Source: an uncultured Clostridia bacterium (GTDB lineage: Bacteria; Bacillota; Clostridia; Oscillospirales; Acutalibacteraceae). Taken from it: a DNA stretch of 64,000 bases. Where the stretch lies: positions 1 to 64,000 of the forward strand of contig CANQXE010000007.1 in NCBI GenBank assembly GCA_947627725.1, read 5' to 3'. The position numbers were made by a program, and so were the translations under genes. Under the pieces are notes generated by a model that saw only the letters and a program-made list of their open reading frames with translations, did no database searches and was not told where the DNA came from. Shown one piece after another: positions 1-64,000 of the stretch (positions are counted from its first letter, which is position 1; every line of letters starts with the position of its first letter).

Positions 1-1103
1 TGCGACAATATAGTATTGCAAAATGCTAACTGGCGTTGTTTGAACCCTAAATTTAATATTCGTTTGCTTGTTTCGCTCAACGAATAAATTGGCGTTCCAT
101 TGTCTTTTTTCTTTTCAATAAGCCCAAGATAGCGACCGGCATCAGTATAGTAGTTGGTCTGCCTTGCGTCAAAAGCATACATATCTGTTACATCCGTTCT
201 GCTCAGTTCTTGGGTGCTTACCAGTTCGCAAAGGTTAATAACTCGCTCAAACTTATCAGCTTGTGGAAATGGAATTTTGGGTTCAGTAACGATTTCCGCA
301 TTTTCCAAAACATTTTGAATATCACTAACAGATATGTTGGTATCCTCAATAGAATAATTCTGTTGTTTCACCAAGCGTAATGAGCTATAATCATTTATAT
401 TTTCAAACTTGTATTCAAATAATCTGTATATTCCGTTCGAGTAGATAAGGAAAATAGGCTTGACGGGTTTAGTAACACGGCTTTGCCATACTCTGAATGG
501 ATAGTACAGTTGTCTAACAAGGAAATCTTCTGAAAGATCTCTTTTCGCTTCAAATAGAGCTAAAGACGAAACGCCCTCGTAGGCAGCATCAATTTCAATT
601 TGAGAATTACTCACATCCACTCGGCGGGCATATCCTGTTTTAGTGTCGGAAATGTCAAATGAGAAATTGCCAGAACCCATACGACCTGAAACAGTTGCTA
701 CTATATCATCGTCTCCCATAAAATCAGAAATAATACCGGAAGCAACAGCACAATTTAGTGCGATAGCTTCACTCGGAATATTTCCAATATCCAAGCTCTG
801 AATATGAGTAGGTAATGATACTCTCGTTATCGGATTATCATTTGGCTCAAATTTATGATAGGCATCAAAATGAGAAATAACATAATTGCCACGAGTTATC
901 GGCAAAATTGCCAATCCGTTGTCGGTGAACAGTTTTGGCAAGTTAATCGTATGGTCAAACTTTGCCATAAGTCGAGGCTCACGATATTCTTTTATTTGAG
1001 AGGCGGAAATCGTAAAGAAACCATTTGCTTCAATATGCTGTAAAATATGATATTTATCAAACAGCCTTTCCCAAGCCTCGTCATTTAGGCTTACATTACT
1101 CAT
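1..1103 (-). CDS. Probable type II restriction endonuclease (PD-(D/E)XK), C-terminus beyond window
   Basis: The frame opens with ATG at 1103 and stays open to the left edge, so about 367 residues are visible and the C-terminus is missing. It starts inside the end of the upstream Dam-type methyltransferase gene (8-nt overlap, ATGAGTAA), which points to translational coupling. A nuclease-like core is visible: Asp172 in QIEIDAAYEG, then LALFEAKRDL with Glu185-x-Lys187, followed by a helix (DFLVRQLYYPFRVWQ), the usual D…ExK layout. With the adjacent adenine methyltransferase this makes a type II restriction-modification pair cutting unmodified DNA in the cytoplasm. The nuclease role is inferred from motif and context. 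I cannot name the family with certainty; it resembles uncharacterised endonuclease-like proteins found beside DpnM-type methyltransferases. Confidence 0.7.
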   Translation of the reverse strand, partial: MSNVSLNDEAWERLFDKYHILQHIEANGFFTISASQIKEYREPRLMAKFDHTINLPKLFTDNGLAILPITRGNYVISHFDAYHKFEPNDNPITRVSLPTHIQSLDIGNIPSEAIALNCAVASGIISDFMGDDDIVATVSGRMGSGNFSFDISDTKTGYARRVDVSNSQIEIDAAYEGVSSLALFEAKRDLSEDFLVRQLYYPFRVWQSRVTKPVKPIFLIYSNGIYRLFEYKFENINDYSSLRLVKQQNYSIEDTNISVSDIQNVLENAEIVTEPKIPFPQADKFERVINLCELVSTQELSRTDVTDMYAFDARQTNYYTDAGRYLGLIEKKKDNGTPIYSLSETSKRILNLGFKQRQLAFCNTILS

Positions 1104-1932
1104 AATTTCTCACCACAACTTCATCGACATCTCCGCGTTTGCTAGCTACGGAGTTTATAGCTCGCTTTGCTTGTACAATTGTTATATTGTACTTGGAATA
1201 TTGTTCTAAGATAAACGGGGTAGCCGAATTTGACAGCATAAATTTAATGCCACGTTTATTTAATTCATCACAGCATTGCCGAAGTCTAATTTGTTCATTT
1301 TTCGAGAACCCACCTTTTGAATAACCCGTGAAACTTGAAGTTTCCGAAATTGGATCATAGGGAGGGTCAAGATAAACAAATGTCCCTTTGCTTATGCCAT
1401 TTAGAACCTCTGCATAGTCCAAAGACGAAAAAGTTACTTTTGCTGTATTGAAATAAGCATTAACTGCACGCAACACTGGCTCATTAACTATATTAGGGTT
1501 ACGATAATTCCCAAATGGAGAATTAAATTCTCCAGCATTATTAACACGGTATAGACCGTTATAGCAGGTTTTGTTCAAATATAAAATTCGAGCAGCCTTT
1601 TCAACATCAGTCAGTAAATCATATTTTTGTTTATCCCTGTCCCAGTCACGAACAGAATAGAAAAAGTCAGACTCATTCTTGTATTGCTTTAATTCCTCAA
1701 CAAGTTCATCAATTTTGTCTTTTATGACGGTGTAAACACAGATTAAATCTGGGTTAATATCATTGATATATGCCGTGTTTGGCTGTAGGTGGAAAAGCAA
1801 CGCTCCACCACCAACAAATGGTTCACAATATGATAAAACTCTTTTTGGTAGTAATGGGGAAAAAGTATCAATTAACTGCCTCTTGCCACCTACCCACTTC
1901 AAAACAGGCGCAACCAACTTGTTTTTCTTCAT
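1096..1932 (-). CDS. Dam/DpnM-type adenine-N6 DNA methyltransferase (class D12)
   Basis: A 278-residue modification enzyme that would transfer a methyl group from S-adenosylmethionine to adenine N6 in the site cut by its partner nuclease. Near the N-terminus is KWVGGKRQ, followed by the AdoMet-binding motif EPFVGGGALLF, the catalytic DPPYDP in a later strand, the Dam-type segment LYLNKTCYNGLYRVN, and the conserved C-terminal RAINS…RGDVDEVVVRNYE. These are hallmarks of the Dam/DpnM/MboI group, so GATC is the likely target, though specificity is inferred. I place the start at the ATG at 1932 because AAAGGGGTG lies 7–8 nt upstream; the frame is open further to 2013 without a good ribosome site. 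The gene lies in a mobile-element scar, so horizontal acquisition is likely. Confidence 0.88.
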   Translation of the reverse strand: MKKNKLVAPVLKWVGGKRQLIDTFSPLLPKRVLSYCEPFVGGGALLFHLQPNTAYINDINPDLICVYTVIKDKIDELVEELKQYKNESDFFYSVRDWDRDKQKYDLLTDVEKAARILYLNKTCYNGLYRVNNAGEFNSPFGNYRNPNIVNEPVLRAVNAYFNTAKVTFSSLDYAEVLNGISKGTFVYLDPPYDPISETSSFTGYSKGGFSKNEQIRLRQCCDELNKRGIKFMLSNSATPFILEQYSKYNITIVQAKRAINSVASKRGDVDEVVVRNYE

Positions 1933-2065
1933 AATAGGCGCACCCCTTTCTCTTGAACATAAAAATTCATAATCTATGATACCACAATCCCCTTTGTTTT
2001 TCAAGATCCCCACTCAAAAATTCAAATAAAAGTAACAACATTGTCAGTACGATTTTTCTGAACAC

Positions 2066-2094
2066 AAGAAAAGCCGCCATCGGTTGACAGCGGC
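2066..2094 (-). terminator. Rho-independent terminator after the parA/tnpV remnant
   Basis: On the minus strand GCCGCTGTC and GATGGCGGC pair (9 bp with two wobble pairs) around the loop AACC, and the stem is followed by TTTTCTTG. It lies 20 nt past the TnpV-like stop and would insulate the restriction-modification pair from the remnant upstream. Confidence 0.7.
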
Positions 2095-2113
2095 AATTCC
2101 CTATGGGCAGGCA

Positions 2114-2528
2114 TCAATTGTAAATCAAATCGCTGTAAACAACCTCGGCGGCTCGGTTGCGGATATTGTTCATAGCCTGCACCCACTTCATACCGTCCTC
2201 GGCTTTGAGTGCTTCGGTGACACCTTCTTTTTCGGTAAGTTCCTTTACCAGCCGTAAAAGCATAGTCTCATCGTGATTAAGAATAACGTCATCAGGCATA
2301 CTGTTATTATTCTGAATAAAGTCTAAAATCTTATCTGCAAGTGTAATTGACAAATTGTCATTATCTTTCCATCCAAGACTGACAGTTAAATCACCCTGTG
2401 GATCAGCGTCAACAAGCAGCACTTTTTTACCTTGCATTGCTAAACCTACCCCCTAAATTGATAGCAGTTGTTGTTTTTCCAACGCCTCCTTTTTGATTGC
2501 ATATCGCAATCGTTTTGCAGTTTGGCAT
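2114..2528 (-). pseudogene. Broken parA fused to the 3' end of a tnpV gene (element scar)
   Basis: An ATG at 2528 with a strong AAAGGAG site opens a ParA/Soj-type ATPase: MPNCKTIAICNQ, then the P-loop KGGVGKTTT. The frame then breaks at a run of five G's on the minus strand (C's at 2449–2453). With four G's it would continue as NLGVGLAMQGKKVLLVDADP, which is what the next frame encodes from 2437 onward. ParA similarity stops near position 2266, after ILNHDE. The rest (LLRLVKELTEKEGVTEAL … VQAMNNIRNRAAEVV … LIYN) matches the C-terminus of TnpV-type proteins of clostridial conjugative transposons. So a frameshift plus a deletion junction have joined two element genes. The ParA call and frameshift are read directly; the TnpV assignment rests on remembered family sequence. 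A product is unlikely to function. Confidence 0.82.
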
Positions 2529-2633
2529 TCCTATACTATCTCCTTTCTATTTTTGAATAAAAAATAAAGGTGGGCAGTTATATATTTCTATACTTACACA
2601 CCTTATAATTCAGAATATTTAATATATGTTATT

Positions 2634-2754
2634 TTGAGGCAACTTTGCAGAAGATTATTTGGTTTTGATTTGCCTCAATTTTTGCCTCAATTTTGCCTCA
2701 AAACGATACGAAAAGTTACGATATTTTATGATAATTCAGTAAATTTTGCCTCAA
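2634..2754. repeat. Cluster of TTTGCCTCAA repeats between element scar and tsf terminator
   Basis: The 10-mer TTTGCCTCAA occurs at 2669–2678, 2681–2690, 2692–2701 and 2745–2754, with an inverted 9-bp copy (TTGAGGCAA) at 2634–2642. The 2529–2837 interval has no other supportable gene. Spacings of 12 and 11 bp between the first three copies are close to one helical turn, as expected for a protein-binding array. Since the array sits at the junction between mobile-element debris and the core gene tsf, arm-type integrase-binding sites at an element end are a reasonable reading. That is inference: no integrase gene is in the window. Confidence 0.55.
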
Positions 2755-2765
2755 ATGAATTGGAT

Positions 2766-2804
2766 ATGAAAAAACGGCTTAAACCCTTTGGTTTTAAGCC
2801 GTTT
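2766..2804 (-). terminator. Terminator of the rpsB-tsf operon
   Basis: Read on the minus strand, AAACGGCTTAAAACC pairs with GGTTTAAGCCGTTT (one-base bulge) across a short loop and runs into TTTTTTC. It lies about 35 nt past the tsf stop codon. Confidence 0.85.
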
Positions 2805-2837
2805 AAATCAAATTATTTTGAAATTTTTGCGGAAGTC

Positions 2838-3776
2838 TTAGCCGTTTATCTGCTTTGCGATTTCTTCTGCGAAATTCTCTTCCCTTTTTTCAAGACCGTC
2901 GCCTTTCATCATACGGATAAAGCCTGTTGCCTTGATTTCTGTTCCGAGTTCCTTGGCAACTGAATCAATGTAGCCCTTAACAGTACCCTTAAAGATATCG
3001 CTGCGTACAAACTCCTGCTCAACAAGGCAGTTTTCGGAATAATACTTGCCCATTTTGCCTGCGGCAATTTTTGCAAGAACGGCTTCGGGTTTAGACGCCA
3101 TTTTAGGGTCCTCTTTCATCTGAGCGGCAAGAATACCCTGCTCATGCTCAACAACCTCGGCAGGAACGCTTTCTCTGTCCAGATATGCGGGGCTCATAGC
3201 CGCAATCTGCATAGCGACATTCTTGCCCATAGCGTCAAACTCTGCTGTATCAGTCTTTGTCTCATCAGCTACATCAAAGCCAATCATAACGCCTACTGCT
3301 CCGCCGCCGTGAATATATGTTGAAACAATACCGTCCATTGTCTCAAAGCGGCGCACCTTCATATTCTCACCAATGGCAAGAACAAGGTCGTTAAGTGTTT
3401 CCGTTACAGTTCTGCCTGTACCGTTAAACTCTGTATTGCAAAGCGTTTCAACATCGGCAGGATTCTCGTCAATTATTGTCTTTGCAACGCCTGTTACAAA
3501 GTCCATAAACTTTTCATTTTTAGCAACAAAGTCTGTCTCTGAATTTACCTCAACAACAACGCCCTTCTTTTTAGCGCTGTCATAATAAGGGAGAACAACG
3601 CCCTCAGCGGCAATTCTTGTTGCCTTCTTCTGTGCGGCAGCAAGACCTCTCTCACGAAGATAATCGATAGCCTTGTCCATATCACCGTCTGACTCAACAA
3701 GAGCCTTTTTACATTCCATCATACCAACGCCGGTCTTCTCACGAAGAGCCTTAACGTCCTGAGCTGTAAATGCCAT
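2838..3776 (-). CDS. tsf: Translation elongation factor Ts
   Basis: EF-Ts recharges EF-Tu by displacing GDP. The 312-residue protein begins with the UBA-like EF-Tu-binding domain, with TGVGMMECKKAL at residues 15–26, followed by the core motif SETDFVAKNEKF that contacts the EF-Tu nucleotide site. Length is in the usual bacterial range. The ATG at 3776 has AGGAGG 8–9 nt upstream. It follows rpsB by 38 nt, the standard bacterial pair, and the two are presumably co-transcribed from the promoter upstream of rpsB. Transcription would end at the hairpin just downstream. Confidence 0.97.
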   Translation of the reverse strand: MAFTAQDVKALREKTGVGMMECKKALVESDGDMDKAIDYLRERGLAAAQKKATRIAAEGVVLPYYDSAKKKGVVVEVNSETDFVAKNEKFMDFVTGVAKTIIDENPADVETLCNTEFNGTGRTVTETLNDLVLAIGENMKVRRFETMDGIVSTYIHGGGAVGVMIGFDVADETKTDTAEFDAMGKNVAMQIAAMSPAYLDRESVPAEVVEHEQGILAAQMKEDPKMASKPEAVLAKIAAGKMGKYYSENCLVEQEFVRSDIFKGTVKGYIDSVAKELGTEIKATGFIRMMKGDGLEKREENFAEEIAKQING

Positions 3777-3814
3777 TATAATATCCTCCTATATTAGTTG
3801 TATTTATAATTAAA

Positions 3815-4564
3815 TTATTCGGCTGTTTCCTCTACTACTGTCTCTTCCTCAGCAGTTTCTTCATCATCAGCCGTATCCTTACCGTCACGTCCCTCAATTA
3901 CAGCGTCGGCAATTGCTCCTGCGATAAGCTTTACCGCACGGATAGCGTCATCGTTACCGGGAATAACATAATCCACTTCATCAGGATCACAGTTTGTATC
4001 AACGATAGCAACGATAGGAAGACCTAATTTCATAGCCTCCGATACTGCGATTCTTTCCTTGCGCGGGTCAACGATGAACATTGCGTTAGGAATTTTCTTC
4101 ATCTCGGTAATACCGCCGAGATACTTTTCAAGCTTTTCAATCTCAAGCTCAAGACCTACAACCTCTTTCTTAGGAAGAAGGTCAAAGGTACCGTCCTCAC
4201 GCATAGCCTTAAGCTGTGCAAGACGTGCTACTCTGCCGCGGATTGTTTTGAAGTTTGTGAGCATACCGCCGAGCCAGCGTGCGTTTACGTACGGCATTGC
4301 GCAACGCTCAGCCTCTTCCTTTACGGAATCCTGAGCCTGCTTCTTTGTACCTACGAAAATAATTGAACCGCCGTCTGCTGCAAGATCGCGAACGAACATA
4401 TAGGCCTCATCAAGCTTCTTAACTGTTTTCTGAAGGTCGATGATATAGATGCCGTTACGCTCTGTGAAGATGTATTCAGCCATTTTGGGATTCCATCTTC
4501 TTGTCTGATGTCCGAAATGAACACCTGCTTCTAAAAGCTGTTTCATTGAAACTACATTTGCCAT
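3815..4564 (-). CDS. rpsB: 30S ribosomal protein S2
   Basis: S2 is a late-assembling protein of the small subunit. The N-terminal signature [15 protein letters not shown] lies at residues 14–28, with [17 protein letters not shown] and [12 protein letters not shown], all typical. Length is 249 residues, and the last ~30 are a low-complexity acidic tail ([16 protein letters not shown]), longer than the common core. The start ATG at 4564 follows AAAAGGAGG. It leads the rpsB-tsf operon. Confidence 0.97.
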
Positions 4565-4676
4565 AATAATTTCCTCCTTTTAAGGTTAATCCTCCGCAAA
4601 GGAATATGGCAGAAGCCGATTAATACACCTACGGCTTATTCCCATGCGTGCGTATTCGCATACATTTTACGAATGC
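4565..4676 (-). promoter_or_regulatory. Structured 5' leader of rpsB (candidate S2 autoregulatory leader)
   Basis: The transcript from the promoter at 4683–4711 would carry about 110 nt before the rpsB start. On the minus strand it contains GGAATAAGCCG … CGGCTTctgccaTATTCC: the inner helix AAGCCG/CGGCTT stacks on an outer GGAATA/TATTCC with a one-sided internal loop. An upstream imperfect stem is formed by ATGTATGCG and CGCACGCAT. Ribosomal protein S2 represses its own message in many bacteria, so this fold is a plausible binding site. I do not recognise a specific named leader family. Confidence 0.5.
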
Positions 4677-4682
4677 TGTGAA

Positions 4683-4711
4683 ATTATAGCAGAAAATACT
4701 TGAAAAATCAA
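4683..4711 (-). promoter_or_regulatory. Sigma-A promoter of rpsB-tsf
   Basis: Minus-strand TTGATT (4706–4711) and TATAAT (4683–4688) are separated by exactly 17 nt, with TGC just before the -10 box. The start point would be near 4676. Confidence 0.85.
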
Positions 4712-4732
4712 GCCATTATTAGAAATTATTAA

Positions 4733-4948
4733 TTATTTATTTACAGCCGTATTATTTGTCCTCCCTAATAAATAATCAACACTAACATCGTAAAAATCAG
4801 CAAGTTTTACTAATGTAGGTGCCGTTAGTTCTATAACACCGTTTTCATACTGAGAATAAGTATTTTGAGAAACATTTAAATATTCAGCAAGCTGTTTTTG
4901 TTTGTAGTCATTATCTTCTCTTAAATACCTAATATTTTGATATTGCAT
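4733..4948 (-). CDS. XRE/Cro-family transcriptional repressor of the peptide/exporter cassette
   Basis: A 71-residue single-domain helix-turn-helix protein (MQYQNIRYLREDNDYKQKQL…), with the recognition region LAEYLNVSQNTYSQYENG and a typical C-terminal half ending in FYDVSVDYLLGRTN. I use the ATG at 4948 because GGGGGTGAT lies 5–6 nt upstream; an in-frame start at 4999 would put its codon in the operator. It has no sensor domain, so any ligand would act on this domain or it simply sets a threshold. It is divergent from the peptide and ABC genes, and two identical dyads lie between them. The natural reading is that it represses both directions. Base composition is markedly AT-rich, like the rest of the cassette and unlike rpsB. 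Confidence 0.85.
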   Translation of the reverse strand: MQYQNIRYLREDNDYKQKQLAEYLNVSQNTYSQYENGVIELTAPTLVKLADFYDVSVDYLLGRTNNTAVNK

Positions 4949-4973
4949 ACTATCACCCCCAATAATATTATGC

Positions 4974-5017
4974 AATATCTGTATTTCAGATATTGACATT
5001 TATCTGTATTTCAGATA
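4974..5017. promoter_or_regulatory. Twin operator dyads for the XRE repressor
   Basis: Two copies of TATCTG-TATTT-CAGATA are present. The first spans 4974–4994 with arms extended to AATATCTG/CAGATATT; the second spans 5001–5017. Their centres are 25 bp apart. The first overlaps the -35 box of the rightward promoter and the second fills the spacer between its -35 and -10 boxes, so binding would block transcription directly. Identical arms and identical 5-nt spacers make chance unlikely. Confidence 0.85.
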
Positions 5018-5021
5018 TAAT
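4993..5021 (+). promoter_or_regulatory. Consensus promoter for the peptide and exporter genes
   Basis: TTGACA (4993–4998) and TATAAT (5016–5021) are both perfect consensus hexamers with a 17-nt spacer. Such a strong promoter covered by two repressor sites implies low basal and very high induced expression. Confidence 0.92.
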
Positions 5022-5062
5022 AATGTTGTTAGCTAACAAATAAATTCAAAAGGAGGGTAACT

Positions 5063-5149
5063 ATGGGTTTCTTATTTGGTAGCATCTGCTATTCTGTTGC
5101 TGTTATTGCAGGAGCAAAATGGTGTGCAAAAGGTAAAAAGAAAAGATAA
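5063..5149 (+). CDS. 28-residue hydrophobic, cationic-tailed peptide, likely exporter substrate
   Basis: A very short gene that standard gene callers would miss. The ATG at 5063 follows AAAAGGAGGGTAACT, an excellent ribosome site, and the frame closes with TAA at 5147–5149. The product begins MGFLFGSICYSV, continues with a hydrophobic stretch (AVIAGA) and ends KWCAKGKKKR, so residues 2–18 are nonpolar and the last eight carry six Lys/Arg. It has two cysteines and no double-glycine leader or LanA-type leader. It is the first gene after a consensus promoter under double repressor control and is followed by an ABC exporter. Candidates are a leaderless bacteriocin, a secreted signal, or a small membrane-active peptide with toxin-like behaviour. 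Translation is strongly supported; function is not known. Confidence 0.72.
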   Translation: MGFLFGSICYSVAVIAGAKWCAKGKKKR

Positions 5150-5162
5150 TAAATAATTATCT

Positions 5163-5194
5163 TGGCGAAGTTGTCTTTACAGCTTCGCCATTTT
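5163..5194 (+). terminator. Hairpin between peptide and ABC genes (leaky terminator/attenuator)
   Basis: TGGCGAAGTTGT pairs with ACAGCTTCGCCA (12 bp with one wobble) around CTTT, followed by only four T's (5191–5194) and then the ribosome site GAGGG of the ABC gene. The short T-tract suggests partial read-through, giving far more peptide mRNA than exporter mRNA. Confidence 0.7.
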
Positions 5195-5206
5195 CGAGGG
5201 AAATTT

Positions 5207-5896
5207 ATGATAGTTTTAGAAAATATTAATAAATCATTTAAAAATAAAAAAGTATTAAGAAATCTCTCTTTAATAGTCAGAGATGGTAAAATAACTGCGT
5301 TAGTGGGAAAAAACGGTTGCGGAAAAACAACTTTAGTAAGGCTTATATCAGGTTTAATTAAACCTGACAGTGGTACAATAATTAATTCTGATAAAAATAT
5401 TGGTGTATTTTTAGGTGGAGATACTAAACTGTATGACAACTTGACAGGATATGAAAATATAAAATTTTTTGCCGGTATGCACAAAATTGATAACAAGCAA
5501 TTCCATAATAGATTTGATGAATTATCTGAAATATTGAAATTTAAAGATTTTGCTAACGAAAAAGCATCTTATTACTCAAGGGGAATGACACAAAAAATAG
5601 GCTTTGCAATATCTGTAATTCACAATCCTAATACAATAATTCTTGATGAACCCTCAACAGGTCTTGATATTATTGCAGCAAATGATGTTATAAACTTTAT
5701 CAATTACTGTAAACATCAAAATAAAACAATTTTAATATCCTCACATAATATGGCAGAAATTTCAGATATGAGTGATTATATAGCCATAATAAAAGACAAA
5801 TCTATCGCCTTATATGATGAAACCAGTGTTTTTTTCAGTAATGCAACAGGAACGGAAAAAACTAACATACTCGCAAATTTTTTGGAGATAAAATAA
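5207..5896 (+). CDS. ABC transporter ATP-binding protein (NatA-like)
   Basis: A 229-residue nucleotide-binding subunit that powers the membrane partner encoded next. Walker A is GKNGCGKTT (residues 34–42), the Q-loop region follows in a shortened form (GVFLGGDTKLYDNL), the signature is YYSRGMTQK, Walker B with the catalytic Glu is TIILDEPSTGLD, and the switch His lies in ILISSHNM. The signature SRGMTQ replaces the canonical LSGGQ, as is common in NatA/CcmA-type exporters. I start at ATG 5207, which has GAGGG 6 nt upstream, not at the in-frame TTG at 5162 that falls in the hairpin. The stop overlaps the permease start (TAATG). AT-rich codon use sets it apart from flanking core genes. Confidence 0.9.
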   Translation: MIVLENINKSFKNKKVLRNLSLIVRDGKITALVGKNGCGKTTLVRLISGLIKPDSGTIINSDKNIGVFLGGDTKLYDNLTGYENIKFFAGMHKIDNKQFHNRFDELSEILKFKDFANEKASYYSRGMTQKIGFAISVIHNPNTIILDEPSTGLDIIAANDVINFINYCKHQNKTILISSHNMAEISDMSDYIAIIKDKSIALYDETSVFFSNATGTEKTNILANFLEIK

Positions 5897-6993
5897 TGAA
5901 TAATGCAATTATCAATATTTTAAACAAAGAACTTAAAAATATTTTCAGAGATAAATTTTTTATAATTATATTAATAGTTCCAATATTTATATTTCCGTTA
6001 ATAAATTTTGGAGCAGAATATATTTTTAATGATTCACAAATTATTTCTAACAAATCAAACATTGCAATAATCAATAATGAAGATATCAGCATTATTAATA
6101 AATACTTTAAAAATAATGATAATTACAAGATCACTAACTCTTCTAACCCCTTTGAATTGTTAAAAAACGGAGACATTGATTTTATAATTATGTCAAATCC
6201 CAATAAAACTATATCTTTTATTTATAATTCAAAATATTATTCTTCACTGTTTAAAGCAACATCATGCGGTGAAAAATTTGAAAAGGAATTAATAAAAGAA
6301 AATAAAATGAAAAATCCATATGCTCTTTCGTGTGTTTTAAAAGATGAAAAAGGAAATTCTACAAATTCAGCATCAATAATTTCTCTTATTACTCCTGTAG
6401 TATTTATTCTTGTTGTTTGTCAGGGAAACTCCTTACTTGCAAACGATATGTTTGCAGGTGAAAAAGAAAGAAAAACGATGGAATTGTTATTATTATCACA
6501 TACCAAAAAAACTACAATTTACTTAGGTAAAGTATTCACATTATTAGTAATTGAGATTTTATGTACTATTTTAAATATACTGTCTTATACTTTTTCAAAT
6601 TATATTACTCCTAATAATCAAAATCACACAAACATAAATAATTTTTTATCACTTATTATATCAGCTGTATCCTTATGTATGATTACTGTATTTATAAGTT
6701 CATTAATATCTTTGCTGTCAAAAACATATAGATGTTCTCAAATTATTAACGAAGTTTTTTCAGTAATCCCAGTATTTGCAGCAATATATTTTTTAATAGA
6801 TAATATAGATATAAGTGATGCTTTAATATCTTTTATACCAATTTTTAATTCAGTAAAATCCATTATAAATACAATGGCTGATGAGATAAATATTCAGTTT
6901 TCCTTATTGTCTTTTACTATAAATTTTGCATACTGTATTTTGATTACCTTAATCAGCAACAAATATATGCGGAGTGAAAAAATATTGAATTAA
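5896..6993 (+). CDS. ABC-2 type exporter permease (NatB-like)
   Basis: A 365-residue membrane partner of the preceding ATPase. One membrane segment near the N-terminus (residues ~22–40, FIIILIVPIFIFPLINF) is followed by an extracytoplasmic domain of ~120 residues. A block of about five further segments begins near ASIISLITPVVFILVV, with the ABC-2 motif ANDMFAGEKERKTMELLLLS between the first two. This topology is that of NatB/ABC-2 exporters. It overlaps the ATPase gene by one base, so the two are translationally coupled. With the peptide upstream and no other substrate gene, the simplest role is export of, or immunity to, the 28-residue peptide; this is inference from position. Very AT-rich. 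Confidence 0.88.
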   Translation: MNNAIINILNKELKNIFRDKFFIIILIVPIFIFPLINFGAEYIFNDSQIISNKSNIAIINNEDISIINKYFKNNDNYKITNSSNPFELLKNGDIDFIIMSNPNKTISFIYNSKYYSSLFKATSCGEKFEKELIKENKMKNPYALSCVLKDEKGNSTNSASIISLITPVVFILVVCQGNSLLANDMFAGEKERKTMELLLLSHTKKTTIYLGKVFTLLVIEILCTILNILSYTFSNYITPNNQNHTNINNFLSLIISAVSLCMITVFISSLISLLSKTYRCSQIINEVFSVIPVFAAIYFLIDNIDISDALISFIPIFNSVKSIINTMADEINIQFSLLSFTINFAYCILITLISNKYMRSEKILN

Positions 6994-7005
6994 CTAATTA
7001 AATCA

Positions 7006-7042
7006 AAAAGCTATCAGAAAGAATTTTTTTCTGATAGCTTTT
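7006..7042. terminator. Bidirectional terminator between the exporter and gatD
   Basis: AAAAGCTATCAGAAA (7006–7020) pairs perfectly with TTTCTGATAGCTTTT (7028–7042). A/T runs on both sides let it end transcription of the permease from the left and of murT-gatD from the right. Confidence 0.9.
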
Positions 7043-7083
7043 AATTTATATTGCGTGTAAAATTATTCGACAAAAACAATAAC

Positions 7084-7806
7084 TTATTTTATATAAAGTC
7101 TCATAACCTGTTCTCTTGCCTTTGCCTCAAGTGAGTCGTCCAGGCTTGAAAGCTCTGATTTTCCGTATTTATTTTCAAGCGCCTTTGAGATTAGCAGGTC
7201 GGCAAGCTGAGGATTTTTCGGAAGAACAGGTCCGTGCGAATACGTACCGAAGGTATTTTTAAAACGAACGCCCTCCGTACCGTCCTCGCCGTTATTACCG
7301 AAGCCCTTAATCATTTTGCCGAGCGGCTCAACGCTCTTGCCGAGATATGTTCTGCCGCTGTGGTTTTCAAAGCCTACAACCTCAATACCCTCCTTGGTTT
7401 TATAGGCATAATTGCCTATCATACGCTCCTCCTTACCCTCTGTATAGAAATCGAGAGCGCCCATATATTCAAGCATTTTTCCGTCATAGGTTTTATAGTA
7501 TTTGCCGAGCATCTGGTATCCGCCGCAAATGGCAAGCATAACGGTACCGTTATGGATAGCTTTATGAATTTCAGTATCCTTTCCCCTTTTCAAATCGTCA
7601 AGCAGTACGTCCTGTTCAAAATCCTGACCGCCGCCGATAAAGAGTATATCATAGTTATCGGCATTAAAGTTTTTTCCCATTGTGACAGCGTCGGTATGAA
7701 CGTCAATTCCTCTTGCTTTCATTCTTTCTGTCAAGGCAATTATATTACCCCTGTCGCCGTAAAGATTAAGCATATCGGGGTAAAGGTGCGCAATTCTTAT
7801 TATCAT
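7084..7806 (-). CDS. gatD: Lipid II isoglutaminyl synthase, glutaminase subunit GatD
   Basis: GatD hydrolyses glutamine and passes ammonia to MurT, which amidates the D-Glu of lipid II. The 240-residue protein has the CobB/CobQ-type class I amidotransferase fold: IAHLYPDMLNLYGDRGNI at the start, the nucleophile Cys in MLAICGGYQMLG, and a catalytic His in GTYSHGPVL. I choose the ATG at 7806 because it forms an ATGA overlap with the murT stop and has AAGGAG 8 nt upstream; a TTG at 7812 is less likely. The murT-gatD pair is the conserved order in Firmicutes with amidated peptidoglycan. Transcription ends at the shared hairpin at 7006–7042. Confidence 0.95.
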   Translation of the reverse strand: MIIRIAHLYPDMLNLYGDRGNIIALTERMKARGIDVHTDAVTMGKNFNADNYDILFIGGGQDFEQDVLLDDLKRGKDTEIHKAIHNGTVMLAICGGYQMLGKYYKTYDGKMLEYMGALDFYTEGKEERMIGNYAYKTKEGIEVVGFENHSGRTYLGKSVEPLGKMIKGFGNNGEDGTEGVRFKNTFGTYSHGPVLPKNPQLADLLISKALENKYGKSELSSLDDSLEAKAREQVMRLYIK

Positions 7807-9173
7807 TCCCAAAACTCCTTACCTCCTAATCTTTTAGCTATAACAGGGCGCATTGTCATCATTGAGGTATATGTCGGAACGATATAGACGTCCCTGTTCC
7901 GGCTTGTCGCGATATCAACAAGCCTGTCATAGTCCTCGTTTTCAATAACCTTGATTTCTCTGCCGCCTGTTCCCTCATATTTAACCCGTATCGCCATATC
8001 ATAGCAACGCTTGCCTGAAACATAGATTTCCCTGACATTGCTCTTTTTGAATATTGAGTTAAAATCAACATCCCATATCCAGCTTACGTCACGACCGTCG
8101 GCAGCGTTATCATTAAGAGAAATAATAAGCGTAAAATCGTCCTCTATTGATGAAAGAAAGCTCATTGTCTGGCTGAAACCCGCGGGGTTTTTAACAAGAA
8201 TTATATTGATTTTGTTATCTCCGCTCTCAAACTGCTCCATTCTGCCGAAAGCGCCGTTAAATTTTTCAAGCGCCTTATAGATAGTAGTATTATCAAGCCC
8301 GAGCGCCGATAACGCCGACGAACAGCCGATTGCGTTATAGATATTATAAGTACCGCCGATATTGATTTTCGTAATATTCTTATCATTATTAAATTGTGTA
8401 ACAACTATTGAGTAATTCGGTTTTAACTCCTCAACCGATATAACGGCAAAATCGGGATTTACTCGTCTGTAACCGCACTCACTGCATTCAAAACCGCCGA
8501 GATGTCCGTATGTATGATATGAATACTTATACTCGTGCTTGCAGAATATGCAGTATTTTGCGTCCGAAATTTCAGGCTCCTTTGCGTTTTTATCAAAAGG
8601 AGTATTTACGCCGTATGTTATAATTTTATTCGGAATTTCCTTTGACATTGAATAGGTAAGAGAACAGTCGGCATTAAGGCAGACGACAGATTCGGGAAGA
8701 TTTTTGATTGACTCCTTAATTGCGTTAAGGGTATGCGTTACCTCGCCGTACCTGTCAAGCTGGTCACGGAAAACATTTGTAACAAGCACAACATCAGCCC
8801 GTATATATCTTGACACCTCTCTGAAAGCGTTTTCGTCACATTCAACAATTGCGTATTCCTTTTTATTTCTGCCCGTTATTGTTGAATTCATAATAAATGA
8901 GGCGGTTATTCCCGTAATAAGATTTGCGCCGGATTTGTTAATAAAATACGTTTTTCCCGCCGTTTTAAGTCCCTCTTCAATTATACGGCAGGAGGTGGTT
9001 TTTCCGTTTGTGCCGGTTACAATAATGACCTTAACATTTTTTGAAAGGTCATTCAGAACATTTCTTTTAACTCTTATTGCCACTCTGCCCGGAAGGGTCG
9101 TGGCTCCCCTGCCCATTTTCTGCAAAATGAATGTTACAAGTCTACATACGAGGCAGCTTAAAAATACTCTCAC
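7803..9173 (-). CDS. murT: Lipid II isoglutaminyl synthase, Mur ligase-like subunit MurT
   Basis: MurT activates the alpha-carboxylate of D-Glu in lipid II with ATP and joins the ammonia from GatD. The 456 residues follow the Mur ligase plan: an N-terminal P-loop IIVTGTNGKTTSCRII, a central domain with ECDENAFREV, and a four-Cys zinc ribbon (CIFC…CSECGY) that distinguishes MurT from MurE-type ligases, then the DUF1727 C-terminal region. The likely start is GTG at 9173 with GAGGA about 9 nt upstream. It overlaps gatD by 4 nt. The enzyme works at the cytoplasmic face of the membrane. Confidence 0.95.
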   Translation of the reverse strand: MRVFLSCLVCRLVTFILQKMGRGATTLPGRVAIRVKRNVLNDLSKNVKVIIVTGTNGKTTSCRIIEEGLKTAGKTYFINKSGANLITGITASFIMNSTITGRNKKEYAIVECDENAFREVSRYIRADVVLVTNVFRDQLDRYGEVTHTLNAIKESIKNLPESVVCLNADCSLTYSMSKEIPNKIITYGVNTPFDKNAKEPEISDAKYCIFCKHEYKYSYHTYGHLGGFECSECGYRRVNPDFAVISVEELKPNYSIVVTQFNNDKNITKINIGGTYNIYNAIGCSSALSALGLDNTTIYKALEKFNGAFGRMEQFESGDNKINIILVKNPAGFSQTMSFLSSIEDDFTLIISLNDNAADGRDVSWIWDVDFNSIFKKSNVREIYVSGKRCYDMAIRVKYEGTGGREIKVIENEDYDRLVDIATSRNRDVYIVPTYTSMMTMRPVIAKRLGGKEFWE

Positions 9174-9328
9174 TTAATCACATCCTCAAAATAATCTATA
9201 GTATTTCCAAATCAAATTTATAACATTTTAATTTTAAACTAAGCGGAGATTTAAGTCAACATCAATAATATTAAATTAATGTTTTTTTCAAGGCTTATTT
9301 ATGCTACAATATGAGCGGAGATGATACT

Positions 9329-10096
9329 ATGCTTGATAAAATAACTGATATAGTAAGAAAAGCGGGAGATATTTATAAAAGCGCGGGAAAAGATCTCGGC
9401 ATAGAAGATAAGGGTTCTTCCGTAAACCTTGTAACAAAATACGACAAAATAATACAGGATTTTCTGTTTGACGAGTTGAAAAAGCTTGTACCCGACTGCA
9501 AATTTCTCGGCGAAGAGGGCGAAGGCAATAAAAGACTGACGGACGGTTACTGCTTTATTATCGACCCTATTGACGGAACTACCAATTTTATTAAAGGCTA
9601 CCAGCACAGCGCAATCAGCGTAGGTCTTGCAAAGGATAAGGAAATAATTATGGGCGTTGTTTTTGACCCTGATTTAAACAATATGTTCTATGCGGAAAAG
9701 GGCAAAGGCGCTTTCCTTAACGGCAATCCCATTCACGTTTCCGACTGCTCAATAGATAAAAGTCTTGTTTTGTTCGGCACCTGCCCTTATGAACACGAGC
9801 TTGCGCACAAGACCTTTGAGCTTACAGAAAAAATTTTTTATAAGGCGGTTGAAGTAAGGCGCGGCGGCTCGGCTGCGCTTGACATCTGCTATGTCGCGTC
9901 GGGTAAGGCAGACCTTTATTATGAAATGATACTCCGTCCGTGGGACTGGGCAGGAGCGTCACTGATTTTAAAGGAAGCGGGCGGCGAGGCTTATACATTT
10001 GAAAAAGAGCCGCTTGACACAGATAAAATAACCTCATTTGTGTGCGGAAACAAAAACAGCCTGAGGGATTTTTATGAAATACTACAGTCTGAATAA
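9329..10096 (+). CDS. Inositol monophosphatase family phosphatase
   Basis: A 255-residue Mg2+-dependent sugar/polyol phosphatase of the IMPase/FBPase/CysQ superfamily. The metal-site motifs are in order: LGEEGEG, then IDPIDGTTNFIKGY, and the C-terminal WDWAGASLILKEAGG. The first in-frame ATG is at 9311, but GCGGAG lies at a proper distance only for the ATG at 9329, which I use. Substrate cannot be read from sequence: inositol phosphate, 3'-phosphoadenosine phosphate and fructose bisphosphate are all possible for this family. A TACAAT box at 9305–9310 may be a -10 element but would leave almost no leader. It overlaps the next gene by 23 nt, suggesting coupling. Confidence 0.9.
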   Translation: MLDKITDIVRKAGDIYKSAGKDLGIEDKGSSVNLVTKYDKIIQDFLFDELKKLVPDCKFLGEEGEGNKRLTDGYCFIIDPIDGTTNFIKGYQHSAISVGLAKDKEIIMGVVFDPDLNNMFYAEKGKGAFLNGNPIHVSDCSIDKSLVLFGTCPYEHELAHKTFELTEKIFYKAVEVRRGGSAALDICYVASGKADLYYEMILRPWDWAGASLILKEAGGEAYTFEKEPLDTDKITSFVCGNKNSLRDFYEILQSE

Positions 10097-10949
10097 TTAT
10101 TTGAGAGATACATTTGGTGAAAAGGTTTACAAGCTGAGTCTTAACGCAGGGTTTACCTGCCCTAACCGTGACGGAACAATTGACACAAGAGGCTGTATTT
10201 TCTGTTCAAAAGGCGGAAGCGGTGAATTTGCCGAAAATCCTGACCTGTCAATCACAGAGCAAATTGAAAAGGCGAAAGAAAAAGTATCAGGTAAAATAAA
10301 AAACGGTAAATATATTGCATATTTTCAGCCCTTTACAAATACATATGCGCCTGTGGAAATTTTGAGAGAAAAATTTTATGAGGCTATAAACCATAAGGAT
10401 ATCGTTGCGCTTTCCATAGCGACAAGACCAGATTGCCTGGGAAATGATGTACTGTCACTGCTTGACAAGCTTAACAAAATCAAGCCTGTTTTTGTTGAAC
10501 TGGGGTTACAGACCATTCACGAAAAAAGCGCGGAGTATATCAGAAGAGGCTACCGTCTTGATGCATATGACCGCGCTGTAACAGAATTGAAAAAAATCGG
10601 CGTCAACACCGTAGTTCACATTATACTTGGTCTGCCAGGAGAAACAAAAAAAGATATGCTTGAAACGGTCAAATATGTCTGCCAAAGCGGTATTGACGGA
10701 ATTAAACTTCAGCTTTTGCACGTGCTGAAAAACACTGACCTTGAAGCGGATTACAAAGCAGGTAAATTCAAGACATTGGAATTTGACGAATATATTGATA
10801 TCATCAAGGATTGTGTTGACATAATTCCTAAAAACATTGTTATTCACAGGCTTACAGGCGACGGCGCAAAAAAGAATTTAATAGCGCCGCTCTGGTCGGC
10901 AGACAAGAAAAAAGTAATTAACGCAATAAACAAAGCACTTGGCGGATAA
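10074..10949 (+). CDS. Radical SAM protein, TIGR01212 (YtqA/YhcC-like) family
   Basis: A 291-residue radical SAM enzyme whose iron-sulfur cysteines lie in an expanded motif near the N-terminus: FTCPNRDGTIDTRGCIFCS, where the first Cys is separated by a long insert from C-x-x-C, as in this family. Further family marks are YFQPFTNTYAP, LSIATRPDCLG, VELGLQTIHE and VVHIILGLPGET. The biochemical role of this family is not settled as far as I know. The ATG at 10074 lies within the end of the phosphatase gene with GAGGGA upstream. A terminator hairpin overlaps the stop codon. Confidence 0.92.
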   Translation: MKYYSLNNYLRDTFGEKVYKLSLNAGFTCPNRDGTIDTRGCIFCSKGGSGEFAENPDLSITEQIEKAKEKVSGKIKNGKYIAYFQPFTNTYAPVEILREKFYEAINHKDIVALSIATRPDCLGNDVLSLLDKLNKIKPVFVELGLQTIHEKSAEYIRRGYRLDAYDRAVTELKKIGVNTVVHIILGLPGETKKDMLETVKYVCQSGIDGIKLQLLHVLKNTDLEADYKAGKFKTLEFDEYIDIIKDCVDIIPKNIVIHRLTGDGAKKNLIAPLWSADKKKVINAINKALGG

Positions 10950-10970
10950 CCAAGTGCTTTGCATTATTTA
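10931..10970. terminator. Terminator overlapping the end of the radical SAM gene
   Basis: CAAAGCACTTGG (10931–10942) pairs perfectly with CCAAGTGCTTTG (10950–10961) around CGGATAA, with the T-rich CATTATTTAT on the plus side. The left arm contains the last codons. It could also serve the convergent fucosidase gene, although its minus-side T-run is weak. Confidence 0.82.
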
Positions 10971-11040
10971 TGTATTATTTTTGAATTTATAAATATACAT
11001 ATTTGTGATTTATAAAGCACGTTTTTTAGGCGTGTCGATT

Positions 11041-12423
11041 TTATTCATAAAAACCTATTGATTTTATGATGGGGTTGCTTCTTGACTGGCGGATAACAAG
11101 GCATGCGCCGATACACTTTTTTCCTTTTACAGGAATAATTTTTTTAGAGCCGATTGCCGTACCGTTATAAACGCGTTTATATTTACCGTTCGGCTTTTTA
11201 ATAAACAGGTCAAATGACTCAATTCTCTGGCTATAGCTAATATCCTCGCTTATTACCGCATACTTCATTTTTTTGACGCTGTCAAAATTGTACTCTATGT
11301 ACCCGTTATTCTTTGTAAGTCTGCCGAGCTCCTGAACAATTATCGGCGATTCGGTTACCGAATTTATCATTTTTCCGAAAGCTTTGAGCGCTCTGGCATC
11401 CTTTCTGTGAATAACGCCCTTATCTGACGGAGGGACATTCAGGAGAAGAGTACAGTTATTGCCGACTGAATCAAGATAAATTTCAAAGAGCTTTTTAGGC
11501 GACTTAACCGTTTTGTTTTCGTCCTCTGAATAAAACCAGCCCTTCCGTATTGAGACGTCAACCTCGGCAGGATACCAGCACAAAAAAGCATTTTTTTCAA
11601 GAATTTTTCTTGAGCCGAGATCTTCGTCAGTCTGTTTATATTGCTGGAGTGACGAAGCCTGCGATTCATCGTGCTGGCTGTCCTTAATTACTCTTTCGGA
11701 TTCTCTTAATGAACACGGCACGACAGAGTATTCCGTCTTACGGCTTTTTCCTCCCTCGTTGCCTACCCATCGGATATCAGGTCCGCATATGGCGATATTT
11801 GCTTTTGGCTGTAATTTGCGAACAAGGTCAAAATATCTGTTCCAGTCATATTCAAATTTGACTGCATTTGAACCTTTTGCCCCGTCAAACCAGACCTCAA
11901 AAATTTCTCCGTAATTTGTCAGAAGCTCTGTAAGCTGATTGCAGAAATAATCGTTATAAGCGTCCGTACCATAGCGCTTATCGTGCATATCCCAAGGGGA
12001 CAGATAAACGCCGAAATCAAGCCCCTGCCGTCTGCACTCATCGGAAAGCATTTTAACGATATCGCCTTTAAAGGCTGAGTTTTTTACGGAAAAATCCGTA
12101 TATTTACTCTCCCAAAGGCAAAATCCGTCGTGATGCTTGCAGGTCAATATAATACCTGTTGCTCCGCTTGATTTAATAACTGACACCCACTGCTTTACAT
12201 TGACAGACTTAATAGTGAAATCGTCTGCGGTTTCTAAGCCTGACCCCCATTCCCTGGCGGTTGCGGTATTCATACCGAAGTGTATAAAGCAGTAATAAGG
12301 CTTTTCCGCAAGTCTGAGTTGATTTTCATTCGGTACAACCGATATGTATCGCTCTACCTCATTGCTGTTAAGCTGATAGCCGTTGTTTTTATTTGTCCAG
12401 TTTTCATCAAATTTAGTTTTCAT
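11041..12423 (-). CDS. Alpha-L-fucosidase, glycoside hydrolase family 29
   Basis: A 460-residue retaining fucosidase. Motifs in order are YYCFIHFGMNTATAREWG, the substrate-binding TCKHHDGFCLW, FGVYLSPWD, and the nucleophile Asp180 in EIFEVWFDGAKG. A C-terminal beta-sandwich-like part follows. There is no signal peptide, so it acts in the cytoplasm on imported fucosylated glycans. It follows the GH38 gene by 21 nt, and AGGTG precedes the ATG at 12423. The pair suggests joint processing of mannose- and fucose-containing N-glycan pieces. No sugar transporter or regulator is next to it, and it sits at the tail of a housekeeping run. Confidence 0.93.
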   Translation of the reverse strand: MKTKFDENWTNKNNGYQLNSNEVERYISVVPNENQLRLAEKPYYCFIHFGMNTATAREWGSGLETADDFTIKSVNVKQWVSVIKSSGATGIILTCKHHDGFCLWESKYTDFSVKNSAFKGDIVKMLSDECRRQGLDFGVYLSPWDMHDKRYGTDAYNDYFCNQLTELLTNYGEIFEVWFDGAKGSNAVKFEYDWNRYFDLVRKLQPKANIAICGPDIRWVGNEGGKSRKTEYSVVPCSLRESERVIKDSQHDESQASSLQQYKQTDEDLGSRKILEKNAFLCWYPAEVDVSIRKGWFYSEDENKTVKSPKKLFEIYLDSVGNNCTLLLNVPPSDKGVIHRKDARALKAFGKMINSVTESPIIVQELGRLTKNNGYIEYNFDSVKKMKYAVISEDISYSQRIESFDLFIKKPNGKYKRVYNGTAIGSKKIIPVKGKKCIGACLVIRQSRSNPIIKSIGFYE

Positions 12424-12444
12424 AGCCGTTACACCTGCTAAAAA

Positions 12445-15400
12445 TCAGTGATTAACCGTCTCTATTGTTCTTGATGCAGTAGCGTGAGAGGTCTCTAATC
12501 TCTTGCCGTTTTTACCGTTATTATTGTGACGGATAAAGTCATCCTTATCGCCGAGATTCCAAACGCATTTATTCCATATATACTGTAATTTTTCCTTAAA
12601 GTTCATAGAAAAAGTACACGGTCTGTTGTTCTCAATCTCATCATATGCGGGAGTTGCAAGAGATGAGCTTATACCGCAAAGCTCTGCCGCGGATATAATG
12701 ACAATTTTATCATCAACAGGCAGCATTACATTTTCCGCGTCCTTAACATCAAGCTGTACAATATAGAAATAGAGTCCCTTCGCAAAAGCATCATTACCGT
12801 CCTTATGGCTGTGAGTTGCCTCGTATCCGAGCCTGCCCGATTTTATATACGCCGTTTCCTCAAAATCATATAAATCCCAGCGGGCAAAGCTTTCAAAGCA
12901 GGAATTGACGTTGACATTAACACGCTTATCGTCAACAAGAAATTCCGCGTTTCTGTCACCGTCAAGCGAAGCACAAAGGAAAACAAGCCTATCCGCATTA
13001 TCGGAGATTTGGATACTCTGACCGTTTGCGGTTAAAGCGTTTTTACCGTCCTTATTAATCATGAACTCAGCGCCGTATGATTTGATTTTATCGGGAATAA
13101 TCTCATAAGGAATTGTGAACTCAAAATCGGCGGTTTCGCCCTGCTTTGTAATAATGCTCTTATTGTAATCAAGGCTGACAGGTGATGATTGAACCTTTTC
13201 AGCCTTAACCGACGATGCTTTCAGCTTAAGCGCAAAGCTTTTAATCTCATATGGTTTAAAGGACGTTACAAGACTGCCGTTTTCAGCTATGGCTTCGCCC
13301 TTGTATTCCTCGCTTGCATATATTTCGCGCGCAAATTCGACGCCCTCACCGAGAGTAAGCCTGAAGCTGTCAACCTCTTTGCCTGTGCCTTCGTTGAGAC
13401 GTACCACAATTTCATCGCTGTCCTCCGCCTTTTTTATCGCACGGATAATTACATCGTTTGATGAAACATTCCCGAATGAGTATTCGGTTTTGAGCGCACC
13501 CTGATGCTTTGACGATACATATGCCGTCATAGGCGTGATAAACTGCCTTGCCTCAAGCTGTGTTTGAGCGCCGACCTCACCGCTGTGACTGAAAATTGCA
13601 TATGAATATCTGTTAAGTCCCAAATCCATAAATGACTGCATTGAGTCAATTCTGTAATTTCTCTTCGGTGTATGCAGGACAGTCATTCTGAGAGTATTGT
13701 CCTTAAATTTATCCCAGCCGTATTTGCACTCGCTTATAACGGAAACACCGAAATCACCGCTTTTGTCAGTAATATCCGCCCATTTCTGCGCAGGCACCTC
13801 GAAAAGCTTTTCGCTCATATTTTCACGTTTTATTGCGCCCAGCCCCAAATCGAATGTTGCCTTATCATTTTCACACGTAAAGGCAAACTTATTTTTTGCC
13901 ATCGTGCGAAGCGACTGCCATTCAATCTCGCTGTAAACCTCAACAACATTTGAACCGTCGGTAAGAGCGACAATATTTGTAAAGGTGCTTCGCTTATCCT
14001 GTTGAATTACCTTAAAAGCAACTCTTGCGGGACCCTGCTCAAGCACGGTAATCGTTACAAGCTTGGGTATTCTGTCCGCCTCTTTATTTGCCTCATTATA
14101 ATTCATTTCCCACGCAGGCCATTCCTTAGAGCCTGTATAGTTAAATAATCCGAGAGAAATCGGCTCCTTCAAAAGCTCTCTCTCGTCAAGCTCCTTGTCA
14201 AGAATCGAGGTAATGTTTCCGCGTCTGTTGAGTGTTACAATATATTTTTGGTTTTCCATTACATTATCTGTATTGATGAAAATATCACTCTTTACACAGC
14301 AGGGTCTGTCGCTCGGTCTGAAATCGTATATTCTTGTGCCAAGGCTTTTGACATCCGCAATAAATACTACCTCAAGAGTACCGTTTTCAAGAGTATTTAC
14401 CTGTGATTTAACCTCCCTGCCATTATCATCATAAACACGTACATACGGCTGCGAAAGCCCATTAAGTCTGACGGTAACCGCACCGTGTCTCTGTGCCTCA
14501 ACAGGGTTATATACCATAACGGGAATCCCTGAGCAGAAGTCTGTTTTCATAAGATTTGAAACGGAAGAAACCGCTGCGTCAAGCTCATTAGTAAACTGAT
14601 TCATTGACATTGCAAGGTCATTCCATGAACGTCTGTAAACACGCTGACATGATGTACCGGGAATATCATCGTGAAACTGATGCGCGATAACCCTTTTCCA
14701 TGAGCGGTTTATGCTCTCCTGATTATACTCCGCAGTACCGAGATATGAAGCCATAACCGAGCCTCTTTCGGTTATATCCGCAAGCTCCTCGCATCTTCTG
14801 TTCCAGCGCTTGCCGACAGCACGCGACGTATATCCGCCGACCGCATGATTCTGCATAACGAGCTCGGTTTTCCATACAGGGAGCTTATCCTTTTGCTCTT
14901 GTGTGAATGTTTCATCAATGTCATGATAGATTTTATCAGCGGCGGCAGCTACCACTTCAATATCACTGCTGTCATTCTTTTTGATTTCCTCTTCAACAAA
15001 TTTAACGCTTGCCTCTTCAGGCGCACCTCCTCTGTCACCTATACCGTGGAAAATATAGGTCCAGTCCAAATCGTACTTTTCATTTTCCTTTAATTTATTC
15101 AATACGAAATCCCAGTCGCGCAGCTTAGTGAGCGTATAGTAATAGTCGTGGGGGTTACAGCTTGCATATATCTCCTCACCGTCAACACCCTGCCACCTGC
15201 CGATGTCAAACGGTATGCCGTATGCACTGCCCCACGCGAGCTTTTGAGTGGTAAAGCCCATAAGATTGGCATGGCGGGCAATGCTTGGGAGCGCCCAGCC
15301 GAAACCGAAGCAGTCGGGCAAATAGATATCAACCGAACGCTTTTTGAAGGTTTTATCAAAATAGGAGTTTCCGAAAAGAATATTTCTGAAAAGAGCCTCA

Positions 15401-15693
15401 GGCGAAGGAACATTGACATCTCCGTTTTCAAAAGCGGAACCGCAGACATTCCATCGTCCTGCCTTGACATACTCCTTCATTTTTTCAAAGAGCTTTGGAT
15501 AATACTCCTCCATAAGCTCATATCTGTATGCCCCCTCAAAGGAGAAAGTATATGTGGGATATTTTTCAAACAGTTTAAAATTATCTACCAGAGTATTGTA
15601 GATATACTTGCTTATGGTTTCCTCAAAATCCCAGCTCCATACGGTGTCAAGATGCGAAGTTGCGACAGTATATATTTTCTTTTTATCAGACAT
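12445..15693 (-). CDS. Alpha-mannosidase, glycoside hydrolase family 38
   Basis: A 1,082-residue Zn-dependent retaining alpha-mannosidase. The N-terminal catalytic domain shows the metal ligands in ATSHLDTVWSWD (His14, Asp16), the nucleophile Asp127 in IYLPDCFGFGWALPS, and the His/Asp pair in AHQFHDDIPGTS; a middle helical domain and large C-terminal beta domains follow. No signal peptide is present, so it is cytoplasmic. I use the ATG at 15693, which has GAGGA 8 nt upstream; an in-frame TTG at 15708 overlaps that ribosome site. It lies 30 nt after leuS with no clear terminator between, so at least part of its transcription may come from the core operon. Linkage specificity cannot be read from sequence. 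Confidence 0.93.
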   Translation of the reverse strand: MSDKKKIYTVATSHLDTVWSWDFEETISKYIYNTLVDNFKLFEKYPTYTFSFEGAYRYELMEEYYPKLFEKMKEYVKAGRWNVCGSAFENGDVNVPSPEALFRNILFGNSYFDKTFKKRSVDIYLPDCFGFGWALPSIARHANLMGFTTQKLAWGSAYGIPFDIGRWQGVDGEEIYASCNPHDYYYTLTKLRDWDFVLNKLKENEKYDLDWTYIFHGIGDRGGAPEEASVKFVEEEIKKNDSSDIEVVAAAADKIYHDIDETFTQEQKDKLPVWKTELVMQNHAVGGYTSRAVGKRWNRRCEELADITERGSVMASYLGTAEYNQESINRSWKRVIAHQFHDDIPGTSCQRVYRRSWNDLAMSMNQFTNELDAAVSSVSNLMKTDFCSGIPVMVYNPVEAQRHGAVTVRLNGLSQPYVRVYDDNGREVKSQVNTLENGTLEVVFIADVKSLGTRIYDFRPSDRPCCVKSDIFINTDNVMENQKYIVTLNRRGNITSILDKELDERELLKEPISLGLFNYTGSKEWPAWEMNYNEANKEADRIPKLVTITVLEQGPARVAFKVIQQDKRSTFTNIVALTDGSNVVEVYSEIEWQSLRTMAKNKFAFTCENDKATFDLGLGAIKRENMSEKLFEVPAQKWADITDKSGDFGVSVISECKYGWDKFKDNTLRMTVLHTPKRNYRIDSMQSFMDLGLNRYSYAIFSHSGEVGAQTQLEARQFITPMTAYVSSKHQGALKTEYSFGNVSSNDVIIRAIKKAEDSDEIVVRLNEGTGKEVDSFRLTLGEGVEFAREIYASEEYKGEAIAENGSLVTSFKPYEIKSFALKLKASSVKAEKVQSSPVSLDYNKSIITKQGETADFEFTIPYEIIPDKIKSYGAEFMINKDGKNALTANGQSIQISDNADRLVFLCASLDGDRNAEFLVDDKRVNVNVNSCFESFARWDLYDFEETAYIKSGRLGYEATHSHKDGNDAFAKGLYFYIVQLDVKDAENVMLPVDDKIVIISAAELCGISSSLATPAYDEIENNRPCTFSMNFKEKLQYIWNKCVWNLGDKDDFIRHNNNGKNGKRLETSHATASRTIETVNH

Positions 15694-15723
15694 ATGCGTA
15701 ATCCTCAATCAGTTAGTTTTTTG

Positions 15724-18132
15724 TTAAATGGCAACGATATTAACAAGCTTACCGGGAACATAGATTTCCTTCTTAATTGTCTTGCCAGAAATTGCCGAGG
15801 CAATTTTTTCGTCAGCCTTTGCGAGTGCGATTGCCTCGTCCTTTGTAATATCAACAGGCACCGTGATACGTGAACGCACCTTGCCCATAAACTGAAGGAC
15901 AATTTCTACTGAATTTTCCTTAGTTTTTTCCTCGTCAAACTCAGGCCACTCAGCCTCATTCACCATACCGCCGAAATTCATTGACTGCCACATTTCCTCG
16001 GTAATATGAGGCGCGAACGGATTAAGCAGAATTGTGAGCGTCTTAAGCTCAGCTTTATTCACGCCCTTTGACGACATCTCATTAACAAGGCTCATCATTG
16101 CGGCAATCGCCGTATTGCACTTAAGGTTATCAATATCCTCTGTTACCTTTTTGATTGTCTTATGCATTGACGCCTCAAGCTCCGGCGAATAAGCGTCTCC
16201 ATCCTTAACATTTTCCTGTAAGTTCCAGAAACGCTCAAGAAAACGCTTACATCCCTTGATTGAATCGCTGTTCCACGGAGCCGCCTTTTCAAAATCGCCT
16301 ATGAACATTTCATAAAGGCGCATTGTGTCGGCACCATACTGGTTGACAATATCATCGGGATTTACAACATTTCCCCTTGATTTTGACATTTTCTCTCCGT
16401 TCTCACCGAGAATCATACCGTGTGAGGTGCGCTTAGCATACGGCTCCTTGGTTGGAACAACACCGATATCGTAAAGGAATTTATGCCAGAAACGTGAATA
16501 AAGCAGATGAAGTGTTGTGTGCTCCATACCGCCGTTATACCAGTCGACAGGACCCCAGTATTTTACAGCCTCAGGTGAAACAAGCTCCTTGTCATTATGG
16601 GGATCCATATACCTTAAGAAATACCATGATGAGCCTGCCCACTGCGGCATTGTATCAGTCTCTCTCTTAGCCGGCTTTCCGCAGCAGGGACATTTTGTAT
16701 TGACCCAGTCGGTCATCTTTGCAAGCGGTGACTCTCCTGTATCTGTCGGCTCATATGAGTCAACCTTCGGAAGTCTTAGCGGCAGCTCGCTTTCAGGTAC
16801 GGGAACATATCCGCAGTCGTCGCACTTTACAATCGGTATAGGCTCGCCCCAATATCTCTGGCGTGAGAATACCCAGTCACGCAGCTTGAAATTAACCTTT
16901 TGATGTCCTTTACCCTCTTTGGCAAGCCACTCTGTTATTGCAGTCTTAGCCTCCTCAACAGTCATACCTGTAAGGAAGGAGGAATTAACAAGCTTTCCCG
17001 TATAGCAGTCCGTAAACGCCTCGTTTTCAACGCCGACCTCTGAACCGGCGACAACCTCAATAATAGGCAGATTGAATTTCTTGGCAAACTCCCAGTCACG
17101 AGTATCGTGCGCGGGTACAGCCATAATTGCGCCTGTACCGTAAGAGGTAAGAACGTAGTCGGAAATAAAAATCGGAATTTCCGTATCATTTACAGGATTA
17201 ATACCCATAACGCCGTCAAGCCTTACGCCTGTCTTATCCTTGTTAAGCTCCGTACGCTCGAAATCGGATTTATGGGCTGCCTCATCCTGATATTTGCGTA
17301 CCTCGTCAAGATTTTTAAGCTTATCCGCCCACTTTTCAATAAGAGGGTGCTCCGGTGAAATAACCATATATGTAGCACCGAAAAGTGTGTCGGGTCTTGT
17401 TGTGTAAACGGTGAGAGTATCGCCGAGAGTAGTGCCGAAATCAACCTCTGCTCCTGTTGAACGTCCTATCCAGTTTTTCTGCTGAACCTTTACCCTGTCA
17501 ATAAAATCAAGGTCGTCCAAATCATCAACAAGCCTTTGGGCATACTCCGTGATTTTAAGCATCCATTGGCTCTGATTTTTTCTTATAACCTCGCTGCCGC
17601 AACGCTCACAGACTCCGTTTACAACCTCCTCATTCGCAAGCACGCACTTGCAGGAGGTACACCAGTTGACAGCCATTTCCTTTTTGTATGCAAGTCCCTT
17701 TTTAAAAAGCTGGAGGAAAATCCACTGCGTCCACTTGTAATATGACGGGTCGGTAGTATTAATCTCTCTTGTCCAGTCAAAAGAGAAACCGAGCGACTGG
17801 AGTTGTGCTTTGAAATGGGCGACATTGTTCCTTGTAACCTCTTCGGGGTGAATATGATTTTTAATGGCAAAATTTTCAGTGGGCAGACCGAAAGCGTCCC
17901 AACCCATTGGATAAAGAACATTGTAGCCCTGAAGTCTTTTTTTACGCGCAACAATATCAAGCGCGGTATATGAGCGCGGATGACCTACATGAAGTCCCTG
18001 TCCGGACGGATAAGGAAACTCAACAAGGCAGTAATACTTAGGCAGGTTGAAATCCTGCTTTGCGGCAAAAGTGTTCTGACTGTACCAGACATTCTGCCAT
18101 TTTGCTTCAATCTTTTTAAAATCGTAATCCAT
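15724..18132 (-). CDS. leuS: Leucyl-tRNA synthetase
   Basis: An 802-residue class I synthetase that charges tRNA-Leu. The HIGH-type motif is in [19 protein letters not shown], the zinc-binding cysteines in [14 protein letters not shown]…CERCG, the CP1 editing domain includes [14 protein letters not shown] and a Thr-rich site, and the KMSKS loop is [16 protein letters not shown]. Length is typical of bacterial LeuRS. The start ATG has TTGGAGG upstream. It is the last core gene of the run before two glycosidases. No T-box leader is present immediately upstream, since rsfS ends 3 nt before the start. Confidence 0.97.
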
Positions 18133-18135
18133 ATG

Positions 18136-18489
18136 TTAATCCTCCAAAAAATCTGTTATATCTATCTTTTTTCCGTCCTCCCATAAGCGCTCAAGCTGGT
18201 AAAAATCCCTCTGGTCCTTATAGAAGATATGAATAACTACCGAATTATAATCAAGACAAACCCAGGGTGTGTTTCTTCCCTCAATATGATGCGGAGCAAT
18301 ACCCTGTTGCTCAAGCTTATACTCAACCTCCTCGGCAAGCGACTTTACCTGAGTTGAGCTTGTTCCCGTCGCAATAACAAAATAATCAGCGATTATTGTT
18401 AAATCGGTAATTCCTATTACCTCAATATTTTCACCTTTTTTGCTGTCAATTGCTTTAACAGCAATTTTTACAATTTCCTGTGCGTCCAT
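18136..18489 (-). CDS. rsfS: Ribosome silencing factor RsfS
   Basis: A 117-residue protein of the RsfS/YbeB/Iojap family, which binds L14 on the large subunit and blocks subunit joining in starvation. Typical strands are present: DLTIIADYFVIATGTSSTQV, LAEEVEYKLEQQG, and WVCLDYNSVVIHIFYKDQR followed by FYQLERLWEDG. The nadD-yqeK-rsfS order is conserved in Firmicutes and leuS follows at 3 nt. Confidence 0.95.
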   Translation of the reverse strand: MDAQEIVKIAVKAIDSKKGENIEVIGITDLTIIADYFVIATGTSSTQVKSLAEEVEYKLEQQGIAPHHIEGRNTPWVCLDYNSVVIHIFYKDQRDFYQLERLWEDGKKIDITDFLED

Positions 18490-18510
18490 TAACTCACTTT
18501 CCTTTTTTAT

Positions 18511-19092
18511 TTACTTCTTATTGCTGAAATAAGTTCTTATTAACCAGTTATATGCGTTTACCGTTTCGGGGTGAAGAATTTTGCCTTTTTTTATAACAGA
18601 CTTTATTGTATACTGTGCGGCATACAGAAGTCCCTGCTCCTTACTCTCCTCAACCTTTCGGCGCATTATGTCAACATCATCATAATCACGGTCGGCAGAT
18701 ATAAAATCAGCAAGATATATTATTTCGTCCATAAGCGTCATATCCGCCCTGCCTGTTGTGTGATACCTGATTGCGTCAAGTATTTCCCTGTCATCAATTC
18801 CAAGCACCGCTTTTGCGTATGCCGAGCCTGAAATCTGATGATAAAATTTTTTGCTGCTTTTCTCTAAATCGGTAATTGTCATACCTGCCTTTTTAATAAT
18901 TTCAAGCTGTTCCGATTCAGAACTTTCCTTCATTATATCGTGCAGTATGCCCGCAACCTCAGCCTTTTCCTCATCCGCTCCGTACTGCCTCGCAAGCTCC
19001 TTTGCGCTTTGCGCAACACACAGCGAATGATAAAATCTGTAATCAGACAAACGTTCTCTTATAAGTGAAGTATATTCTTTTATATTATACAC
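18511..19092 (-). CDS. yqeK: HD-domain protein YqeK (probable Ap4A hydrolase)
   Basis: A 193-residue HD phosphohydrolase; family members hydrolyse diadenosine tetraphosphate. The metal-binding residues are seen in YHSLCVAQSAKELA, the HD pair in GILHDIMKESSE, FYHQISGSAYA and a later IIYLADFI. I prefer GTG at 19092 as the start, with AAAAGGGAC 7 nt upstream inside the end of nadD; an in-frame TTG at 19110 is an alternative and gives six more residues. The short overlap with nadD suggests coupling. Confidence 0.9.
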   Translation of the reverse strand: MYNIKEYTSLIRERLSDYRFYHSLCVAQSAKELARQYGADEEKAEVAGILHDIMKESSESEQLEIIKKAGMTITDLEKSSKKFYHQISGSAYAKAVLGIDDREILDAIRYHTTGRADMTLMDEIIYLADFISADRDYDDVDIMRRKVEESKEQGLLYAAQYTIKSVIKKGKILHPETVNAYNWLIRTYFSNKK

Positions 19093-19690
19093 TGTAAAGT
19101 CCCTTTTCAAAAATATAATGGCAAACTTTTTCCGGCACTAAAGCTGAGATATCCTCACCGTTTCTTATTTTATCCCTGATTTCGCTGGAGCTCAGCTTTA
19201 AAACAGGATAATCTGCGATAAAATATCCTTCTCTTTTAAGTCCGTCAAGAGATTTTGCGTAGTCATAAAGTTCTTTTTTTTCCTGTTCGTTTTCACGAGC
19301 GGAGGTGCAAAGCGTAACCATATCGAGTATTTCTTTATATCTGTACCACAGATGAAATGTCAGAAACTGGTCAGAGCCGATAATAAGATATAATTCGCTG
19401 TCAGGATAAAAACGCTTGACAGCAGATAAGGTGTCATATGTGTATGACTTTCCCTTTCTTTTAAATTCAATGTCAGACACCTCAAAGGCGGAATTCCCCT
19501 CAACGGCAATGCGCACCATCTCAAGCCTGTCCTTTTGAGGCAGAAGATAATCGGACGTCTTGTGAGGCGGAACAGATGTAGGAATAAAGATAATTCTGTC
19601 AAGACGCAGACTGTCATAATAACATTTCGCGAGTGCTAAATGTCCGTTATGAATAGGATTAAACGCACCGCCGAAAATACCGATTTTCAC
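19085..19690 (-). CDS. nadD: Nicotinate-nucleotide adenylyltransferase
   Basis: NadD adenylylates nicotinate mononucleotide in NAD synthesis. The nucleotidyltransferase signature is at the start, KIGIFGGAFNPIHNGHLALA, and the C-terminal motif SSSEIR is present in LKLSSSEIRDKI. The start is GTG at 19690: AGAGGACG, which straddles the stop of the preceding yhbY gene, is at the right distance, and family members begin exactly here. An upstream in-frame start at 19729 would add a nonconserved N-terminus. About 201 residues. Confidence 0.94.
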   Translation of the reverse strand: MKIGIFGGAFNPIHNGHLALAKCYYDSLRLDRIIFIPTSVPPHKTSDYLLPQKDRLEMVRIAVEGNSAFEVSDIEFKRKGKSYTYDTLSAVKRFYPDSELYLIIGSDQFLTFHLWYRYKEILDMVTLCTSARENEQEKKELYDYAKSLDGLKREGYFIADYPVLKLSSSEIRDKIRNGEDISALVPEKVCHYIFEKGLYSV

Positions 19691-19691
19691 T

Positions 19692-20117
19692 TCATCGTCC
19701 TCTGAATTTAGGTCTGTCATAAACAGCATAAGGATTTTTAGCCTCTTTTTCCCGCTGTCTCTGTCTTTTGCCTTTGATCTTAACCTTCTTTTTTACAACT
19801 GCCTTTTTCTTTACCAAACCACGCTTTTTCTTCTTTTCAGCAATTTTTTCCTCATCCGCCTCACGGTAAAGGACAATAATTCCGCCGATTACCTGAATAA
19901 TCTCAGCACCGAGAGGATAAGCAATTTCCTGTGCAAGCTCCTTTGGAGTCTTCGGCGCGGTTTCAAGATGCACACGGATTTTAATAAGCTCTCTTGCGTC
20001 AAGAGTATCGTCAATCTGTGTTAATAGGTTATCGCTTATACCTTCCTTGCCTATCTGAATAACAGGCTCCAAGCCGTTTGCCTTTGCTCTCAGCTGTGCT
20101 CTTTCTTTCGATGTCAT
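19692..20117 (-). CDS. yhbY: YhbY-type RNA-binding (CRM domain) protein with basic tail
   Basis: The first ~97 residues form a complete YhbY/CRM domain: LRAKANGLEPVIQIGKEGIS, IKIRVHLETAPKTPKELA and IIQVIGGIIVLYREAD. Family members associate with pre-50S particles. Here a tail of ~45 residues follows, rich in lysine and arginine (KKKRGLVKKKAVVKKK, then KGKRQRQREKEA), ending in a short YAVYDRPKFRGR. The tail is longer than in typical YhbY proteins and probably increases RNA affinity. The start overlaps the rdgB stop as ATGA. Confidence 0.92.
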   Translation of the reverse strand: MTSKERAQLRAKANGLEPVIQIGKEGISDNLLTQIDDTLDARELIKIRVHLETAPKTPKELAQEIAYPLGAEIIQVIGGIIVLYREADEEKIAEKKKKRGLVKKKAVVKKKVKIKGKRQRQREKEAKNPYAVYDRPKFRGR

Positions 20118-20701
20118 ATGATTTTCTCCAATTCCTTTGTAAGAAGTCTGAGCGCGTTTCCTCTGTGGCTGATTTTATCCTTTTCCTCCGCAGTATATCT
20201 GCCGAATGCCCTGCCGTCAACAATAAACAGCGGATCGTATCCGAAGCCCTCGCTTCCGTCACGCGCAAAGCCGATTATGCCCTGACATTCTCCTCGTACC
20301 ACAATTTCCCGTCCGTCGGGGAAAGTACAGCAGATAGCGCAAACGTAATGGGCTGTGCGCTTTTCGGCAGGAACACCCTCCAGCTTTTCAAGCAGCAAAT
20401 CGTTATTTTTTTCATCATTGCCATGCTCGCCCGCAAAGCGTGCCGAAAAGATACCGGGAGCGCCGCCTAAATAATCAACACACAGTCCCGAATCATCGGC
20501 TATTGCAGGCATATTTGTTTCCCTGCAAGCGGCATGCGCCTTAATTTTCGCGTTGTCCTCAAAGGTTTCTCCGTCCTCCTCAACATCTTCAAGAGTTATG
20601 CCGAGCATCTTGGCGGTAACTACATTAATTCCAAGCGGAGAGAGAATACGCTGCATCTCCGCAAGCTTTTTTATATTATTAGTCGCAAGAATAAAATCCA
20701 T
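20114..20701 (-). CDS. rdgB: XTP/dITP diphosphatase (RdgB/HAM1)
   Basis: A 195-residue house-cleaning pyrophosphatase that removes noncanonical purine nucleotides. Family motifs: [13 protein letters not shown] at the N-terminus, [34 protein letters not shown], and GFGYDPLF near the end with a final SHRGNAL. Length is typical. It overlaps ftsY by one base and yhbY by four. Confidence 0.96.
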
Positions 20702-21669
20702 TACTTTTCCTCTTCATTTGTTATAAAATCTATAATATCCTTATCGTCCTCAGGCACCTTTGCGTCAAAGAGTGCCGATGCAAAGGCGTCGGCGTCAAAC
20801 GGCTGCAAATCCTCAATTTTTTCACCCACACCGACAAATTTAACAGGAACGTCAAGCTCATTGTTTATTGCAAGAACAACACCGCCCTTTGCGGTACCGT
20901 CAAGCTTTGTGAGTACGATGCCTGTAATACCTGCCGCCTCTTTAAAATCCTTAGCCTGATTTACCGCGTTCTGACCTGTTGTTGCGTCAAGCACCAAAAG
21001 AATTTCCTTTGAAGCGTCGGGGAGCTCTCTGTCAATAACACGTGAAATCTTGTTCAGCTCGTCCATAAGATTTTTCTTATTATGAAGTCTGCCGGCGGTG
21101 TCTATAATGATTACATCACAGTTTCTCGCCTTGCCAGCCTGTATTGTATCGTAAACTACTGCCGCCGGGTCCGCGCCTTCCCCGTGCTTTATCAGGTCAA
21201 CCTGAGCTCTGTCAGCCCAAACCTGAAGCTGTTCAATTGCGGCGGCACGGAATGTATCCGCCGCGCCGAGAATTACTTTTCTGTTCTGCTCTTTGAGGCG
21301 AAGCGCAAGCTTTCCTATGGTAGTGGTTTTGCCCACTCCGTTTACGCCTATCATTAAAATAATTGACGGTTTTGAGCGCAATCTTAAATAACTGCCTCCC
21401 CAAACGATACCGGAAACAATATCCTTCATTGTTTCCCTTACCTGTTTAACATCCCTTATTTTATCGTTTTCAATTTTATTTTTAAGGTCACGTATTATAC
21501 GCTGAGCAGTCGGCATACCTACATCGCCCATAATGAGTATCTCTTCAAGCTCATCAAATAGCTCGTCTGTAATCTTCTCATATGAGTCCATTACCTCGTC
21601 CATCTGGGCGGTAATACCCTCGTCTCTTGTTTTTTTCAGTCCCTTTTTGAACATAGAAAAAATGCCCAT
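20701..21669 (-). CDS. ftsY: Signal recognition particle receptor FtsY
   Basis: FtsY docks SRP-ribosome complexes at the membrane. The 322-residue protein has a minimal N-terminal region without a long acidic A domain, then the N domain ([20 protein letters not shown]) and the GTPase G domain: [15 protein letters not shown] (G1), [15 protein letters not shown] (G3) and [10 protein letters not shown] (G4). It follows smc by 14 nt, the conserved rnc-smc-ftsY order of Firmicutes. Confidence 0.97.
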
Positions 21670-21683
21670 TTTCTTTCACTCCT

Positions 21684-24600
21684 TTACTTATCAAGCCCCA
21701 TTTGAGCGGCAAGCTCGGCAGTCTGAAGCTCAATCAGCTTTGATACACCCTTTTCCTGCATGGTAACTCCGTAGAGGACATCCGCCTCCTCCATAGTACC
21801 GCGCCTGTGTGTAATTGAAATAAACTGAGTTTTATCAGTCATTTTCCGCATATATTTTGCAAACCGCTCAACATTAACATCATCAAGCGCCGCCTCAACC
21901 TCGTCATAAATGCAGAATGGCGCGGGTTGTACCTTAAGCACGCTGAATAAGAGCGCCATAGCCGCAAGTGACTTTTCTCCGCCTGAAAAAAGGTTAATAT
22001 TCTGTACTGATTTTCCGGGCGGCTGAATTTTAATTTCAATAGGCGATTCAAGGCAGTTTTCGGGCTGTTCAAGAATAATCTCACCGTTACCGCCGCCGAA
22101 GAAATCAGCAAAGCAGACCTTGAATTCCTGATTAATTTTGTTGAACTTTTCAAGGAACTTTTCACTCATTGACGCTGTTAGGTCTTCAATGATTTTTAAA
22201 AGCTCTGTTTTTGACTTTTCGACATCGTCTATCTGTTCCTTTAAAAATTCATATCTTTGTGATACTTCCTTATATTCCTCAATAGCGCCGACATTGATTG
22301 AGCCTAAATTTTTAATAGCGGTCTTAATTTCATGAAGTCTCTTTTTGGCGTCCGACATATCTTCAATTTCAATATTAAGCGCCTCTGCCTCACGTTTTGT
22401 AAGCTCATACTGCTCAAAGAGCATATCGTTAAGCTCATCATACTCTTTTCTCATCGCAATTTTGCGCTCGTCAAGGCGTACAAGCTCAGCAGACAGCTTC
22501 TCTCGTTCCTGTCCCTTATTGCGTTCCAACAGCCTCAGCTCGCCGGAACGCTTTTCGAGAGAGTTGCGCTTCTCAATCTGAGCAGATACGTTTTCGTCGG
22601 ATTGCTTAGCCTTTTCACGAAGTGCCTGAGCCTGTGCTTTAACATCATTAATCTGTGAAAGAAGCGTGTTGTTTTTAACCTCAATCTCCGTTATTTCAAC
22701 CTCAATTGATTTCATTCTGTCGCTCTGTGTGTTCTTTCTGATTTCAAGCTCTTCAATTGAAAGCCTTGCCGTTTCGGTATCCTTGGTAAGCGTTACTAAC
22801 TCAAGGTTTATTTCCTCGCTTTTCTGCCTGTAAGCATCACGCTTTTCAAGTATGTCCCGAGCGTTGCCCGTTGCCTTTGCAAGCTCATCCTCCGCGTCGG
22901 CTATCTGTGTTTCAATATTTTTAACCTGCTTTTCTCCGTCAGTATTTGACTTTTCAAAAAAAGCGATTCTTTCCTGCGCGTTATCCTTTTCATCGGAAAG
23001 AGATTTTCTTTGCGCAAGCACGGCTTCAAGCTTTTCGCAAATCAGCCTGTATTCGCCTTGAGCCCGAATAAGCCCCTCTTTAGCCTGCTGTAAATCAGCC
23101 TCTGCTCCTTGAAGCTTTGCGCCCGCATAATTTGCGTCTTCAAGTGCTGTTTTATATTCAGCCCTGAGTTTTTCAAGCTCGGACTCAATTTTCTCAGCCT
23201 GTGCGTTAAGCTCGTCAATCATATTGCCGCGTGATAAAATTCCTGCGCTCTTTGACTGTGAGCCGCCGGTCATAGAGCCGCCGGGGTTAATTACCTGACC
23301 GTCAATCGTAACGAGCTTAAATCGGTTTGAATATCTCTTTGCGATACCGATTGCGCAGTCCATATCCTCAACTATTACAACCCTGCCGAGCAGGTTTGAA
23401 ACAATATCCCTGTATTCCTTTTTACATTCAACAAGGTCTGACGCAATTGCAATAAATCCAAGATTATCGTCAAGATTTTTTTCGTCAAGCGTTCTCGGCT
23501 TGATATTCGTAACCGGCAAAAACGTTGCTCTGCCTAAATGATTATTTTTCAGATAGTAAATTGCGCGCTTGGCGTCAGCCTCATTAGTGGTTACAATATT
23601 CTGCATTGCCGCGCCGAGCGCAACCTCGACCGCAAGCGAGTATTCATTATCAACCGTAATAAGCTGTGAAAGTGGACCGTGAATACCCGAAAGCGCCCTG
23701 CTCTGCGACTGCTTCATAACCGCCTTGACAGCACCCGAAAAGCCCTCCATATTCTTTTCAAGGTCAGTAAGCATTTTTGCTCTTGACTGCTTTTGGGAAA
23801 GCTCAAGGCTTTTCTTTTCCAAATCCGACTTTATCTTTTCAGCCTTTTTGGTCTTATTCTCAAGCTTCAGCCTGAAGCCCGCAAGCGAATTATTATTTTC
23901 GTCAATTCTCTCGTGAAGAAATTTTATATTATTTTCACTTTCAGCTTTTCGGGATTCTGAAATTTCAAGCTCTTTGTCACATTCACCGATAGCGGCGTCA
24001 ACCGTATTCTGTCTTGACTTAATTTCCCCAATTGATGAAACCGCCTTTGAGCATTGCACCTTGCAATCGGAAAGCTCAAGAGTAAGAGCGGTAATCCTTT
24101 GGTTAAGTTCAACGGAAAGTTTTGAAAATTTCTCGTTCGATGAAATGAGCTTCTGCATTTCATCACTTACCGATTCAAGCTGTGTCCTTTTATTTTCTAT
24201 AAGGACTTCATTATCCGCAATCAGCTTCTTTTTTTCCGCAATCTGTGCGTCAATAGAAGTGCTTGCGTCATCGGCATCTCCTATATCATTTTTTAATCTC
24301 TCAATCGTTTCGCTGTTGTGTTTAAGCGTTGCTTCAAGCACCGAAACATCCGCATCCCTGCGCAGCGCCTCTTCCTCATATGCCTTTGAGCCTATGCGTA
24401 TCTGCTCAATCTCCGTATTGATTGAGGCGGTTTTTTCAAGAATTTGCTCAATCTCGTTTTCAATATCTTTAAGTTCCTTTTCACAAACCTCGTATGACAC
24501 GGTGGCAGCATCGATTTTATGCTCCTGCTCTCTGAGCTCATTAGTGAAACGGTTTATTTTATTAATCCACACACCTATTTCAAGAGTTTTCTTCTCCTCC

Positions 24601-25256
24601 GCAAGCTCAAGAAACCGAGCCGCCTTTTCGCTCTGCTTCTTTAATGGTCCGACACGGCTTTCAAGCTCGCCTAAAATATCGAGCAGTCTTACAAGATTTT
24701 CCTGTGCCTGATCAAGTCTGCGTGTGGCGTCCGTCCTTTTGTGGCGGAAAAGAGATATACCGGCAGCCTCCTCAAAAAGCTCGCGTCTGTCCTCATTTTT
24801 CTGTGAAATGATTGAGTCAATTTTACCCTGACCGACCATGGAATAACCGTCCGAGCCGAGACCGGTATCCATAAAAAGTTCATGAATGTCACGGCGGCGC
24901 ACAATCTCACCATCAATTTTGTATTCACTTTCACCGGAGCGGTAATAACGCCTTGTAACAGTTACAATCTCACTCTTATCCTTAAGAGTATGGTCGGAGT
25001 TGTCAAGAATAAGCTGCACCTGCGCAAAACCGAGGGCCTTACGGGACGAGGTTCCGCCGAAAATAACGTCCTCCATCTTTGAACCTCGAAGTGACTTGGT
25101 GCTTGTTTCGCCAAGAACCCAGCGAACAGCGTCGGAGATATTGCTCTTTCCGGAGCCGTTAGGTCCTACAACCGCGGTTATACCCTTTCCGAAATTCAGT
25201 TGGGTTTTGTCAGGGAAGGATTTAAAGCCCTGCATTTCAAGTGTTTTTAAAACCAT
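21684..25256 (-). CDS. smc: Chromosome segregation protein SMC
   Basis: A 1,190-residue condensin ATPase. The N-terminal head has Walker A (VVGPNGSGKSNISDAVRWVL). Long coiled-coil arms flank a hinge near residues ~510–650, which contains the glycine-rich VINPGGSMTGGS. The C-terminal head has the ABC signature NLFSGGEKSLAAMALLF and a Walker B-like FCIYDEVEAALDD. Aspartate at the usual LDE position is kept, with Tyr in place of Leu before it. The partners ScpA and ScpB are not in the window. The start ATG overlaps the stop region of the preceding gene with GAGGA upstream. Confidence 0.97.
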   Translation of the reverse strand: MVLKTLEMQGFKSFPDKTQLNFGKGITAVVGPNGSGKSNISDAVRWVLGETSTKSLRGSKMEDVIFGGTSSRKALGFAQVQLILDNSDHTLKDKSEIVTVTRRYYRSGESEYKIDGEIVRRRDIHELFMDTGLGSDGYSMVGQGKIDSIISQKNEDRRELFEEAAGISLFRHKRTDATRRLDQAQENLVRLLDILGELESRVGPLKKQSEKAARFLELAEEKKTLEIGVWINKINRFTNELREQEHKIDAATVSYEVCEKELKDIENEIEQILEKTASINTEIEQIRIGSKAYEEEALRRDADVSVLEATLKHNSETIERLKNDIGDADDASTSIDAQIAEKKKLIADNEVLIENKRTQLESVSDEMQKLISSNEKFSKLSVELNQRITALTLELSDCKVQCSKAVSSIGEIKSRQNTVDAAIGECDKELEISESRKAESENNIKFLHERIDENNNSLAGFRLKLENKTKKAEKIKSDLEKKSLELSQKQSRAKMLTDLEKNMEGFSGAVKAVMKQSQSRALSGIHGPLSQLITVDNEYSLAVEVALGAAMQNIVTTNEADAKRAIYYLKNNHLGRATFLPVTNIKPRTLDEKNLDDNLGFIAIASDLVECKKEYRDIVSNLLGRVVIVEDMDCAIGIAKRYSNRFKLVTIDGQVINPGGSMTGGSQSKSAGILSRGNMIDELNAQAEKIESELEKLRAEYKTALEDANYAGAKLQGAEADLQQAKEGLIRAQGEYRLICEKLEAVLAQRKSLSDEKDNAQERIAFFEKSNTDGEKQVKNIETQIADAEDELAKATGNARDILEKRDAYRQKSEEINLELVTLTKDTETARLSIEELEIRKNTQSDRMKSIEVEITEIEVKNNTLLSQINDVKAQAQALREKAKQSDENVSAQIEKRNSLEKRSGELRLLERNKGQEREKLSAELVRLDERKIAMRKEYDELNDMLFEQYELTKREAEALNIEIEDMSDAKKRLHEIKTAIKNLGSINVGAIEEYKEVSQRYEFLKEQIDDVEKSKTELLKIIEDLTASMSEKFLEKFNKINQEFKVCFADFFGGGNGEIILEQPENCLESPIEIKIQPPGKSVQNINLFSGGEKSLAAMALLFSVLKVQPAPFCIYDEVEAALDDVNVERFAKYMRKMTDKTQFISITHRRGTMEEADVLYGVTMQEKGVSKLIELQTAELAAQMGLDK

Positions 25257-26228
25257 TTATTTTATCCTCAATTCGTCAACGTCAATTCCGTTGTCGGTAA
25301 TAATTTTTATGTTATATCCCCTCTCAATCAGGAGATAGATATTGCTTTTATTGTTCCCCTTCAGCTTTGAAAGTGATTTTGGATTAACAAAGACCTGATA
25401 ATCGCCGGGCGGAAACTCTAAAATTTTACTTACCATAATACGTGATTTTACTAACTCACCGAAACTGTCATGAAAACCGCCCGCAAGCATATTTTTCTTA
25501 ATAGCATTACTTGAGTGAAGTCCGAGACGAATAATCTTTATTCCCGCTTTTTCAAACATAGGGACGAGCCTTGCGCAAAGCTCTGCCGAATCATCCGCAT
25601 TAAGAGGCTTATATTTTTCACTCAGATAAAGCTCCGCAAGATATGTACCCTTAAGCACAACAGTAGGATAAATACGTACTGTTTTAGGCGCAAGGTCAAT
25701 TATTTTCTTCGCCGTCTCAATCGCTTTTTCATCGGTATCCTTATAAAGTCCCGTCATCATTTGCAGTCCGAGTTCAAAGCCGTAGTTTTTAATAAGCTTT
25801 GACGCACTTACAACATCCTGCGCCGTATGCCCCCTTCTGTTTGCCGAAAGCACCTCATCGTCCATACTCTGCGCGCCAAGCTCAATTGAGGTCACACCGT
25901 ACTTTTTAAGTATGTCAAGCACATCCTCGTCAATACAGTCGGGTCGTGTGGAAATACGGATACCTTTAACCTGTCCGCTTTTAACATAAGGGTAAGCGGC
26001 GCCTAAAAGCTCAAGCATATACTCCCTGTCAATCGCGGTAAATGAGCCGCCGAAAAAAGCTATTTCATAATCATATCCTTTTTTTCTAAGAGCCGTTTCC
26101 ACGGTTTTTTTAACATCGTCGGCTGTCGGTTGGGTATCCTGCCCCGTAATAGTTTTCTGATTACAGAAAGAGCAGGCGCACGGACAGCCCTGATGCGGTA
26201 CAAAAATACTTATATTTCCTCTTCGCAT
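25257..26228 (-). CDS. Radical SAM protein (Elp3-like) between rnc and smc
   Basis: A 323-residue radical SAM enzyme with the cluster motif CPCACSFC (CxxxCxxC, Cys15, Cys19, Cys22), followed by EIAFFGGSFTAID, GIRISTRPDCIDEDVLDILK, SIELGAQSMDDEVL and LGLQMMTGLYKDTDE. This is the Elp3-type SAM domain, but the protein ends without an acetyltransferase domain, so it is not a full Elp3. Its position between rnc and smc recurs in Clostridia, but I know no established function. It overlaps the end of rnc by 19 nt and has a weak ribosome site, which suggests coupling. Confidence 0.88.
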   Translation of the reverse strand: MRRGNISIFVPHQGCPCACSFCNQKTITGQDTQPTADDVKKTVETALRKKGYDYEIAFFGGSFTAIDREYMLELLGAAYPYVKSGQVKGIRISTRPDCIDEDVLDILKKYGVTSIELGAQSMDDEVLSANRRGHTAQDVVSASKLIKNYGFELGLQMMTGLYKDTDEKAIETAKKIIDLAPKTVRIYPTVVLKGTYLAELYLSEKYKPLNADDSAELCARLVPMFEKAGIKIIRLGLHSSNAIKKNMLAGGFHDSFGELVKSRIMVSKILEFPPGDYQVFVNPKSLSKLKGNNKSNIYLLIERGYNIKIITDNGIDVDELRIK

Positions 26229-26896
26229 AAGCCCATAAGAATAAGCGCCTCTTTGGCAGCAGCCTGCTCCGCACTTTTTTTGTTCTTTCCCTTTCCTCTT
26301 CCGATAACATTTGAATTCAAATGCACCTCGGCTTCAAATATTTTATTATGGTCGGGTCCCGATGAGCCTGTAAAGACATAATTAACACTCTGGTCCGGAT
26401 TTTGCTGAACGACCTCCTGAAGAATTGTCTTATAATCTTTAAAATTTATTTTGTGATTATCAATCGCGGGTTTTAAAAAGCCTATCACAAATTCTCTTGC
26501 TTGTTCCAGTCCTCCGTCAAGATAGACAGCGGCTATAAGCGACTCAAAGGCGTCCTCAAGAATGGACGGTCTTTCGGCTCCGCCCGTCATAAGCTCTCCC
26601 TTGCCGAGAAAAAGATAATTGCCTAAATCTATCTGCTTTGCAAATCTCATAAGGCTTTCGGTACAGACAAGGGACGCCTTTAGCTTTGTAAGCTCTCCCT
26701 CCGGCATATCGGGATATTTTTCAAAAAGATACTGACCTGAAACAAGGGATAAAACCGAATCCCCTAAAAATTCCATACGCTCATTGCTTTTTAATCTTCT
26801 GTTTCCCTCATTTGCGTATGAGGAATGCGTAAGCGCCTCTTTAAGATAAGACTTGTTTTTAAATTTATAGTTAATTTTATTTTCAAGAGCTTCCAT
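26210..26896 (-). CDS. rnc: Ribonuclease III
   Basis: A 228-residue double-strand-specific endonuclease for rRNA processing and mRNA turnover. The catalytic signature NERMEFLGDSVLSLV is present, as is the second acidic site LEDAFESLIAAVYLDGG. The C-terminal double-stranded RNA-binding domain ends with SAEQAAAKEALILM. The standard domain order and length are kept. Confidence 0.97.
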   Translation of the reverse strand: MEALENKINYKFKNKSYLKEALTHSSYANEGNRRLKSNERMEFLGDSVLSLVSGQYLFEKYPDMPEGELTKLKASLVCTESLMRFAKQIDLGNYLFLGKGELMTGGAERPSILEDAFESLIAAVYLDGGLEQAREFVIGFLKPAIDNHKINFKDYKTILQEVVQQNPDQSVNYVFTGSSGPDHNKIFEAEVHLNSNVIGRGKGKNKKSAEQAAAKEALILMGLCEEEI

Positions 26897-26918
26897 TTAT
26901 CTAACTTCCTTTAACTCT

Positions 26919-27911
26919 TTAAATCTCTTCGCAAAGCGCATTTTCTATTTCATCTATAAGACTGTTTTCCAAAAACCAGACTGCCTGTTTAATCGCGTTT
27001 TTGAATGTTCTGGCGTCCGCGGAGCCGTGCGCCTTTATAATAGGTTTTTTAACCCCGAGCAAAACAGCGCCGCCGTATTCCTTGTAATCAAACTGCTTTT
27101 TCATATCGTCAATACCGTTTTTAACACCGAGATATGATAGCTTTGAAAGAGTGTTTTTCATAAAGGCAGCTTTAATTCCATTCATTAGCACCTTTGCGAC
27201 GCCCTCATAGGTTTTAAGAATAAGATTGCCGGTAAAGCCGTCCGCCACAACAACGTCTGCATCACCAAACGGAATCTGCCTGCCCTCAATGTTTCCTATA
27301 AAATTATAAGGCGCGTTTTTCATAAGAGCATACGCCTCTTTAGTCAGAGGAGTACCCTTAGACTCCTCCTCACCGTTATTTGCAAGCGCAACCTTTGGAT
27401 TATCATATTTCAGAATATGCTTCATATAAAGACTGCCCATTAAACCGAACTGATACAAAAATTCCGCTCTGCACTCGGCATTTGCGCCGCAATCCATAAG
27501 GAGAATCGGCTTTTTCGCACTCGGCATTACAGATGCAATGGCGGGTCTTTTGACGCCTTTAATTCTCTTAGTAATAAGAGTTGCGCCTACGGTAACAGCA
27601 CCCGTGTTGCCCGCGCTGACAAAAGCATCTCCCCTGCCCTCGTTCAGAAGTCTGAAACCAACAGCCATTGACGACTCTGCTTTTTCCTTTAAAACTGACC
27701 TTGCGTTGTCATGCATTGTTATTATGTCTTTTGCATCAACAATTTCGGTACGCTTTAAGGTGATATTATTATCGGCACAGCATTGACTGATTTTTTCCTT
27801 ATCGCCTGTAAGAACAATATCTATATCATATTCATCAACAGCAAGCATTGAGCCTTTTATTATTTCGAGTGGTGCGTTGTCTCCGCCAAAGGCGTCTACA
27901 ATAATCTTCAT
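26919..27911 (-). CDS. plsX: Phosphate acyltransferase PlsX
   Basis: PlsX makes acyl-phosphate from acyl-ACP, the first step of phospholipid synthesis with PlsY. The 330-residue protein has the family motifs IIVDAFGGDNAP, MAVGFRLL, FVSAGNTGAV, LMDCGANAEC and GVKKPIIKAHGS. It is followed by rnc at 22 nt. No acpP gene lies in between, unlike many Firmicutes. Confidence 0.96.
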   Translation of the reverse strand: MKIIVDAFGGDNAPLEIIKGSMLAVDEYDIDIVLTGDKEKISQCCADNNITLKRTEIVDAKDIITMHDNARSVLKEKAESSMAVGFRLLNEGRGDAFVSAGNTGAVTVGATLITKRIKGVKRPAIASVMPSAKKPILLMDCGANAECRAEFLYQFGLMGSLYMKHILKYDNPKVALANNGEEESKGTPLTKEAYALMKNAPYNFIGNIEGRQIPFGDADVVVADGFTGNLILKTYEGVAKVLMNGIKAAFMKNTLSKLSYLGVKNGIDDMKKQFDYKEYGGAVLLGVKKPIIKAHGSADARTFKNAIKQAVWFLENSLIDEIENALCEEI

Positions 27912-27958
27912 ATATTCTCAACCTCTTAATTCATACAACTGTGGACCGTCTGATACAT

Positions 27959-29257
27959 TTACATATTCTCAATTGATATTTTGAGTGATTTAATCGCTCT
28001 TTCGGAAAGCGTTTTATATCTTTCCTTTTTATCTCTGATTTTAGGCTCAATCGGCGGAAGTATTCCGAAATTCGCGCCCATTGGCTGAAAGTCCGTAACG
28101 CTTTCATCACTTATATAATCGCAAAGCGCGCCAAGCATTGTAACATTATCCGGTATAAAAGAATTTTTACCCTGCGCATGTCTTACCGCGTTAATACCGG
28201 CAAGAATACCGCTTCCCGCCGATTCCATATAACCCTCCACACCTGTTATCTGACCTGCAAAAAATACATTGTTATTTGCTCTCAGGCTAAAATCACTGTT
28301 TAACAGCTTTGGTGAATTTAAAAATGAATTTCTGTGCATAACGCCGTATCTTACAAACTCGGCATTTTCAAGACCGGGAATCATTGAAAAAACTCTCTTT
28401 TGCTCGCCGAATTTGAGATTAGTCTGAAAACCGACAAGATTAAACATAGTCCCCTTCGTATTCTCACGCCTTAGCTGAACACACGCCCACGGTCTGTGAT
28501 TGGTGTTCGGGTCAATCAGTCCCACAGGCTTCATAGGACCGAATCTCGGTGCGTCTAAGCCTCTTTTAGCCAGCTTTTCAATAGGCATACAGCCCTCGTA
28601 AACATCAAAATCGTGAACAATCGCGCTCTTTGCATTGACAAGCTCGTTAATAAAGCTTTCATACTCCTCTTTATTAAACGGACAGTTAATGTAGTCGCTG
28701 TCTCCTCCCCGTTCATAGCGTGAGGCGCCGAATGCCTTTGTCATATCAACGCTCTCTGCCGTTACAATCGGAGCGGCGGCGTCATAAAACGAAAGATATT
28801 CCCCTGTAAGTGATTTAATATTTTCCGCAAAAGCGCCGTCTGTCAATGGTCCCGTAGCAACAATAACAATCGTATCATCACTTATAGCAAGAGTATCAAC
28901 AACCTCATTAATAACTGTAATATTTTTATGAGATTTTATTTTATCGGTTATCTGCCGTGAAAAAATATCTCTGTCAACCGCTAATGCACCGCCGGCCGGA
29001 ACAGCACATTTACGAGCCACAGGAACAGTAAGAGAGCCTAAAAGAAACATCTCCTCCTTAAGCAAACCTGCGGCACTTTCAAGCCTTGACGCTTTAAGCG
29101 AATTAGAACAGACAAGCTCAGCAAACAAATCCGTCTTATGAGCAGGCGAACGCTTAATTCCTTTCATCTCATAAAGCTCGACCTTATACCCTGCCTGCGC
29201 GATCTGCCACGCAGCCTCAACTCCCGCAAGCCCTGCGCCTATTACCTTAAATTTCAT
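27959..29257 (-). CDS. trmFO: Folate/FAD-dependent tRNA U54 methyltransferase TrmFO
   Basis: TrmFO makes m5U54 in tRNA with methylenetetrahydrofolate as carbon donor. The 432-residue protein begins with an FAD Rossmann motif, VIGAGLAGVEAAWQIAQAG, and contains the family segments ELVCSNSLKA, YMESAGSGILAG and PMGANFGILPP. Length is typical. topA precedes it by 9 nt, a common pairing in Firmicutes. Confidence 0.96.
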   Translation of the reverse strand: MKFKVIGAGLAGVEAAWQIAQAGYKVELYEMKGIKRSPAHKTDLFAELVCSNSLKASRLESAAGLLKEEMFLLGSLTVPVARKCAVPAGGALAVDRDIFSRQITDKIKSHKNITVINEVVDTLAISDDTIVIVATGPLTDGAFAENIKSLTGEYLSFYDAAAPIVTAESVDMTKAFGASRYERGGDSDYINCPFNKEEYESFINELVNAKSAIVHDFDVYEGCMPIEKLAKRGLDAPRFGPMKPVGLIDPNTNHRPWACVQLRRENTKGTMFNLVGFQTNLKFGEQKRVFSMIPGLENAEFVRYGVMHRNSFLNSPKLLNSDFSLRANNNVFFAGQITGVEGYMESAGSGILAGINAVRHAQGKNSFIPDNVTMLGALCDYISDESVTDFQPMGANFGILPPIEPKIRDKKERYKTLSERAIKSLKISIENM

Positions 29258-29266
29258 TTTATCTTC

Positions 29267-31372
29267 TTAATCTTCTTCGCTTTTCTTTTTTCTCGGAACA
29301 GGCTTTGTAAAGCCGCATCCCTCCGTATCAGGGCAGTAAAGTACATTTCCCTTGCGCTTGAAAAGAGATTTTCCGCATCTGGGACAAACCTCATCCGACG
29401 GAGCGTCCCAAGTCATAAAATTACATTCGGGATAATTTGAACAGCCAAAGAATGACGCTCCCTTTTTGGTTTTCTTTTCTATTACATCGCCGCCGCATTC
29501 AGGGCATTTTGCGGCAGTCTTATAAACAAGCGGCTTTGTGTTCTTACATTCGGGATAACCGGGACAGGCAAGGAATTTGCCGAATCTGCCGACCTTGACT
29601 ACCATATTGCGTCCGCACTTTTCGCAGACAACATCGGTCTCCTCCTCCTTGAGCCTGATTTTTACACCCTGCATATCTGCTTTTGCTTTTTCAAGCGGCT
29701 CCTCAAACTCGTCATAGTAGAGCCTGATCATGTCCTTGTAATTCTTTTCGCCGCTGTCAATCTTATCAAGGTCTGTTTCCATCTTGGATGTATATTTAAC
29801 ATTAACAATATTAGGTATTCTTTCTTTCAAAAGATTTGTCACAGCCTCTCCGAGCTCTGTCGGGACGAACTGCTTGCCCTCACGCTTAACATACTCACGG
29901 TTAAGAATAGTAGAGGTGATTGTTACATACGTTGACGGTCTGCCTACACCGTTTTCCTCAAGTGCCTTTGTGAGCGACGCCTCAGTATATCTTGCCGGCG
30001 GCTGCGTAAAATGCTGATTGCCGAGAATACTTTTGAGCTTGAGCACATCTCCCTCTTTCATTGCGGGAAGAGGTGACGATACGGAATCTGATTTTTCATC
30101 ATCTCCCTTTTCCTCATAAAGGGCGGTAAAGCCGTCAAATTTAACGGTATATCCCGTTGCATTAAATATATAGCCGTTTGCGGAAATTTCAATTTTCATT
30201 GTTTCCTGCAAGCAAGCCTCCATAAGGGACGCGATAAATCTTTCCCATATAAGCTTATAGAGCTTATACTGATCGGAGGATAAATAAGGCTTAACCTGAT
30301 CGGGTGTAACCTTTGGCATAGACGGTCTTATAGCCTCGTGACCGTCCTGAATATTGCTTTTTGATTTATAATATCTCGGCTTTTTCGGAAGATATTTTTC
30401 TCCGTAAGTTTCTGCGATATAATCATTACCGGCGGCTCTTGCCTCCTCGGAAATACGAAGTGAGTCCGTTCTCATATAGGTAATAAGACCTACTGTGCCG
30501 AGCTCTCCCGCATCAACGCCCTCATAAAGCTCCTGTGCCGCCTTCATTGTTCTTCTCGCCTGGAATGAAAGTCTGCGCGATGCCTCCTGCTGAAGCGTTG
30601 AGGTTGTAAAAGGAGGAGTCGGGTTCTTTTTTCTGCTTCCCTTTTTAACGCCTGTAACAATATACTGCGCATTTTCAAGGTCAGAAAGGATTTTGTCACT
30701 CTGCTCCTTATTTTCAATTTTTATTTTTTCGTCATTCTTGCCGTATAGCACAGCGGAAAAAGTTTTGCGCTCGGGAGGATTTGTGAACTTTGCGTCTATT
30801 GACCAGTATTCCTCAGGATTAAAGGCTCTTATTTCAGCCTCCCTGTCAACAACAAGCCTGAGCGCTACCGACTGAACACGTCCCGCCGAAAGACCTCGCC
30901 TGATTTTCTGCGAAATGAAAGGAGAAAGCTTATATCCGATAAGTCTGTCAAGAATTCTTCTTGCCTGCTGAGCATTGACAAAATCAATATCAATTACTCT
31001 GGGCTGAGCCATACCGTTTTTAACGCCGTTTTTTGTAATCTCATTAAAGGTTACTCTGTTTTTATCCTTCATATCAAGGTCTAAAAGCGTTGCAAGGTGC
31101 CAGGAAATAGCCTCTCCCTCACGGTCGGGGTCGGTCGCAAGATAAACATAGTCGGCTTTATCAGCCTTCTTCTTCAATTCCTTGACAAAATTTTCCTTAC
31201 CCTTTATTATGGCATACTTGGGCTCAAAGTCATTTGCAATATCAACGCTCAAGCGTGCCGCAGGCAAATCCCTGACATGCCCCATTGAGGCAACGACCTC
31301 ATAGCCTTTGCCTAAGTATCCTTTAATGTTTTTAGCCTTTGCAGGCGACTCAACAATAACTAATTTTGACAT
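29267..31372 (-). CDS. topA: DNA topoisomerase I
   Basis: A 701-residue type IA topoisomerase that relaxes negative supercoils. The TOPRIM domain includes VIVESPAKAKNIKGYL and YLATDPDREGEAISWHL; the active tyrosine lies in GLITYMRTDSLRIS; the C-terminus carries three four-cysteine zinc fingers (CEKCG…CPGYPEC, CPECGG…CSNYPEC, CPRCG…C). The ATG at 31372 follows GAGAGG. It lies between dprA and trmFO. Confidence 0.97.
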   Translation of the reverse strand: MSKLVIVESPAKAKNIKGYLGKGYEVVASMGHVRDLPAARLSVDIANDFEPKYAIIKGKENFVKELKKKADKADYVYLATDPDREGEAISWHLATLLDLDMKDKNRVTFNEITKNGVKNGMAQPRVIDIDFVNAQQARRILDRLIGYKLSPFISQKIRRGLSAGRVQSVALRLVVDREAEIRAFNPEEYWSIDAKFTNPPERKTFSAVLYGKNDEKIKIENKEQSDKILSDLENAQYIVTGVKKGSRKKNPTPPFTTSTLQQEASRRLSFQARRTMKAAQELYEGVDAGELGTVGLITYMRTDSLRISEEARAAGNDYIAETYGEKYLPKKPRYYKSKSNIQDGHEAIRPSMPKVTPDQVKPYLSSDQYKLYKLIWERFIASLMEACLQETMKIEISANGYIFNATGYTVKFDGFTALYEEKGDDEKSDSVSSPLPAMKEGDVLKLKSILGNQHFTQPPARYTEASLTKALEENGVGRPSTYVTITSTILNREYVKREGKQFVPTELGEAVTNLLKERIPNIVNVKYTSKMETDLDKIDSGEKNYKDMIRLYYDEFEEPLEKAKADMQGVKIRLKEEETDVVCEKCGRNMVVKVGRFGKFLACPGYPECKNTKPLVYKTAAKCPECGGDVIEKKTKKGASFFGCSNYPECNFMTWDAPSDEVCPRCGKSLFKRKGNVLYCPDTEGCGFTKPVPRKKKSEED

Positions 31373-31384
31373 ATCTTTTTCCTC

Positions 31385-32587
31385 TCAACGTAATTTATAT
31401 CTCTTGCCCGAGGCGCTTTGGACAAGTCCCATAACCTCAAGCCGTGTAATTGACGCCGCTGCTTTCTGGCTTGTAAGTCCTGTTTTTTCAATAATAGCGT
31501 CAATATGTAAAAAGGTGTCATCAAGGCATTGATAAACAGCCCGTACATCGCCGGTCAGCTTAAGCGCCTTCTTTTCCCTTTCAAGTCTTTTTGTGCGGTT
31601 TTCCTCTAAATTATCAAAGGATAGCTTATCCTCTTTTTTAACATTCGCGTCCTTACCTCTCTCATCTCTCATAAGCTCATCAACACTTCTTGCCTTTGAA
31701 ATATCAATCGAGTCAAATTTTTCCGAGTACAAAGCTAAAATCTGGGAAGGCTTCGTAGCAACAATCGCGCCATCATCTATCAGCTTATTCGTGCCCGCAA
31801 AATCAACGGACAGCACGGACGACGGAACGGCAAAGACATCTCTGCCCTGCTCAAGAGCGTAATTTGCTGTAATCAGGCTTCCGCTTTTTACGCCTGCCTC
31901 AACGACAAGAACACCGAGCGACAAACCGCTGATAAGCCTGTTTCTCATGGGAAAGGTTGTTCTCCCCGCCCTTGTAAACGGCGGATATTCAGTCACAAGA
32001 GCGCCGTTATTTTTTATCATCTCACGGAGCGGTTTGTTCTCGTTCAGATAATCGGTACCGAGTCCGCAACCGAGTACTGCAATTGTTTTTCCACCCGCGG
32101 CTAAAGCTCCCTTATGCGCGGCGGTATCAACGCCGAGCGCGCCTCCGCTTACAACGACCGCGCCGCATTCGGCAATACCTCTGCTCATTATATGCGTTAC
32201 CTTTACCGCGTATTCGCTTGCTTTTCGTGTACCCACAATTCCTATAAGAGCAAGATTGTCTATATTCCCAAGCTCTCCGTCAACGTAAAGGACACACGGA
32301 GGATTATATATTTCCTTAAGTCTTTGCGGATAACGCTCATCGTCATAATCAATAATTGACCAGCCGTTATTTTCGCAGGTGTAAATTATTTCGTCAACAC
32401 TGTTAATATCTGTTTGCTCAAGCTTATTTATCTGCTTTGATACGAGTGAAGCGCTCATTTTCCATTCAAGAATATTAGAATCATAAAGTCTTTTTGCAGA
32501 GCCGAAATCCTCTAAAATATTTTTAATATGGGCTCCCTCGCCTAATGCCTTCTGCATCCAGAGCCAGTAACGCAGATTCTCACTCAT
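31385..32587 (-). CDS. dprA: DNA-protecting protein DprA
   Basis: DprA loads RecA on incoming single-stranded DNA in transformation. The 400 residues comprise an N-terminal SAM-like helical part, the Rossmann core (IVGTRKASEYAVKV, VVVSGGALGVDTAAH, FPMRNRLISGLSLGVLVVEA, SGSLITANYALEQGRDVFAV) and a C-terminal winged-helix region (CLDDTFLHIDAIIEKTGLT). A charged linker of ~50 residues precedes the last domain. It overlaps the methyltransferase gene by 4 nt. Confidence 0.96.
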   Translation of the reverse strand: MSENLRYWLWMQKALGEGAHIKNILEDFGSAKRLYDSNILEWKMSASLVSKQINKLEQTDINSVDEIIYTCENNGWSIIDYDDERYPQRLKEIYNPPCVLYVDGELGNIDNLALIGIVGTRKASEYAVKVTHIMSRGIAECGAVVVSGGALGVDTAAHKGALAAGGKTIAVLGCGLGTDYLNENKPLREMIKNNGALVTEYPPFTRAGRTTFPMRNRLISGLSLGVLVVEAGVKSGSLITANYALEQGRDVFAVPSSVLSVDFAGTNKLIDDGAIVATKPSQILALYSEKFDSIDISKARSVDELMRDERGKDANVKKEDKLSFDNLEENRTKRLEREKKALKLTGDVRAVYQCLDDTFLHIDAIIEKTGLTSQKAAASITRLEVMGLVQSASGKRYKLR

Positions 32588-33363
32588 CTAAGCATCTCCC
32601 ACATTGTAATTGATGCCGCCGCGGCGGCGTTAAGGCTCTCCGCTCTGCCGAGCATCGGTATTGTAATGAACACGTCGCAGATATCTTTTATCTCATCGCT
32701 CATACCGTTAGCTTCGTTGCCGATTACGCATACGCTTGAATATGAAAACTCCGTTTTATTAATAGGAACAGCACTGCTGTCAGGTGAAGTACCGTAAACG
32801 ATATAACCCTTTGATTTAAGCGCCGTTAATTCACTTTTTAAATCTTCCGTCTCTGTCACATTAATTCTGAGCATTGAGCCCATTGACGCTCTGAGCGCCT
32901 TAGGATTGTAAATATCACAGCCTCCGCCGACAATAATCCCGTCAATTCCGAGCGCCTCCGCGGTACGTACTGTCGTCCCGAGATTACCCGGGTCCTGAAG
33001 ATTGTCAAGGGCAATCAGTCTGCCGGTTTTATTAAGTATAAAATCGTCAGCCAATTTCATATAGCATACAGCAAAAACGCCCTGCGAGGTCTTTGTGTCA
33101 CTCAGCTTTTGAGCGAGCTCGTCTGAGATAATATATGTGCTTTCGCTCACATTAATCATTTCAGCCGCCCTTAATTTGAATTTTTCAAGGGCAGTATCGG
33201 TAATTAAAAAGTATTTGACCGTATATAAAGAATTAAGAACGTCAAAAACAAGCCTTGCGCCCTCAAGCACAAACAAGCCCTGTTCTCTCCGCTGCTTAGA
33301 GGATGAAAGTAATTTTTTCACGTTCTTAATCAAATCGTTATTTTTTCCTGTGATTTTTTCCAT
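32584..33363 (-). CDS. TrmH/SpoU-family RNA 2'-O-methyltransferase
   Basis: A 259-residue SPOUT enzyme that methylates a ribose in rRNA or tRNA using S-adenosylmethionine. The N-terminal substrate-binding part resembles L30e (KRREQGLFVLEGARLVFDVL). The trefoil-knot domain holds the three SpoU motifs: ALDNLQDPGNLGTTVRTAEA, VCVIGNEANGMS, and IPMLGRAESLNAAAAASI. The start is ATG 33363, with TTGGAG upstream; an in-frame TTG at 33375 lies in that site. The RNA target cannot be read from sequence. This is the first gene of the long minus-strand run. Confidence 0.93.
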   Translation of the reverse strand: MEKITGKNNDLIKNVKKLLSSSKQRREQGLFVLEGARLVFDVLNSLYTVKYFLITDTALEKFKLRAAEMINVSESTYIISDELAQKLSDTKTSQGVFAVCYMKLADDFILNKTGRLIALDNLQDPGNLGTTVRTAEALGIDGIIVGGGCDIYNPKALRASMGSMLRINVTETEDLKSELTALKSKGYIVYGTSPDSSAVPINKTEFSYSSVCVIGNEANGMSDEIKDICDVFITIPMLGRAESLNAAAAASITMWEMLR

Positions 33364-33511
33364 ACACAACTCCAAGAAAGCGTGCCAATAATTTACATAA
33401 GTTTAAAGAAATCACTGACTGATATTCAATTATTACTGTATCTTATTTTAAATTATAAATATATTACATTATAAGCAAAAAAATTTCAATAGAAAAAGTA
33501 AAAAAGAATAT

Positions 33512-33541
33512 AAAAAATCAGGAGCGGTTTTGCTCCTGATT
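33512..33541 (-). terminator. Second minus-strand hairpin downstream of the SCP2 operon
   Basis: Minus strand: AATCAGGAGC pairs perfectly with GCTCCTGATT around AAAACC and runs into TTTTTAT. It may be a backup terminator or the end of a short RNA starting in 33542–33695. Confidence 0.75.
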
Positions 33542-33695
33542 AGTTCATTATTTTTTTGTTACAACAGATTTCTTAACACACCACGGCGAATAAATATTGT
33601 AATTCTTGCCGGTAAATTATCAAACAAATTGCCGTATCATAATATGAAAATATTACAATGCTACATCCGACTATATATTAAAATTGAGCGACAGC

Positions 33696-33726
33696 AAAAA
33701 AGATTCCGACTGAAACAGCCGAAACC
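33696..33726 (-). terminator. Terminator of the SCP2/aminotransferase/transketolase operon
   Basis: Minus strand: GGTTTCGGCTG pairs with CAGTCGGAATC over 11 bp (three wobble pairs) around TTT, followed by TTTTTT. It begins 17 nt beyond the stop codon of the last gene. Confidence 0.83.
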
Positions 33727-33742
33727 TTTTTGAATATCGTAT

Positions 33743-34540
33743 TTATTTTGCCAAATCGCCGACAAGCATCATAAAGTCGCCGATTTGTACGCCGAACTCG
33801 GGCGCGCCCTCCATAATAAGCTGTTGGTCGGCGGTCATCTGGAACATATCGCCTGTACCTAAAAGTATTTTGAGAGCGGATGTCGCACAGTCAAATTTCA
33901 TACAGAAAAACGGCTTTGCGCGTTTATATTCTCCTCTTCCTGCCCTTGACTTGCCCGCCTTGACACGCATATACGCAGTACACTCGGGGTGTCCCTCAAC
34001 AGCCCACTGATAACAGCGGTCGGGGCTTTTAAGCGCCCACTCGTGTACGAGCGGATGCCCCATCTTATTAAGCTGTGAAATACCCGAAGAAAGAAGATAG
34101 AAATAGAGCTTGCATAAAAGCAGCGAAAGCTCCTCGTTATCCTCAGGCGGCTCGGCAATATTAAGCAATGATGACATTTTTAAAAGCACCATCATAAACT
34201 TAACAAACTTACCTAATGACCTGATTTTCATATTCGGAAGCTTGCTCATATTGCCTTTCATAAAGGCGTTCATCTTTTCCATAGATGAAAACGCAAGCTC
34301 GCCGTCAATTTTCTTCTGTCCCAGATATTCGCCGAGCTTGACTGTCCACTCGCCGTTTTCAACAATAAAATGAACCGCCTCTTTATCCTCGGCATTTACC
34401 TTCGCAGAAACCTGATAAATGGCATTGACGCCCTCAAACTTTTTCTTTAGCTCCGGAACATCGGTGGCAATCGTCTTGAGCAGCGGCAGCGCTGCCGCCA
34501 TAAACACCTTGTTGGTGTAGCGTGTTTCATTACTTGCCAT
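33743..34540 (-). CDS. SCP2-like protein B, last gene of the novel operon
   Basis: 265 residues, no signal peptide or clear membrane segment. The N-terminal half has the feel of an SCP2 (sterol carrier protein 2) fold: a beta stretch AVHFIVENGEWTVKLGEY, then LAFSSMEKMNAFMKGNMSKLPNM, matching the 'F-s-s-e-k-f-n-a-l-l-x-G' region of SCP2 proteins. The C-terminal half (LVHEWALKSPDRCYQW, YMRVKAGKSRAGRGEYKR, FFCMKFD) repeats some SCP2-like features around a bound hydrophobic ligand. The assignment is by eye and moderate. It is the last gene of a five-gene operon with an aminotransferase and split transketolase, and the first gene encodes another SCP2-like protein of similar size. A role as a carrier or binder of a lipophilic intermediate is inference. 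Confidence 0.6.
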   Translation of the reverse strand: MASNETRYTNKVFMAAALPLLKTIATDVPELKKKFEGVNAIYQVSAKVNAEDKEAVHFIVENGEWTVKLGEYLGQKKIDGELAFSSMEKMNAFMKGNMSKLPNMKIRSLGKFVKFMMVLLKMSSLLNIAEPPEDNEELSLLLCKLYFYLLSSGISQLNKMGHPLVHEWALKSPDRCYQWAVEGHPECTAYMRVKAGKSRAGRGEYKRAKPFFCMKFDCATSALKILLGTGDMFQMTADQQLIMEGAPEFGVQIGDFMMLVGDLAK

Positions 34541-34595
34541 ATTGATAATACACTCCTTTCCTTACTGCAAGATGATACTGACGAAAATTCTCAAT

Positions 34596-35606
34596 TTAGA
34601 ACTCATCATCCCAAGCATCATCAGCCTCAAAGTCAGCGTGCATAATTTCAGCAATAGCTTCATTGATACCGTTTGCGTCAATCTTAGCCATAGCAAGCAA
34701 ATCCTCCTGAAGTCCGATTGTTGAAAAAGCGTTTTGATGACCGAGCATTTTAAACGCGCATGCTTTACCCGATTTAGCGACAACCTCCGCAACCGCTGAG
34801 CCGAGACCGCCCATAACCTCATGGTCCTCAACAGTAATAATTCTGCGGGTATCCATTACCGCGGAAAGAATAGCCTCCTCGTCAACAGGCTTAATTGTGT
34901 GCATATTAAGCACACGTACCTTAAGCCCCGCGTCCGCCTCAGCCATACGAGCTGCCTGCATTGCCTCAAATACACAGGAGCCGCACGCGATAACGGTAAT
35001 ATCCGTTCCGTCATTCATAAGGGTCGCCTTTTTGTAATCAAACTTACATTCGTCAATATTTTTATAAATAACCTGGTCAAATCCTCGGTTAATTCTTATA
35101 TAGACGGGACCCGGAATATCATAAGCCGCCTTAACAGCGTGATAGGTCTCGGTGCCGTCGCAGGGGCATATAACCGTCATATTCGGAAGCGCTCTCATAC
35201 AAGCCATATCTATAAGTGAATGGTGAGTAGAGCCTGCCTGACCGAAGGAGGTACCCGCGTGGGTAGCGATTATTTTTACAGGGACATTCTGATAACAGAT
35301 GTCGGTATGTATCTGGTCAAGAGAACGCGCCGCCGTGAAAATAGCAAATGTGGACGCAAACGGAACAAGACCGTTCTTTGCCATACCTGCCGCAACTCCG
35401 AAAAGGTTCTGCTCGGCAATACCGACATTGAAAAACCTATCGGGGAAATGCTCGCCGAACATACCGATTTTAGTTGACTTAGCAAGGTCGGCAGTAAGAG
35501 CGACAACGTCCTTATGCTCTTCACCGAGCTCACAAAGCGCTATACCGTAACACTCCGCTGTTGAAAGCTTGGTGGTATCCGTCATTGTATATGTCATTCC
35601 GCCCAT
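34596..35606 (-). CDS. Transketolase, C-terminal half (pyrimidine and C domains)
   Basis: 336 residues forming the second part of a split thiamine-diphosphate transketolase. The pyrimidine-binding domain is complete, with the conserved Glu in FNVGIAEQNLFGVAAGMA, then ATHAGTSFGQAGSTHHS and TVICPCDGTETYHAV; the C-terminal domain carries ITVEDHEVMGGLGSAVAEV. It starts 3 nt after the N half, and its GGGAGG ribosome site lies in the last codons of that gene, so the halves are made together. It would transfer two-carbon ketol units. The neighbouring aminotransferase and SCP2-like genes, not pentose-phosphate genes, suggest a specialised substrate. Confidence 0.92.
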   Translation of the reverse strand: MGGMTYTMTDTTKLSTAECYGIALCELGEEHKDVVALTADLAKSTKIGMFGEHFPDRFFNVGIAEQNLFGVAAGMAKNGLVPFASTFAIFTAARSLDQIHTDICYQNVPVKIIATHAGTSFGQAGSTHHSLIDMACMRALPNMTVICPCDGTETYHAVKAAYDIPGPVYIRINRGFDQVIYKNIDECKFDYKKATLMNDGTDITVIACGSCVFEAMQAARMAEADAGLKVRVLNMHTIKPVDEEAILSAVMDTRRIITVEDHEVMGGLGSAVAEVVAKSGKACAFKMLGHQNAFSTIGLQEDLLAMAKIDANGINEAIAEIMHADFEADDAWDDEF

Positions 35607-35609
35607 AGT

Positions 35610-36503
35610 TTACGCCTCCCTTTGAATACGCTCGCAGCGTTCTTTGTAACAAGCATCAAGGCTTGCGTAAGCCTTTTCAACCATTTCTTCATCAAGCGAG
35701 CCATAGTGCCACAAGTAATTATCCTTCATAAAATCAACGCCCTCGCCCTTAAAGGTGTCCATAACGATAGCCGTCGGCTTTTCGCCGCCGTTCTGATGAT
35801 TTTTAATAGCCGCCTCAATAGCGTCGTTGAGTTCTTTCATATTATGACCGTCAACACGTATGACGTTAAAACCGAATGCCTCAAACTTTTTATCAACAGG
35901 CTCAACCTTCATTTCATCATCAACACGACCGTCAATCATGCATTTGTTTACGTCCGCGAGAACAACTACATTAGAAAGTTTAAACTGCGCCGCACTCATT
36001 GCCGCCTCCCAGTTTGAGCCCTCGTTAAGCTCTCCGTCGCCTGTTATAACATAGTTCATATAGTCAATTCCCTTTACTCTTCCCGCAAGCGCAAAGCCGA
36101 CGGCAAGAGAAATACCGTGCCCGAGTGAACCTGTTGAACAGTCAATCCCTTTGACCTTGTTGCAGTCAAGGTGCATACCGATTTTCGCGCCCGTAAGGTT
36201 AAAGATTTTAAGCTCGTCAACGGGCATAAAGCCTAAATCACAGATTACGGGAGCGTAACCTACGGCGGCGTGTCCCTTTGAAAGAACAAAGCGGTCTCTG
36301 TCCTCCATATTGGGATTGTTGACATCAATTTTCATAAAGCGGTGATAAAGAATTGTCATAGCGTCCATAGCGCTCATAGCACCGCCGAGATGACCTGAAC
36401 CGCCCCAGACTGCTGTCTGGATTGTAAGTCTTCTCAATTCGTCAGCCTTTTTTTCAAGGCGCAGCCATTCCGCCTTATCAAAAGGCTTGTAATCAGCTGG
36501 CAT
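35610..36503 (-). CDS. Transketolase, N-terminal half (ThDP-binding domain)
   Basis: 297 residues with the pyrophosphate-binding domain of transketolase: GGSGHLGGAMSAMDAMTIL, DRFVLSKGHAAVGYAPV, and the ThDP/Mg motif ITGDGELNEGSNWEAAM with NKCMIDGRVD. His residues that guide substrate in transketolases are kept in GHLG and KGHA. It pairs with the downstream C half to give an enzyme of about 630 residues. Split transketolases occur both in pentose metabolism and in specialised pathways such as sulfosugar breakdown, so the split itself does not fix the substrate. Confidence 0.92.
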   Translation of the reverse strand: MPADYKPFDKAEWLRLEKKADELRRLTIQTAVWGGSGHLGGAMSAMDAMTILYHRFMKIDVNNPNMEDRDRFVLSKGHAAVGYAPVICDLGFMPVDELKIFNLTGAKIGMHLDCNKVKGIDCSTGSLGHGISLAVGFALAGRVKGIDYMNYVITGDGELNEGSNWEAAMSAAQFKLSNVVVLADVNKCMIDGRVDDEMKVEPVDKKFEAFGFNVIRVDGHNMKELNDAIEAAIKNHQNGGEKPTAIVMDTFKGEGVDFMKDNYLWHYGSLDEEMVEKAYASLDACYKERCERIQREA

Positions 36504-36542
36504 AAAATTTCCCCCTTGTTTATTATATTTTAAAATTTACTT

Positions 36543-37814
36543 TTATTTAAAGCCTAATTCCCGATGTCTTGAAGCTACAACGCCAAAGGCATCCTCGGCA
36601 ATATCAACGGCAAGCTTAATATCATCGTCTGAAAGAGCGGCGTTGATAAAATGATTATGGTGTGACGCAAGGAACAAGCCTCTTGATACACACTCCGCAA
36701 TCCACTCCTGGTGAAGCATAAGGCTGTCATCATTCGCAATTCTGAGATAAAACAGCGCAGGCTCGCCCGAAACCACAAGGTCAAAACCGTGCTCCTTTGC
36801 AGCCTCCTTAAAACCGTTTGTAAGCGCTAAGCCTTTTTTCCTGAACATTGTAGGAACATCAAGCCTTTTAAGCTTGGGTATACAAGCAAGACAGGCGGCA
36901 AACGGCTCCGCGCTCATCCAGTACGAGCCTGTATAAACAACTGAAGACGCAGTATTTTTCATATGTTCCTGTCCGCAAACCGCTGACATATTGTAACCGT
37001 TCGCAAGCGCTTTACAAAAGCATATCAGATCAGCTTTAATACCGTAGTAGTGGTCGGAGCCTTCAATATCAAGCCTGAAACCTGTACGTACATCATCAAA
37101 TATGAGAACCATGCCGTGCTCGTCACAGAACTTACGTACTTTTGCCCACTGCTCTTTTGTAGCACATTCGTTATCCTTAAAGTTGCCGTGGTCATACGGC
37201 TGAGCGATAAGACCCGCTACATCGCCGCCGCAGGCATCATAAGCCTCCTGCATAGCGTCAATGTCAAACCACGGAACAACAATGTTGTTTGCAACCTCCT
37301 CGGGCAGAATACCGGGATAGTCAATCTTTTGCGCCCACTGAAAATCGCCGTGATAGTAACCGTTAAAGAACATCATCTTTTTCTTGCCGGTATGGGCGCG
37401 GGCGCACATTACGCTGAAGGTTGTCGCGTCAGAGCCGTTCTTCATAAAGAAAGCCCAGTCAGCCATAGCAACGGTGTCCTTTAAAAGCTCGGCACATTCA
37501 ACCATTTTGTAGGACGGCGATGTTGTGCAGTTGCCGATTTTAAGCTGTTCCATAGCGGCAGCGTCAACATCATCGTCACAGTAACCGAGTACATTCGGAC
37601 CGTAGGCGCACATAAGGTCAAGATACTTGTTGCCGTCAACATCCCAGAAATATGTACCCTTTGCCCTTTGTGACATTAAAGGCCACTTTGTAATCGGGAG
37701 GAATAATCCCTCGGACGGACCGAGATGTCCGTACACGCCTGACGGAATAGCATTTAACGCCCTCTGAAACCACTCGGCACTTTTTTCATGTGTATACTCG
37801 GGAAATTTACTCAT
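36543..37814 (-). CDS. Class III PLP aminotransferase, glutamate-1-semialdehyde aminomutase-like
   Basis: 423 residues of the class III aminotransferase fold: GTYFWDVDGNKYLDLMCAYG at the start, FMKNGSDATTFSVMCARA and NGYYHGDFQ for the phosphate group, IFDDVRTGFRLD with the Asp that contacts the pyridine nitrogen, and the PLP lysine in ICFCKALANGYNMSAVCG. It resembles glutamate-1-semialdehyde aminomutase, but no other tetrapyrrole gene is near, and it sits beside transketolase halves. Amination of a ketose- or aldehyde-type product made by that transketolase is the simplest pathway reading, by inference. AAGGAGG precedes the ATG; 13 nt separate it from the SCP2-like gene upstream. Confidence 0.88.
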   Translation of the reverse strand: MSKFPEYTHEKSAEWFQRALNAIPSGVYGHLGPSEGLFLPITKWPLMSQRAKGTYFWDVDGNKYLDLMCAYGPNVLGYCDDDVDAAAMEQLKIGNCTTSPSYKMVECAELLKDTVAMADWAFFMKNGSDATTFSVMCARAHTGKKKMMFFNGYYHGDFQWAQKIDYPGILPEEVANNIVVPWFDIDAMQEAYDACGGDVAGLIAQPYDHGNFKDNECATKEQWAKVRKFCDEHGMVLIFDDVRTGFRLDIEGSDHYYGIKADLICFCKALANGYNMSAVCGQEHMKNTASSVVYTGSYWMSAEPFAACLACIPKLKRLDVPTMFRKKGLALTNGFKEAAKEHGFDLVVSGEPALFYLRIANDDSLMLHQEWIAECVSRGLFLASHHNHFINAALSDDDIKLAVDIAEDAFGVVASRHRELGFK

Positions 37815-37827
37815 TACGTTTTCCTCC

Positions 37828-38592
37828 TTATCCTAAGTAGACGGCAACCCTGTCAAGAATACGGTTGATATTGTCTACCATTGAAATCATACCTGCCATA
37901 TAAATATTACCTGCGCAAAGCTCAGCCATAGTTGACGCCGTGCCCGTGAAAAGTCCCTGCGCAAGGTCAATGGAGTTGAACTCCATAATTGCTCTCGGCG
38001 TTTCGGGCTTTTCCTTAATTGTTTCAAAATGGTGATTGCGCACGCGAAGCGTTGAATAACAGACATCTGTAATACCCATCTGCACATCGCCGTCCACCGT
38101 ATAGAGAGCGGACTGCTTAGAAATGGAATCTGTATTCGCAAGCGCCGAAAGCGCGCCTGAAATCGTATAGAATGTGAGTATTGTTGATTCCTCAAAAAAC
38201 GCTCTGTTTTTCATATCCTCGTCGCTCGGCATCAAAAGCTTAGTCAGCCTGTCGGTCAGCTTAGTAAACGGACCGAGAAGAAAGGATAAAACCTGAGGAA
38301 TATTCTTGACAGGCATACCCGGCTTGCTGTCGTCTATAAGAGCATTGAACTTTTCGGGAGAGGAAAAGTTCATTTTAGAGGTACAGCCGTAGCTTCCCTC
38401 ACTCATTGTACAGCCGTTTTCAGAAAAATGGAAAGTGCAGCACGGGCCGTTGCTTACATCAAAGCAAAGTGACACAGGTTTTTTGATAGTCCTGCAGATT
38501 GCTTTTGCCTCGTCATCTATTTCGCATAGATTTTCAAGAGTTGCAAGTACGCCGTACATATTCACATATGCCATCGCTTTTGCTTCTTTCAA
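37828..38592 (-). CDS. SCP2-like protein A, first gene of the novel operon
   Basis: 254 residues, soluble, no signal peptide. SCP2-like elements are PVSLCFDVSNGPCCTFHFSE, KMNFSSPEKFNALIDDSKPGM and VLSFLLGPFTKLTDRLTKLL; the second half resembles SCP2-like protein B in layout rather than in obvious sequence. The start appears to be TTG at 38592: AAGGAGG lies 7 nt upstream of it, while the first in-frame ATG (38574) is 25 nt from that site. It leads the operon, after a consensus promoter at 38643–38671. Two such proteins bracketing three enzyme genes suggests a ligand carrier pair or a scaffold. I do not recognise the exact family. Confidence 0.6.
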   Translation of the reverse strand: MKEAKAMAYVNMYGVLATLENLCEIDDEAKAICRTIKKPVSLCFDVSNGPCCTFHFSENGCTMSEGSYGCTSKMNFSSPEKFNALIDDSKPGMPVKNIPQVLSFLLGPFTKLTDRLTKLLMPSDEDMKNRAFFEESTILTFYTISGALSALANTDSISKQSALYTVDGDVQMGITDVCYSTLRVRNHHFETIKEKPETPRAIMEFNSIDLAQGLFTGTASTMAELCAGNIYMAGMISMVDNINRILDRVAVYLG

Positions 38593-38642
38593 AATAATTC
38601 CTCCTTAAAAAATGCTGTAAGCATATTATAAGTATTTTAATC

Positions 38643-38671
38643 ATTATAGCATACATAGATTTTTATATCAA
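38643..38671 (-). promoter_or_regulatory. Promoter of the SCP2/aminotransferase/transketolase operon
   Basis: Minus-strand TTGATA (38666–38671) and TATAAT (38643–38648) have a 17-nt spacer. The predicted leader is about 45 nt, AT-rich, and ends with AAGGAGG. Confidence 0.87.
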
Positions 38672-38692
38672 TAAAATACAGTCAAAATTAAC

Positions 38693-38708
38693 TTTACAAT
38701 TTTGTAAA
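38693..38708. promoter_or_regulatory. Perfect dyad upstream of the SCP2 operon promoter
   Basis: TTTACAA-TT-TTGTAAA is a palindrome with 7-bp arms whose near end is 22 bp upstream of the -35 box, a position suited to an activator or an upstream repressor site. AT-rich DNA produces dyads by chance, so this stays tentative. Confidence 0.35.
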
Positions 38709-38742
38709 AAAACTCTTAAAACATATTAATTTCTTTGCAGTA

Positions 38743-38775
38743 AAAATGCTTCGGCGTATAAAACCGAAGCATTTT
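38743..38775 (-). terminator. Terminator after trpS
   Basis: Minus strand: AAAATGCTTCGG pairs perfectly with CCGAAGCATTTT around TTTTATACG and ends in TTTTTAC. It closes the glyA-to-trpS operon and separates it from the next promoter. Confidence 0.9.
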
Positions 38776-38806
38776 ATAAAATACTTTACTTTTTAAAATT
38801 CTTTGA

Positions 38807-39817
38807 TTAAAGTAAAAAACCGATTTTTTTCATAGCCTTATCAAGCGTGCGCTGAGATACCTTTTTAGCTGAATCGGCACCCTTTGTCCACAGCTCCTGA
38901 AGATATGCCCTGTCAGACATATATTCATTATACCTTTTCTGTACAGGCTCAAGCTCTGCGACAACAGCCTCCCCTACTGTTTTTTTGAAATCGCCGTAGC
39001 CTTTGCCCGCAAACTCACTCTCAATCATTTCAAAGCTCTTACCTGTAACGGCTGAGTAAATCGTCATAAGATTATTGATTCCGTCCTTGCCCTCAGCATA
39101 ACGGACGCACATTTCACTGTCCGTTACTGCGCTCTTAAACTTTTTCATAATCACGTTAGGCTCGTCGGTAATGTAAACCGTACCCTTTGGATTAGGGTCG
39201 GATTTGCTCATCTTTCTTGTCGGGTCCGCAAGGCTCATAACCCTCGCGCCGTTTTTGGGGAAATACGGCTCGGGAACCGTAAACACATTTCCGTAAATAC
39301 CGTTAAAGCGTTCGGCAATATCCCTTGCGATTTCAAGATGCTGCTTCTGGTCCGCGCCAACGGGAACAACATCCGCGTGATAAAGAAGAATATCGGCAGC
39401 CATAAGACACGGATATGTAAAAAGTCCTGAGTTTATATTGTCGGAATGCTGCTGTGATTTTTCCTTAAACTGAGTCATTCTGTTAAGCTCGCCGAACATA
39501 GTATAACAGTTTAGTATCCAGCCGAGCTGTGAATGCTGCGGTACGTGCGACTGAATAAAAAGTATGCTTTTTTCAGGGTCAAGACCTACTGCAAGCAGGA
39601 TTGCATAAAGCTGTATTGTCAGCTCTCTGAGCTTTTTAGGGTCCTGCCTTACAGTGATTGAATGTAAATCAGCAATACCGAAAACCGTATCAAAATCATC
39701 CTGAAAGGACGGCCAGCCTTTCATAGCTCCAAGATAATTGCCGAGCGTCGGCACAGAGGTGGGCTGAATTAAAGACAGACTTCTTTTCTTTCGTTCTTTT
39801 ATATTTTGCTCTGGCAT
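38807..39817 (-). CDS. trpS: Tryptophanyl-tRNA synthetase
   Basis: 336-residue class I synthetase for tRNA-Trp. The HIGH-equivalent region is PTSVPTLGNYLGAMKGW, with Asn-Tyr in place of the central His-type residues seen in some TrpRS. GADQKQHLEIARDIAERFN and the KMSKS loop TRKMSKSDPNPKGTVY are conserved. GGAG lies 8 nt before the ATG. It is the last gene of the run from glyA and has no T-box leader of its own. Confidence 0.96.
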   Translation of the reverse strand: MPEQNIKERKKRSLSLIQPTSVPTLGNYLGAMKGWPSFQDDFDTVFGIADLHSITVRQDPKKLRELTIQLYAILLAVGLDPEKSILFIQSHVPQHSQLGWILNCYTMFGELNRMTQFKEKSQQHSDNINSGLFTYPCLMAADILLYHADVVPVGADQKQHLEIARDIAERFNGIYGNVFTVPEPYFPKNGARVMSLADPTRKMSKSDPNPKGTVYITDEPNVIMKKFKSAVTDSEMCVRYAEGKDGINNLMTIYSAVTGKSFEMIESEFAGKGYGDFKKTVGEAVVAELEPVQKRYNEYMSDRAYLQELWTKGADSAKKVSQRTLDKAMKKIGFLL

Positions 39818-39835
39818 AATAATATCTCCAAAAAA

Positions 39836-41026
39836 TTATTTAATATATTCTTTCGCAACCTCGCCGAGCGCTTTGACACCGTTTATGATACCCTCGTCTG
39901 ACGGAGTTGAAAAATTAAGACGGATATACTGCGTGCTGTCCGTATCGTCCATAAGAAACGCATTGCCGGGAACAACGGCGACCTTTTTCTCAACCGCCTT
40001 TTTTACAAACTCAAGCATATTAACATCGTCAGGCAGCTTGCACCATATGAAAAGTCCGCCTTCCGGTCTTACATACTCAACAAAACCGCCAAGTTCTCTG
40101 TCAATGCAGTCGCACATAAGGTCAAGCTTTTTCTTGTAAATTCCCTGTATTTTGGCAATATGGGCGTCAACATCATACTTTTTAAACCACTCGCATACAA
40201 TCATCTGGTTAAGGCACGGTGTATGAACGTCAGCCGCCTGCTTTCCGACAGTCATTTTGGCTAAAATCTTCTGATGCGCGACACAGTAAGCCACACGAAG
40301 ACCGGGAGCGAGAATTTTTGAAAACGAGCCGGCGTATACAACAATGCCTTCATCGTCCATTGATTTGATTGTCGGAAGCTTTTCGCCCGCTACACGCAAA
40401 TCGCCGTACGGATTATCCTCAAGTATAATAACGCCGTACTCCTTGGCAAGAGAATAGAGCCTCTTTCTTTTTTCAAGCGACATCGTGGCACCCGACGGAT
40501 TTTGAAAATTAGGTATAGTATAAATAAATTTAGCGTTTGGAGTTGACTTTAAAGCCTCCTCAAGCGCATTAATATCCATGCCGTCAGCCTCAACAGGAAC
40601 GCCCTTAAGCTTACAACCGTAGGAGCGGAAGCAGTTGAGCGAGCCGATAAACGAAGGCTCCTCGCATATTACCGTATCGCCCTCATTGCAAAGAACTTTT
40701 GTTACCAAATCCATTACCTGAGTAGCGCCCGACATAATAATTACATTATCAAAATCTCTGCCGATATTTTCGTGCGCCTTCATCCATTTCAGAATTGTAT
40801 CACGAAGCGGCTGATATCCCTCCGAAACACCATACTGGAGCGCGTCAATCGGTCTTTTAGCAAGTATTTCCTTTGCTATTTCCCTGACCTCGTCAACAGG
40901 AAAAGCGTCAGGCGCGGGATTGCCTGCCGCAAGGGGTATGATTGACGGGTCAGAGGTTGCCTTTAATATCTCTCTTATAGCGCTTGGCTGGAGAGAAGAA
41001 ATCCTGTTTGAAAAAATATAGTCCAT
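39836..41026 (-). CDS. Class I/II PLP aminotransferase (2-aminoadipate/KAT II-like)
   Basis: 396-residue fold-type I aminotransferase. Motifs: IPLAAGNPAPDAFPVDEV, LQYGVSEGYQPLRDTI, NVIIMSGATQVMDLV, the PLP-contacting IYTIPNFQNPSGATMS and ILEDNPYGDLR, the PLP lysine in YAGSFSKILAPGLRVAY, and IRLNFSTPSDEGI near the end. This matches LysN/aminoadipate transaminase-type enzymes, which accept several 2-oxo acids including aromatic ones; the substrate here is not evident. There is no MocR helix-turn-helix domain. It lies 12 nt after the large glycerophosphotransferase gene. Confidence 0.9.
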   Translation of the reverse strand: MDYIFSNRISSLQPSAIREILKATSDPSIIPLAAGNPAPDAFPVDEVREIAKEILAKRPIDALQYGVSEGYQPLRDTILKWMKAHENIGRDFDNVIIMSGATQVMDLVTKVLCNEGDTVICEEPSFIGSLNCFRSYGCKLKGVPVEADGMDINALEEALKSTPNAKFIYTIPNFQNPSGATMSLEKRKRLYSLAKEYGVIILEDNPYGDLRVAGEKLPTIKSMDDEGIVVYAGSFSKILAPGLRVAYCVAHQKILAKMTVGKQAADVHTPCLNQMIVCEWFKKYDVDAHIAKIQGIYKKKLDLMCDCIDRELGGFVEYVRPEGGLFIWCKLPDDVNMLEFVKKAVEKKVAVVPGNAFLMDDTDSTQYIRLNFSTPSDEGIINGVKALGEVAKEYIK

Positions 41027-41038
41027 TTTTTTGCCTCA

Positions 41039-44000
41039 CTAAATAATATTGTCTTTCTTTAAAAAGTTGATAAGTCTTTCGGTATTCCTGCCGTCGTGAT
41101 AAGTAACGATACGGGAATACCTTTTCTTATATTCCTCGGTCTGAGGATTGTAGTAATTACGTTCTATTGCTTCAGTCAAGCCATCGGTCGAGTAAAAATA
41201 GTCTCCGTAAACATTATCCTCATTAAGCATAAGCTTTGTTGTAGGACCGTAATTTGCCATACATTCGTCTTTTTCCTCCCAGTAGAAAATGACTCTTGTT
41301 CCGCGGTAAAAGGCGTCATACGCAATTGAGGAATAATCTGTAATCAAAATTCTTGCCTGCTTTAATATGTCGTCATACTTGGCGTCCATAACAATAGTAT
41401 CCGTAACAGACTTAGGCAGATTTTTAAGTTCGTTTATAATCAGCGGGTGCGGAAGAATAATCACCTTTTCCTTCAGTTTTTCAGGCACGCTGTTATAGAT
41501 TTTCATTATCATTTTAAAATAGCTTGTTTCAAGAAAATCATCACGCGCCGTATTGATTTCCCACGGTCTCCACGTAGGCATAATAATGATTTTATCGGCG
41601 TCGCTGTTAAGAGTATTTTTATCAAATTTCGGCAGACCTGAGATATAGAGATCCTCATACTCGTGTCCTCCGAGCTCAACAAAATGATCCGCCTCTGCCT
41701 TTGATGAAACGACCACTCCGTATTTGCCATTAAGATTGCGTCGTCTGAACAAATACCTTGCCTCGCTGTCGAGCGAAACCATATACATAACGCCGTGCTG
41801 GAGAAAAATATAATTAATATTTTTATCGGCAATCTTTTTCAATGCAAAAACATTGAACAATTTGAGATCAATGGAATGAACCATAGTCTCCGTTCCGATA
41901 AATGTCTTTGATTTAAAAAAGTATAAATAGTGCTTAAACGAATTTTTATAAAGAATATTTGGCAGGTATTTCTTGGGAATTGAATCAAAATACTTATAGT
42001 TCTTATCAACAATAAAGTATGAGTCGGTATATCCCAAATCAATAAGCCTTTCAAAAAGAACGCTTGCGCTTTCCTCATATTTTGAGGAATTCTTTTCATA
42101 AAGAATAACAAGCCTTTTTGCCTTTTTGCTGTGCCATAAAAGTGAAACAAAATAAGCAAGGCACTGCTTTATTCTTTCTATTATCTTGTCGGAAACAATA
42201 AAGGACCTTACGTAAACATTAAGATTGTTACTTGTAGTCTGTCGGAATACGGCAATCGTATTTGTTTCCTTTTCACGAAGCATCGGGCTTCTGAGACCGA
42301 GAAATAATTTGCCCAGAACAGAGAAATAAGTTGCATGGCATTGAACAATCTTGCCGAACTTATTTTTATAGCAAATCATTACCTTGTTGTTCGCAGGCAT
42401 ATCCAGAATTTTCTCAACAGGCACTTCAAACGAGTAAATTCCGTAATGCCTTTTTGAAACCTTATTTTTATTTGCATGCAGTTCAAATTTATATTCCTCA
42501 TCGCCTATCATAAGAAAAGTGTCCTTCATTGCAAGGGCGTAAGGCGTGTGAAATTTAAAAAGGCTTATACATTTAAGACGATTTGACAAGGAAATATAAA
42601 AAGGAATTATGTTTTTGAATTTAGATTTTTTCCTGTACGATGGATCAGCATAAATCTCATCTGCGCTTCGTTTAATATAATTTTCGTTTTCTTCGTTATA
42701 GTTATTAAGCTCCGAAAAGCCGTGGCTTTTTTCGTATTCTTTGATATATTTTACATTTTTTTCAAATTTTTCGGAGGTGACAAAATAATCTCCGTGGGTA
42801 ATAAATTCCTTTTTACCGCCGAGCTTTGAAAGCATACCGGCAACGATATAATTGCCGCAGGAAAAATCCACAACCTTTGCCGGCTGAAATGAATAAAAAC
42901 GCCGCTTTGCCTCACGCTCAAAAAAGATGTCTAAAATCTGTGATTTATTTGATTTATACAAATATTTATGTCTGAATATGGAAACCGCTTCTTTCAGATT
43001 GAACTGATAAGCGGAAATCATTCCGTAAAAGCCCGCCTTTAAAATAAGTGACTGAATAAACTCTCTCTTAATTTTATTCAGATTTTTTTCGTATGCGATT
43101 ACGTAGCTGTATTCTTGATGATTATCAATATAGTTCCTGATTTCTTCAAAATAAGCAGGATCCAAAGTGCCTGCATAAATAAGGCATAAATTGTCAGGCG
43201 CCTTATGATGTTTAATCTCAAACTTATCCGTGGAGCCGTTAATCATCATTTCAAAAAGGTCACCGCACTGGGTATACGAGCCGTTAGGGCAGTATTCCTT
43301 AATGAAATCCGAATAATCATTAACCTTCCTGCCCATTTCCTCAACAGTGTCTCCGACATTGTCCGTGATAGGAAACGGCAGTTCCTCAAACGGAATATAA
43401 ACACCTCTTGTTTTAAAATACTCTCGCTTATCGTATGCAAGAAGAATAATCTTTTTACCCGTTACGGCAAAATCAAAGAAAACACTTGAATAATCTGTAA
43501 TCAAACCGTCACAGACATTAAGTACCTCATAAGTATCGTATGCGGGATCAAAGCAGGCAATATGCTTGAATTTGCTGCAATCAATATCGGCAGAAAGAAG
43601 AAAATGCAGATTTACAAGCAGAAACTGATCGTCATTCAGCTTTTCATCAAATTCCTTAAGAAGCCTCTTTATTTCAGTAACCTGCTTTGAGATATTAGCC
43701 GTTCTGCCCGTACCTCTCCAAGTCGGCATATACGCAAAAACGGTTTTACGCTCAAGCCCGAGCTTTTTCTTTAAACGGACACCTTGTTGCGAATCGTAAA
43801 AAATATAATTTCTCGGATAATTTGCTATAACGGAATCCGTGTTGAGAATATATTTCAGGTCATAATCCTCTGTAAACACGTTTCTTGTAAATTCATTCGG
43901 GAAAAGAGCGTAATCACACATAAGATAATTTTTTTGAATATTTGCCATGCTGCCGGTAAAGGACTTATCCGACTTACCGAGAGTTTTAAGAGGCGTGCCG

Positions 44001-44407
44001 TGCCATGTGTTTAAAAACACCTGCTCATCCCTTTTACAAAAATAAGGAGGAAAGGAATTGTCGGTCATTATATACTTTGCCGTAGCAAGATATTTACAAT
44101 ACGAGTCGCTGTCACGCAATGAAATAATTACTCTGTCAAAGCCGTAAAAATCCATTCTTTTTTGCGCTGCGTTCATTGTGTTTTCCGTTACAACAAAAAC
44201 TGTTTTATATTCACTCCAACGGGGATTTGAGTTGATTTCTTTGAGCATTGAAAACATATTACCGTTAATGTTCGTACCCTGTCCGCCTTCAAGAATAACC
44301 AGCTTTTCATCAATCGGGAGTTGCGAATATTTAAGATAATTCATCTTCAATGAAGATTTAACTTTATTAACAGCTCTTGTCAGTTTTTTTAATTTTTTAC
44401 TCGCCAC
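41039..44407 (-). CDS. Double-domain CDP-glycerol glycerophosphotransferase-like protein
   Basis: A 1,122-residue protein with two TagB/TagF-type polymerase domains in one chain. The first, in roughly residues 60–390, shows FLNTWHGTPLKTLGKS and LITDYSSVFFDFAVTGKKII. The second, in the last ~370 residues, shows YIFLQHGVMYMVSL and ILITDYSSIAYDAFYRGTRVIF. Between them lie about 350 residues without a family I recognise. Such enzymes add glycerol- or ribitol-phosphate units in teichoic acid-like polymers, at the inner membrane face. I place the start at GTG 44407, 9 nt after GAGGAG; the in-frame TTG at 44413 is too close. A related single-domain gene lies just upstream, so the two probably build one polymer. 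Confidence 0.87.
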   Translation of the reverse strand: MASKKLKKLTRAVNKVKSSLKMNYLKYSQLPIDEKLVILEGGQGTNINGNMFSMLKEINSNPRWSEYKTVFVVTENTMNAAQKRMDFYGFDRVIISLRDSDSYCKYLATAKYIMTDNSFPPYFCKRDEQVFLNTWHGTPLKTLGKSDKSFTGSMANIQKNYLMCDYALFPNEFTRNVFTEDYDLKYILNTDSVIANYPRNYIFYDSQQGVRLKKKLGLERKTVFAYMPTWRGTGRTANISKQVTEIKRLLKEFDEKLNDDQFLLVNLHFLLSADIDCSKFKHIACFDPAYDTYEVLNVCDGLITDYSSVFFDFAVTGKKIILLAYDKREYFKTRGVYIPFEELPFPITDNVGDTVEEMGRKVNDYSDFIKEYCPNGSYTQCGDLFEMMINGSTDKFEIKHHKAPDNLCLIYAGTLDPAYFEEIRNYIDNHQEYSYVIAYEKNLNKIKREFIQSLILKAGFYGMISAYQFNLKEAVSIFRHKYLYKSNKSQILDIFFEREAKRRFYSFQPAKVVDFSCGNYIVAGMLSKLGGKKEFITHGDYFVTSEKFEKNVKYIKEYEKSHGFSELNNYNEENENYIKRSADEIYADPSYRKKSKFKNIIPFYISLSNRLKCISLFKFHTPYALAMKDTFLMIGDEEYKFELHANKNKVSKRHYGIYSFEVPVEKILDMPANNKVMICYKNKFGKIVQCHATYFSVLGKLFLGLRSPMLREKETNTIAVFRQTTSNNLNVYVRSFIVSDKIIERIKQCLAYFVSLLWHSKKAKRLVILYEKNSSKYEESASVLFERLIDLGYTDSYFIVDKNYKYFDSIPKKYLPNILYKNSFKHYLYFFKSKTFIGTETMVHSIDLKLFNVFALKKIADKNINYIFLQHGVMYMVSLDSEARYLFRRRNLNGKYGVVVSSKAEADHFVELGGHEYEDLYISGLPKFDKNTLNSDADKIIIMPTWRPWEINTARDDFLETSYFKMIMKIYNSVPEKLKEKVIILPHPLIINELKNLPKSVTDTIVMDAKYDDILKQARILITDYSSIAYDAFYRGTRVIFYWEEKDECMANYGPTTKLMLNEDNVYGDYFYSTDGLTEAIERNYYNPQTEEYKKRYSRIVTYHDGRNTERLINFLKKDNII

Positions 44408-44431
44408 AATCAACCACTCCTCAGCAGAAGT

Positions 44432-45556
44432 TTATTTTATAAGAATCGCGATGAATTTCGCCAGTGTTTCTGCATTGTTATTATTTGTATTTTCAATATA
44501 TTTTGATTTGAACGCAAAAAGCGCGTTCTGGTCATATCCGCCCTCATTGATTGCCGTACAAAGCTCCTCGGCATTTTTAAAAACCGCATTCGGCATTTCA
44601 GCCGTAAGGTCAATATTGATTCCTCTGTCATTCCTATAATCCTCATAGTCAGGTACAAAAAAATAAAGCGGCTTCATAAGCAGTGCGGCTTCAAAGGCGC
44701 AGGCAGAATAATCCGTTACTATAACATCGGCAATTTTCATCAAATCAATACTTGAATATGTGCCGTTATAGAAAAATCTGCTGTCCTTTCCAACATCGGA
44801 AAAAAGCGGATGGGTACTGACAATGAGGTGAAAATTATCCATTTTCTGTATGAATTCTGTTTTTAATTCACGTACTGCCTCACGCTCTTTTTCACGGAAG
44901 GTAGGAAGATAAAGAACAATTTTTTTATCGCTCAATGCAGGATTTTCCCTGAAAAAGCTTGCGGATACACCGTCGCTTTTCAGTATTTCGTCAACTCTCG
45001 GGAGAGAGCAGATTTTTATTTTATCCGCTCCGCAGCCGAAAGCCTCCATATAGAATTTTGCCGACGCCGCGCTTGGCGCAAATACATAATCATAATTCTT
45101 ATGCATACACATGGCTGAGCTGATTTTTTCGTCCCTGCCCTCTTTTGTGCCGACGCTCTGCAAGCCGAATTTTTTTATAGCGCCGAGAGCGTGCCATATC
45201 TGAATAACCTTTAAATCCTTTTTGTGCTTTAAACAGGACACGGTAATCGAATATGTATCAAGAATCGCCGCCTTTGAGGTAGCGAGATAATACATATCGC
45301 CGATTACAGCAAAGCAGTATTTGATTTTTTTGAACACGCCTTCGGGTATCATTCTAAGGCGAAAAATCTGACTGACATCCGGCATTTCTTTCTTGATTGC
45401 CGTTTCAAGCAAACGCATATCAACGCTTTTATCATTGCTCTGACGTGACAGATATACAATCCGGTTTTTTACCTTAAACAACTTTAAAGGCGCGTAAAGC
45501 ACCCTTAAACCGAGCTTCAATATTGAAAATAATAATACAGTTAATGAAGATTTCAT
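44432..45556 (-). CDS. CDP-glycerol glycerophosphotransferase family protein (TagB-like)
   Basis: 374 residues with an N-terminal hydrophobic stretch (SLTVLLFSILKLGLRVLYA) that can anchor it to the membrane, then the family motifs VIQIWHALGAIKKFGLQS, YVFAPSAASAKFYMEAFG, KIVLYLPTFREKERE and DVIVTDYSACAFEAALLMKPLYFF. Single-domain members such as TagB add the priming unit, so this gene may prime and the next one extend. Ribosome site before the ATG is weak. It follows glyA by 9 nt. Confidence 0.88.
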   Translation of the reverse strand: MKSSLTVLLFSILKLGLRVLYAPLKLFKVKNRIVYLSRQSNDKSVDMRLLETAIKKEMPDVSQIFRLRMIPEGVFKKIKYCFAVIGDMYYLATSKAAILDTYSITVSCLKHKKDLKVIQIWHALGAIKKFGLQSVGTKEGRDEKISSAMCMHKNYDYVFAPSAASAKFYMEAFGCGADKIKICSLPRVDEILKSDGVSASFFRENPALSDKKIVLYLPTFREKEREAVRELKTEFIQKMDNFHLIVSTHPLFSDVGKDSRFFYNGTYSSIDLMKIADVIVTDYSACAFEAALLMKPLYFFVPDYEDYRNDRGINIDLTAEMPNAVFKNAEELCTAINEGGYDQNALFAFKSKYIENTNNNNAETLAKFIAILIK

Positions 45557-45565
45557 ATTCTAATC

Positions 45566-46819
45566 TTACTCATAAAGCGGATATTCGGCGCATATTTCAG
45601 CAACGCCGTTTTTAATTTCATCCTTTTTATTATCAAAATCGGTAACGGCAAGATAAATATATTCCGCGATTTTATCCATATCGTCTGTGTTAAGACCTCT
45701 CGTTGTTGCGGCGGGAGTACCGATACGTACACCCGATGTTACAAACGGTGAAAGAGGCTCATTGGGAACTGTGTTTTTGTTAAGCGTGATATGAACCTCA
45801 TCAAGTCTGTTTTCAAGCTCCTTACCCGTAACGTTCGTACCGCGTAAATCGAGAAGACAAAGGTGGTTATCCGTACCGCCTGAAACGAGCTTGAGTCCTC
45901 GCTTGGTAAGACCGTTCGCGAGAGCCTTTGCGTTTTCAATAACTCTTTTTTGATACTCCTTGAATTCAGGCTTAAGAGCCTCGCCAAAGCAAACTGCCTT
46001 ACCTGCAATCACATGCATAAGCGGACCGCCCTGCGTTCCGGGAAATACCGCTGAATTAAGCTTCTTCGCAAGAAACTCATTATTGCAGAGAATAAGTCCG
46101 CCGCGAGGACCTCTCAAAGTTTTATGAGTAGTTGTTGTTACAACATCCGCATAAGGAATCGGAGACTGATGAAGTCCTGCCGCAACAAGACCCGCGATAT
46201 GCGCCATATCAACCATAAACATAGCGCCGTTTGCATGTGAAATATCAGCCATTGTTTTAAAATCAATCTCTCTCGGATATGCCGACGCGCCTGCTACAAC
46301 GAGCTTAGGCTTAACCTTGTTAACCTGCTTGGCAAATTCCTTAAGGTCAATAAAGCCGTCGTCGTCAACTCCATAGGGCACAAAGTTAAAATACTTACCG
46401 CTGATGTTCGCGGGAGAGCCGTGCGTAAGATGTCCGCCGTTATCAAGGCTCATTCCCATTACCGTGTCGCCCGGTTTAAGAAGCGCAAGATAAACGGCAG
46501 TATTTGCCTGCGCTCCCGAATGCGGCTGAACATTTGCGTAATTACAGCCGAAAAGCTCGCACACTCTTTTAATAGCAATATTCTCAACAATATCAACATA
46601 CTGGCAGCCGCCGTAATATCTCTTTGCGGGCAGACCCTCTGCATATTTATTAGTAAGCACTGAACCCATTGCTGCCATAACCTGCGGTGAAACAAGATTT
46701 TCAGACGCGATAAGCTCAATATTTTCTCTCTGTCTTTTCAGCTCAAGCGCCATTGCGTCGGCAACCTCTTTATCTGTTTCTGAAACCTTTGCGATAGAAT
46801 CATAATAATCGGGAAACAT
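45566..46819 (-). CDS. glyA: Serine hydroxymethyltransferase
   Basis: 417-residue PLP enzyme converting serine and tetrahydrofolate to glycine and methylenetetrahydrofolate, which TrmFO elsewhere in the window also uses. Conserved: [40 protein letters not shown], the PLP lysine in [15 protein letters not shown] and [19 protein letters not shown] use the ATG at 46819, with TTGGAGG at the right distance; an in-frame TTG at 46834 overlaps that site. It heads the operon running to trpS. Confidence 0.97.
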
Positions 46820-46856
46820 TCTTAAATCCTCCAAAACTGTAAAAATATGTAGCTAT

Positions 46857-46885
46857 ATAATACCATAAATAAAAATAATATACAA
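46857..46885 (-). promoter_or_regulatory. Promoter of the glyA operon
   Basis: Minus-strand TTGTAT (46880–46885) and TATTAT (46857–46862) with a 17-nt spacer, about 30 nt before the glyA start. Confidence 0.7.
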
Positions 46886-46965
46886 TACTTAGTTTTACAC
46901 TTGAAAGATGGGGTATTATGTGATAAAATCTTCCTTGTTAAAATTTGCTATATTGGAGTGATAAA

Positions 46966-47709
46966 ATGAGCGGACATAATAAATGGAGCACCATTAAGAG
47001 AAAAAAGGGCGCGAACGACGCTGCGCGTGCTAAGATTTTTACAAAAATCGGAAGAGAGCTTGCGGTAGCGGTTAAAAACGGAGGTCCCGACCCGAACAAT
47101 AACGCAAAACTTCGTGATGTTATAGCCAAGGCTAAGCAGAATAACGTTCCTAACGATAATATTGACAGAATGCTCAAAAAGGCGGCAGGCGACGGCGACA
47201 GCACAAACTATGAGGAAATCGTATATGAGGGCTACGGTCCGTCAGGCGTTGCGGTAGTTGTTGAAACACTCACCGATAACAGAAACAGAACGGCTTCCGA
47301 AGTCCGCCACTACTTTGATAAGGCGGGCGGAAACATGGGTACTCCCGGTTCTGTTACCTTTATGTTCGGCAAGGAGGGCGTAATCATCATTGAAAAAGAA
47401 GATGTTGACGAGGACTCTCTTATGATGGACGCGCTTGAATCAGGCGCTACGGACTTTCTTACTGATGATGAGGATATATTTGAAATAAGAACTGCCGCAA
47501 ATGATGTGGGCGTTATCCGTGACGAGCTTGAGGCAAAAGGCTACAAGATAATTTCATCCGAGCCCGCTTACATTCCGCAGACATACACAAGGCTTGAGTC
47601 TGAGGATGATATGAAAGCTATGTCAAGGATGATTGATATGTTTGAGGAAAATGACGATGTGCAAAACATCTGGCATAACTGGGAAAACGAGGACGAATAC
47701 GAGGGATAA
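46966..47709 (+). CDS. yebC: YebC/PmpR-family protein
   Basis: 247 residues of the YebC family, recently linked to relieving ribosome stalls at proline stretches and earlier described as a transcription regulator. It opens with the family signature MSGHNKWSTIKRKKGAND and contains DNRNRTASEVRHYFDKAGGN, GTPGSVTFMFGKEGVI and IPQTYTRLE. The ATG at 46966 has GGAGTGA upstream; an earlier in-frame start at 46945 lacks one. A terminator follows directly. Confidence 0.95.
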   Translation: MSGHNKWSTIKRKKGANDAARAKIFTKIGRELAVAVKNGGPDPNNNAKLRDVIAKAKQNNVPNDNIDRMLKKAAGDGDSTNYEEIVYEGYGPSGVAVVVETLTDNRNRTASEVRHYFDKAGGNMGTPGSVTFMFGKEGVIIIEKEDVDEDSLMMDALESGATDFLTDDEDIFEIRTAANDVGVIRDELEAKGYKIISSEPAYIPQTYTRLESEDDMKAMSRMIDMFEENDDVQNIWHNWENEDEYEG

Positions 47710-47716
47710 CTAATAA

Positions 47717-47752
47717 ATAACGGCGTTCAAATAGGAGCGCCGTTATATTTTT
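47717..47752. terminator. Terminator between yebC and the GNAT gene
   Basis: ATAACGGCG (47717–47725) pairs with CGCCGTTAT (47738–47746), followed by ATTTTTTAT on the plus strand; the T-run abuts the stop of the convergent acetyltransferase gene, so it may act in both directions. Confidence 0.83.
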
Positions 47753-48231
47753 TATAACTCAATATAGTACGGGCAGATATTTTCATACTGTCCGTTTTTT
47801 AATCTGAAGCCGTTCGGTATTTTGCCAAGCTGATGAAAACCGATACGCTCATAAAGATGACGCGCGTGAATATTAGACTCAACAACGGCATTGAATTGCA
47901 GAATTTTAAAGCCGAGCTTTTTTCCCGTTTTAATACAGTCAAGCACCAGCTTTTCACCGATATGCCTGCCTCTCATTTCTGAACCTACGGCATAGCTTGC
48001 GTTGCATATATGACCGCATCTGCCGATATTGTTAGGGTGTAAAATATAGAGTCCTAAAATCTTACCGTTTTCTTCCGCCACGGCGGTAAAACTTTGCGCG
48101 GAAAAGAAATCACAGCCTGTCTGCTCATTGAGTAAATCCTCCTGGGGAAAGGCTGTCCCCTCCTCAACAATTTCATTCCATATTGATATCATTTGGGGTA
48201 TATCGGATTTCGCAAAGCGCCTGATTATCAT
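47752..48231 (-). CDS. GNAT-family N-acetyltransferase
   Basis: 159-residue acetyl-CoA-dependent acetyltransferase resembling the phosphinothricin/amino-acid acetyltransferase branch: MIIRRFAKSDIPQMISIWNE at the start, AVAEENGKILGLYIL, the acetyl-CoA loop SEMRGRHIGEKLV, and ESNIHARHLYERIGF. The ATG at 48231 follows AGAGG; an earlier in-frame start at 48252 has no ribosome site. The acceptor cannot be named. It converges on yebC. Confidence 0.88.
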   Translation of the reverse strand: MIIRRFAKSDIPQMISIWNEIVEEGTAFPQEDLLNEQTGCDFFSAQSFTAVAEENGKILGLYILHPNNIGRCGHICNASYAVGSEMRGRHIGEKLVLDCIKTGKKLGFKILQFNAVVESNIHARHLYERIGFHQLGKIPNGFRLKNGQYENICPYYIEL

Positions 48232-48363
48232 ATGTAAGCCTCTCAATATCATAGATTTAAAATTACAATTGAACAGTTTTCATCTTACTACTTGATTAAA
48301 AATTTTTCAACATTTTATTTATATAAATTCAACTATTCAGCTAAATACAGTTGTGAATTAATG

Positions 48364-48392
48364 TAGACACTGGCTTTCATATATGATAAAAT
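48364..48392 (+). promoter_or_regulatory. Promoter upstream of the small membrane protein and tudS genes
   Basis: TAGACA (48364–48369) and TAAAAT (48387–48392) with a 17-nt spacer; each box differs from consensus at one base. The leader to the ATG at 48410 is about 12 nt. Confidence 0.6.
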
Positions 48393-48409
48393 ATTTTCGG
48401 TGATAAGAT

Positions 48410-48595
48410 ATGAACAACAAAAAAACAGCAATTACAGTCACTGTGTTCATCATAATATTTTTGGCAATTACTGCGATACTCGGCGTTTCGGGGCACATTC
48501 CGTTTCTCGGCAAAGCGCTGTCGCTTGTTTTCGCGGTAATACTGATAATATTTGTTATAGGATTTTTTATTATTATAGGTAAAAACAGAAAGTAA
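48410..48595 (+). CDS. Small two-pass membrane protein
   Basis: 61 residues. Two hydrophobic stretches, TVTVFIIIFLAITAILGVSG and ALSLVFAVILIIFVIGFFII, flank a short turn (HIPFLG), with basic residues at both ends (MNNKK and GKNRK), so both termini are likely cytoplasmic. GGTGATAAG precedes the ATG. It lies 12 nt before the tudS-like gene and is probably co-transcribed. I do not recognise a family. Confidence 0.7.
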   Translation: MNNKKTAITVTVFIIIFLAITAILGVSGHIPFLGKALSLVFAVILIIFVIGFFIIIGKNRK

Positions 48596-48607
48596 GAGGA
48601 CAAATAA

Positions 48608-49045
48608 ATGAAAATTCTCGTAAGCGCCTGTCTAATCGGCGAAAACTGCAAATATAACGGCGGTAATAATAAAAATGAAAAGGTGATTTCACTTGCGCAA
48701 AAGCATACGCTTATACCCGTTTGCCCCGAGTGCTTTGCGGGTCTGCCGATACCGAGAGTACCGAGTGAAATCAAAGACGGCAAAGTCTTTTCAAAGGACG
48801 GTAAAGATTTAACGGACAAATTCAAAGACGGAGCTGAAAAAGCGCTTTACGTTGCTGAGAAATCGGGCTGTCAAATAGCCGTGCTAAAGGAAAGAAGTCC
48901 CTCCTGCGGCTTCGGCGCAATATATGACGGTAGCTTTACAGGTAAAACCATTGCGGGAAACGGCGTTGCGGCACAGTTACTTTATGACAACGGCATAGTA
49001 ATTCTTGGCGAGAGTAAGGCAGATAAAATTGAAGAATACATATAA
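48608..49045 (+). CDS. DUF523 / TudS-type desulfurase-like protein
   Basis: 145 residues with the DUF523 cysteine pattern: VSACLIGENCKYNGGNNKN at the N-terminus, VCPECFAGLPIPR, and LKERSPSCGFG. A member of this family has been reported as a 2-thiouracil desulfurase with an iron-sulfur cluster; the four conserved cysteines here agree with a cluster. Whether this protein has that activity is inference. The stop is followed by the hairpin-rich region. Confidence 0.9.
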   Translation: MKILVSACLIGENCKYNGGNNKNEKVISLAQKHTLIPVCPECFAGLPIPRVPSEIKDGKVFSKDGKDLTDKFKDGAEKALYVAEKSGCQIAVLKERSPSCGFGAIYDGSFTGKTIAGNGVAAQLLYDNGIVILGESKADKIEEYI

Positions 49046-49048
49046 TTT

Positions 49049-49373
49049 GCCATAGTTTTCCCCCCTATGGCTCAGACTGTCGATAAAGTGGTCTGAAGCA
49101 CGCCTAAAAAAACAGGCATATAAAATATTAATATATTTAAAAACAGTATACCATTTCATTATTAAATTTTTTTATATTGTGAAAGCCGCTTGAACATCGA
49201 ATTCAAGCGGCTTTCGGCGTTTTCACCTTTTGGCAACTCTACCGTACCTCTGTACGCCTACGAATTGCCAAAAGGTAAATTCAGTTCCATTTCTCGAAGT
49301 CTGCCAGCGTGTAGAAATTTGATTTCTGGACTTTTTCTACACGCTGTGCCATAGGTTTTCCCCACCTATGGCT
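49049..49373. repeat. Series of perfect palindromes in a 459-nt intergenic region
   Basis: No coding frame is supportable in 49046–49504. Stems found: GCCATAG/CTATGGC at 49049–49071; CAGAC/GTCTG at 49073–49095; GAAAGCCGCTTGAA/TTCAAGCGGCTTTC at 49182–49216; ACCTTTTGGCAA/TTGCCAAAAGGT at 49226–49277 with an inner CGTAC/GTACG; AGCGTGTAGAAA/TTTCTACACGCT at 49307–49346; GCCATAGG/CCTATGGC at 49349–49373. The first and last palindromes are near copies (both GCCATAG, a T/C-rich loop, CTATGGC) and bracket the rest. This may be a structured RNA, or a non-coding insertion with related ends. Confidence 0.75.
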
Positions 49374-49382
49374 TTTGTTTTA
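49349..49382 (+). terminator. Terminator-like last hairpin of the palindrome series
   Basis: GCCATAGG pairs with CCTATGGC around TTTTCCCCA and is followed by TTTTGTTTT on the plus strand, the only member of the series with a clear T-tract. Confidence 0.7.
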
Positions 49383-49395
49383 ATAATAAAATTCT

Positions 49396-49465
49396 TAGGA
49401 TATTTTAAATATCTTAAATAAAAAATCCCCTTTGCTTGACTTTTACAAAATAATTACTTACTTTA
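49396..49465 (+). promoter_or_regulatory. Dyad and promoter of the kinase-MATE operon
   Basis: TTGACT (49437–49442) and TACTTT (49460–49465) are spaced 17 nt apart. A 23-bp dyad at 49396–49418 (core GATATTT-T-AAATATC, arms extended with one mismatch) lies 18 bp upstream of the -35 box and could bind a regulator. The -10 box is weak, as expected if an activator is needed. Confidence 0.45.
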
Positions 49466-49504
49466 AAGCTGAGGCATACATCCGATAATCAGGAGGAAAA
49501 AGCT

Positions 49505-50482
49505 ATGATAAGCAAAACAAAATATCTTCTAAGCGACGATATAATCAGGTCTATGTTTAAAAAAGCGGGAATTGACAAAATTACAAAAATCGCTCCGCTC
49601 GGTGACGGTGAATTTAATGCCGTTTATGAGGTTACTGCCGATAAAAATTACGTACTCAAAATCGCGCCTAATGCAAAAACTCCGATACTGACATACGAAA
49701 AGGATATGATGAAGGCAGAGCTTTACTGGTACGGGATAATAAGAAAAAATACCGACATAAGAGTTCCAGCCGTTTATTATTGTGACTTTTCAAAAGAGCT
49801 TATACAGGCTGACTGGTTTATTATGGAAAAGCTCGAGGGAAAGCAGAGAAATAAAACAGATATTGACAAAAGGCTCATTACCGAAAAGACAGCAAAAATG
49901 GTTGCTCAGATTCATAATATACACAATGATAAATTCGGTTACATTCAAAATGAGCTGTTTGACAACTGGTATGAGGCACTCTACAGCATAATAAAAAACC
50001 TTTTGAATGACGCTAAAAAAGCAGGCAAAAAGTCAAAAAACGGTGAAAGACTTTTAAAATACTCACAGAAATATAAAGAAATTCTGATAAATGTCCCCTG
50101 CTCAATGATTAATTACGATTTATGGGACGCTAATGTTTTATGCACAAAAAATGAAAAAGGAGAAACGGACTTTTCCTGGATTGACCCTGAAAGAAGCTTC
50201 TGGGGCGACAGGATCTTTGACTTTCTCTGCCTTGAAAATCCGATGGCATTAATCACCGAAAAAACGGAATCCATTAAGTATTACAACACAGTTTCACATA
50301 CTCCGATAAAGCTGAATAAGGAAATAGAAATCAGATTTGCCTTTGCGCTCGGTCTTATCGCTCTTATTCAGGAGGTTGAAAAATATTACCGCTACACTCC
50401 GCGCAATTTCGGCTGGTGGAGAAATATTGCAGGGCATATAACATATTATAACAGAGCGTTTAAGGTGCTTAAGAATGGATAA
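49505..50482 (+). CDS. APH/choline kinase-like phosphotransferase
   Basis: 325 residues of the aminoglycoside phosphotransferase/choline kinase/fructosamine kinase fold. Visible parts: LGDGEFNAVYEVTADKNYVL (ATP-binding hairpin with Lys), WFIMEKLEG (hinge), INYDLWDANVLC as the catalytic loop, with Asn in place of the usual His before x-D, and FSWIDPERSFWGD for the metal-binding Asp. The catalytic Asp and Asn are present, so activity is plausible. AGGAGG lies upstream of the ATG. Its end overlaps the MATE transporter start by 8 nt. Kinase plus exporter could mean resistance or handling of a small amine; the substrate is unknown. Confidence 0.85.
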   Translation: MISKTKYLLSDDIIRSMFKKAGIDKITKIAPLGDGEFNAVYEVTADKNYVLKIAPNAKTPILTYEKDMMKAELYWYGIIRKNTDIRVPAVYYCDFSKELIQADWFIMEKLEGKQRNKTDIDKRLITEKTAKMVAQIHNIHNDKFGYIQNELFDNWYEALYSIIKNLLNDAKKAGKKSKNGERLLKYSQKYKEILINVPCSMINYDLWDANVLCTKNEKGETDFSWIDPERSFWGDRIFDFLCLENPMALITEKTESIKYYNTVSHTPIKLNKEIEIRFAFALGLIALIQEVEKYYRYTPRNFGWWRNIAGHITYYNRAFKVLKNG

Positions 50483-51824
50483 AACATTATCAAAAATTAA
50501 TCAGATGGAAACATACAGCATTCCTAAGCTGATTGCGAAATATTCGGTTACTACCTTCTGCGCACTATTTTTTAATGAGCTTTATAACATTGTTGATACT
50601 CTTTTTGTAAGCAGAGGAGTAGGCGATAACGCAATGGGCGGAGTGTCAATAATATTTCCTTTTGTAATGATACAGGGGGCGGTTTCTCAGACAATAGGCG
50701 CAGGCTCGGCGTCTATCATATCAAGACTTCTCGGCAAAAAGGATTACGAACAGGCCGGCAGTGTAACGGCAAACGCTATGTGCGCTTTTTATATAACCGC
50801 TGCGGCAATAACAGTTATCGGGCTGACATTTATAAATCCTCTTTTAAACCTCTTTGGCGCAACTGATGATATAATGCCGTACGCAAAGGCGTATTTTACA
50901 ATTATGCTTCTTGGAAACGTATTTTCAACAGGCTTTTCATCAATAATCAGAGCAGAGGGGAAAATGGTTTATTCCCTTTTGATATGGCTTATACCGACAG
51001 CAATAAATGTTTTGCTTGACGCGGTATTCATATACGGACTTCATATGGGCGTTAAGGGCGCCGCGCTCGCAACGGTAATAAGCTATTTCTCAAGCTTTGT
51101 TATGAGCATAATATTTTTTACAAAACTCTCTGTACAGCGCTTCAGTCATATTAAATTAAAATTAAAAACGGTAACGGAAATAATTACCTTAGGCGTGCCG
51201 ATGCTGATTCAAATGGGAAGTATGTCAATACTGTTTGCTGTTGTCAACAAAATGCTCAGTGCGTCGGGAGGGACACTTGTAATTAATACATTTGCATATT
51301 TAAGCAGAATAATTACCTTTTCTATCGTTCCGTTTACTTCGATGGCAATGGCGGTATCCCCGATAATCAGCTATAATTTCGGCGCCGAAAGAAATAACAG
51401 GGTAAATAAAGCCTTAAAATACTGTGTTATTTTTAGCGAAGCATACGCCGTTTTTGCTATGATTGCGGCTTTTCTTTTTCCTCAGATATTTTTAAAAATA
51501 TTCACGTCCGATACGGGCATTATTTTATCGGGGGTAAACGCACTGCACATTATTTCACCCTCATTGCTGTTTGTACCTGTTACAATAATAACAGGCTCAT
51601 ATTTTCAGGCAATAGGAAAAAAAGCATCATCTGCTTTGGCAAACAGTCTGATACTTATTTTTCTCGCAGTAAATATATTTATTTTATCAAAAAGAATGGG
51701 TATAAACGAAATCTGGCTGTCAATTCCGGTTTCATGTCTGCTCGCGTGCATTGTCTCAATAATATTAATTAAAGCTCGGGGGATTAACGTCATTGCCGGC
51801 AAAGGCATTGGGACCGGGGTTTGA
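50475..51824 (+). CDS. MATE-family efflux transporter
   Basis: 449-residue multidrug and toxin extrusion transporter, about twelve membrane segments in two related halves. Family features: LIAKYSVTTFCALFFNELYN at the start, FVSRGVGDNAMGGVSIIFPF, GAGSASIISRLLGKKDYEQA, and the equivalent in the second half, AMAVSPIISYNFGAERNNRV. It is translationally coupled to the kinase gene. The last 60 nt overlap the end of the manganese catalase gene on the other strand. Confidence 0.94.
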   Translation: MDKTLSKINQMETYSIPKLIAKYSVTTFCALFFNELYNIVDTLFVSRGVGDNAMGGVSIIFPFVMIQGAVSQTIGAGSASIISRLLGKKDYEQAGSVTANAMCAFYITAAAITVIGLTFINPLLNLFGATDDIMPYAKAYFTIMLLGNVFSTGFSSIIRAEGKMVYSLLIWLIPTAINVLLDAVFIYGLHMGVKGAALATVISYFSSFVMSIIFFTKLSVQRFSHIKLKLKTVTEIITLGVPMLIQMGSMSILFAVVNKMLSASGGTLVINTFAYLSRIITFSIVPFTSMAMAVSPIISYNFGAERNNRVNKALKYCVIFSEAYAVFAMIAAFLFPQIFLKIFTSDTGIILSGVNALHIISPSLLFVPVTIITGSYFQAIGKKASSALANSLILIFLAVNIFILSKRMGINEIWLSIPVSCLLACIVSIILIKARGINVIAGKGIGTGV

Positions 51825-52427
51825 CATTGAAAAATACATTCGCGCGGCTTTGGTTGTGCCAAAGTCCTTATTTGAACCGCTGTCCTGCACCTCATTAAAG
51901 GCGTCCCTGAACATCTGATTGTGCGCTTCCTCGCGGTTAAGAAGAAAATCAATCGTTTCTCTGACTTTTTTATCCTTAATCTGCCTGTACAGATATTCAT
52001 AAACCACCTTTGCCCTCTGTTCGGAGGCAATATTGCTGAGCAAATCCGCGCATAAATCACCTGTGACCGTAACGTAATCTCCCGTCCAAGAATAACCGGA
52101 CGCATTGATTAAACCGGGATTAAGCCCTGTCAGTACATGCGTTTCAATTTCTCCGACGGAAACATTATGATAATCAACATCATGACCGTTGAGCAGATTT
52201 ATTGTCTGCGCCACCATTTCCATATGACCGAGTTCTTCCGCCGCAATGTCCAAAAATAAATCCTTAATTTTCTGATCCTTTATTCTGAAGCTTTGAGACA
52301 TATATTGCATTGCAGCCTTTAGCTCACCGTTTGCACCGCCAAGCTGCTCCTGCAAAAGTGCCGCGTACTGTGGATTAGGTCCCTCCACCTCTACGGGATG
52401 AAACAACTGTTTTTCGTGCTTAAACAT
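51765..52427 (-). CDS. Manganese catalase (CotJC-like)
   Basis: 220-residue di-manganese catalase that breaks down hydrogen peroxide. The four-helix bundle ligands are visible: Glu in GGANGELKAAMQY, AEELGHMEMVAQTI, SEQRAKVVYEYLY and NREEAHNQMF. Small members of this family are spore-coat proteins (CotJC) in Bacillus; Clostridia also use them for oxygen tolerance. The ATG at 52427 follows AAGGAG; a GTG at 52436 overlaps that site. The 3' end overlaps the MATE gene by 60 nt in convergent orientation. Confidence 0.93.
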   Translation of the reverse strand: MFKHEKQLFHPVEVEGPNPQYAALLQEQLGGANGELKAAMQYMSQSFRIKDQKIKDLFLDIAAEELGHMEMVAQTINLLNGHDVDYHNVSVGEIETHVLTGLNPGLINASGYSWTGDYVTVTGDLCADLLSNIASEQRAKVVYEYLYRQIKDKKVRETIDFLLNREEAHNQMFRDAFNEVQDSGSNKDFGTTKAARMYFSMSNPGPNAFAGNDVNPPSFN

Positions 52428-52527
52428 AATAATCACTCCTTATAATCCTTGTATTATTAGCTTTCCAATAATTATCATAAATATTAAAATAAGAATTATA
52501 AAAAACAATTGACTGAATAATACAGCC

Positions 52528-52564
52528 AAAAAGGTGCGTTCGGAATAAACCCGAACGCACCTTT
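52528..52564 (-). terminator. Terminator of the ATP synthase operon
   Basis: Minus strand: AAAAGGTGCGTTCGG pairs with CCGAACGCACCTTTT around a 7-nt loop, with TTTTTGGC after it. The 15-bp perfect stem lies just past atpC. Confidence 0.93.
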
Positions 52565-52566
52565 TA

Positions 52567-52980
52567 TCATATATGATGCTTATTTTTAACCTTTAGACGC
52601 TCCATCGCACGTGAAAGGTTTGCTTTTGAGTGATAATATTCAAGCTGAGAATGCTTTTCTCTCAACTCCTCTTCCGCTCTCTCCTTAGCCTCCTGCGCAC
52701 GCCGCTCGTCAATTTCATCGGGAAGTTCAGCCGAAATACAGACAAGCGTTGCGGTATTATCAAGAAATTCCAGAAAGCCGTTGCCGACAAACGCTTCAAT
52801 AACCTTTCCGTGTGAATCGGTTATTTTCATTTCCCCTGTTTCAATAGGCATAATACAGTTTTCATGGTTTGCAAGAAAGCCCTCAAGTCCCATATCCACG
52901 TGGGGAACAATAAGAGACTGTGCCTCGCCGTCAAAAAATATCTTATTTGAGGCAATGATTTTCAGTTTAAAGGTATTCAT
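52567..52980 (-). CDS. atpC: ATP synthase subunit epsilon
   Basis: 137 residues, the epsilon subunit of F1, which caps the central stalk and can inhibit ATP hydrolysis. The N-terminal beta-sandwich is typical: FFDGEAQSLIVPHVDMGLEGFLANHE and VFVGNGFLEF-type strands. The two-helix C-terminal part is RRAQEAKERAEEELREK…NLSRAMERLKV. It lies 9 nt after atpD, the usual last gene. Confidence 0.95.
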   Translation of the reverse strand: MNTFKLKIIASNKIFFDGEAQSLIVPHVDMGLEGFLANHENCIMPIETGEMKITDSHGKVIEAFVGNGFLEFLDNTATLVCISAELPDEIDERRAQEAKERAEEELREKHSQLEYYHSKANLSRAMERLKVKNKHHI

Positions 52981-52989
52981 AAATTCACC

Positions 52990-55277
<2,288 letters not shown>

Positions 55278-55289
55278 TATTTACCTTCT

Positions 55290-57308
55290 TTATTTTGATG
55301 CCGCCGACTTAAATTCATCAGCCGCGTCTAAAATCTGTTCTTTTATATCGTCATCGAGTACCTTGTCTCTCTCAATAGTGCTGCTGATTTGAGGATAGTT
55401 TGAATCAATATATTCAAGCATATCCGCCTGAAATGACTTTATTTCATTTACGGGAACATCAACAAATTTTCTTCCTGTCGCGGCAACAAGAGTAATAACC
55501 ATTTGAGAAAGCGAAAGAGGATGACCGAGCGGCTGCTTAAGAAGCTCCATAAGCCCCTTGCCGTAATTAAGCTGAGCTTTCGTTTCTTCATCAAGGTCTG
55601 ATGAAAACTGAGTAAAGACTTCCATTTCCCTAAACTGCGCAAGGTCGATACGCAGAGAGCCTGCCGCCTTTTTCATAGCCTTAGTCTGCGCCGCACCGCC
55701 GACACGCGATACTGACAAGCCAACATTTACGGCAGGGCGCATACCGCTGAAAAACAAATCGCTTTCAAGGAAAATCTGTCCGTCCGTTATTGAGATAACA
55801 TTCGTCGGAATATACGCGGAAACGTCGCCCGCCTGCGTTTCAATAATCGGAAGCGCTGTTATTGAGCCTCCCCCAAGCTCATCACTGAGCTTGCTTGAAC
55901 GCTCAAGTAAACGTGAATGAAGATAGAATACGTCACCCGGATAAGCCTCACGTCCCGGACTTCTTTCAAGAAGAAGCGACAACGCGCGGTATGCCACGGC
56001 GTGCTTGCTCAAATCATCATAAACAATAAGGCAATCCTTGCCCTGATACATAAAATGCTCGGCAAGCGCTGTTGCCGAATACGGTGAAATATACTGAAGC
56101 GACGCAGGGTCGGAGGCGGTAGCGCAAACAACGATTGTGTATTCCATTGCTCCCGACTTTTCAAGCGTATTCACAAGATTTGCGACGCTTGACGCCTTCT
56201 GTCCGATTGCGTTATAAATACAGATAACATCCTTACCCTTCTGATTGATAATCGTATCAAGAGCAATAGAGGTTTTACCCGTCTGCCTGTCGCCTATAAT
56301 AAGCTCTCTCTGTCCGCGTCCGATAGGAAACATGGAGTCAATGGAAAGAATACCCGTAGCCATAGGCGTATCAACGCTCTTACGGTCAACAATAGACGGA
56401 GCGTTCTGCTCAACGGGGCGGTAATCCTCCTCCTTGATATCCCCCTTGCCGTCAATAGGCTCACCGAGAGCATTTACAATTCTGCCGATAAACCCACTGC
56501 CGACAGGAATACCCGCTTTTCTGCGTGTACGCTTTACCCTTGTACCCTGATGAATACCAACGTCACTGCCGAATAAAATAACGCCGATCTGATGCTTTTT
56601 AATATCCTGCACCATACCCTTGACGCCGTTTTCAAAAACAACAATCTCGCCGTACATTGCATGCTCTAAGCCGTGAATGGTTGCGATACCGTCACCCACT
56701 CTGACAACAGTACCTATCTCCTCGCTGTCCGACCTGAGTTGAAAATCCTTAATATCTTTCCTTAAAACAGCGATTACCGATTCATTATCGGCAGTGCTTT
56801 CACGAGCAGTTTTCATTACCTGTCTTTTGATTGCGTCAAGCTTATTTCTTATGCTGAAATCAAATTCCTCATCACCAAAGCGGATAATAAAACCGCCGAT
56901 AAGGCTTTCGTCCTTGACAATATCAACCTTTGCTGTTCCCGCGCCGGCTTTTTTGCAAACAAAATCCCGTATACCCTCAAGCTGTTTTTCATCGGGAGGG
57001 GTAACGCAGTAAACTGTTGCGCTCGCGATATTATTTCTTTTATCAATCTCACTGATATAAGCCTGCGTAATCTCTTTTAAATCAGAAATCCTGCAATCAT
57101 TTGCCAATTTGCAGATAAACGGCTTAACCGACGGCGAAAAAAGCTCGTCAATCACAGTTTTCTTTTCATCTGACAAAACATTCGGATTATCTAATATATC
57201 AGCAAGCTCCTTTGAGGAGGTTACAAGCTTCAACGCATCCTCAAGACTTGATACACTGACCTGTGAGTTTAGCAGTGAATCAAGATAATTATCAATATTC
57301 TGAATCAT
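55290..57308 (-). CDS. atpHA: ATP synthase delta–alpha fusion protein
   Basis: One frame of 672 residues encodes both subunits. Residues 1–164 are delta (OSCP): helical N-terminal domain, then the C-terminal DESLIGGFIIRFGDEEFDFS and NKLDAIKRQV. From Met165 the chain is alpha, ~508 residues, a normal length: SDSEEIGTVVRVGDGIATIHG, Walker A in IGDRQTGKTSIALDTI, the arginine finger region in SVSRVGGAAQTKAMKK. The junction contains TAATG (56818–56814) one frame off, the usual stop/start overlap, so a single-base change would separate the genes. Met165 (ATG at 56816) could also serve as an internal start, though only AGG precedes it. Gene order fits (b, delta-alpha, gamma). The fusion is read directly; whether it is real in the cell is open. 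Confidence 0.85.
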   Translation of the reverse strand: MIQNIDNYLDSLLNSQVSVSSLEDALKLVTSSKELADILDNPNVLSDEKKTVIDELFSPSVKPFICKLANDCRISDLKEITQAYISEIDKRNNIASATVYCVTPPDEKQLEGIRDFVCKKAGAGTAKVDIVKDESLIGGFIIRFGDEEFDFSIRNKLDAIKRQVMKTARESTADNESVIAVLRKDIKDFQLRSDSEEIGTVVRVGDGIATIHGLEHAMYGEIVVFENGVKGMVQDIKKHQIGVILFGSDVGIHQGTRVKRTRRKAGIPVGSGFIGRIVNALGEPIDGKGDIKEEDYRPVEQNAPSIVDRKSVDTPMATGILSIDSMFPIGRGQRELIIGDRQTGKTSIALDTIINQKGKDVICIYNAIGQKASSVANLVNTLEKSGAMEYTIVVCATASDPASLQYISPYSATALAEHFMYQGKDCLIVYDDLSKHAVAYRALSLLLERSPGREAYPGDVFYLHSRLLERSSKLSDELGGGSITALPIIETQAGDVSAYIPTNVISITDGQIFLESDLFFSGMRPAVNVGLSVSRVGGAAQTKAMKKAAGSLRIDLAQFREMEVFTQFSSDLDEETKAQLNYGKGLMELLKQPLGHPLSLSQMVITLVAATGRKFVDVPVNEIKSFQADMLEYIDSNYPQISSTIERDKVLDDDIKEQILDAADEFKSAASK

Positions 57309-57790
57309 TATTCATCACTGCCTTCGTTTAAAAATTTGTCATACAAATCGCTGTCAGTCTGAGCGTTTACATTTCTGCCGACAACCTTTTCAGCCGTTTC
57401 CATTGCAAGAGCCGCAATCTCTTCCTTAACGGCTCGTCTTGCCTTTTCCGTCTCAAAGTCTGCCGTTTTTTTAGCGTCTGCTTTAATTTTATCCGCATCA
57501 TTCTGAGCACGGTCAATGATTTTATTATATTCAGCCTTTGCGCTGTTTCTGGCGTCAACAATGATTTTCTTTTTCTCATCCTCGACGCTGTCAAGCTCCT
57601 GCTCATACTGAGCCTTCATTTCATCAGCCTGTTTCTGCACCTCATCGGCATCACTGAACTGCTTGTCAATCAGTTCCTTTCTCTTATCAAGTGTTTTTTT
57701 AATCGGCTTGAAAAGAAACGCTCTCATAAGAACATAAAAAATAATTAAATTAATAACCGTCCATAAAATATTCCAGTCAAACTTTAACAT
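57308..57790 (-). CDS. atpF: ATP synthase subunit b
   Basis: 160 residues, the peripheral stalk subunit. One N-terminal membrane segment (ILWTVINLIIFYVLMRAFLF) is followed by a long charged coiled coil with DKRKELIDKQFSDADEVQ and KADAKKTADFETEKA. It ends at, and overlaps by one base, the delta-alpha start, so assembly partners are made together. Confidence 0.95.
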   Translation of the reverse strand: MLKFDWNILWTVINLIIFYVLMRAFLFKPIKKTLDKRKELIDKQFSDADEVQKQADEMKAQYEQELDSVEDEKKKIIVDARNSAKAEYNKIIDRAQNDADKIKADAKKTADFETEKARRAVKEEIAALAMETAEKVVGRNVNAQTDSDLYDKFLNEGSDE

Positions 57791-57834
57791 TAAGCTCTGC
57801 TTCCTTTCGTTAAAGAATTTAGTCTTTTCTGCTT

Positions 57835-58080
<246 letters not shown>

Positions 58081-58107
58081 TTAAAAATTAAATAAATTAT
58101 ATATTTA

Positions 58108-58917
58108 TTAAGCAGCTTCTGTAAGCTCTTTCGCTTTATTTTTACTGTGTTTATACATTTTCTTTCGTCGTCTGCGCTTCTTTTCGGTAGGCTCTTCCTC
58201 CTCAACTGCCTCCTGTAAATAAAGAGCAGTTAAAAATACAAAAATATATGCCTGCAAAAGTCCGTCAAACAAATCAAAATACAAGCTGAATACTACCGGA
58301 ACAACTACCGGTATCGGGAGAACTGCCTTTATTAACTCCATAATGGTAAATGCCGCGATTACATTGCCGAAAAGTCGCATACAAAGCGAAAGCGGTTTTG
58401 TAAATACCTCAAGAATATTAATGGGTGTTATAAGCGCGACCGGCTTTGTAAATGCTTTAAGTCTGCCCAAAACGCCCTTATCCTTAAAGGCGCAGTATTC
58501 AATCAGAACTATGCTTGTTATTGCCATAGCGGCGGTAACCTGCATACTTTTAGTCGGGGGCTTAAAACCGAAAATGACTATAAGGTTTGACGCGCCTATA
58601 AAAAGCGCCATACTCATAAGCCAAGGTATAAATTTCTCAACCTTTTCCCCCATTAGTCCTTTAAAAAAAGCTTCACTTTTTTCATACAGCATTTCAAGCA
58701 TTTGCTGCCGTTTTGAAATTTCTCCCGTGACCTTGAGGTTTCTGGTAAGAATTACAGCAAGTATCGTAAATACCGCTATAATTATCCACGAAACGACAGT
58801 TGTCTCGTCAAAGCCTATTTTGATTCCGCCGATATTAAAGCTGAACACCTCTTTAATCTCAAGCTGTTCAGTCAGCTCCTTCTGTAAATCAAGCTTCATC
58901 ATCACAGGACCGAGCAT
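58108..58917 (-). CDS. atpB: ATP synthase subunit a
   Basis: 269-residue stator channel subunit with five or six membrane segments. The essential Arg is in LCMRLFGNVIAAF, and the last segments include YFDLFDGLLQAYIFVFLTALYL. After the final helix comes an unusual cytoplasmic tail of ~35 residues, first acidic (EAVEEEEPTEKK) and then strongly basic (RRRRKKMYKHSKNKAK). I use the ATG at 58917, which has GGGAGGTGA upstream; an earlier in-frame start at 58959 overlaps the promoter. First gene of the operon. Confidence 0.94.
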   Translation of the reverse strand: MLGPVMMKLDLQKELTEQLEIKEVFSFNIGGIKIGFDETTVVSWIIIAVFTILAVILTRNLKVTGEISKRQQMLEMLYEKSEAFFKGLMGEKVEKFIPWLMSMALFIGASNLIVIFGFKPPTKSMQVTAAMAITSIVLIEYCAFKDKGVLGRLKAFTKPVALITPINILEVFTKPLSLCMRLFGNVIAAFTIMELIKAVLPIPVVVPVVFSLYFDLFDGLLQAYIFVFLTALYLQEAVEEEEPTEKKRRRRKKMYKHSKNKAKELTEAA

Positions 58918-58947
58918 TGCAATCACCTCCCGTAAATGCTGTGCATT

Positions 58948-58976
58948 ATTATACACCATTTGTTTCCAAAATTCAA
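58948..58976 (-). promoter_or_regulatory. Promoter of the ATP synthase operon
   Basis: Minus-strand TTGAAT (58971–58976) and TATAAT (58948–58953) with a 17-nt spacer, giving a leader of about 25 nt before atpB. Confidence 0.85.
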
Positions 58977-59040
58977 ATAATTTAATAAAATAATTACACT
59001 TGAAATATGAACATATTTTATAATATAAGTAAATTTTTTG

Positions 59041-59069
59041 TTTACATACGCAATCAATTCGTATATAAT
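59041..59069 (+). promoter_or_regulatory. Promoter of proS-galE
   Basis: TTTACA (59041–59046) and TATAAT (59064–59069) with a 17-nt spacer. The leader is about 50 nt with no T-box structure, and ends in AAGGAG before the proS ATG. Confidence 0.87.
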
Positions 59070-59126
59070 AGCTTTTGAAATAATTTATCTATTATTACGC
59101 TAATATAAGTATTAAGGAGTTTTAGT

Positions 59127-60569
59127 ATGGCGAAGGACCAAAAAAAGATGGTTGACTCTATAACCTCTATGGACGAGGATTTTGCGAAATGGTACACAGA
59201 CGTGTGCAAAAAAGCGGAGCTCGTATCATACACAAGCGTAAAGGGATGTATGGTTATAAGACCTTACGGATATGCTATATGGGAGAATATTCAGAGAATA
59301 CTTGACGGCATGTTCAAGGAAACGGGACACGAAAATGTTAATATGCCGATGTTTATTCCCGAAAGCCTGCTCCAAAAGGAGGCGGATCATGTTGAGGGCT
59401 TTGCGCCCGAATGTGCGTGGGTAACCTACGGCGGTAGCGAAAAGCTTGAGGAAAGGCTCTGCGTCCGCCCTACCTCAGAAACACTTTTTTGTGAGCATTT
59501 TAAGGATATTGTCCACTCACACAGGGATTTACCCAAGCTCTATAATCAGTGGGTTTCCGTCGTAAGATGGGAAAAAACAACAAGACCGTTTCTGCGCTCT
59601 CGTGAATTTTTATGGCAGGAGGGACACACTCTCCACGCAACCGCAGAAGAAGCGATTGAGGAAACGGAAAAAATGCTTAACGTATACACAAAATTCTGTC
59701 AGGAATATCTCGCAATGCCTGTCATTCAGGGTATGAAAACAGAAAGTGATAAATTCGCCGGCGCGGAACGTACATATTGTATAGAAGCGCTTATGCACGA
59801 CGGCAAAGCGTTACAGGCAGGCACAAGTCATTATTTCGGCGACGGCTTTGCGAGAGCGTTTGACATTCAGTATTCAAACAAGGAAAATCAGCTCACATAT
59901 CCGCATCAGACATCCTGGGGTATGACAACGAGACTTATCGGCGCAATTATTATGACTCACGGCGATGACAACGGACTTGTTCTTCCGCCTGCGGTTGCGC
60001 CTGTTCAGGTTATTGTTATTCCGATTGCCCAGCACAAGGAGGGTGTGCTTGACAGAGCGTATGCGCTCACAGACGAGCTTAAAAAAATATGCAGAGCAAA
60101 GATTGACGATTCCGACAATTCACCGGGCTGGAAATTTGCAGAACACGAAATGAAAGGCGTTCCCGTAAAAGTTGAACTCGGTCCGAAGGATATTGAAAAC
60201 AATCAGTGCGTCATTGTCACACGCCACAACAGGGAAAAAACCATTGTTCCGCTCGACAAGCTCAGCGAGGTTATTCCTCAGAAGCTTCAGGAGGTTCGCG
60301 ACGGACTTTATGAAAAAGCACTTGAAAACAGAGAAAACAGAACCTATAAGTGCAAATCTATGGATGAAATCACAAAAGCTCTTAATAAAAACGGCGACGG
60401 CTTTGTAAAAGCAATGTGGTGCGGAAATGAAGAGTGCGAAGATAAGGTCAAAGAGATTACAGGGGTCGGCTCACGCTGTATACCTATTGAACAGGAGGAA
60501 ATTTCCGACGTGTGCGTATGCTGCGGAAAGCCCGCAAAAACAATGCTCTACTGGGGAAAAGCATATTAA
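59127..60569 (+). CDS. proS: Prolyl-tRNA synthetase, archaeal/eukaryal-type (ProS type 3)
   Basis: 480 residues of the shorter class II ProRS without the bacterial editing insertion. Class II motifs: [19 protein letters not shown] (motif 1 region), [12 protein letters not shown] and [25 protein letters not shown] (motif 2), and [20 protein letters not shown] (motif 3). Four cysteines in the C-terminal zinc-type domain are CGNEECED … CVCCG, and the chain ends with the family-typical aromatic-rich MLYWGKAY. galE follows 27 nt later. Confidence 0.96.
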
Positions 60570-60596
60570 TACATAATAAATTACGGAGGAACTTTT

Positions 60597-61613
60597 ATGG
60601 CAGTACTAGTAACAGGCGGTTTAGGTTATATCGGCTCACACACATGCGTTGAGCTTATCAATTCAGGCACGGATGTTGTTGCAGTCGACAATCTTTACAA
60701 CTGCAAAAAAAGCTCGTATGACAGAATAAGAGCATTAGTTGGCAGGGATTTTAAGTTTTATGAGTGCGACATACGCGACAAAGAGGGAATGAGCAAAATT
60801 TTCGAAAGCGAGGATATTAACTCGGTTATCCATTTTGCGGGACTCAAGGCTGTCGGGGAAAGCGTACAGAAACCGCTTGAATATTTTGATAACAATGTAA
60901 ACGGAACCTTGGTTCTACTTGATGTTATGAGAAAGCATAACTGTAAAAAAATTGTTTTCTCCTCATCTGCTACGGTTTACGGTATGAATAATGTATCGCC
61001 TCTGACTGAGGATATGGAGGTCGGCGGTGTAACTAATCCGTACGGCAGAACGAAATATATGATTGAATGTATACTCAAGGATTTATATGTATCTGATGAA
61101 AGCTGGTCAATCTGCCTGCTCAGATACTTTAACCCGATTGGCGCTCATAAAAGCGGCACAATGGGCGAGGACCCGAACGGTATTCCGAATAACCTTATGC
61201 CGTACATTACACAGGTCGCTATCGGAAAAAGAGAATTTCTAAACGTATGGGGCGATGACTATGACACTCCGGACGGTACCGGTGTAAGAGATTATATCCA
61301 CGTTGTCGACCTCGCGCTCGGTCATCTAAAGGCTGTTGAAAAGGTTGAAAGCGCAAACGGCTTGTTTATCTACAATCTCGGTACAGGCGTGGGATATTCC
61401 GTACTTGACGTTGTTAAAGCGTTTGAAAAAGCGTCGGGAGTGAAGATTCCGTATAAAATCGGTCCGCGCCGTGCCGGTGATATAGCTACCTGTTATTCAG
61501 ACCCGAGCAAGGCTTTAAGTGAGCTTGGCTGGAAGGCTGAAAGAGGTATTGAGGAAATGTGCGAGGACTCATGGAGATGGCAGAGCCAAAACCCAAACGG
61601 TTATCCTGATTAA
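60597..61613 (+). CDS. galE: UDP-glucose 4-epimerase
   Basis: 338-residue short-chain dehydrogenase-type epimerase interconverting UDP-glucose and UDP-galactose. NAD-binding glycines are in VLVTGGLGYIGSHTCVELI; the catalytic pair is Ser in FSSSATVYG and Tyr-x3-Lys in NPYGRTKYMIE. YFNPIGAH and VRDYIHVVDLA are conserved. GGAGG lies upstream of the ATG. It can supply galactose units for surface glycans. Confidence 0.96.
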   Translation: MAVLVTGGLGYIGSHTCVELINSGTDVVAVDNLYNCKKSSYDRIRALVGRDFKFYECDIRDKEGMSKIFESEDINSVIHFAGLKAVGESVQKPLEYFDNNVNGTLVLLDVMRKHNCKKIVFSSSATVYGMNNVSPLTEDMEVGGVTNPYGRTKYMIECILKDLYVSDESWSICLLRYFNPIGAHKSGTMGEDPNGIPNNLMPYITQVAIGKREFLNVWGDDYDTPDGTGVRDYIHVVDLALGHLKAVEKVESANGLFIYNLGTGVGYSVLDVVKAFEKASGVKIPYKIGPRRAGDIATCYSDPSKALSELGWKAERGIEEMCEDSWRWQSQNPNGYPD

Positions 61614-61628
61614 TATAGATACGCAATA

Positions 61629-61659
61629 AATGAGACGGGTATGTGCCCGTCTCATTTTT
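61629..61659 (+). terminator. Terminator after galE
   Basis: AATGAGACGGG (61629–61639) pairs perfectly with CCCGTCTCATT (61646–61656), with a T-run through 61659. The reverse side is followed by TTTATTG, so weak bidirectional action is possible. Confidence 0.9.
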
Positions 61660-61725
61660 CTGCTTATTTGTATTTACACAAAATAACTATAATAATTTAT
61701 AATGCAAATGTCAGAATACCATTAC

Positions 61726-63507
61726 TTACGCCGGCTCACCGGATTCGTCATAGCCGTCATAAATATTATATCTGTGTGAAAAGACATAATCGTCCTTTTT
61801 TTCATCATAAGCGTACTCGGTGCAGTAATCGCCGCTGTAGGACTCGTAAATATCCTTTTCTTCATCATAATAAAAAACGCCATTATCAAAATTATACTGA
61901 TTAAACAGCTTCTCTCTGCCGTCATCGGAAAGGCTGTTATAATACTCAACAAGAGCCTTTTCTCCCTTGATTTTTGAAAAATTATAGGAACGAAAATCAT
62001 GATTGCTTTTATAGGTTATTTTTTCTGTTTTCTTTTCAGGATTAAATATTTCACTATCATTTTCCGTCAGGTTTTCGTTAATTATCATTCTTGCCTGTCT
62101 TGCCACCTTATGGTCCTTGCTTTCGGCAAGGTCGGGCATATAGACTAAAGAGGAGTCGGAAAGGCTGTTGATATACTCAATATCAATACTGTCTATCTTT
62201 CCGTTCATATATGCATCAATGTTATACCTTGCGATTTTGCCGTCAATATCAGAAAATGAAAGAGCAATAAACATTGCGCTGCAAATAACAATAATCGGCT
62301 GCATATAGCCTATCTTGGGCAAAAAGATATGGATTATATAAAAAACTATAATAACAAAAATCATTATCATAAATACTGAAACAAGCAGTCTGTTTTTTGA
62401 AAGACCGAATATTTCGATATTCAGCTTCATTTTAGCCATTGCGGTTACCAGAATCAAAACGGTAAAAAGTAAAATAAAGGCTGAAATCGCTTTAACCGCA
62501 ATAGGTATTTTCCCCTTTACTCTTTTTGTCAGGATATTCGCAAGAGCAATTATAACCATATTTATAACACAGATTGCAAACATTTCAAAAAAGCCGCGTC
62601 TTGCATACACGCTCGCGCTGTAGCTGTAGCCCTCAGGCAGAATACCCGAAAAAGCGCTGAAAAAATAGGCAAGCTGAGAAAAAAGATATATAACATATGT
62701 TGCGGAAATAACAGATAAAAATGAAACTGTTACAGGCGACTGAATAACTCCTCGGCTTTTTGATTTTACATTTTTCTTTTTATTCTTACCGCATTTCTTT
62801 GACACCGCATACAGAATAATTAGCGGTGTTACGATCAGCGCTAAAATCGCCTCAAGTAAATATTTTCCGATATTTTTCAAAACGATTTTAACCAGATTTT
62901 CAAAGGCGGCGTCGCTGCCTGCAAGGAGTGGAATAATTACAAATAATACCGGGAGCGAAAGTGCGATACCTATAATCACATTCCTGCTCACCTTATTTTT
63001 TGACATTACTCTGCTGTAAGCGCCTGTAATATCCGCACCGTTTGAGAAAGGTGAGACGAATGTTTCCTTAAGCACATCGCCGAGCATTCTGAAGCTGCCC
63101 TGATTATGCGCTATGCAAGCGCTTATTGAACAGATATAAATCCCGAAAAGCGAACAGACTAAAAAAAGCATTATTGAATTAACGAGAAAATCATTATAAA
63201 TTGAAAATGTGACCGCCCCCGCAAGCGACATTGCACCGCATATATAAGAAAAGGCGGAAACTTTGGTATTTACATCAAAAAGATAAACGGTGGTTGCTGT
63301 AAATAAAACAAAAAACGCAATTGTAAAGCCTAAATTAAAGCCGTGAAAAAATACAAAATCAACAATTATAAAGCTTACCGCAAAGAAAATCAGCGCAAAA
63401 ATCAAATCCCTTTTTGCAAGCTTTATCTCGGGCTCTTTTTTCCGATTAACTGTGTTATACGGCTGATAATAGAGTTGATTTTGTTGCAAATTATTATCCT
63501 GTTCCAT
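61726..63507 (-). CDS. DUF4173/DUF4153-like multi-pass membrane protein
   Basis: 593 residues. About ten to twelve hydrophobic segments fill residues ~35–420 (for example LIFALIFFAVSFIIVDFVFF and VIIGIALSLPVLFVIIPLLA), followed by a ~170-residue soluble C-terminal part rich in charged and aromatic residues. The pattern and the segment around AGSDAAFENLVKIVLKNIG suggest the DUF4173/DUF4153 group; the role of these proteins is not established to my knowledge. The ATG is preceded by AAGGAGG located inside the end of the XRE gene, so it is coupled to that regulator. Confidence 0.7.
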   Translation of the reverse strand: MEQDNNLQQNQLYYQPYNTVNRKKEPEIKLAKRDLIFALIFFAVSFIIVDFVFFHGFNLGFTIAFFVLFTATTVYLFDVNTKVSAFSYICGAMSLAGAVTFSIYNDFLVNSIMLFLVCSLFGIYICSISACIAHNQGSFRMLGDVLKETFVSPFSNGADITGAYSRVMSKNKVSRNVIIGIALSLPVLFVIIPLLAGSDAAFENLVKIVLKNIGKYLLEAILALIVTPLIILYAVSKKCGKNKKKNVKSKSRGVIQSPVTVSFLSVISATYVIYLFSQLAYFFSAFSGILPEGYSYSASVYARRGFFEMFAICVINMVIIALANILTKRVKGKIPIAVKAISAFILLFTVLILVTAMAKMKLNIEIFGLSKNRLLVSVFMIMIFVIIVFYIIHIFLPKIGYMQPIIVICSAMFIALSFSDIDGKIARYNIDAYMNGKIDSIDIEYINSLSDSSLVYMPDLAESKDHKVARQARMIINENLTENDSEIFNPEKKTEKITYKSNHDFRSYNFSKIKGEKALVEYYNSLSDDGREKLFNQYNFDNGVFYYDEEKDIYESYSGDYCTEYAYDEKKDDYVFSHRYNIYDGYDESGEPA

Positions 63508-63509
63508 AA

Positions 63510-63719
63510 TTAATCCTCCTTAACAAATTCCAAAATATCGCCGGGCTGGCAGTCGAGAATATCGCAAATCGCTTCAAGAGTGGAAAAACGGATTGCCTTT
63601 GCCTTGCCCGTTTTAAGTATTGATAAATTTGCAGGTGTAATTCCTATTTTTGACGCAAGCTCATTGGAGGACATTTTTCTTTTTGCGAGCATAACATCAA
63701 GATTTACTATAATCTTCAT
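63510..63719 (-). CDS. Small XRE/Cro-type regulator (YozG-like)
   Basis: 69 residues, a minimal helix-turn-helix protein beginning MKIIVNLDVMLAKRKMSSNE, with the recognition region LASKIGITPANLSILKTGKA and the C-terminal ICDILDCQPGDILEF. This is the small type commonly paired with DUF2975 membrane proteins, as seen here upstream. AGGAGG precedes the ATG. Confidence 0.9.
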   Translation of the reverse strand: MKIIVNLDVMLAKRKMSSNELASKIGITPANLSILKTGKAKAIRFSTLEAICDILDCQPGDILEFVKED

Positions 63720-63728
63720 ACTGCCCTC

Positions 63729-64000
63729 CTATATTGTCAAATCATTTTCGCTTTTGATTTTTATTGCCGCCTCAAAAATATTTTTCACCACTTTCACAAC
63801 CAGCCCCATAAACAGCTCGCCTACGGCTAAAATAAACAGAGTTTCAAACAAAAAATTATTTAAAAGAATTATTAAAAACGAAACGATTCCGACACAGCCC
63901 GCATAAAAGCATGCCCGGCTTATTATCCTGAGAAAACGGACATTTTCAGCGTCAAAAACAATTTCTTTTCTTACGTTTACAAGAAGCCTGTCAAGGCAGA
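63729..64000 (-). CDS. DUF2975-like membrane protein (5' end beyond window)
   Basis: About 90 C-terminal residues are visible, ending at TAG 63731–63729, and the frame is open to the window edge. The visible part has RKEIVFDAENVRFLRIISRA followed by two hydrophobic segments (VGIVSFLIILLNNFLF and LFILAVGELFMGLVVKVV) and a charged end KNIFEAAIKIKSEND. The 'F-x-x-E-N-v-x-x-L-R' segment between helices and the adjacent small XRE gene match the DUF2975 plus YozG arrangement. Nine bases separate it from the XRE start. Confidence 0.78.
   Translation of the reverse strand, partial: CLDRLLVNVRKEIVFDAENVRFLRIISRACFYAGCVGIVSFLIILLNNFLFETLFILAVGELFMGLVVKVVKNIFEAAIKIKSENDLTI

What the first reader, a model, noticed from the sequence alone, without database searches (positions are those of the whole stretch)
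55290..57308. ATP synthase delta and alpha subunits encoded as one protein
Seen: an uninterrupted frame with complete delta (1–164) then complete alpha (165–672). Known: F1 has three alpha but one delta, and delta sits on the alpha N-termini, so a fusion is sterically sensible but stoichiometrically odd. Either three delta domains are tolerated, free alpha comes from internal initiation at ATG 56816 or proteolysis, or a one-base error hides the normal TAATG overlap at 56818–56814. Fusions known to me join delta to b in mycobacteria, not to alpha.
Basis: partly seen in the sequence, partly recalled or inferred. Interest (0 to 1): 0.8.

Follow-up and report, generated by a model that had tools for sequence, protein, structure and literature searches.

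The report
Fused delta-alpha subunit of ATP synthase
In this bacterium two parts of the ATP-making enzyme, one normally present once and the other three times, are made as a single protein; relatives show that the fusion is real, and it may be a step towards ATP synthases with more than one side stalk.

Summary
ORF 55290-57308(-) joins a complete delta subunit in frame to a complete alpha subunit; no other alpha, delta or V-type ATPase was found in the genome. Of 31 classifiable loci of the genus, 24 are full fusions, 5 keep only the delta C-domain (deltaC-alpha), 2 are separate. Eight of eight relatives align without an internal gap, so an error is excluded. A start for free alpha is not conserved. 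Cultured isolates (Pseudobutyrivibrio, Butyrivibrio, Oribacterium) carry fusions. On trees, fusion arose more than once in Clostridia, and within the genus the delta N-domain was lost from fused genes in three places. A further form, b'-deltaC-alpha, was found in 17 of 394 genomes of the order. DeltaC-alpha has the layout of an engineered enzyme (9JC1; [quoted passage not shown] its authors noted natural cases in Acidaminococcus. My searches of the held library showed no mention of the full-length or b' forms. Best reading: all three alphas carry delta; stalk number (1 to 3) is open and testable.

The parts
57036..57308 (-). delta N-terminal domain (residues 1-91), six-helix bundle; kept here, lost in some relatives
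56799..57029 (-). delta C-terminal domain (residues 94-170), beta-alpha-beta-beta-beta-alpha; binds the b dimer in known enzymes
   Evidence: 9jc1 match starts at residue 94
56814..56816 (-). internal in-frame ATG (residue 165); no Shine-Dalgarno match by the script's list, not conserved
56787..56798 (-). short linker (residues 171-174), low confidence in the model
56733..56786 (-). alpha N-terminal helix (residues 175-192), retained as in free alpha
55293..56732 (-). alpha core: barrel, nucleotide-binding domain, C-terminal domain (residues 193-672)
57308..57790 (-). subunit b (160 aa), the only b seen in the operon; its stop overlaps the next ATG
57835..58062 (-). subunit c (75 aa)
   Evidence: assigned by reading
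58108..58959 (-). subunit a (up to 283 aa)
   Evidence: assigned by reading
54393..55277 (-). subunit gamma (294 aa)
52990..54378 (-). subunit beta (462 aa)
   Evidence: assigned by reading; it is the second, weaker match
52567..52980 (-). subunit epsilon (137 aa)

Best explanation
A genuine, conserved delta-alpha fusion subunit of the only F-type ATP synthase found in the genome of an uncultured Clostridia species (probably from the gut, judging by the names of its nearest relatives). Shown: one reading frame with complete delta and complete alpha, kept in frame by selection, no other alpha or delta found in the genome. Inferred: the F1 head is built from three delta-alpha chains, so three delta C-domains are held on the three alphas by a covalent tether of about the same length as in the engineered deltaC-alpha enzyme. 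At least one of them anchors the b dimer as usual. The tether takes over the job of the delta N-domain (gripping the alpha N-termini), so that this domain becomes less constrained and is lost repeatedly, giving deltaC-alpha. The full-length form in the window would be the first step (fusion) and deltaC-alpha the second (loss of the domain that limits the stalk number to one). Whether the window's own enzyme carries one stalk or several is not settled.
For: One alpha and one OSCP match in the own genome; no V-type subunit C match there. 31 classifiable loci of the genus: 24 full, 5 short, 2 separate. No internal gap against 8 of 8 relatives; junction dN/dS 0.11, 0.19 and 0.17 in the 3 of 8 comparisons where synonymous sites were not saturated. 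36 of 57 full fusions lack an ATG in the scanned stretch before alpha; 27 of 112 fused loci lack any start codon between the delta GGF motif and the alpha GDG motif. Five short-fusion genomes of the genus (73-98% complete) hold one OSCP match each, covering only about the last 75 profile positions, inside the alpha ORF. The five short loci of the genus fall in three places among full fusions; grouping them is rejected, p-AU 4.7e-7 for all five, 1.1e-8 to 1.5e-5 in pairs of groups. N-domain/C-domain identity ratio 0.71-0.75 in full fusions against 0.87-0.92 in separate deltas at alpha identity 70-90%. The engineered chain 9jc1_I is the only one of the 60 PDB matches shown whose match spans delta and alpha (third by E-value), aligned 94-657 to 3-567, 564 against 565 residues, and ranks first by Foldseek. 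In the published engineered enzyme the delta-alpha chain replaces delta and alpha, with up to three b2 stalks and a subunits (PMC12229609, Discussion section and passages).
Against: No protein-level data: proteolysis into free alpha is not excluded, and 40 of 112 fused loci have some start codon near the alpha N-terminus with a short Shine-Dalgarno-like string (no chance expectation computed). The window's protein keeps the delta N-domain, which in the published logic blocks extra stalks, and positions 55, 62 and 70 of that domain stay conserved in full fusions. At alpha identity 65-70% the N/C ratio does not differ (0.83 against 0.84). Two relatives (L027, L029) have the genes apart. The AlphaFold models are single chains of moderate quality (pLDDT 68.3 and 72.5), and the Foldseek match to 9jc1 has an rmsd of 10.4, so domain placement is not reproduced.
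Confidence: 0.72

Rival explanations
1. Mixed stoichiometry: most alpha is free, made by internal initiation near residue 165 or by cutting of the linker, and only one fused chain per F1 supplies delta, giving an ordinary one-stalk enzyme.
For: ATG at residue 165 in the window and at the same place in L004, L005, L007, L008, L032, L051 and L052; 40 of 112 fused loci have some start codon near the alpha N-terminus with a Shine-Dalgarno-like string of 4 or more bases; the linker has low model confidence and may be exposed. In the b'-deltaC-alpha form a Met in the b' part is conserved in 10 of the 12 aligned sequences, in some with a purine-rich stretch a dozen bases or more upstream; a start there would give deltaC-alpha without the membrane helix.
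Against: No Shine-Dalgarno match at the window's ATG; no ATG in that stretch in 36 of 57 full fusions and no start codon at all in the linker of 27 of 112 fused loci.
Confidence: 0.18
2. Multi-stalk enzyme (a sub-case of the best explanation): all three delta-alpha chains bind a b dimer, each with its own a subunit, so that ions per ATP rise two- to threefold; in the full-length form the N-domains are pushed aside.
For: Engineered deltaC-alpha does this; linker length equal within one residue; helix-I residues A15 and A17 of the N-domain fall from 0.79 and 0.74 in separate deltas to 0.24 and 0.21 in full fusions; the b'-deltaC-alpha form would put a membrane anchor on every alpha; the own genome has RnfC, so an Rnf ion pump is likely.
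Against: The window's protein keeps an N-domain, one of which could sit on the axis and block the others; I found no measurement of b and a stoichiometry in a natural fused enzyme; part of the helix-I difference is shared by separate deltas of the same clade (A15 0.73, A17 0.50 there).
Confidence: 0.35
3. Sequencing or assembly error, or a decayed gene.
For: None found for the window. (One distant short fusion, G128, does have stops inside alpha.)
Against: Same fusion in independent assemblies, isolates and one complete genome (AP018536.1, L064); purifying selection; no other rotary ATPase found.
Confidence: 0.005

Closest known systems
Engineered Bacillus PS3 deltaDeltaN-alpha fused FoF1 (Ueno et al. 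2025, PMC12229609; I take PDB 9jc1 to be its entry from title and release date)
   Same: delta C-domain joined to the alpha N-terminus through a linker of about the same length; residues 94-657 of the window protein align with residues 3-567
   Different: the window protein also keeps the delta N-domain that the engineers removed; its short-form relatives do not
Natural deltaDeltaN-alpha fusion of Acidaminococcus fermentans and two UniProt entries named in the same paper
   Same: natural fusion of delta C-domain and alpha; predicted by those authors to be multi-stalk
   Different: full-length delta kept in the window; different bacterial group (recalled: Negativicutes); I did not fetch those sequences
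b-delta fusion of Mycobacterium/Gordonia (7jg5 chain d; PMC5709465 passages)
   Same: delta fused to another subunit of the same enzyme
   Different: partner is b, so the three-to-one conflict with alpha does not arise
Canonical bacterial F-type ATP synthase operon
   Same: all subunits and gene order
   Different: delta and alpha are one chain; no separate delta

Membership tests
F-type ATP synthase subunit alpha (TIGR00962) | score above the curated cut-off over nearly the whole model | tested here: met
   769.3 bits against 484.45, positions 4-500 of 503
ATP synthase delta/OSCP (PF00213) | score above gathering cut-off, N- and C-domain | tested here: met
   97.5 bits against 22.3, profile 24-171 of 172; six helices plus beta-alpha-beta-beta-beta-alpha
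deltaDeltaN-alpha fusion (Ueno design) | delta C-domain fused in frame to the alpha N-terminus | tested here: met
deltaDeltaN-alpha fusion (Ueno design) | delta N-domain missing | tested here: not met
   N-domain present in the window; missing in 5 of 31 genus loci and 33 of 80 named loci
deltaDeltaN-alpha fusion (Ueno design) | more than one peripheral stalk and a subunit per F1 | not testable with these tools
   needs protein stoichiometry or cryo-EM
mycobacterial b-delta fusion | b and delta in one chain | tested here: not met
   b is a separate 160-aa ORF
N-type (alternate) F-type ATPase | alternate-type alpha (TIGR03324) above cut-off; no delta (the lack of delta as a defining feature is recalled) | tested here: not met
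   604.1 bits, below the 750.5 cut-off; delta present

The most novel reading that the evidence does not exclude
[quoted passage not shown] the window's full-length fusion is the living intermediate and is itself able to hold more than one stalk. The b'-deltaC-alpha lineage has made the three-stalk state obligatory by tying every alpha to the membrane.
Probability: 0.35. Interest if true: 0.92.

Novelty: new variant of a known kind. Interest (0 to 1): 0.75.

Why it matters
The H+/ATP ratio of ATP synthases is held to be tuned in nature through the size of the c-ring (PMC12229609, introduction passages). Ueno et al. showed in 2025 that it can also be raised by adding stalks and a subunits, and proposed that nature may do so. 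This locus and its relatives offer a path by which that could evolve (fuse, then lose the limiter), place the second step three times in one genus, and name cultured isolates in which it can be tested. If true it would change the energy budget assumed for rumen and gut fermenters with Rnf pumps.

Tried and rejected
Internal start as a general source of free alpha: not supported, though not excluded in single species. A second alpha or delta elsewhere in the genome: none found. Single origin of all fusions: rejected on a 39-row tree, p-AU 2.4e-48; but one origin for the window's genus plus the Lachnospiraceae fusions is not rejected (p-AU 0.29). The groups for the AU tests were chosen after seeing the 142-row tree, which the tool warns weakens them. 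In that tree 44 of 139 inner branches are starred and some rows are long (L042, L043, L188), so the total number of origins is uncertain. In one search one outgroup row (L091) fell among the genus rows and the exact sister of L031 is weakly supported (87/59). The trees are of alpha alone; transfer of whole operons is not excluded. The 80 named loci were the best 80 of 594 by similarity to the fused query, so their counts are biased.

Literature: nine searches of the held PMC library ran (three of them returned nothing). Judging by listed titles and starts of abstracts, and by the four papers that I opened, I saw none on a full-length delta-alpha or b'-delta-alpha fusion; most subscription papers are not held. 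PMC4478896 (abstract and passages seen) reports all F0F1 subunits, including F1 ABDEG, in 62 of 62 butyrivibrio genomes, with no occurrence of 'fusion'. [quoted passage not shown] PMC6377231 (passages) was not used. PMC12229609: outline and abstract, passages, and the whole Discussion section.

Full report
WHAT IS THERE. The ORF 55290-57308 (minus strand, 672 aa) is uninterrupted. Pfam finds delta/OSCP at 20-163 and the three alpha domains at 195-666, all above their cut-offs; NCBIfam atpA scores 769.3 bits against a cut-off of 484.45. It sits in a complete operon a-c-b-[delta-alpha]-gamma-beta-epsilon, with the b stop overlapping its ATG. The AlphaFold2 model from 28 full fusions (mean pLDDT 68.3, pTM 0.50) shows six helices for the delta N-domain, the beta-alpha-beta-beta-beta-alpha C-domain, a short uncertain linker, the alpha N-helix and the barrel. 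A model of the short form of Butyrivibrio hungatei (mean pLDDT 72.5, pTM 0.67) shows the same C-domain topology at its residues 5-79.

IT IS NOT AN ERROR. The own genome (2.46 Mb, 58 contigs, 100% complete by the tool's estimate) gave one alpha and one delta match, both in this ORF. A search for V-type subunit C found nothing there, while the same search rang in 7 of 14 control genomes. So the fused enzyme appears to be the only rotary ATPase. Of 37 genomes of the genus (own and 36 others), 31 gave a classifiable alpha locus: 24 full fusions, 5 short, 2 separate (one of them, L009, is cut in alpha by its contig end). Of the other six, three have the genes broken at contig ends (G003, G011, G012) and three gave no F-type alpha match (G016, G019, G020). 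Against eight relatives the fused ORF aligns without an internal gap, and the junction (residues 161-196) shows dN/dS 0.11, 0.19 and 0.17 against L051, L003 and L004; synonymous sites are saturated in the other five.

FREE ALPHA? The internal ATG at 56816 is shared by only part of the near relatives and has no Shine-Dalgarno match by the script's list. Of 57 full fusions 21 have an ATG in the stretch 48 to 20 codons before the alpha GDG motif (6 with a short Shine-Dalgarno-like string); of 55 short or triple fusions 30 do (11 with such a string). Of all 112 fused loci, 40 have some start codon there with such a string, and 27 have no ATG, GTG or TTG in the scanned linker at all. No chance expectation was computed. 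Internal initiation can therefore not be the general source of alpha, but single species may use it. Proteolysis is not excluded.

THE FAMILY OF FORMS. A profile of 66 separate deltas sorts 184 alpha loci into 66 separate, 57 full, 53 short (delta C-domain only), 6 with a separate delta that lacks most or all of its N-domain, and 2 triple b'-deltaC-alpha. Among the 80 named loci, which were chosen by similarity and so are biased, 33 are short, 27 full, 20 separate. They include isolates: full in Pseudobutyrivibrio xylanivorans DSM 14809, Oribacterium parvum ACB1, 'Lactobacillus rogosae' ATCC 27753 and the complete genome AP018536.1; short in Butyrivibrio hungatei DSM 14810, Shuttleworthella satelles DSM 14600 and Absicoccus porci YH-panp20. 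Pfam finds OSCP above its cut-off in nine of nine examples given. In a draw of 393 genomes of the class, 224 have an OSCP match. I searched 72 of these, those with weaker OSCP matches, for alpha: 71 have one. I read the DNA of the alpha locus in all 54 and of six of the 22 alpha loci; the rest I judged by frame length, 500-523. Result: 35 genomes have a fused gene as their only alpha at E 1e-120 (8 full, 27 short, one of these, G128, with stops inside alpha), and 4 more have a fused second alpha (1 triple, 3 short), so at least 39 of 224. Second operons of the other genomes were not checked, so this is a lower bound. Stand-alone deltas without an N-domain also exist (72 aa in L044, 77 aa in L178), so N-domain loss does not strictly need a fusion.

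THE TRIPLE FUSION. Searching 394 genomes of the order with the 736-aa protein of L041, 205 have an alpha match at E 1e-100 and 17 of them match from residue 1 to 6 of the query on. In 16 the delta profile hits only the C-domain, between the b'-like N-terminus and alpha; the 17th runs off its contig. Pfam finds ATP-synt_B, OSCP and alpha in one chain in L041 and L038. 14 of the 17 genomes show no second alpha and three do (G507, G779, G785), but only two candidates per genome were scored in that call, so second alphas may be missed. In these enzymes every alpha would carry a membrane helix unless it is cut or started inside: in the 12 sequences aligned, a Met in the b' part, before the delta C-domain, is conserved in 10, in some with a purine-rich stretch a dozen bases or more upstream.

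EVOLUTION. On a careful tree of 39 alphas the five short loci of the window's genus fall in three places among full fusions; forcing them together is rejected (p-AU 4.7e-7; pairs of groups 1.1e-8 to 1.5e-5). The two separate loci form one group next to a full fusion, either a re-split or a retained old state; their delta keeps the usual helix-I motif. Across Clostridia a single origin of all fusions is rejected (p-AU 2.4e-48). Ruminococcus with the window's genus, Ruminococcus with Monoglobus, and Onthocola with the Lachnospiraceae are each rejected as one group, while the window's genus with the Lachnospiraceae is not (p 0.29). These groups were named after seeing a first tree. In full fusions the N-domain is less conserved relative to the C-domain than in separate deltas (ratio 0.71-0.75 against 0.87-0.92 at alpha identity 70-90%; 0.83 against 0.84 at 65-70% and 0.84 against 0.90 at 60-65%; the pairs of sequences are not independent). 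Helix-I small residues A15 and A17 drop from 0.79 and 0.74 to 0.24 and 0.21, though separate deltas of the same clade already stand at 0.73 and 0.50. That helix I takes part in binding the alpha N-terminus is recalled, not from a call.

MECHANISM. Among the 60 PDB matches shown for the window protein, 9jc1_I, third by E-value, is the only one that spans delta and alpha: an engineered chain present three times in its entry. It is also the first Foldseek match, though with an rmsd of 10.4, so only domain order and folds agree, not their placement. Window residues 94-657 align with its residues 3-567, so the natural linker equals the engineered one within a residue. I take 9jc1 to be the entry of Ueno et al. 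2025 (PMC12229609; abstract, passages and the whole Discussion section seen). They removed the delta N-domain because it sits on the threefold axis and limits the stalks to one, fused the C-domain to alpha, and obtained up to three b2 stalks and a subunits, an H+/ATP of 5.8 against 3.0, and ATP synthesis at about half the proton-motive force; triple-stalk particles were rare in their cryo-EM and the enzyme was slower. They also report natural fusions without N-domain in Acidaminococcus fermentans and two UniProt entries and predict multi-stalk enzymes in nature. The short and triple forms here fit that prediction. The window's full-length form does not fulfil it, since it keeps the limiter, but it is what a first step would look like, and the tree puts the short form inside it three times in this genus. 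I infer three fused chains per F1 with one to three stalks. RnfC is present in the genome (524.9 bits), so a low ion-motive force is a plausible setting; this is inference.

KNOWN OR NEW. Known: engineered deltaC-alpha, its natural occurrence in a few species, b-delta in mycobacteria. Not seen in the held library by the searches listed in Tried and rejected: full-length delta-alpha fusion, b'-deltaC-alpha fusion, their spread and repeated origin. Protein databases may annotate single entries as fusions; I could not check that.

Noticed in passing
L191-L207 (17 genomes of the same order), L245: b'-deltaC-alpha triple fusion, a single chain with membrane helix, delta C-domain and alpha; implies a membrane-anchored alpha unless it is cut or started inside.
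   Followed up: partly
L044:3008-3226, L178 (reverse strand), L236, L237, L241, L243: Stand-alone delta frames of about 71-113 codons that match only the delta C-domain, next to a separate alpha.
   Followed up: partly
L027, L029: Two species of the window's genus have delta and alpha apart, with the delta TAA directly followed by the alpha ATG in the same frame, and a delta with the usual helix-I motif unlike the fused sisters.
   Followed up: partly
G068, G100, G260, G437 (L245-L248): Genomes with two F-type alpha genes, one of canonical length and one fused; possibly two ATP synthases with different ion/ATP ratios in one cell.
   Followed up: no
L249 (G258): A second alpha gene in G258 with no delta profile match in the 2.6 kb read around it.
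   Followed up: no
L238 (G128): A short fusion whose alpha frame is interrupted by stops; decay or assembly error not resolved.
   Followed up: no
window 51765-52436 (-): A 223-aa ORF beside the operon that reads like a manganese-catalase/CotJC-like protein (recalled resemblance, not tested).
   Followed up: no
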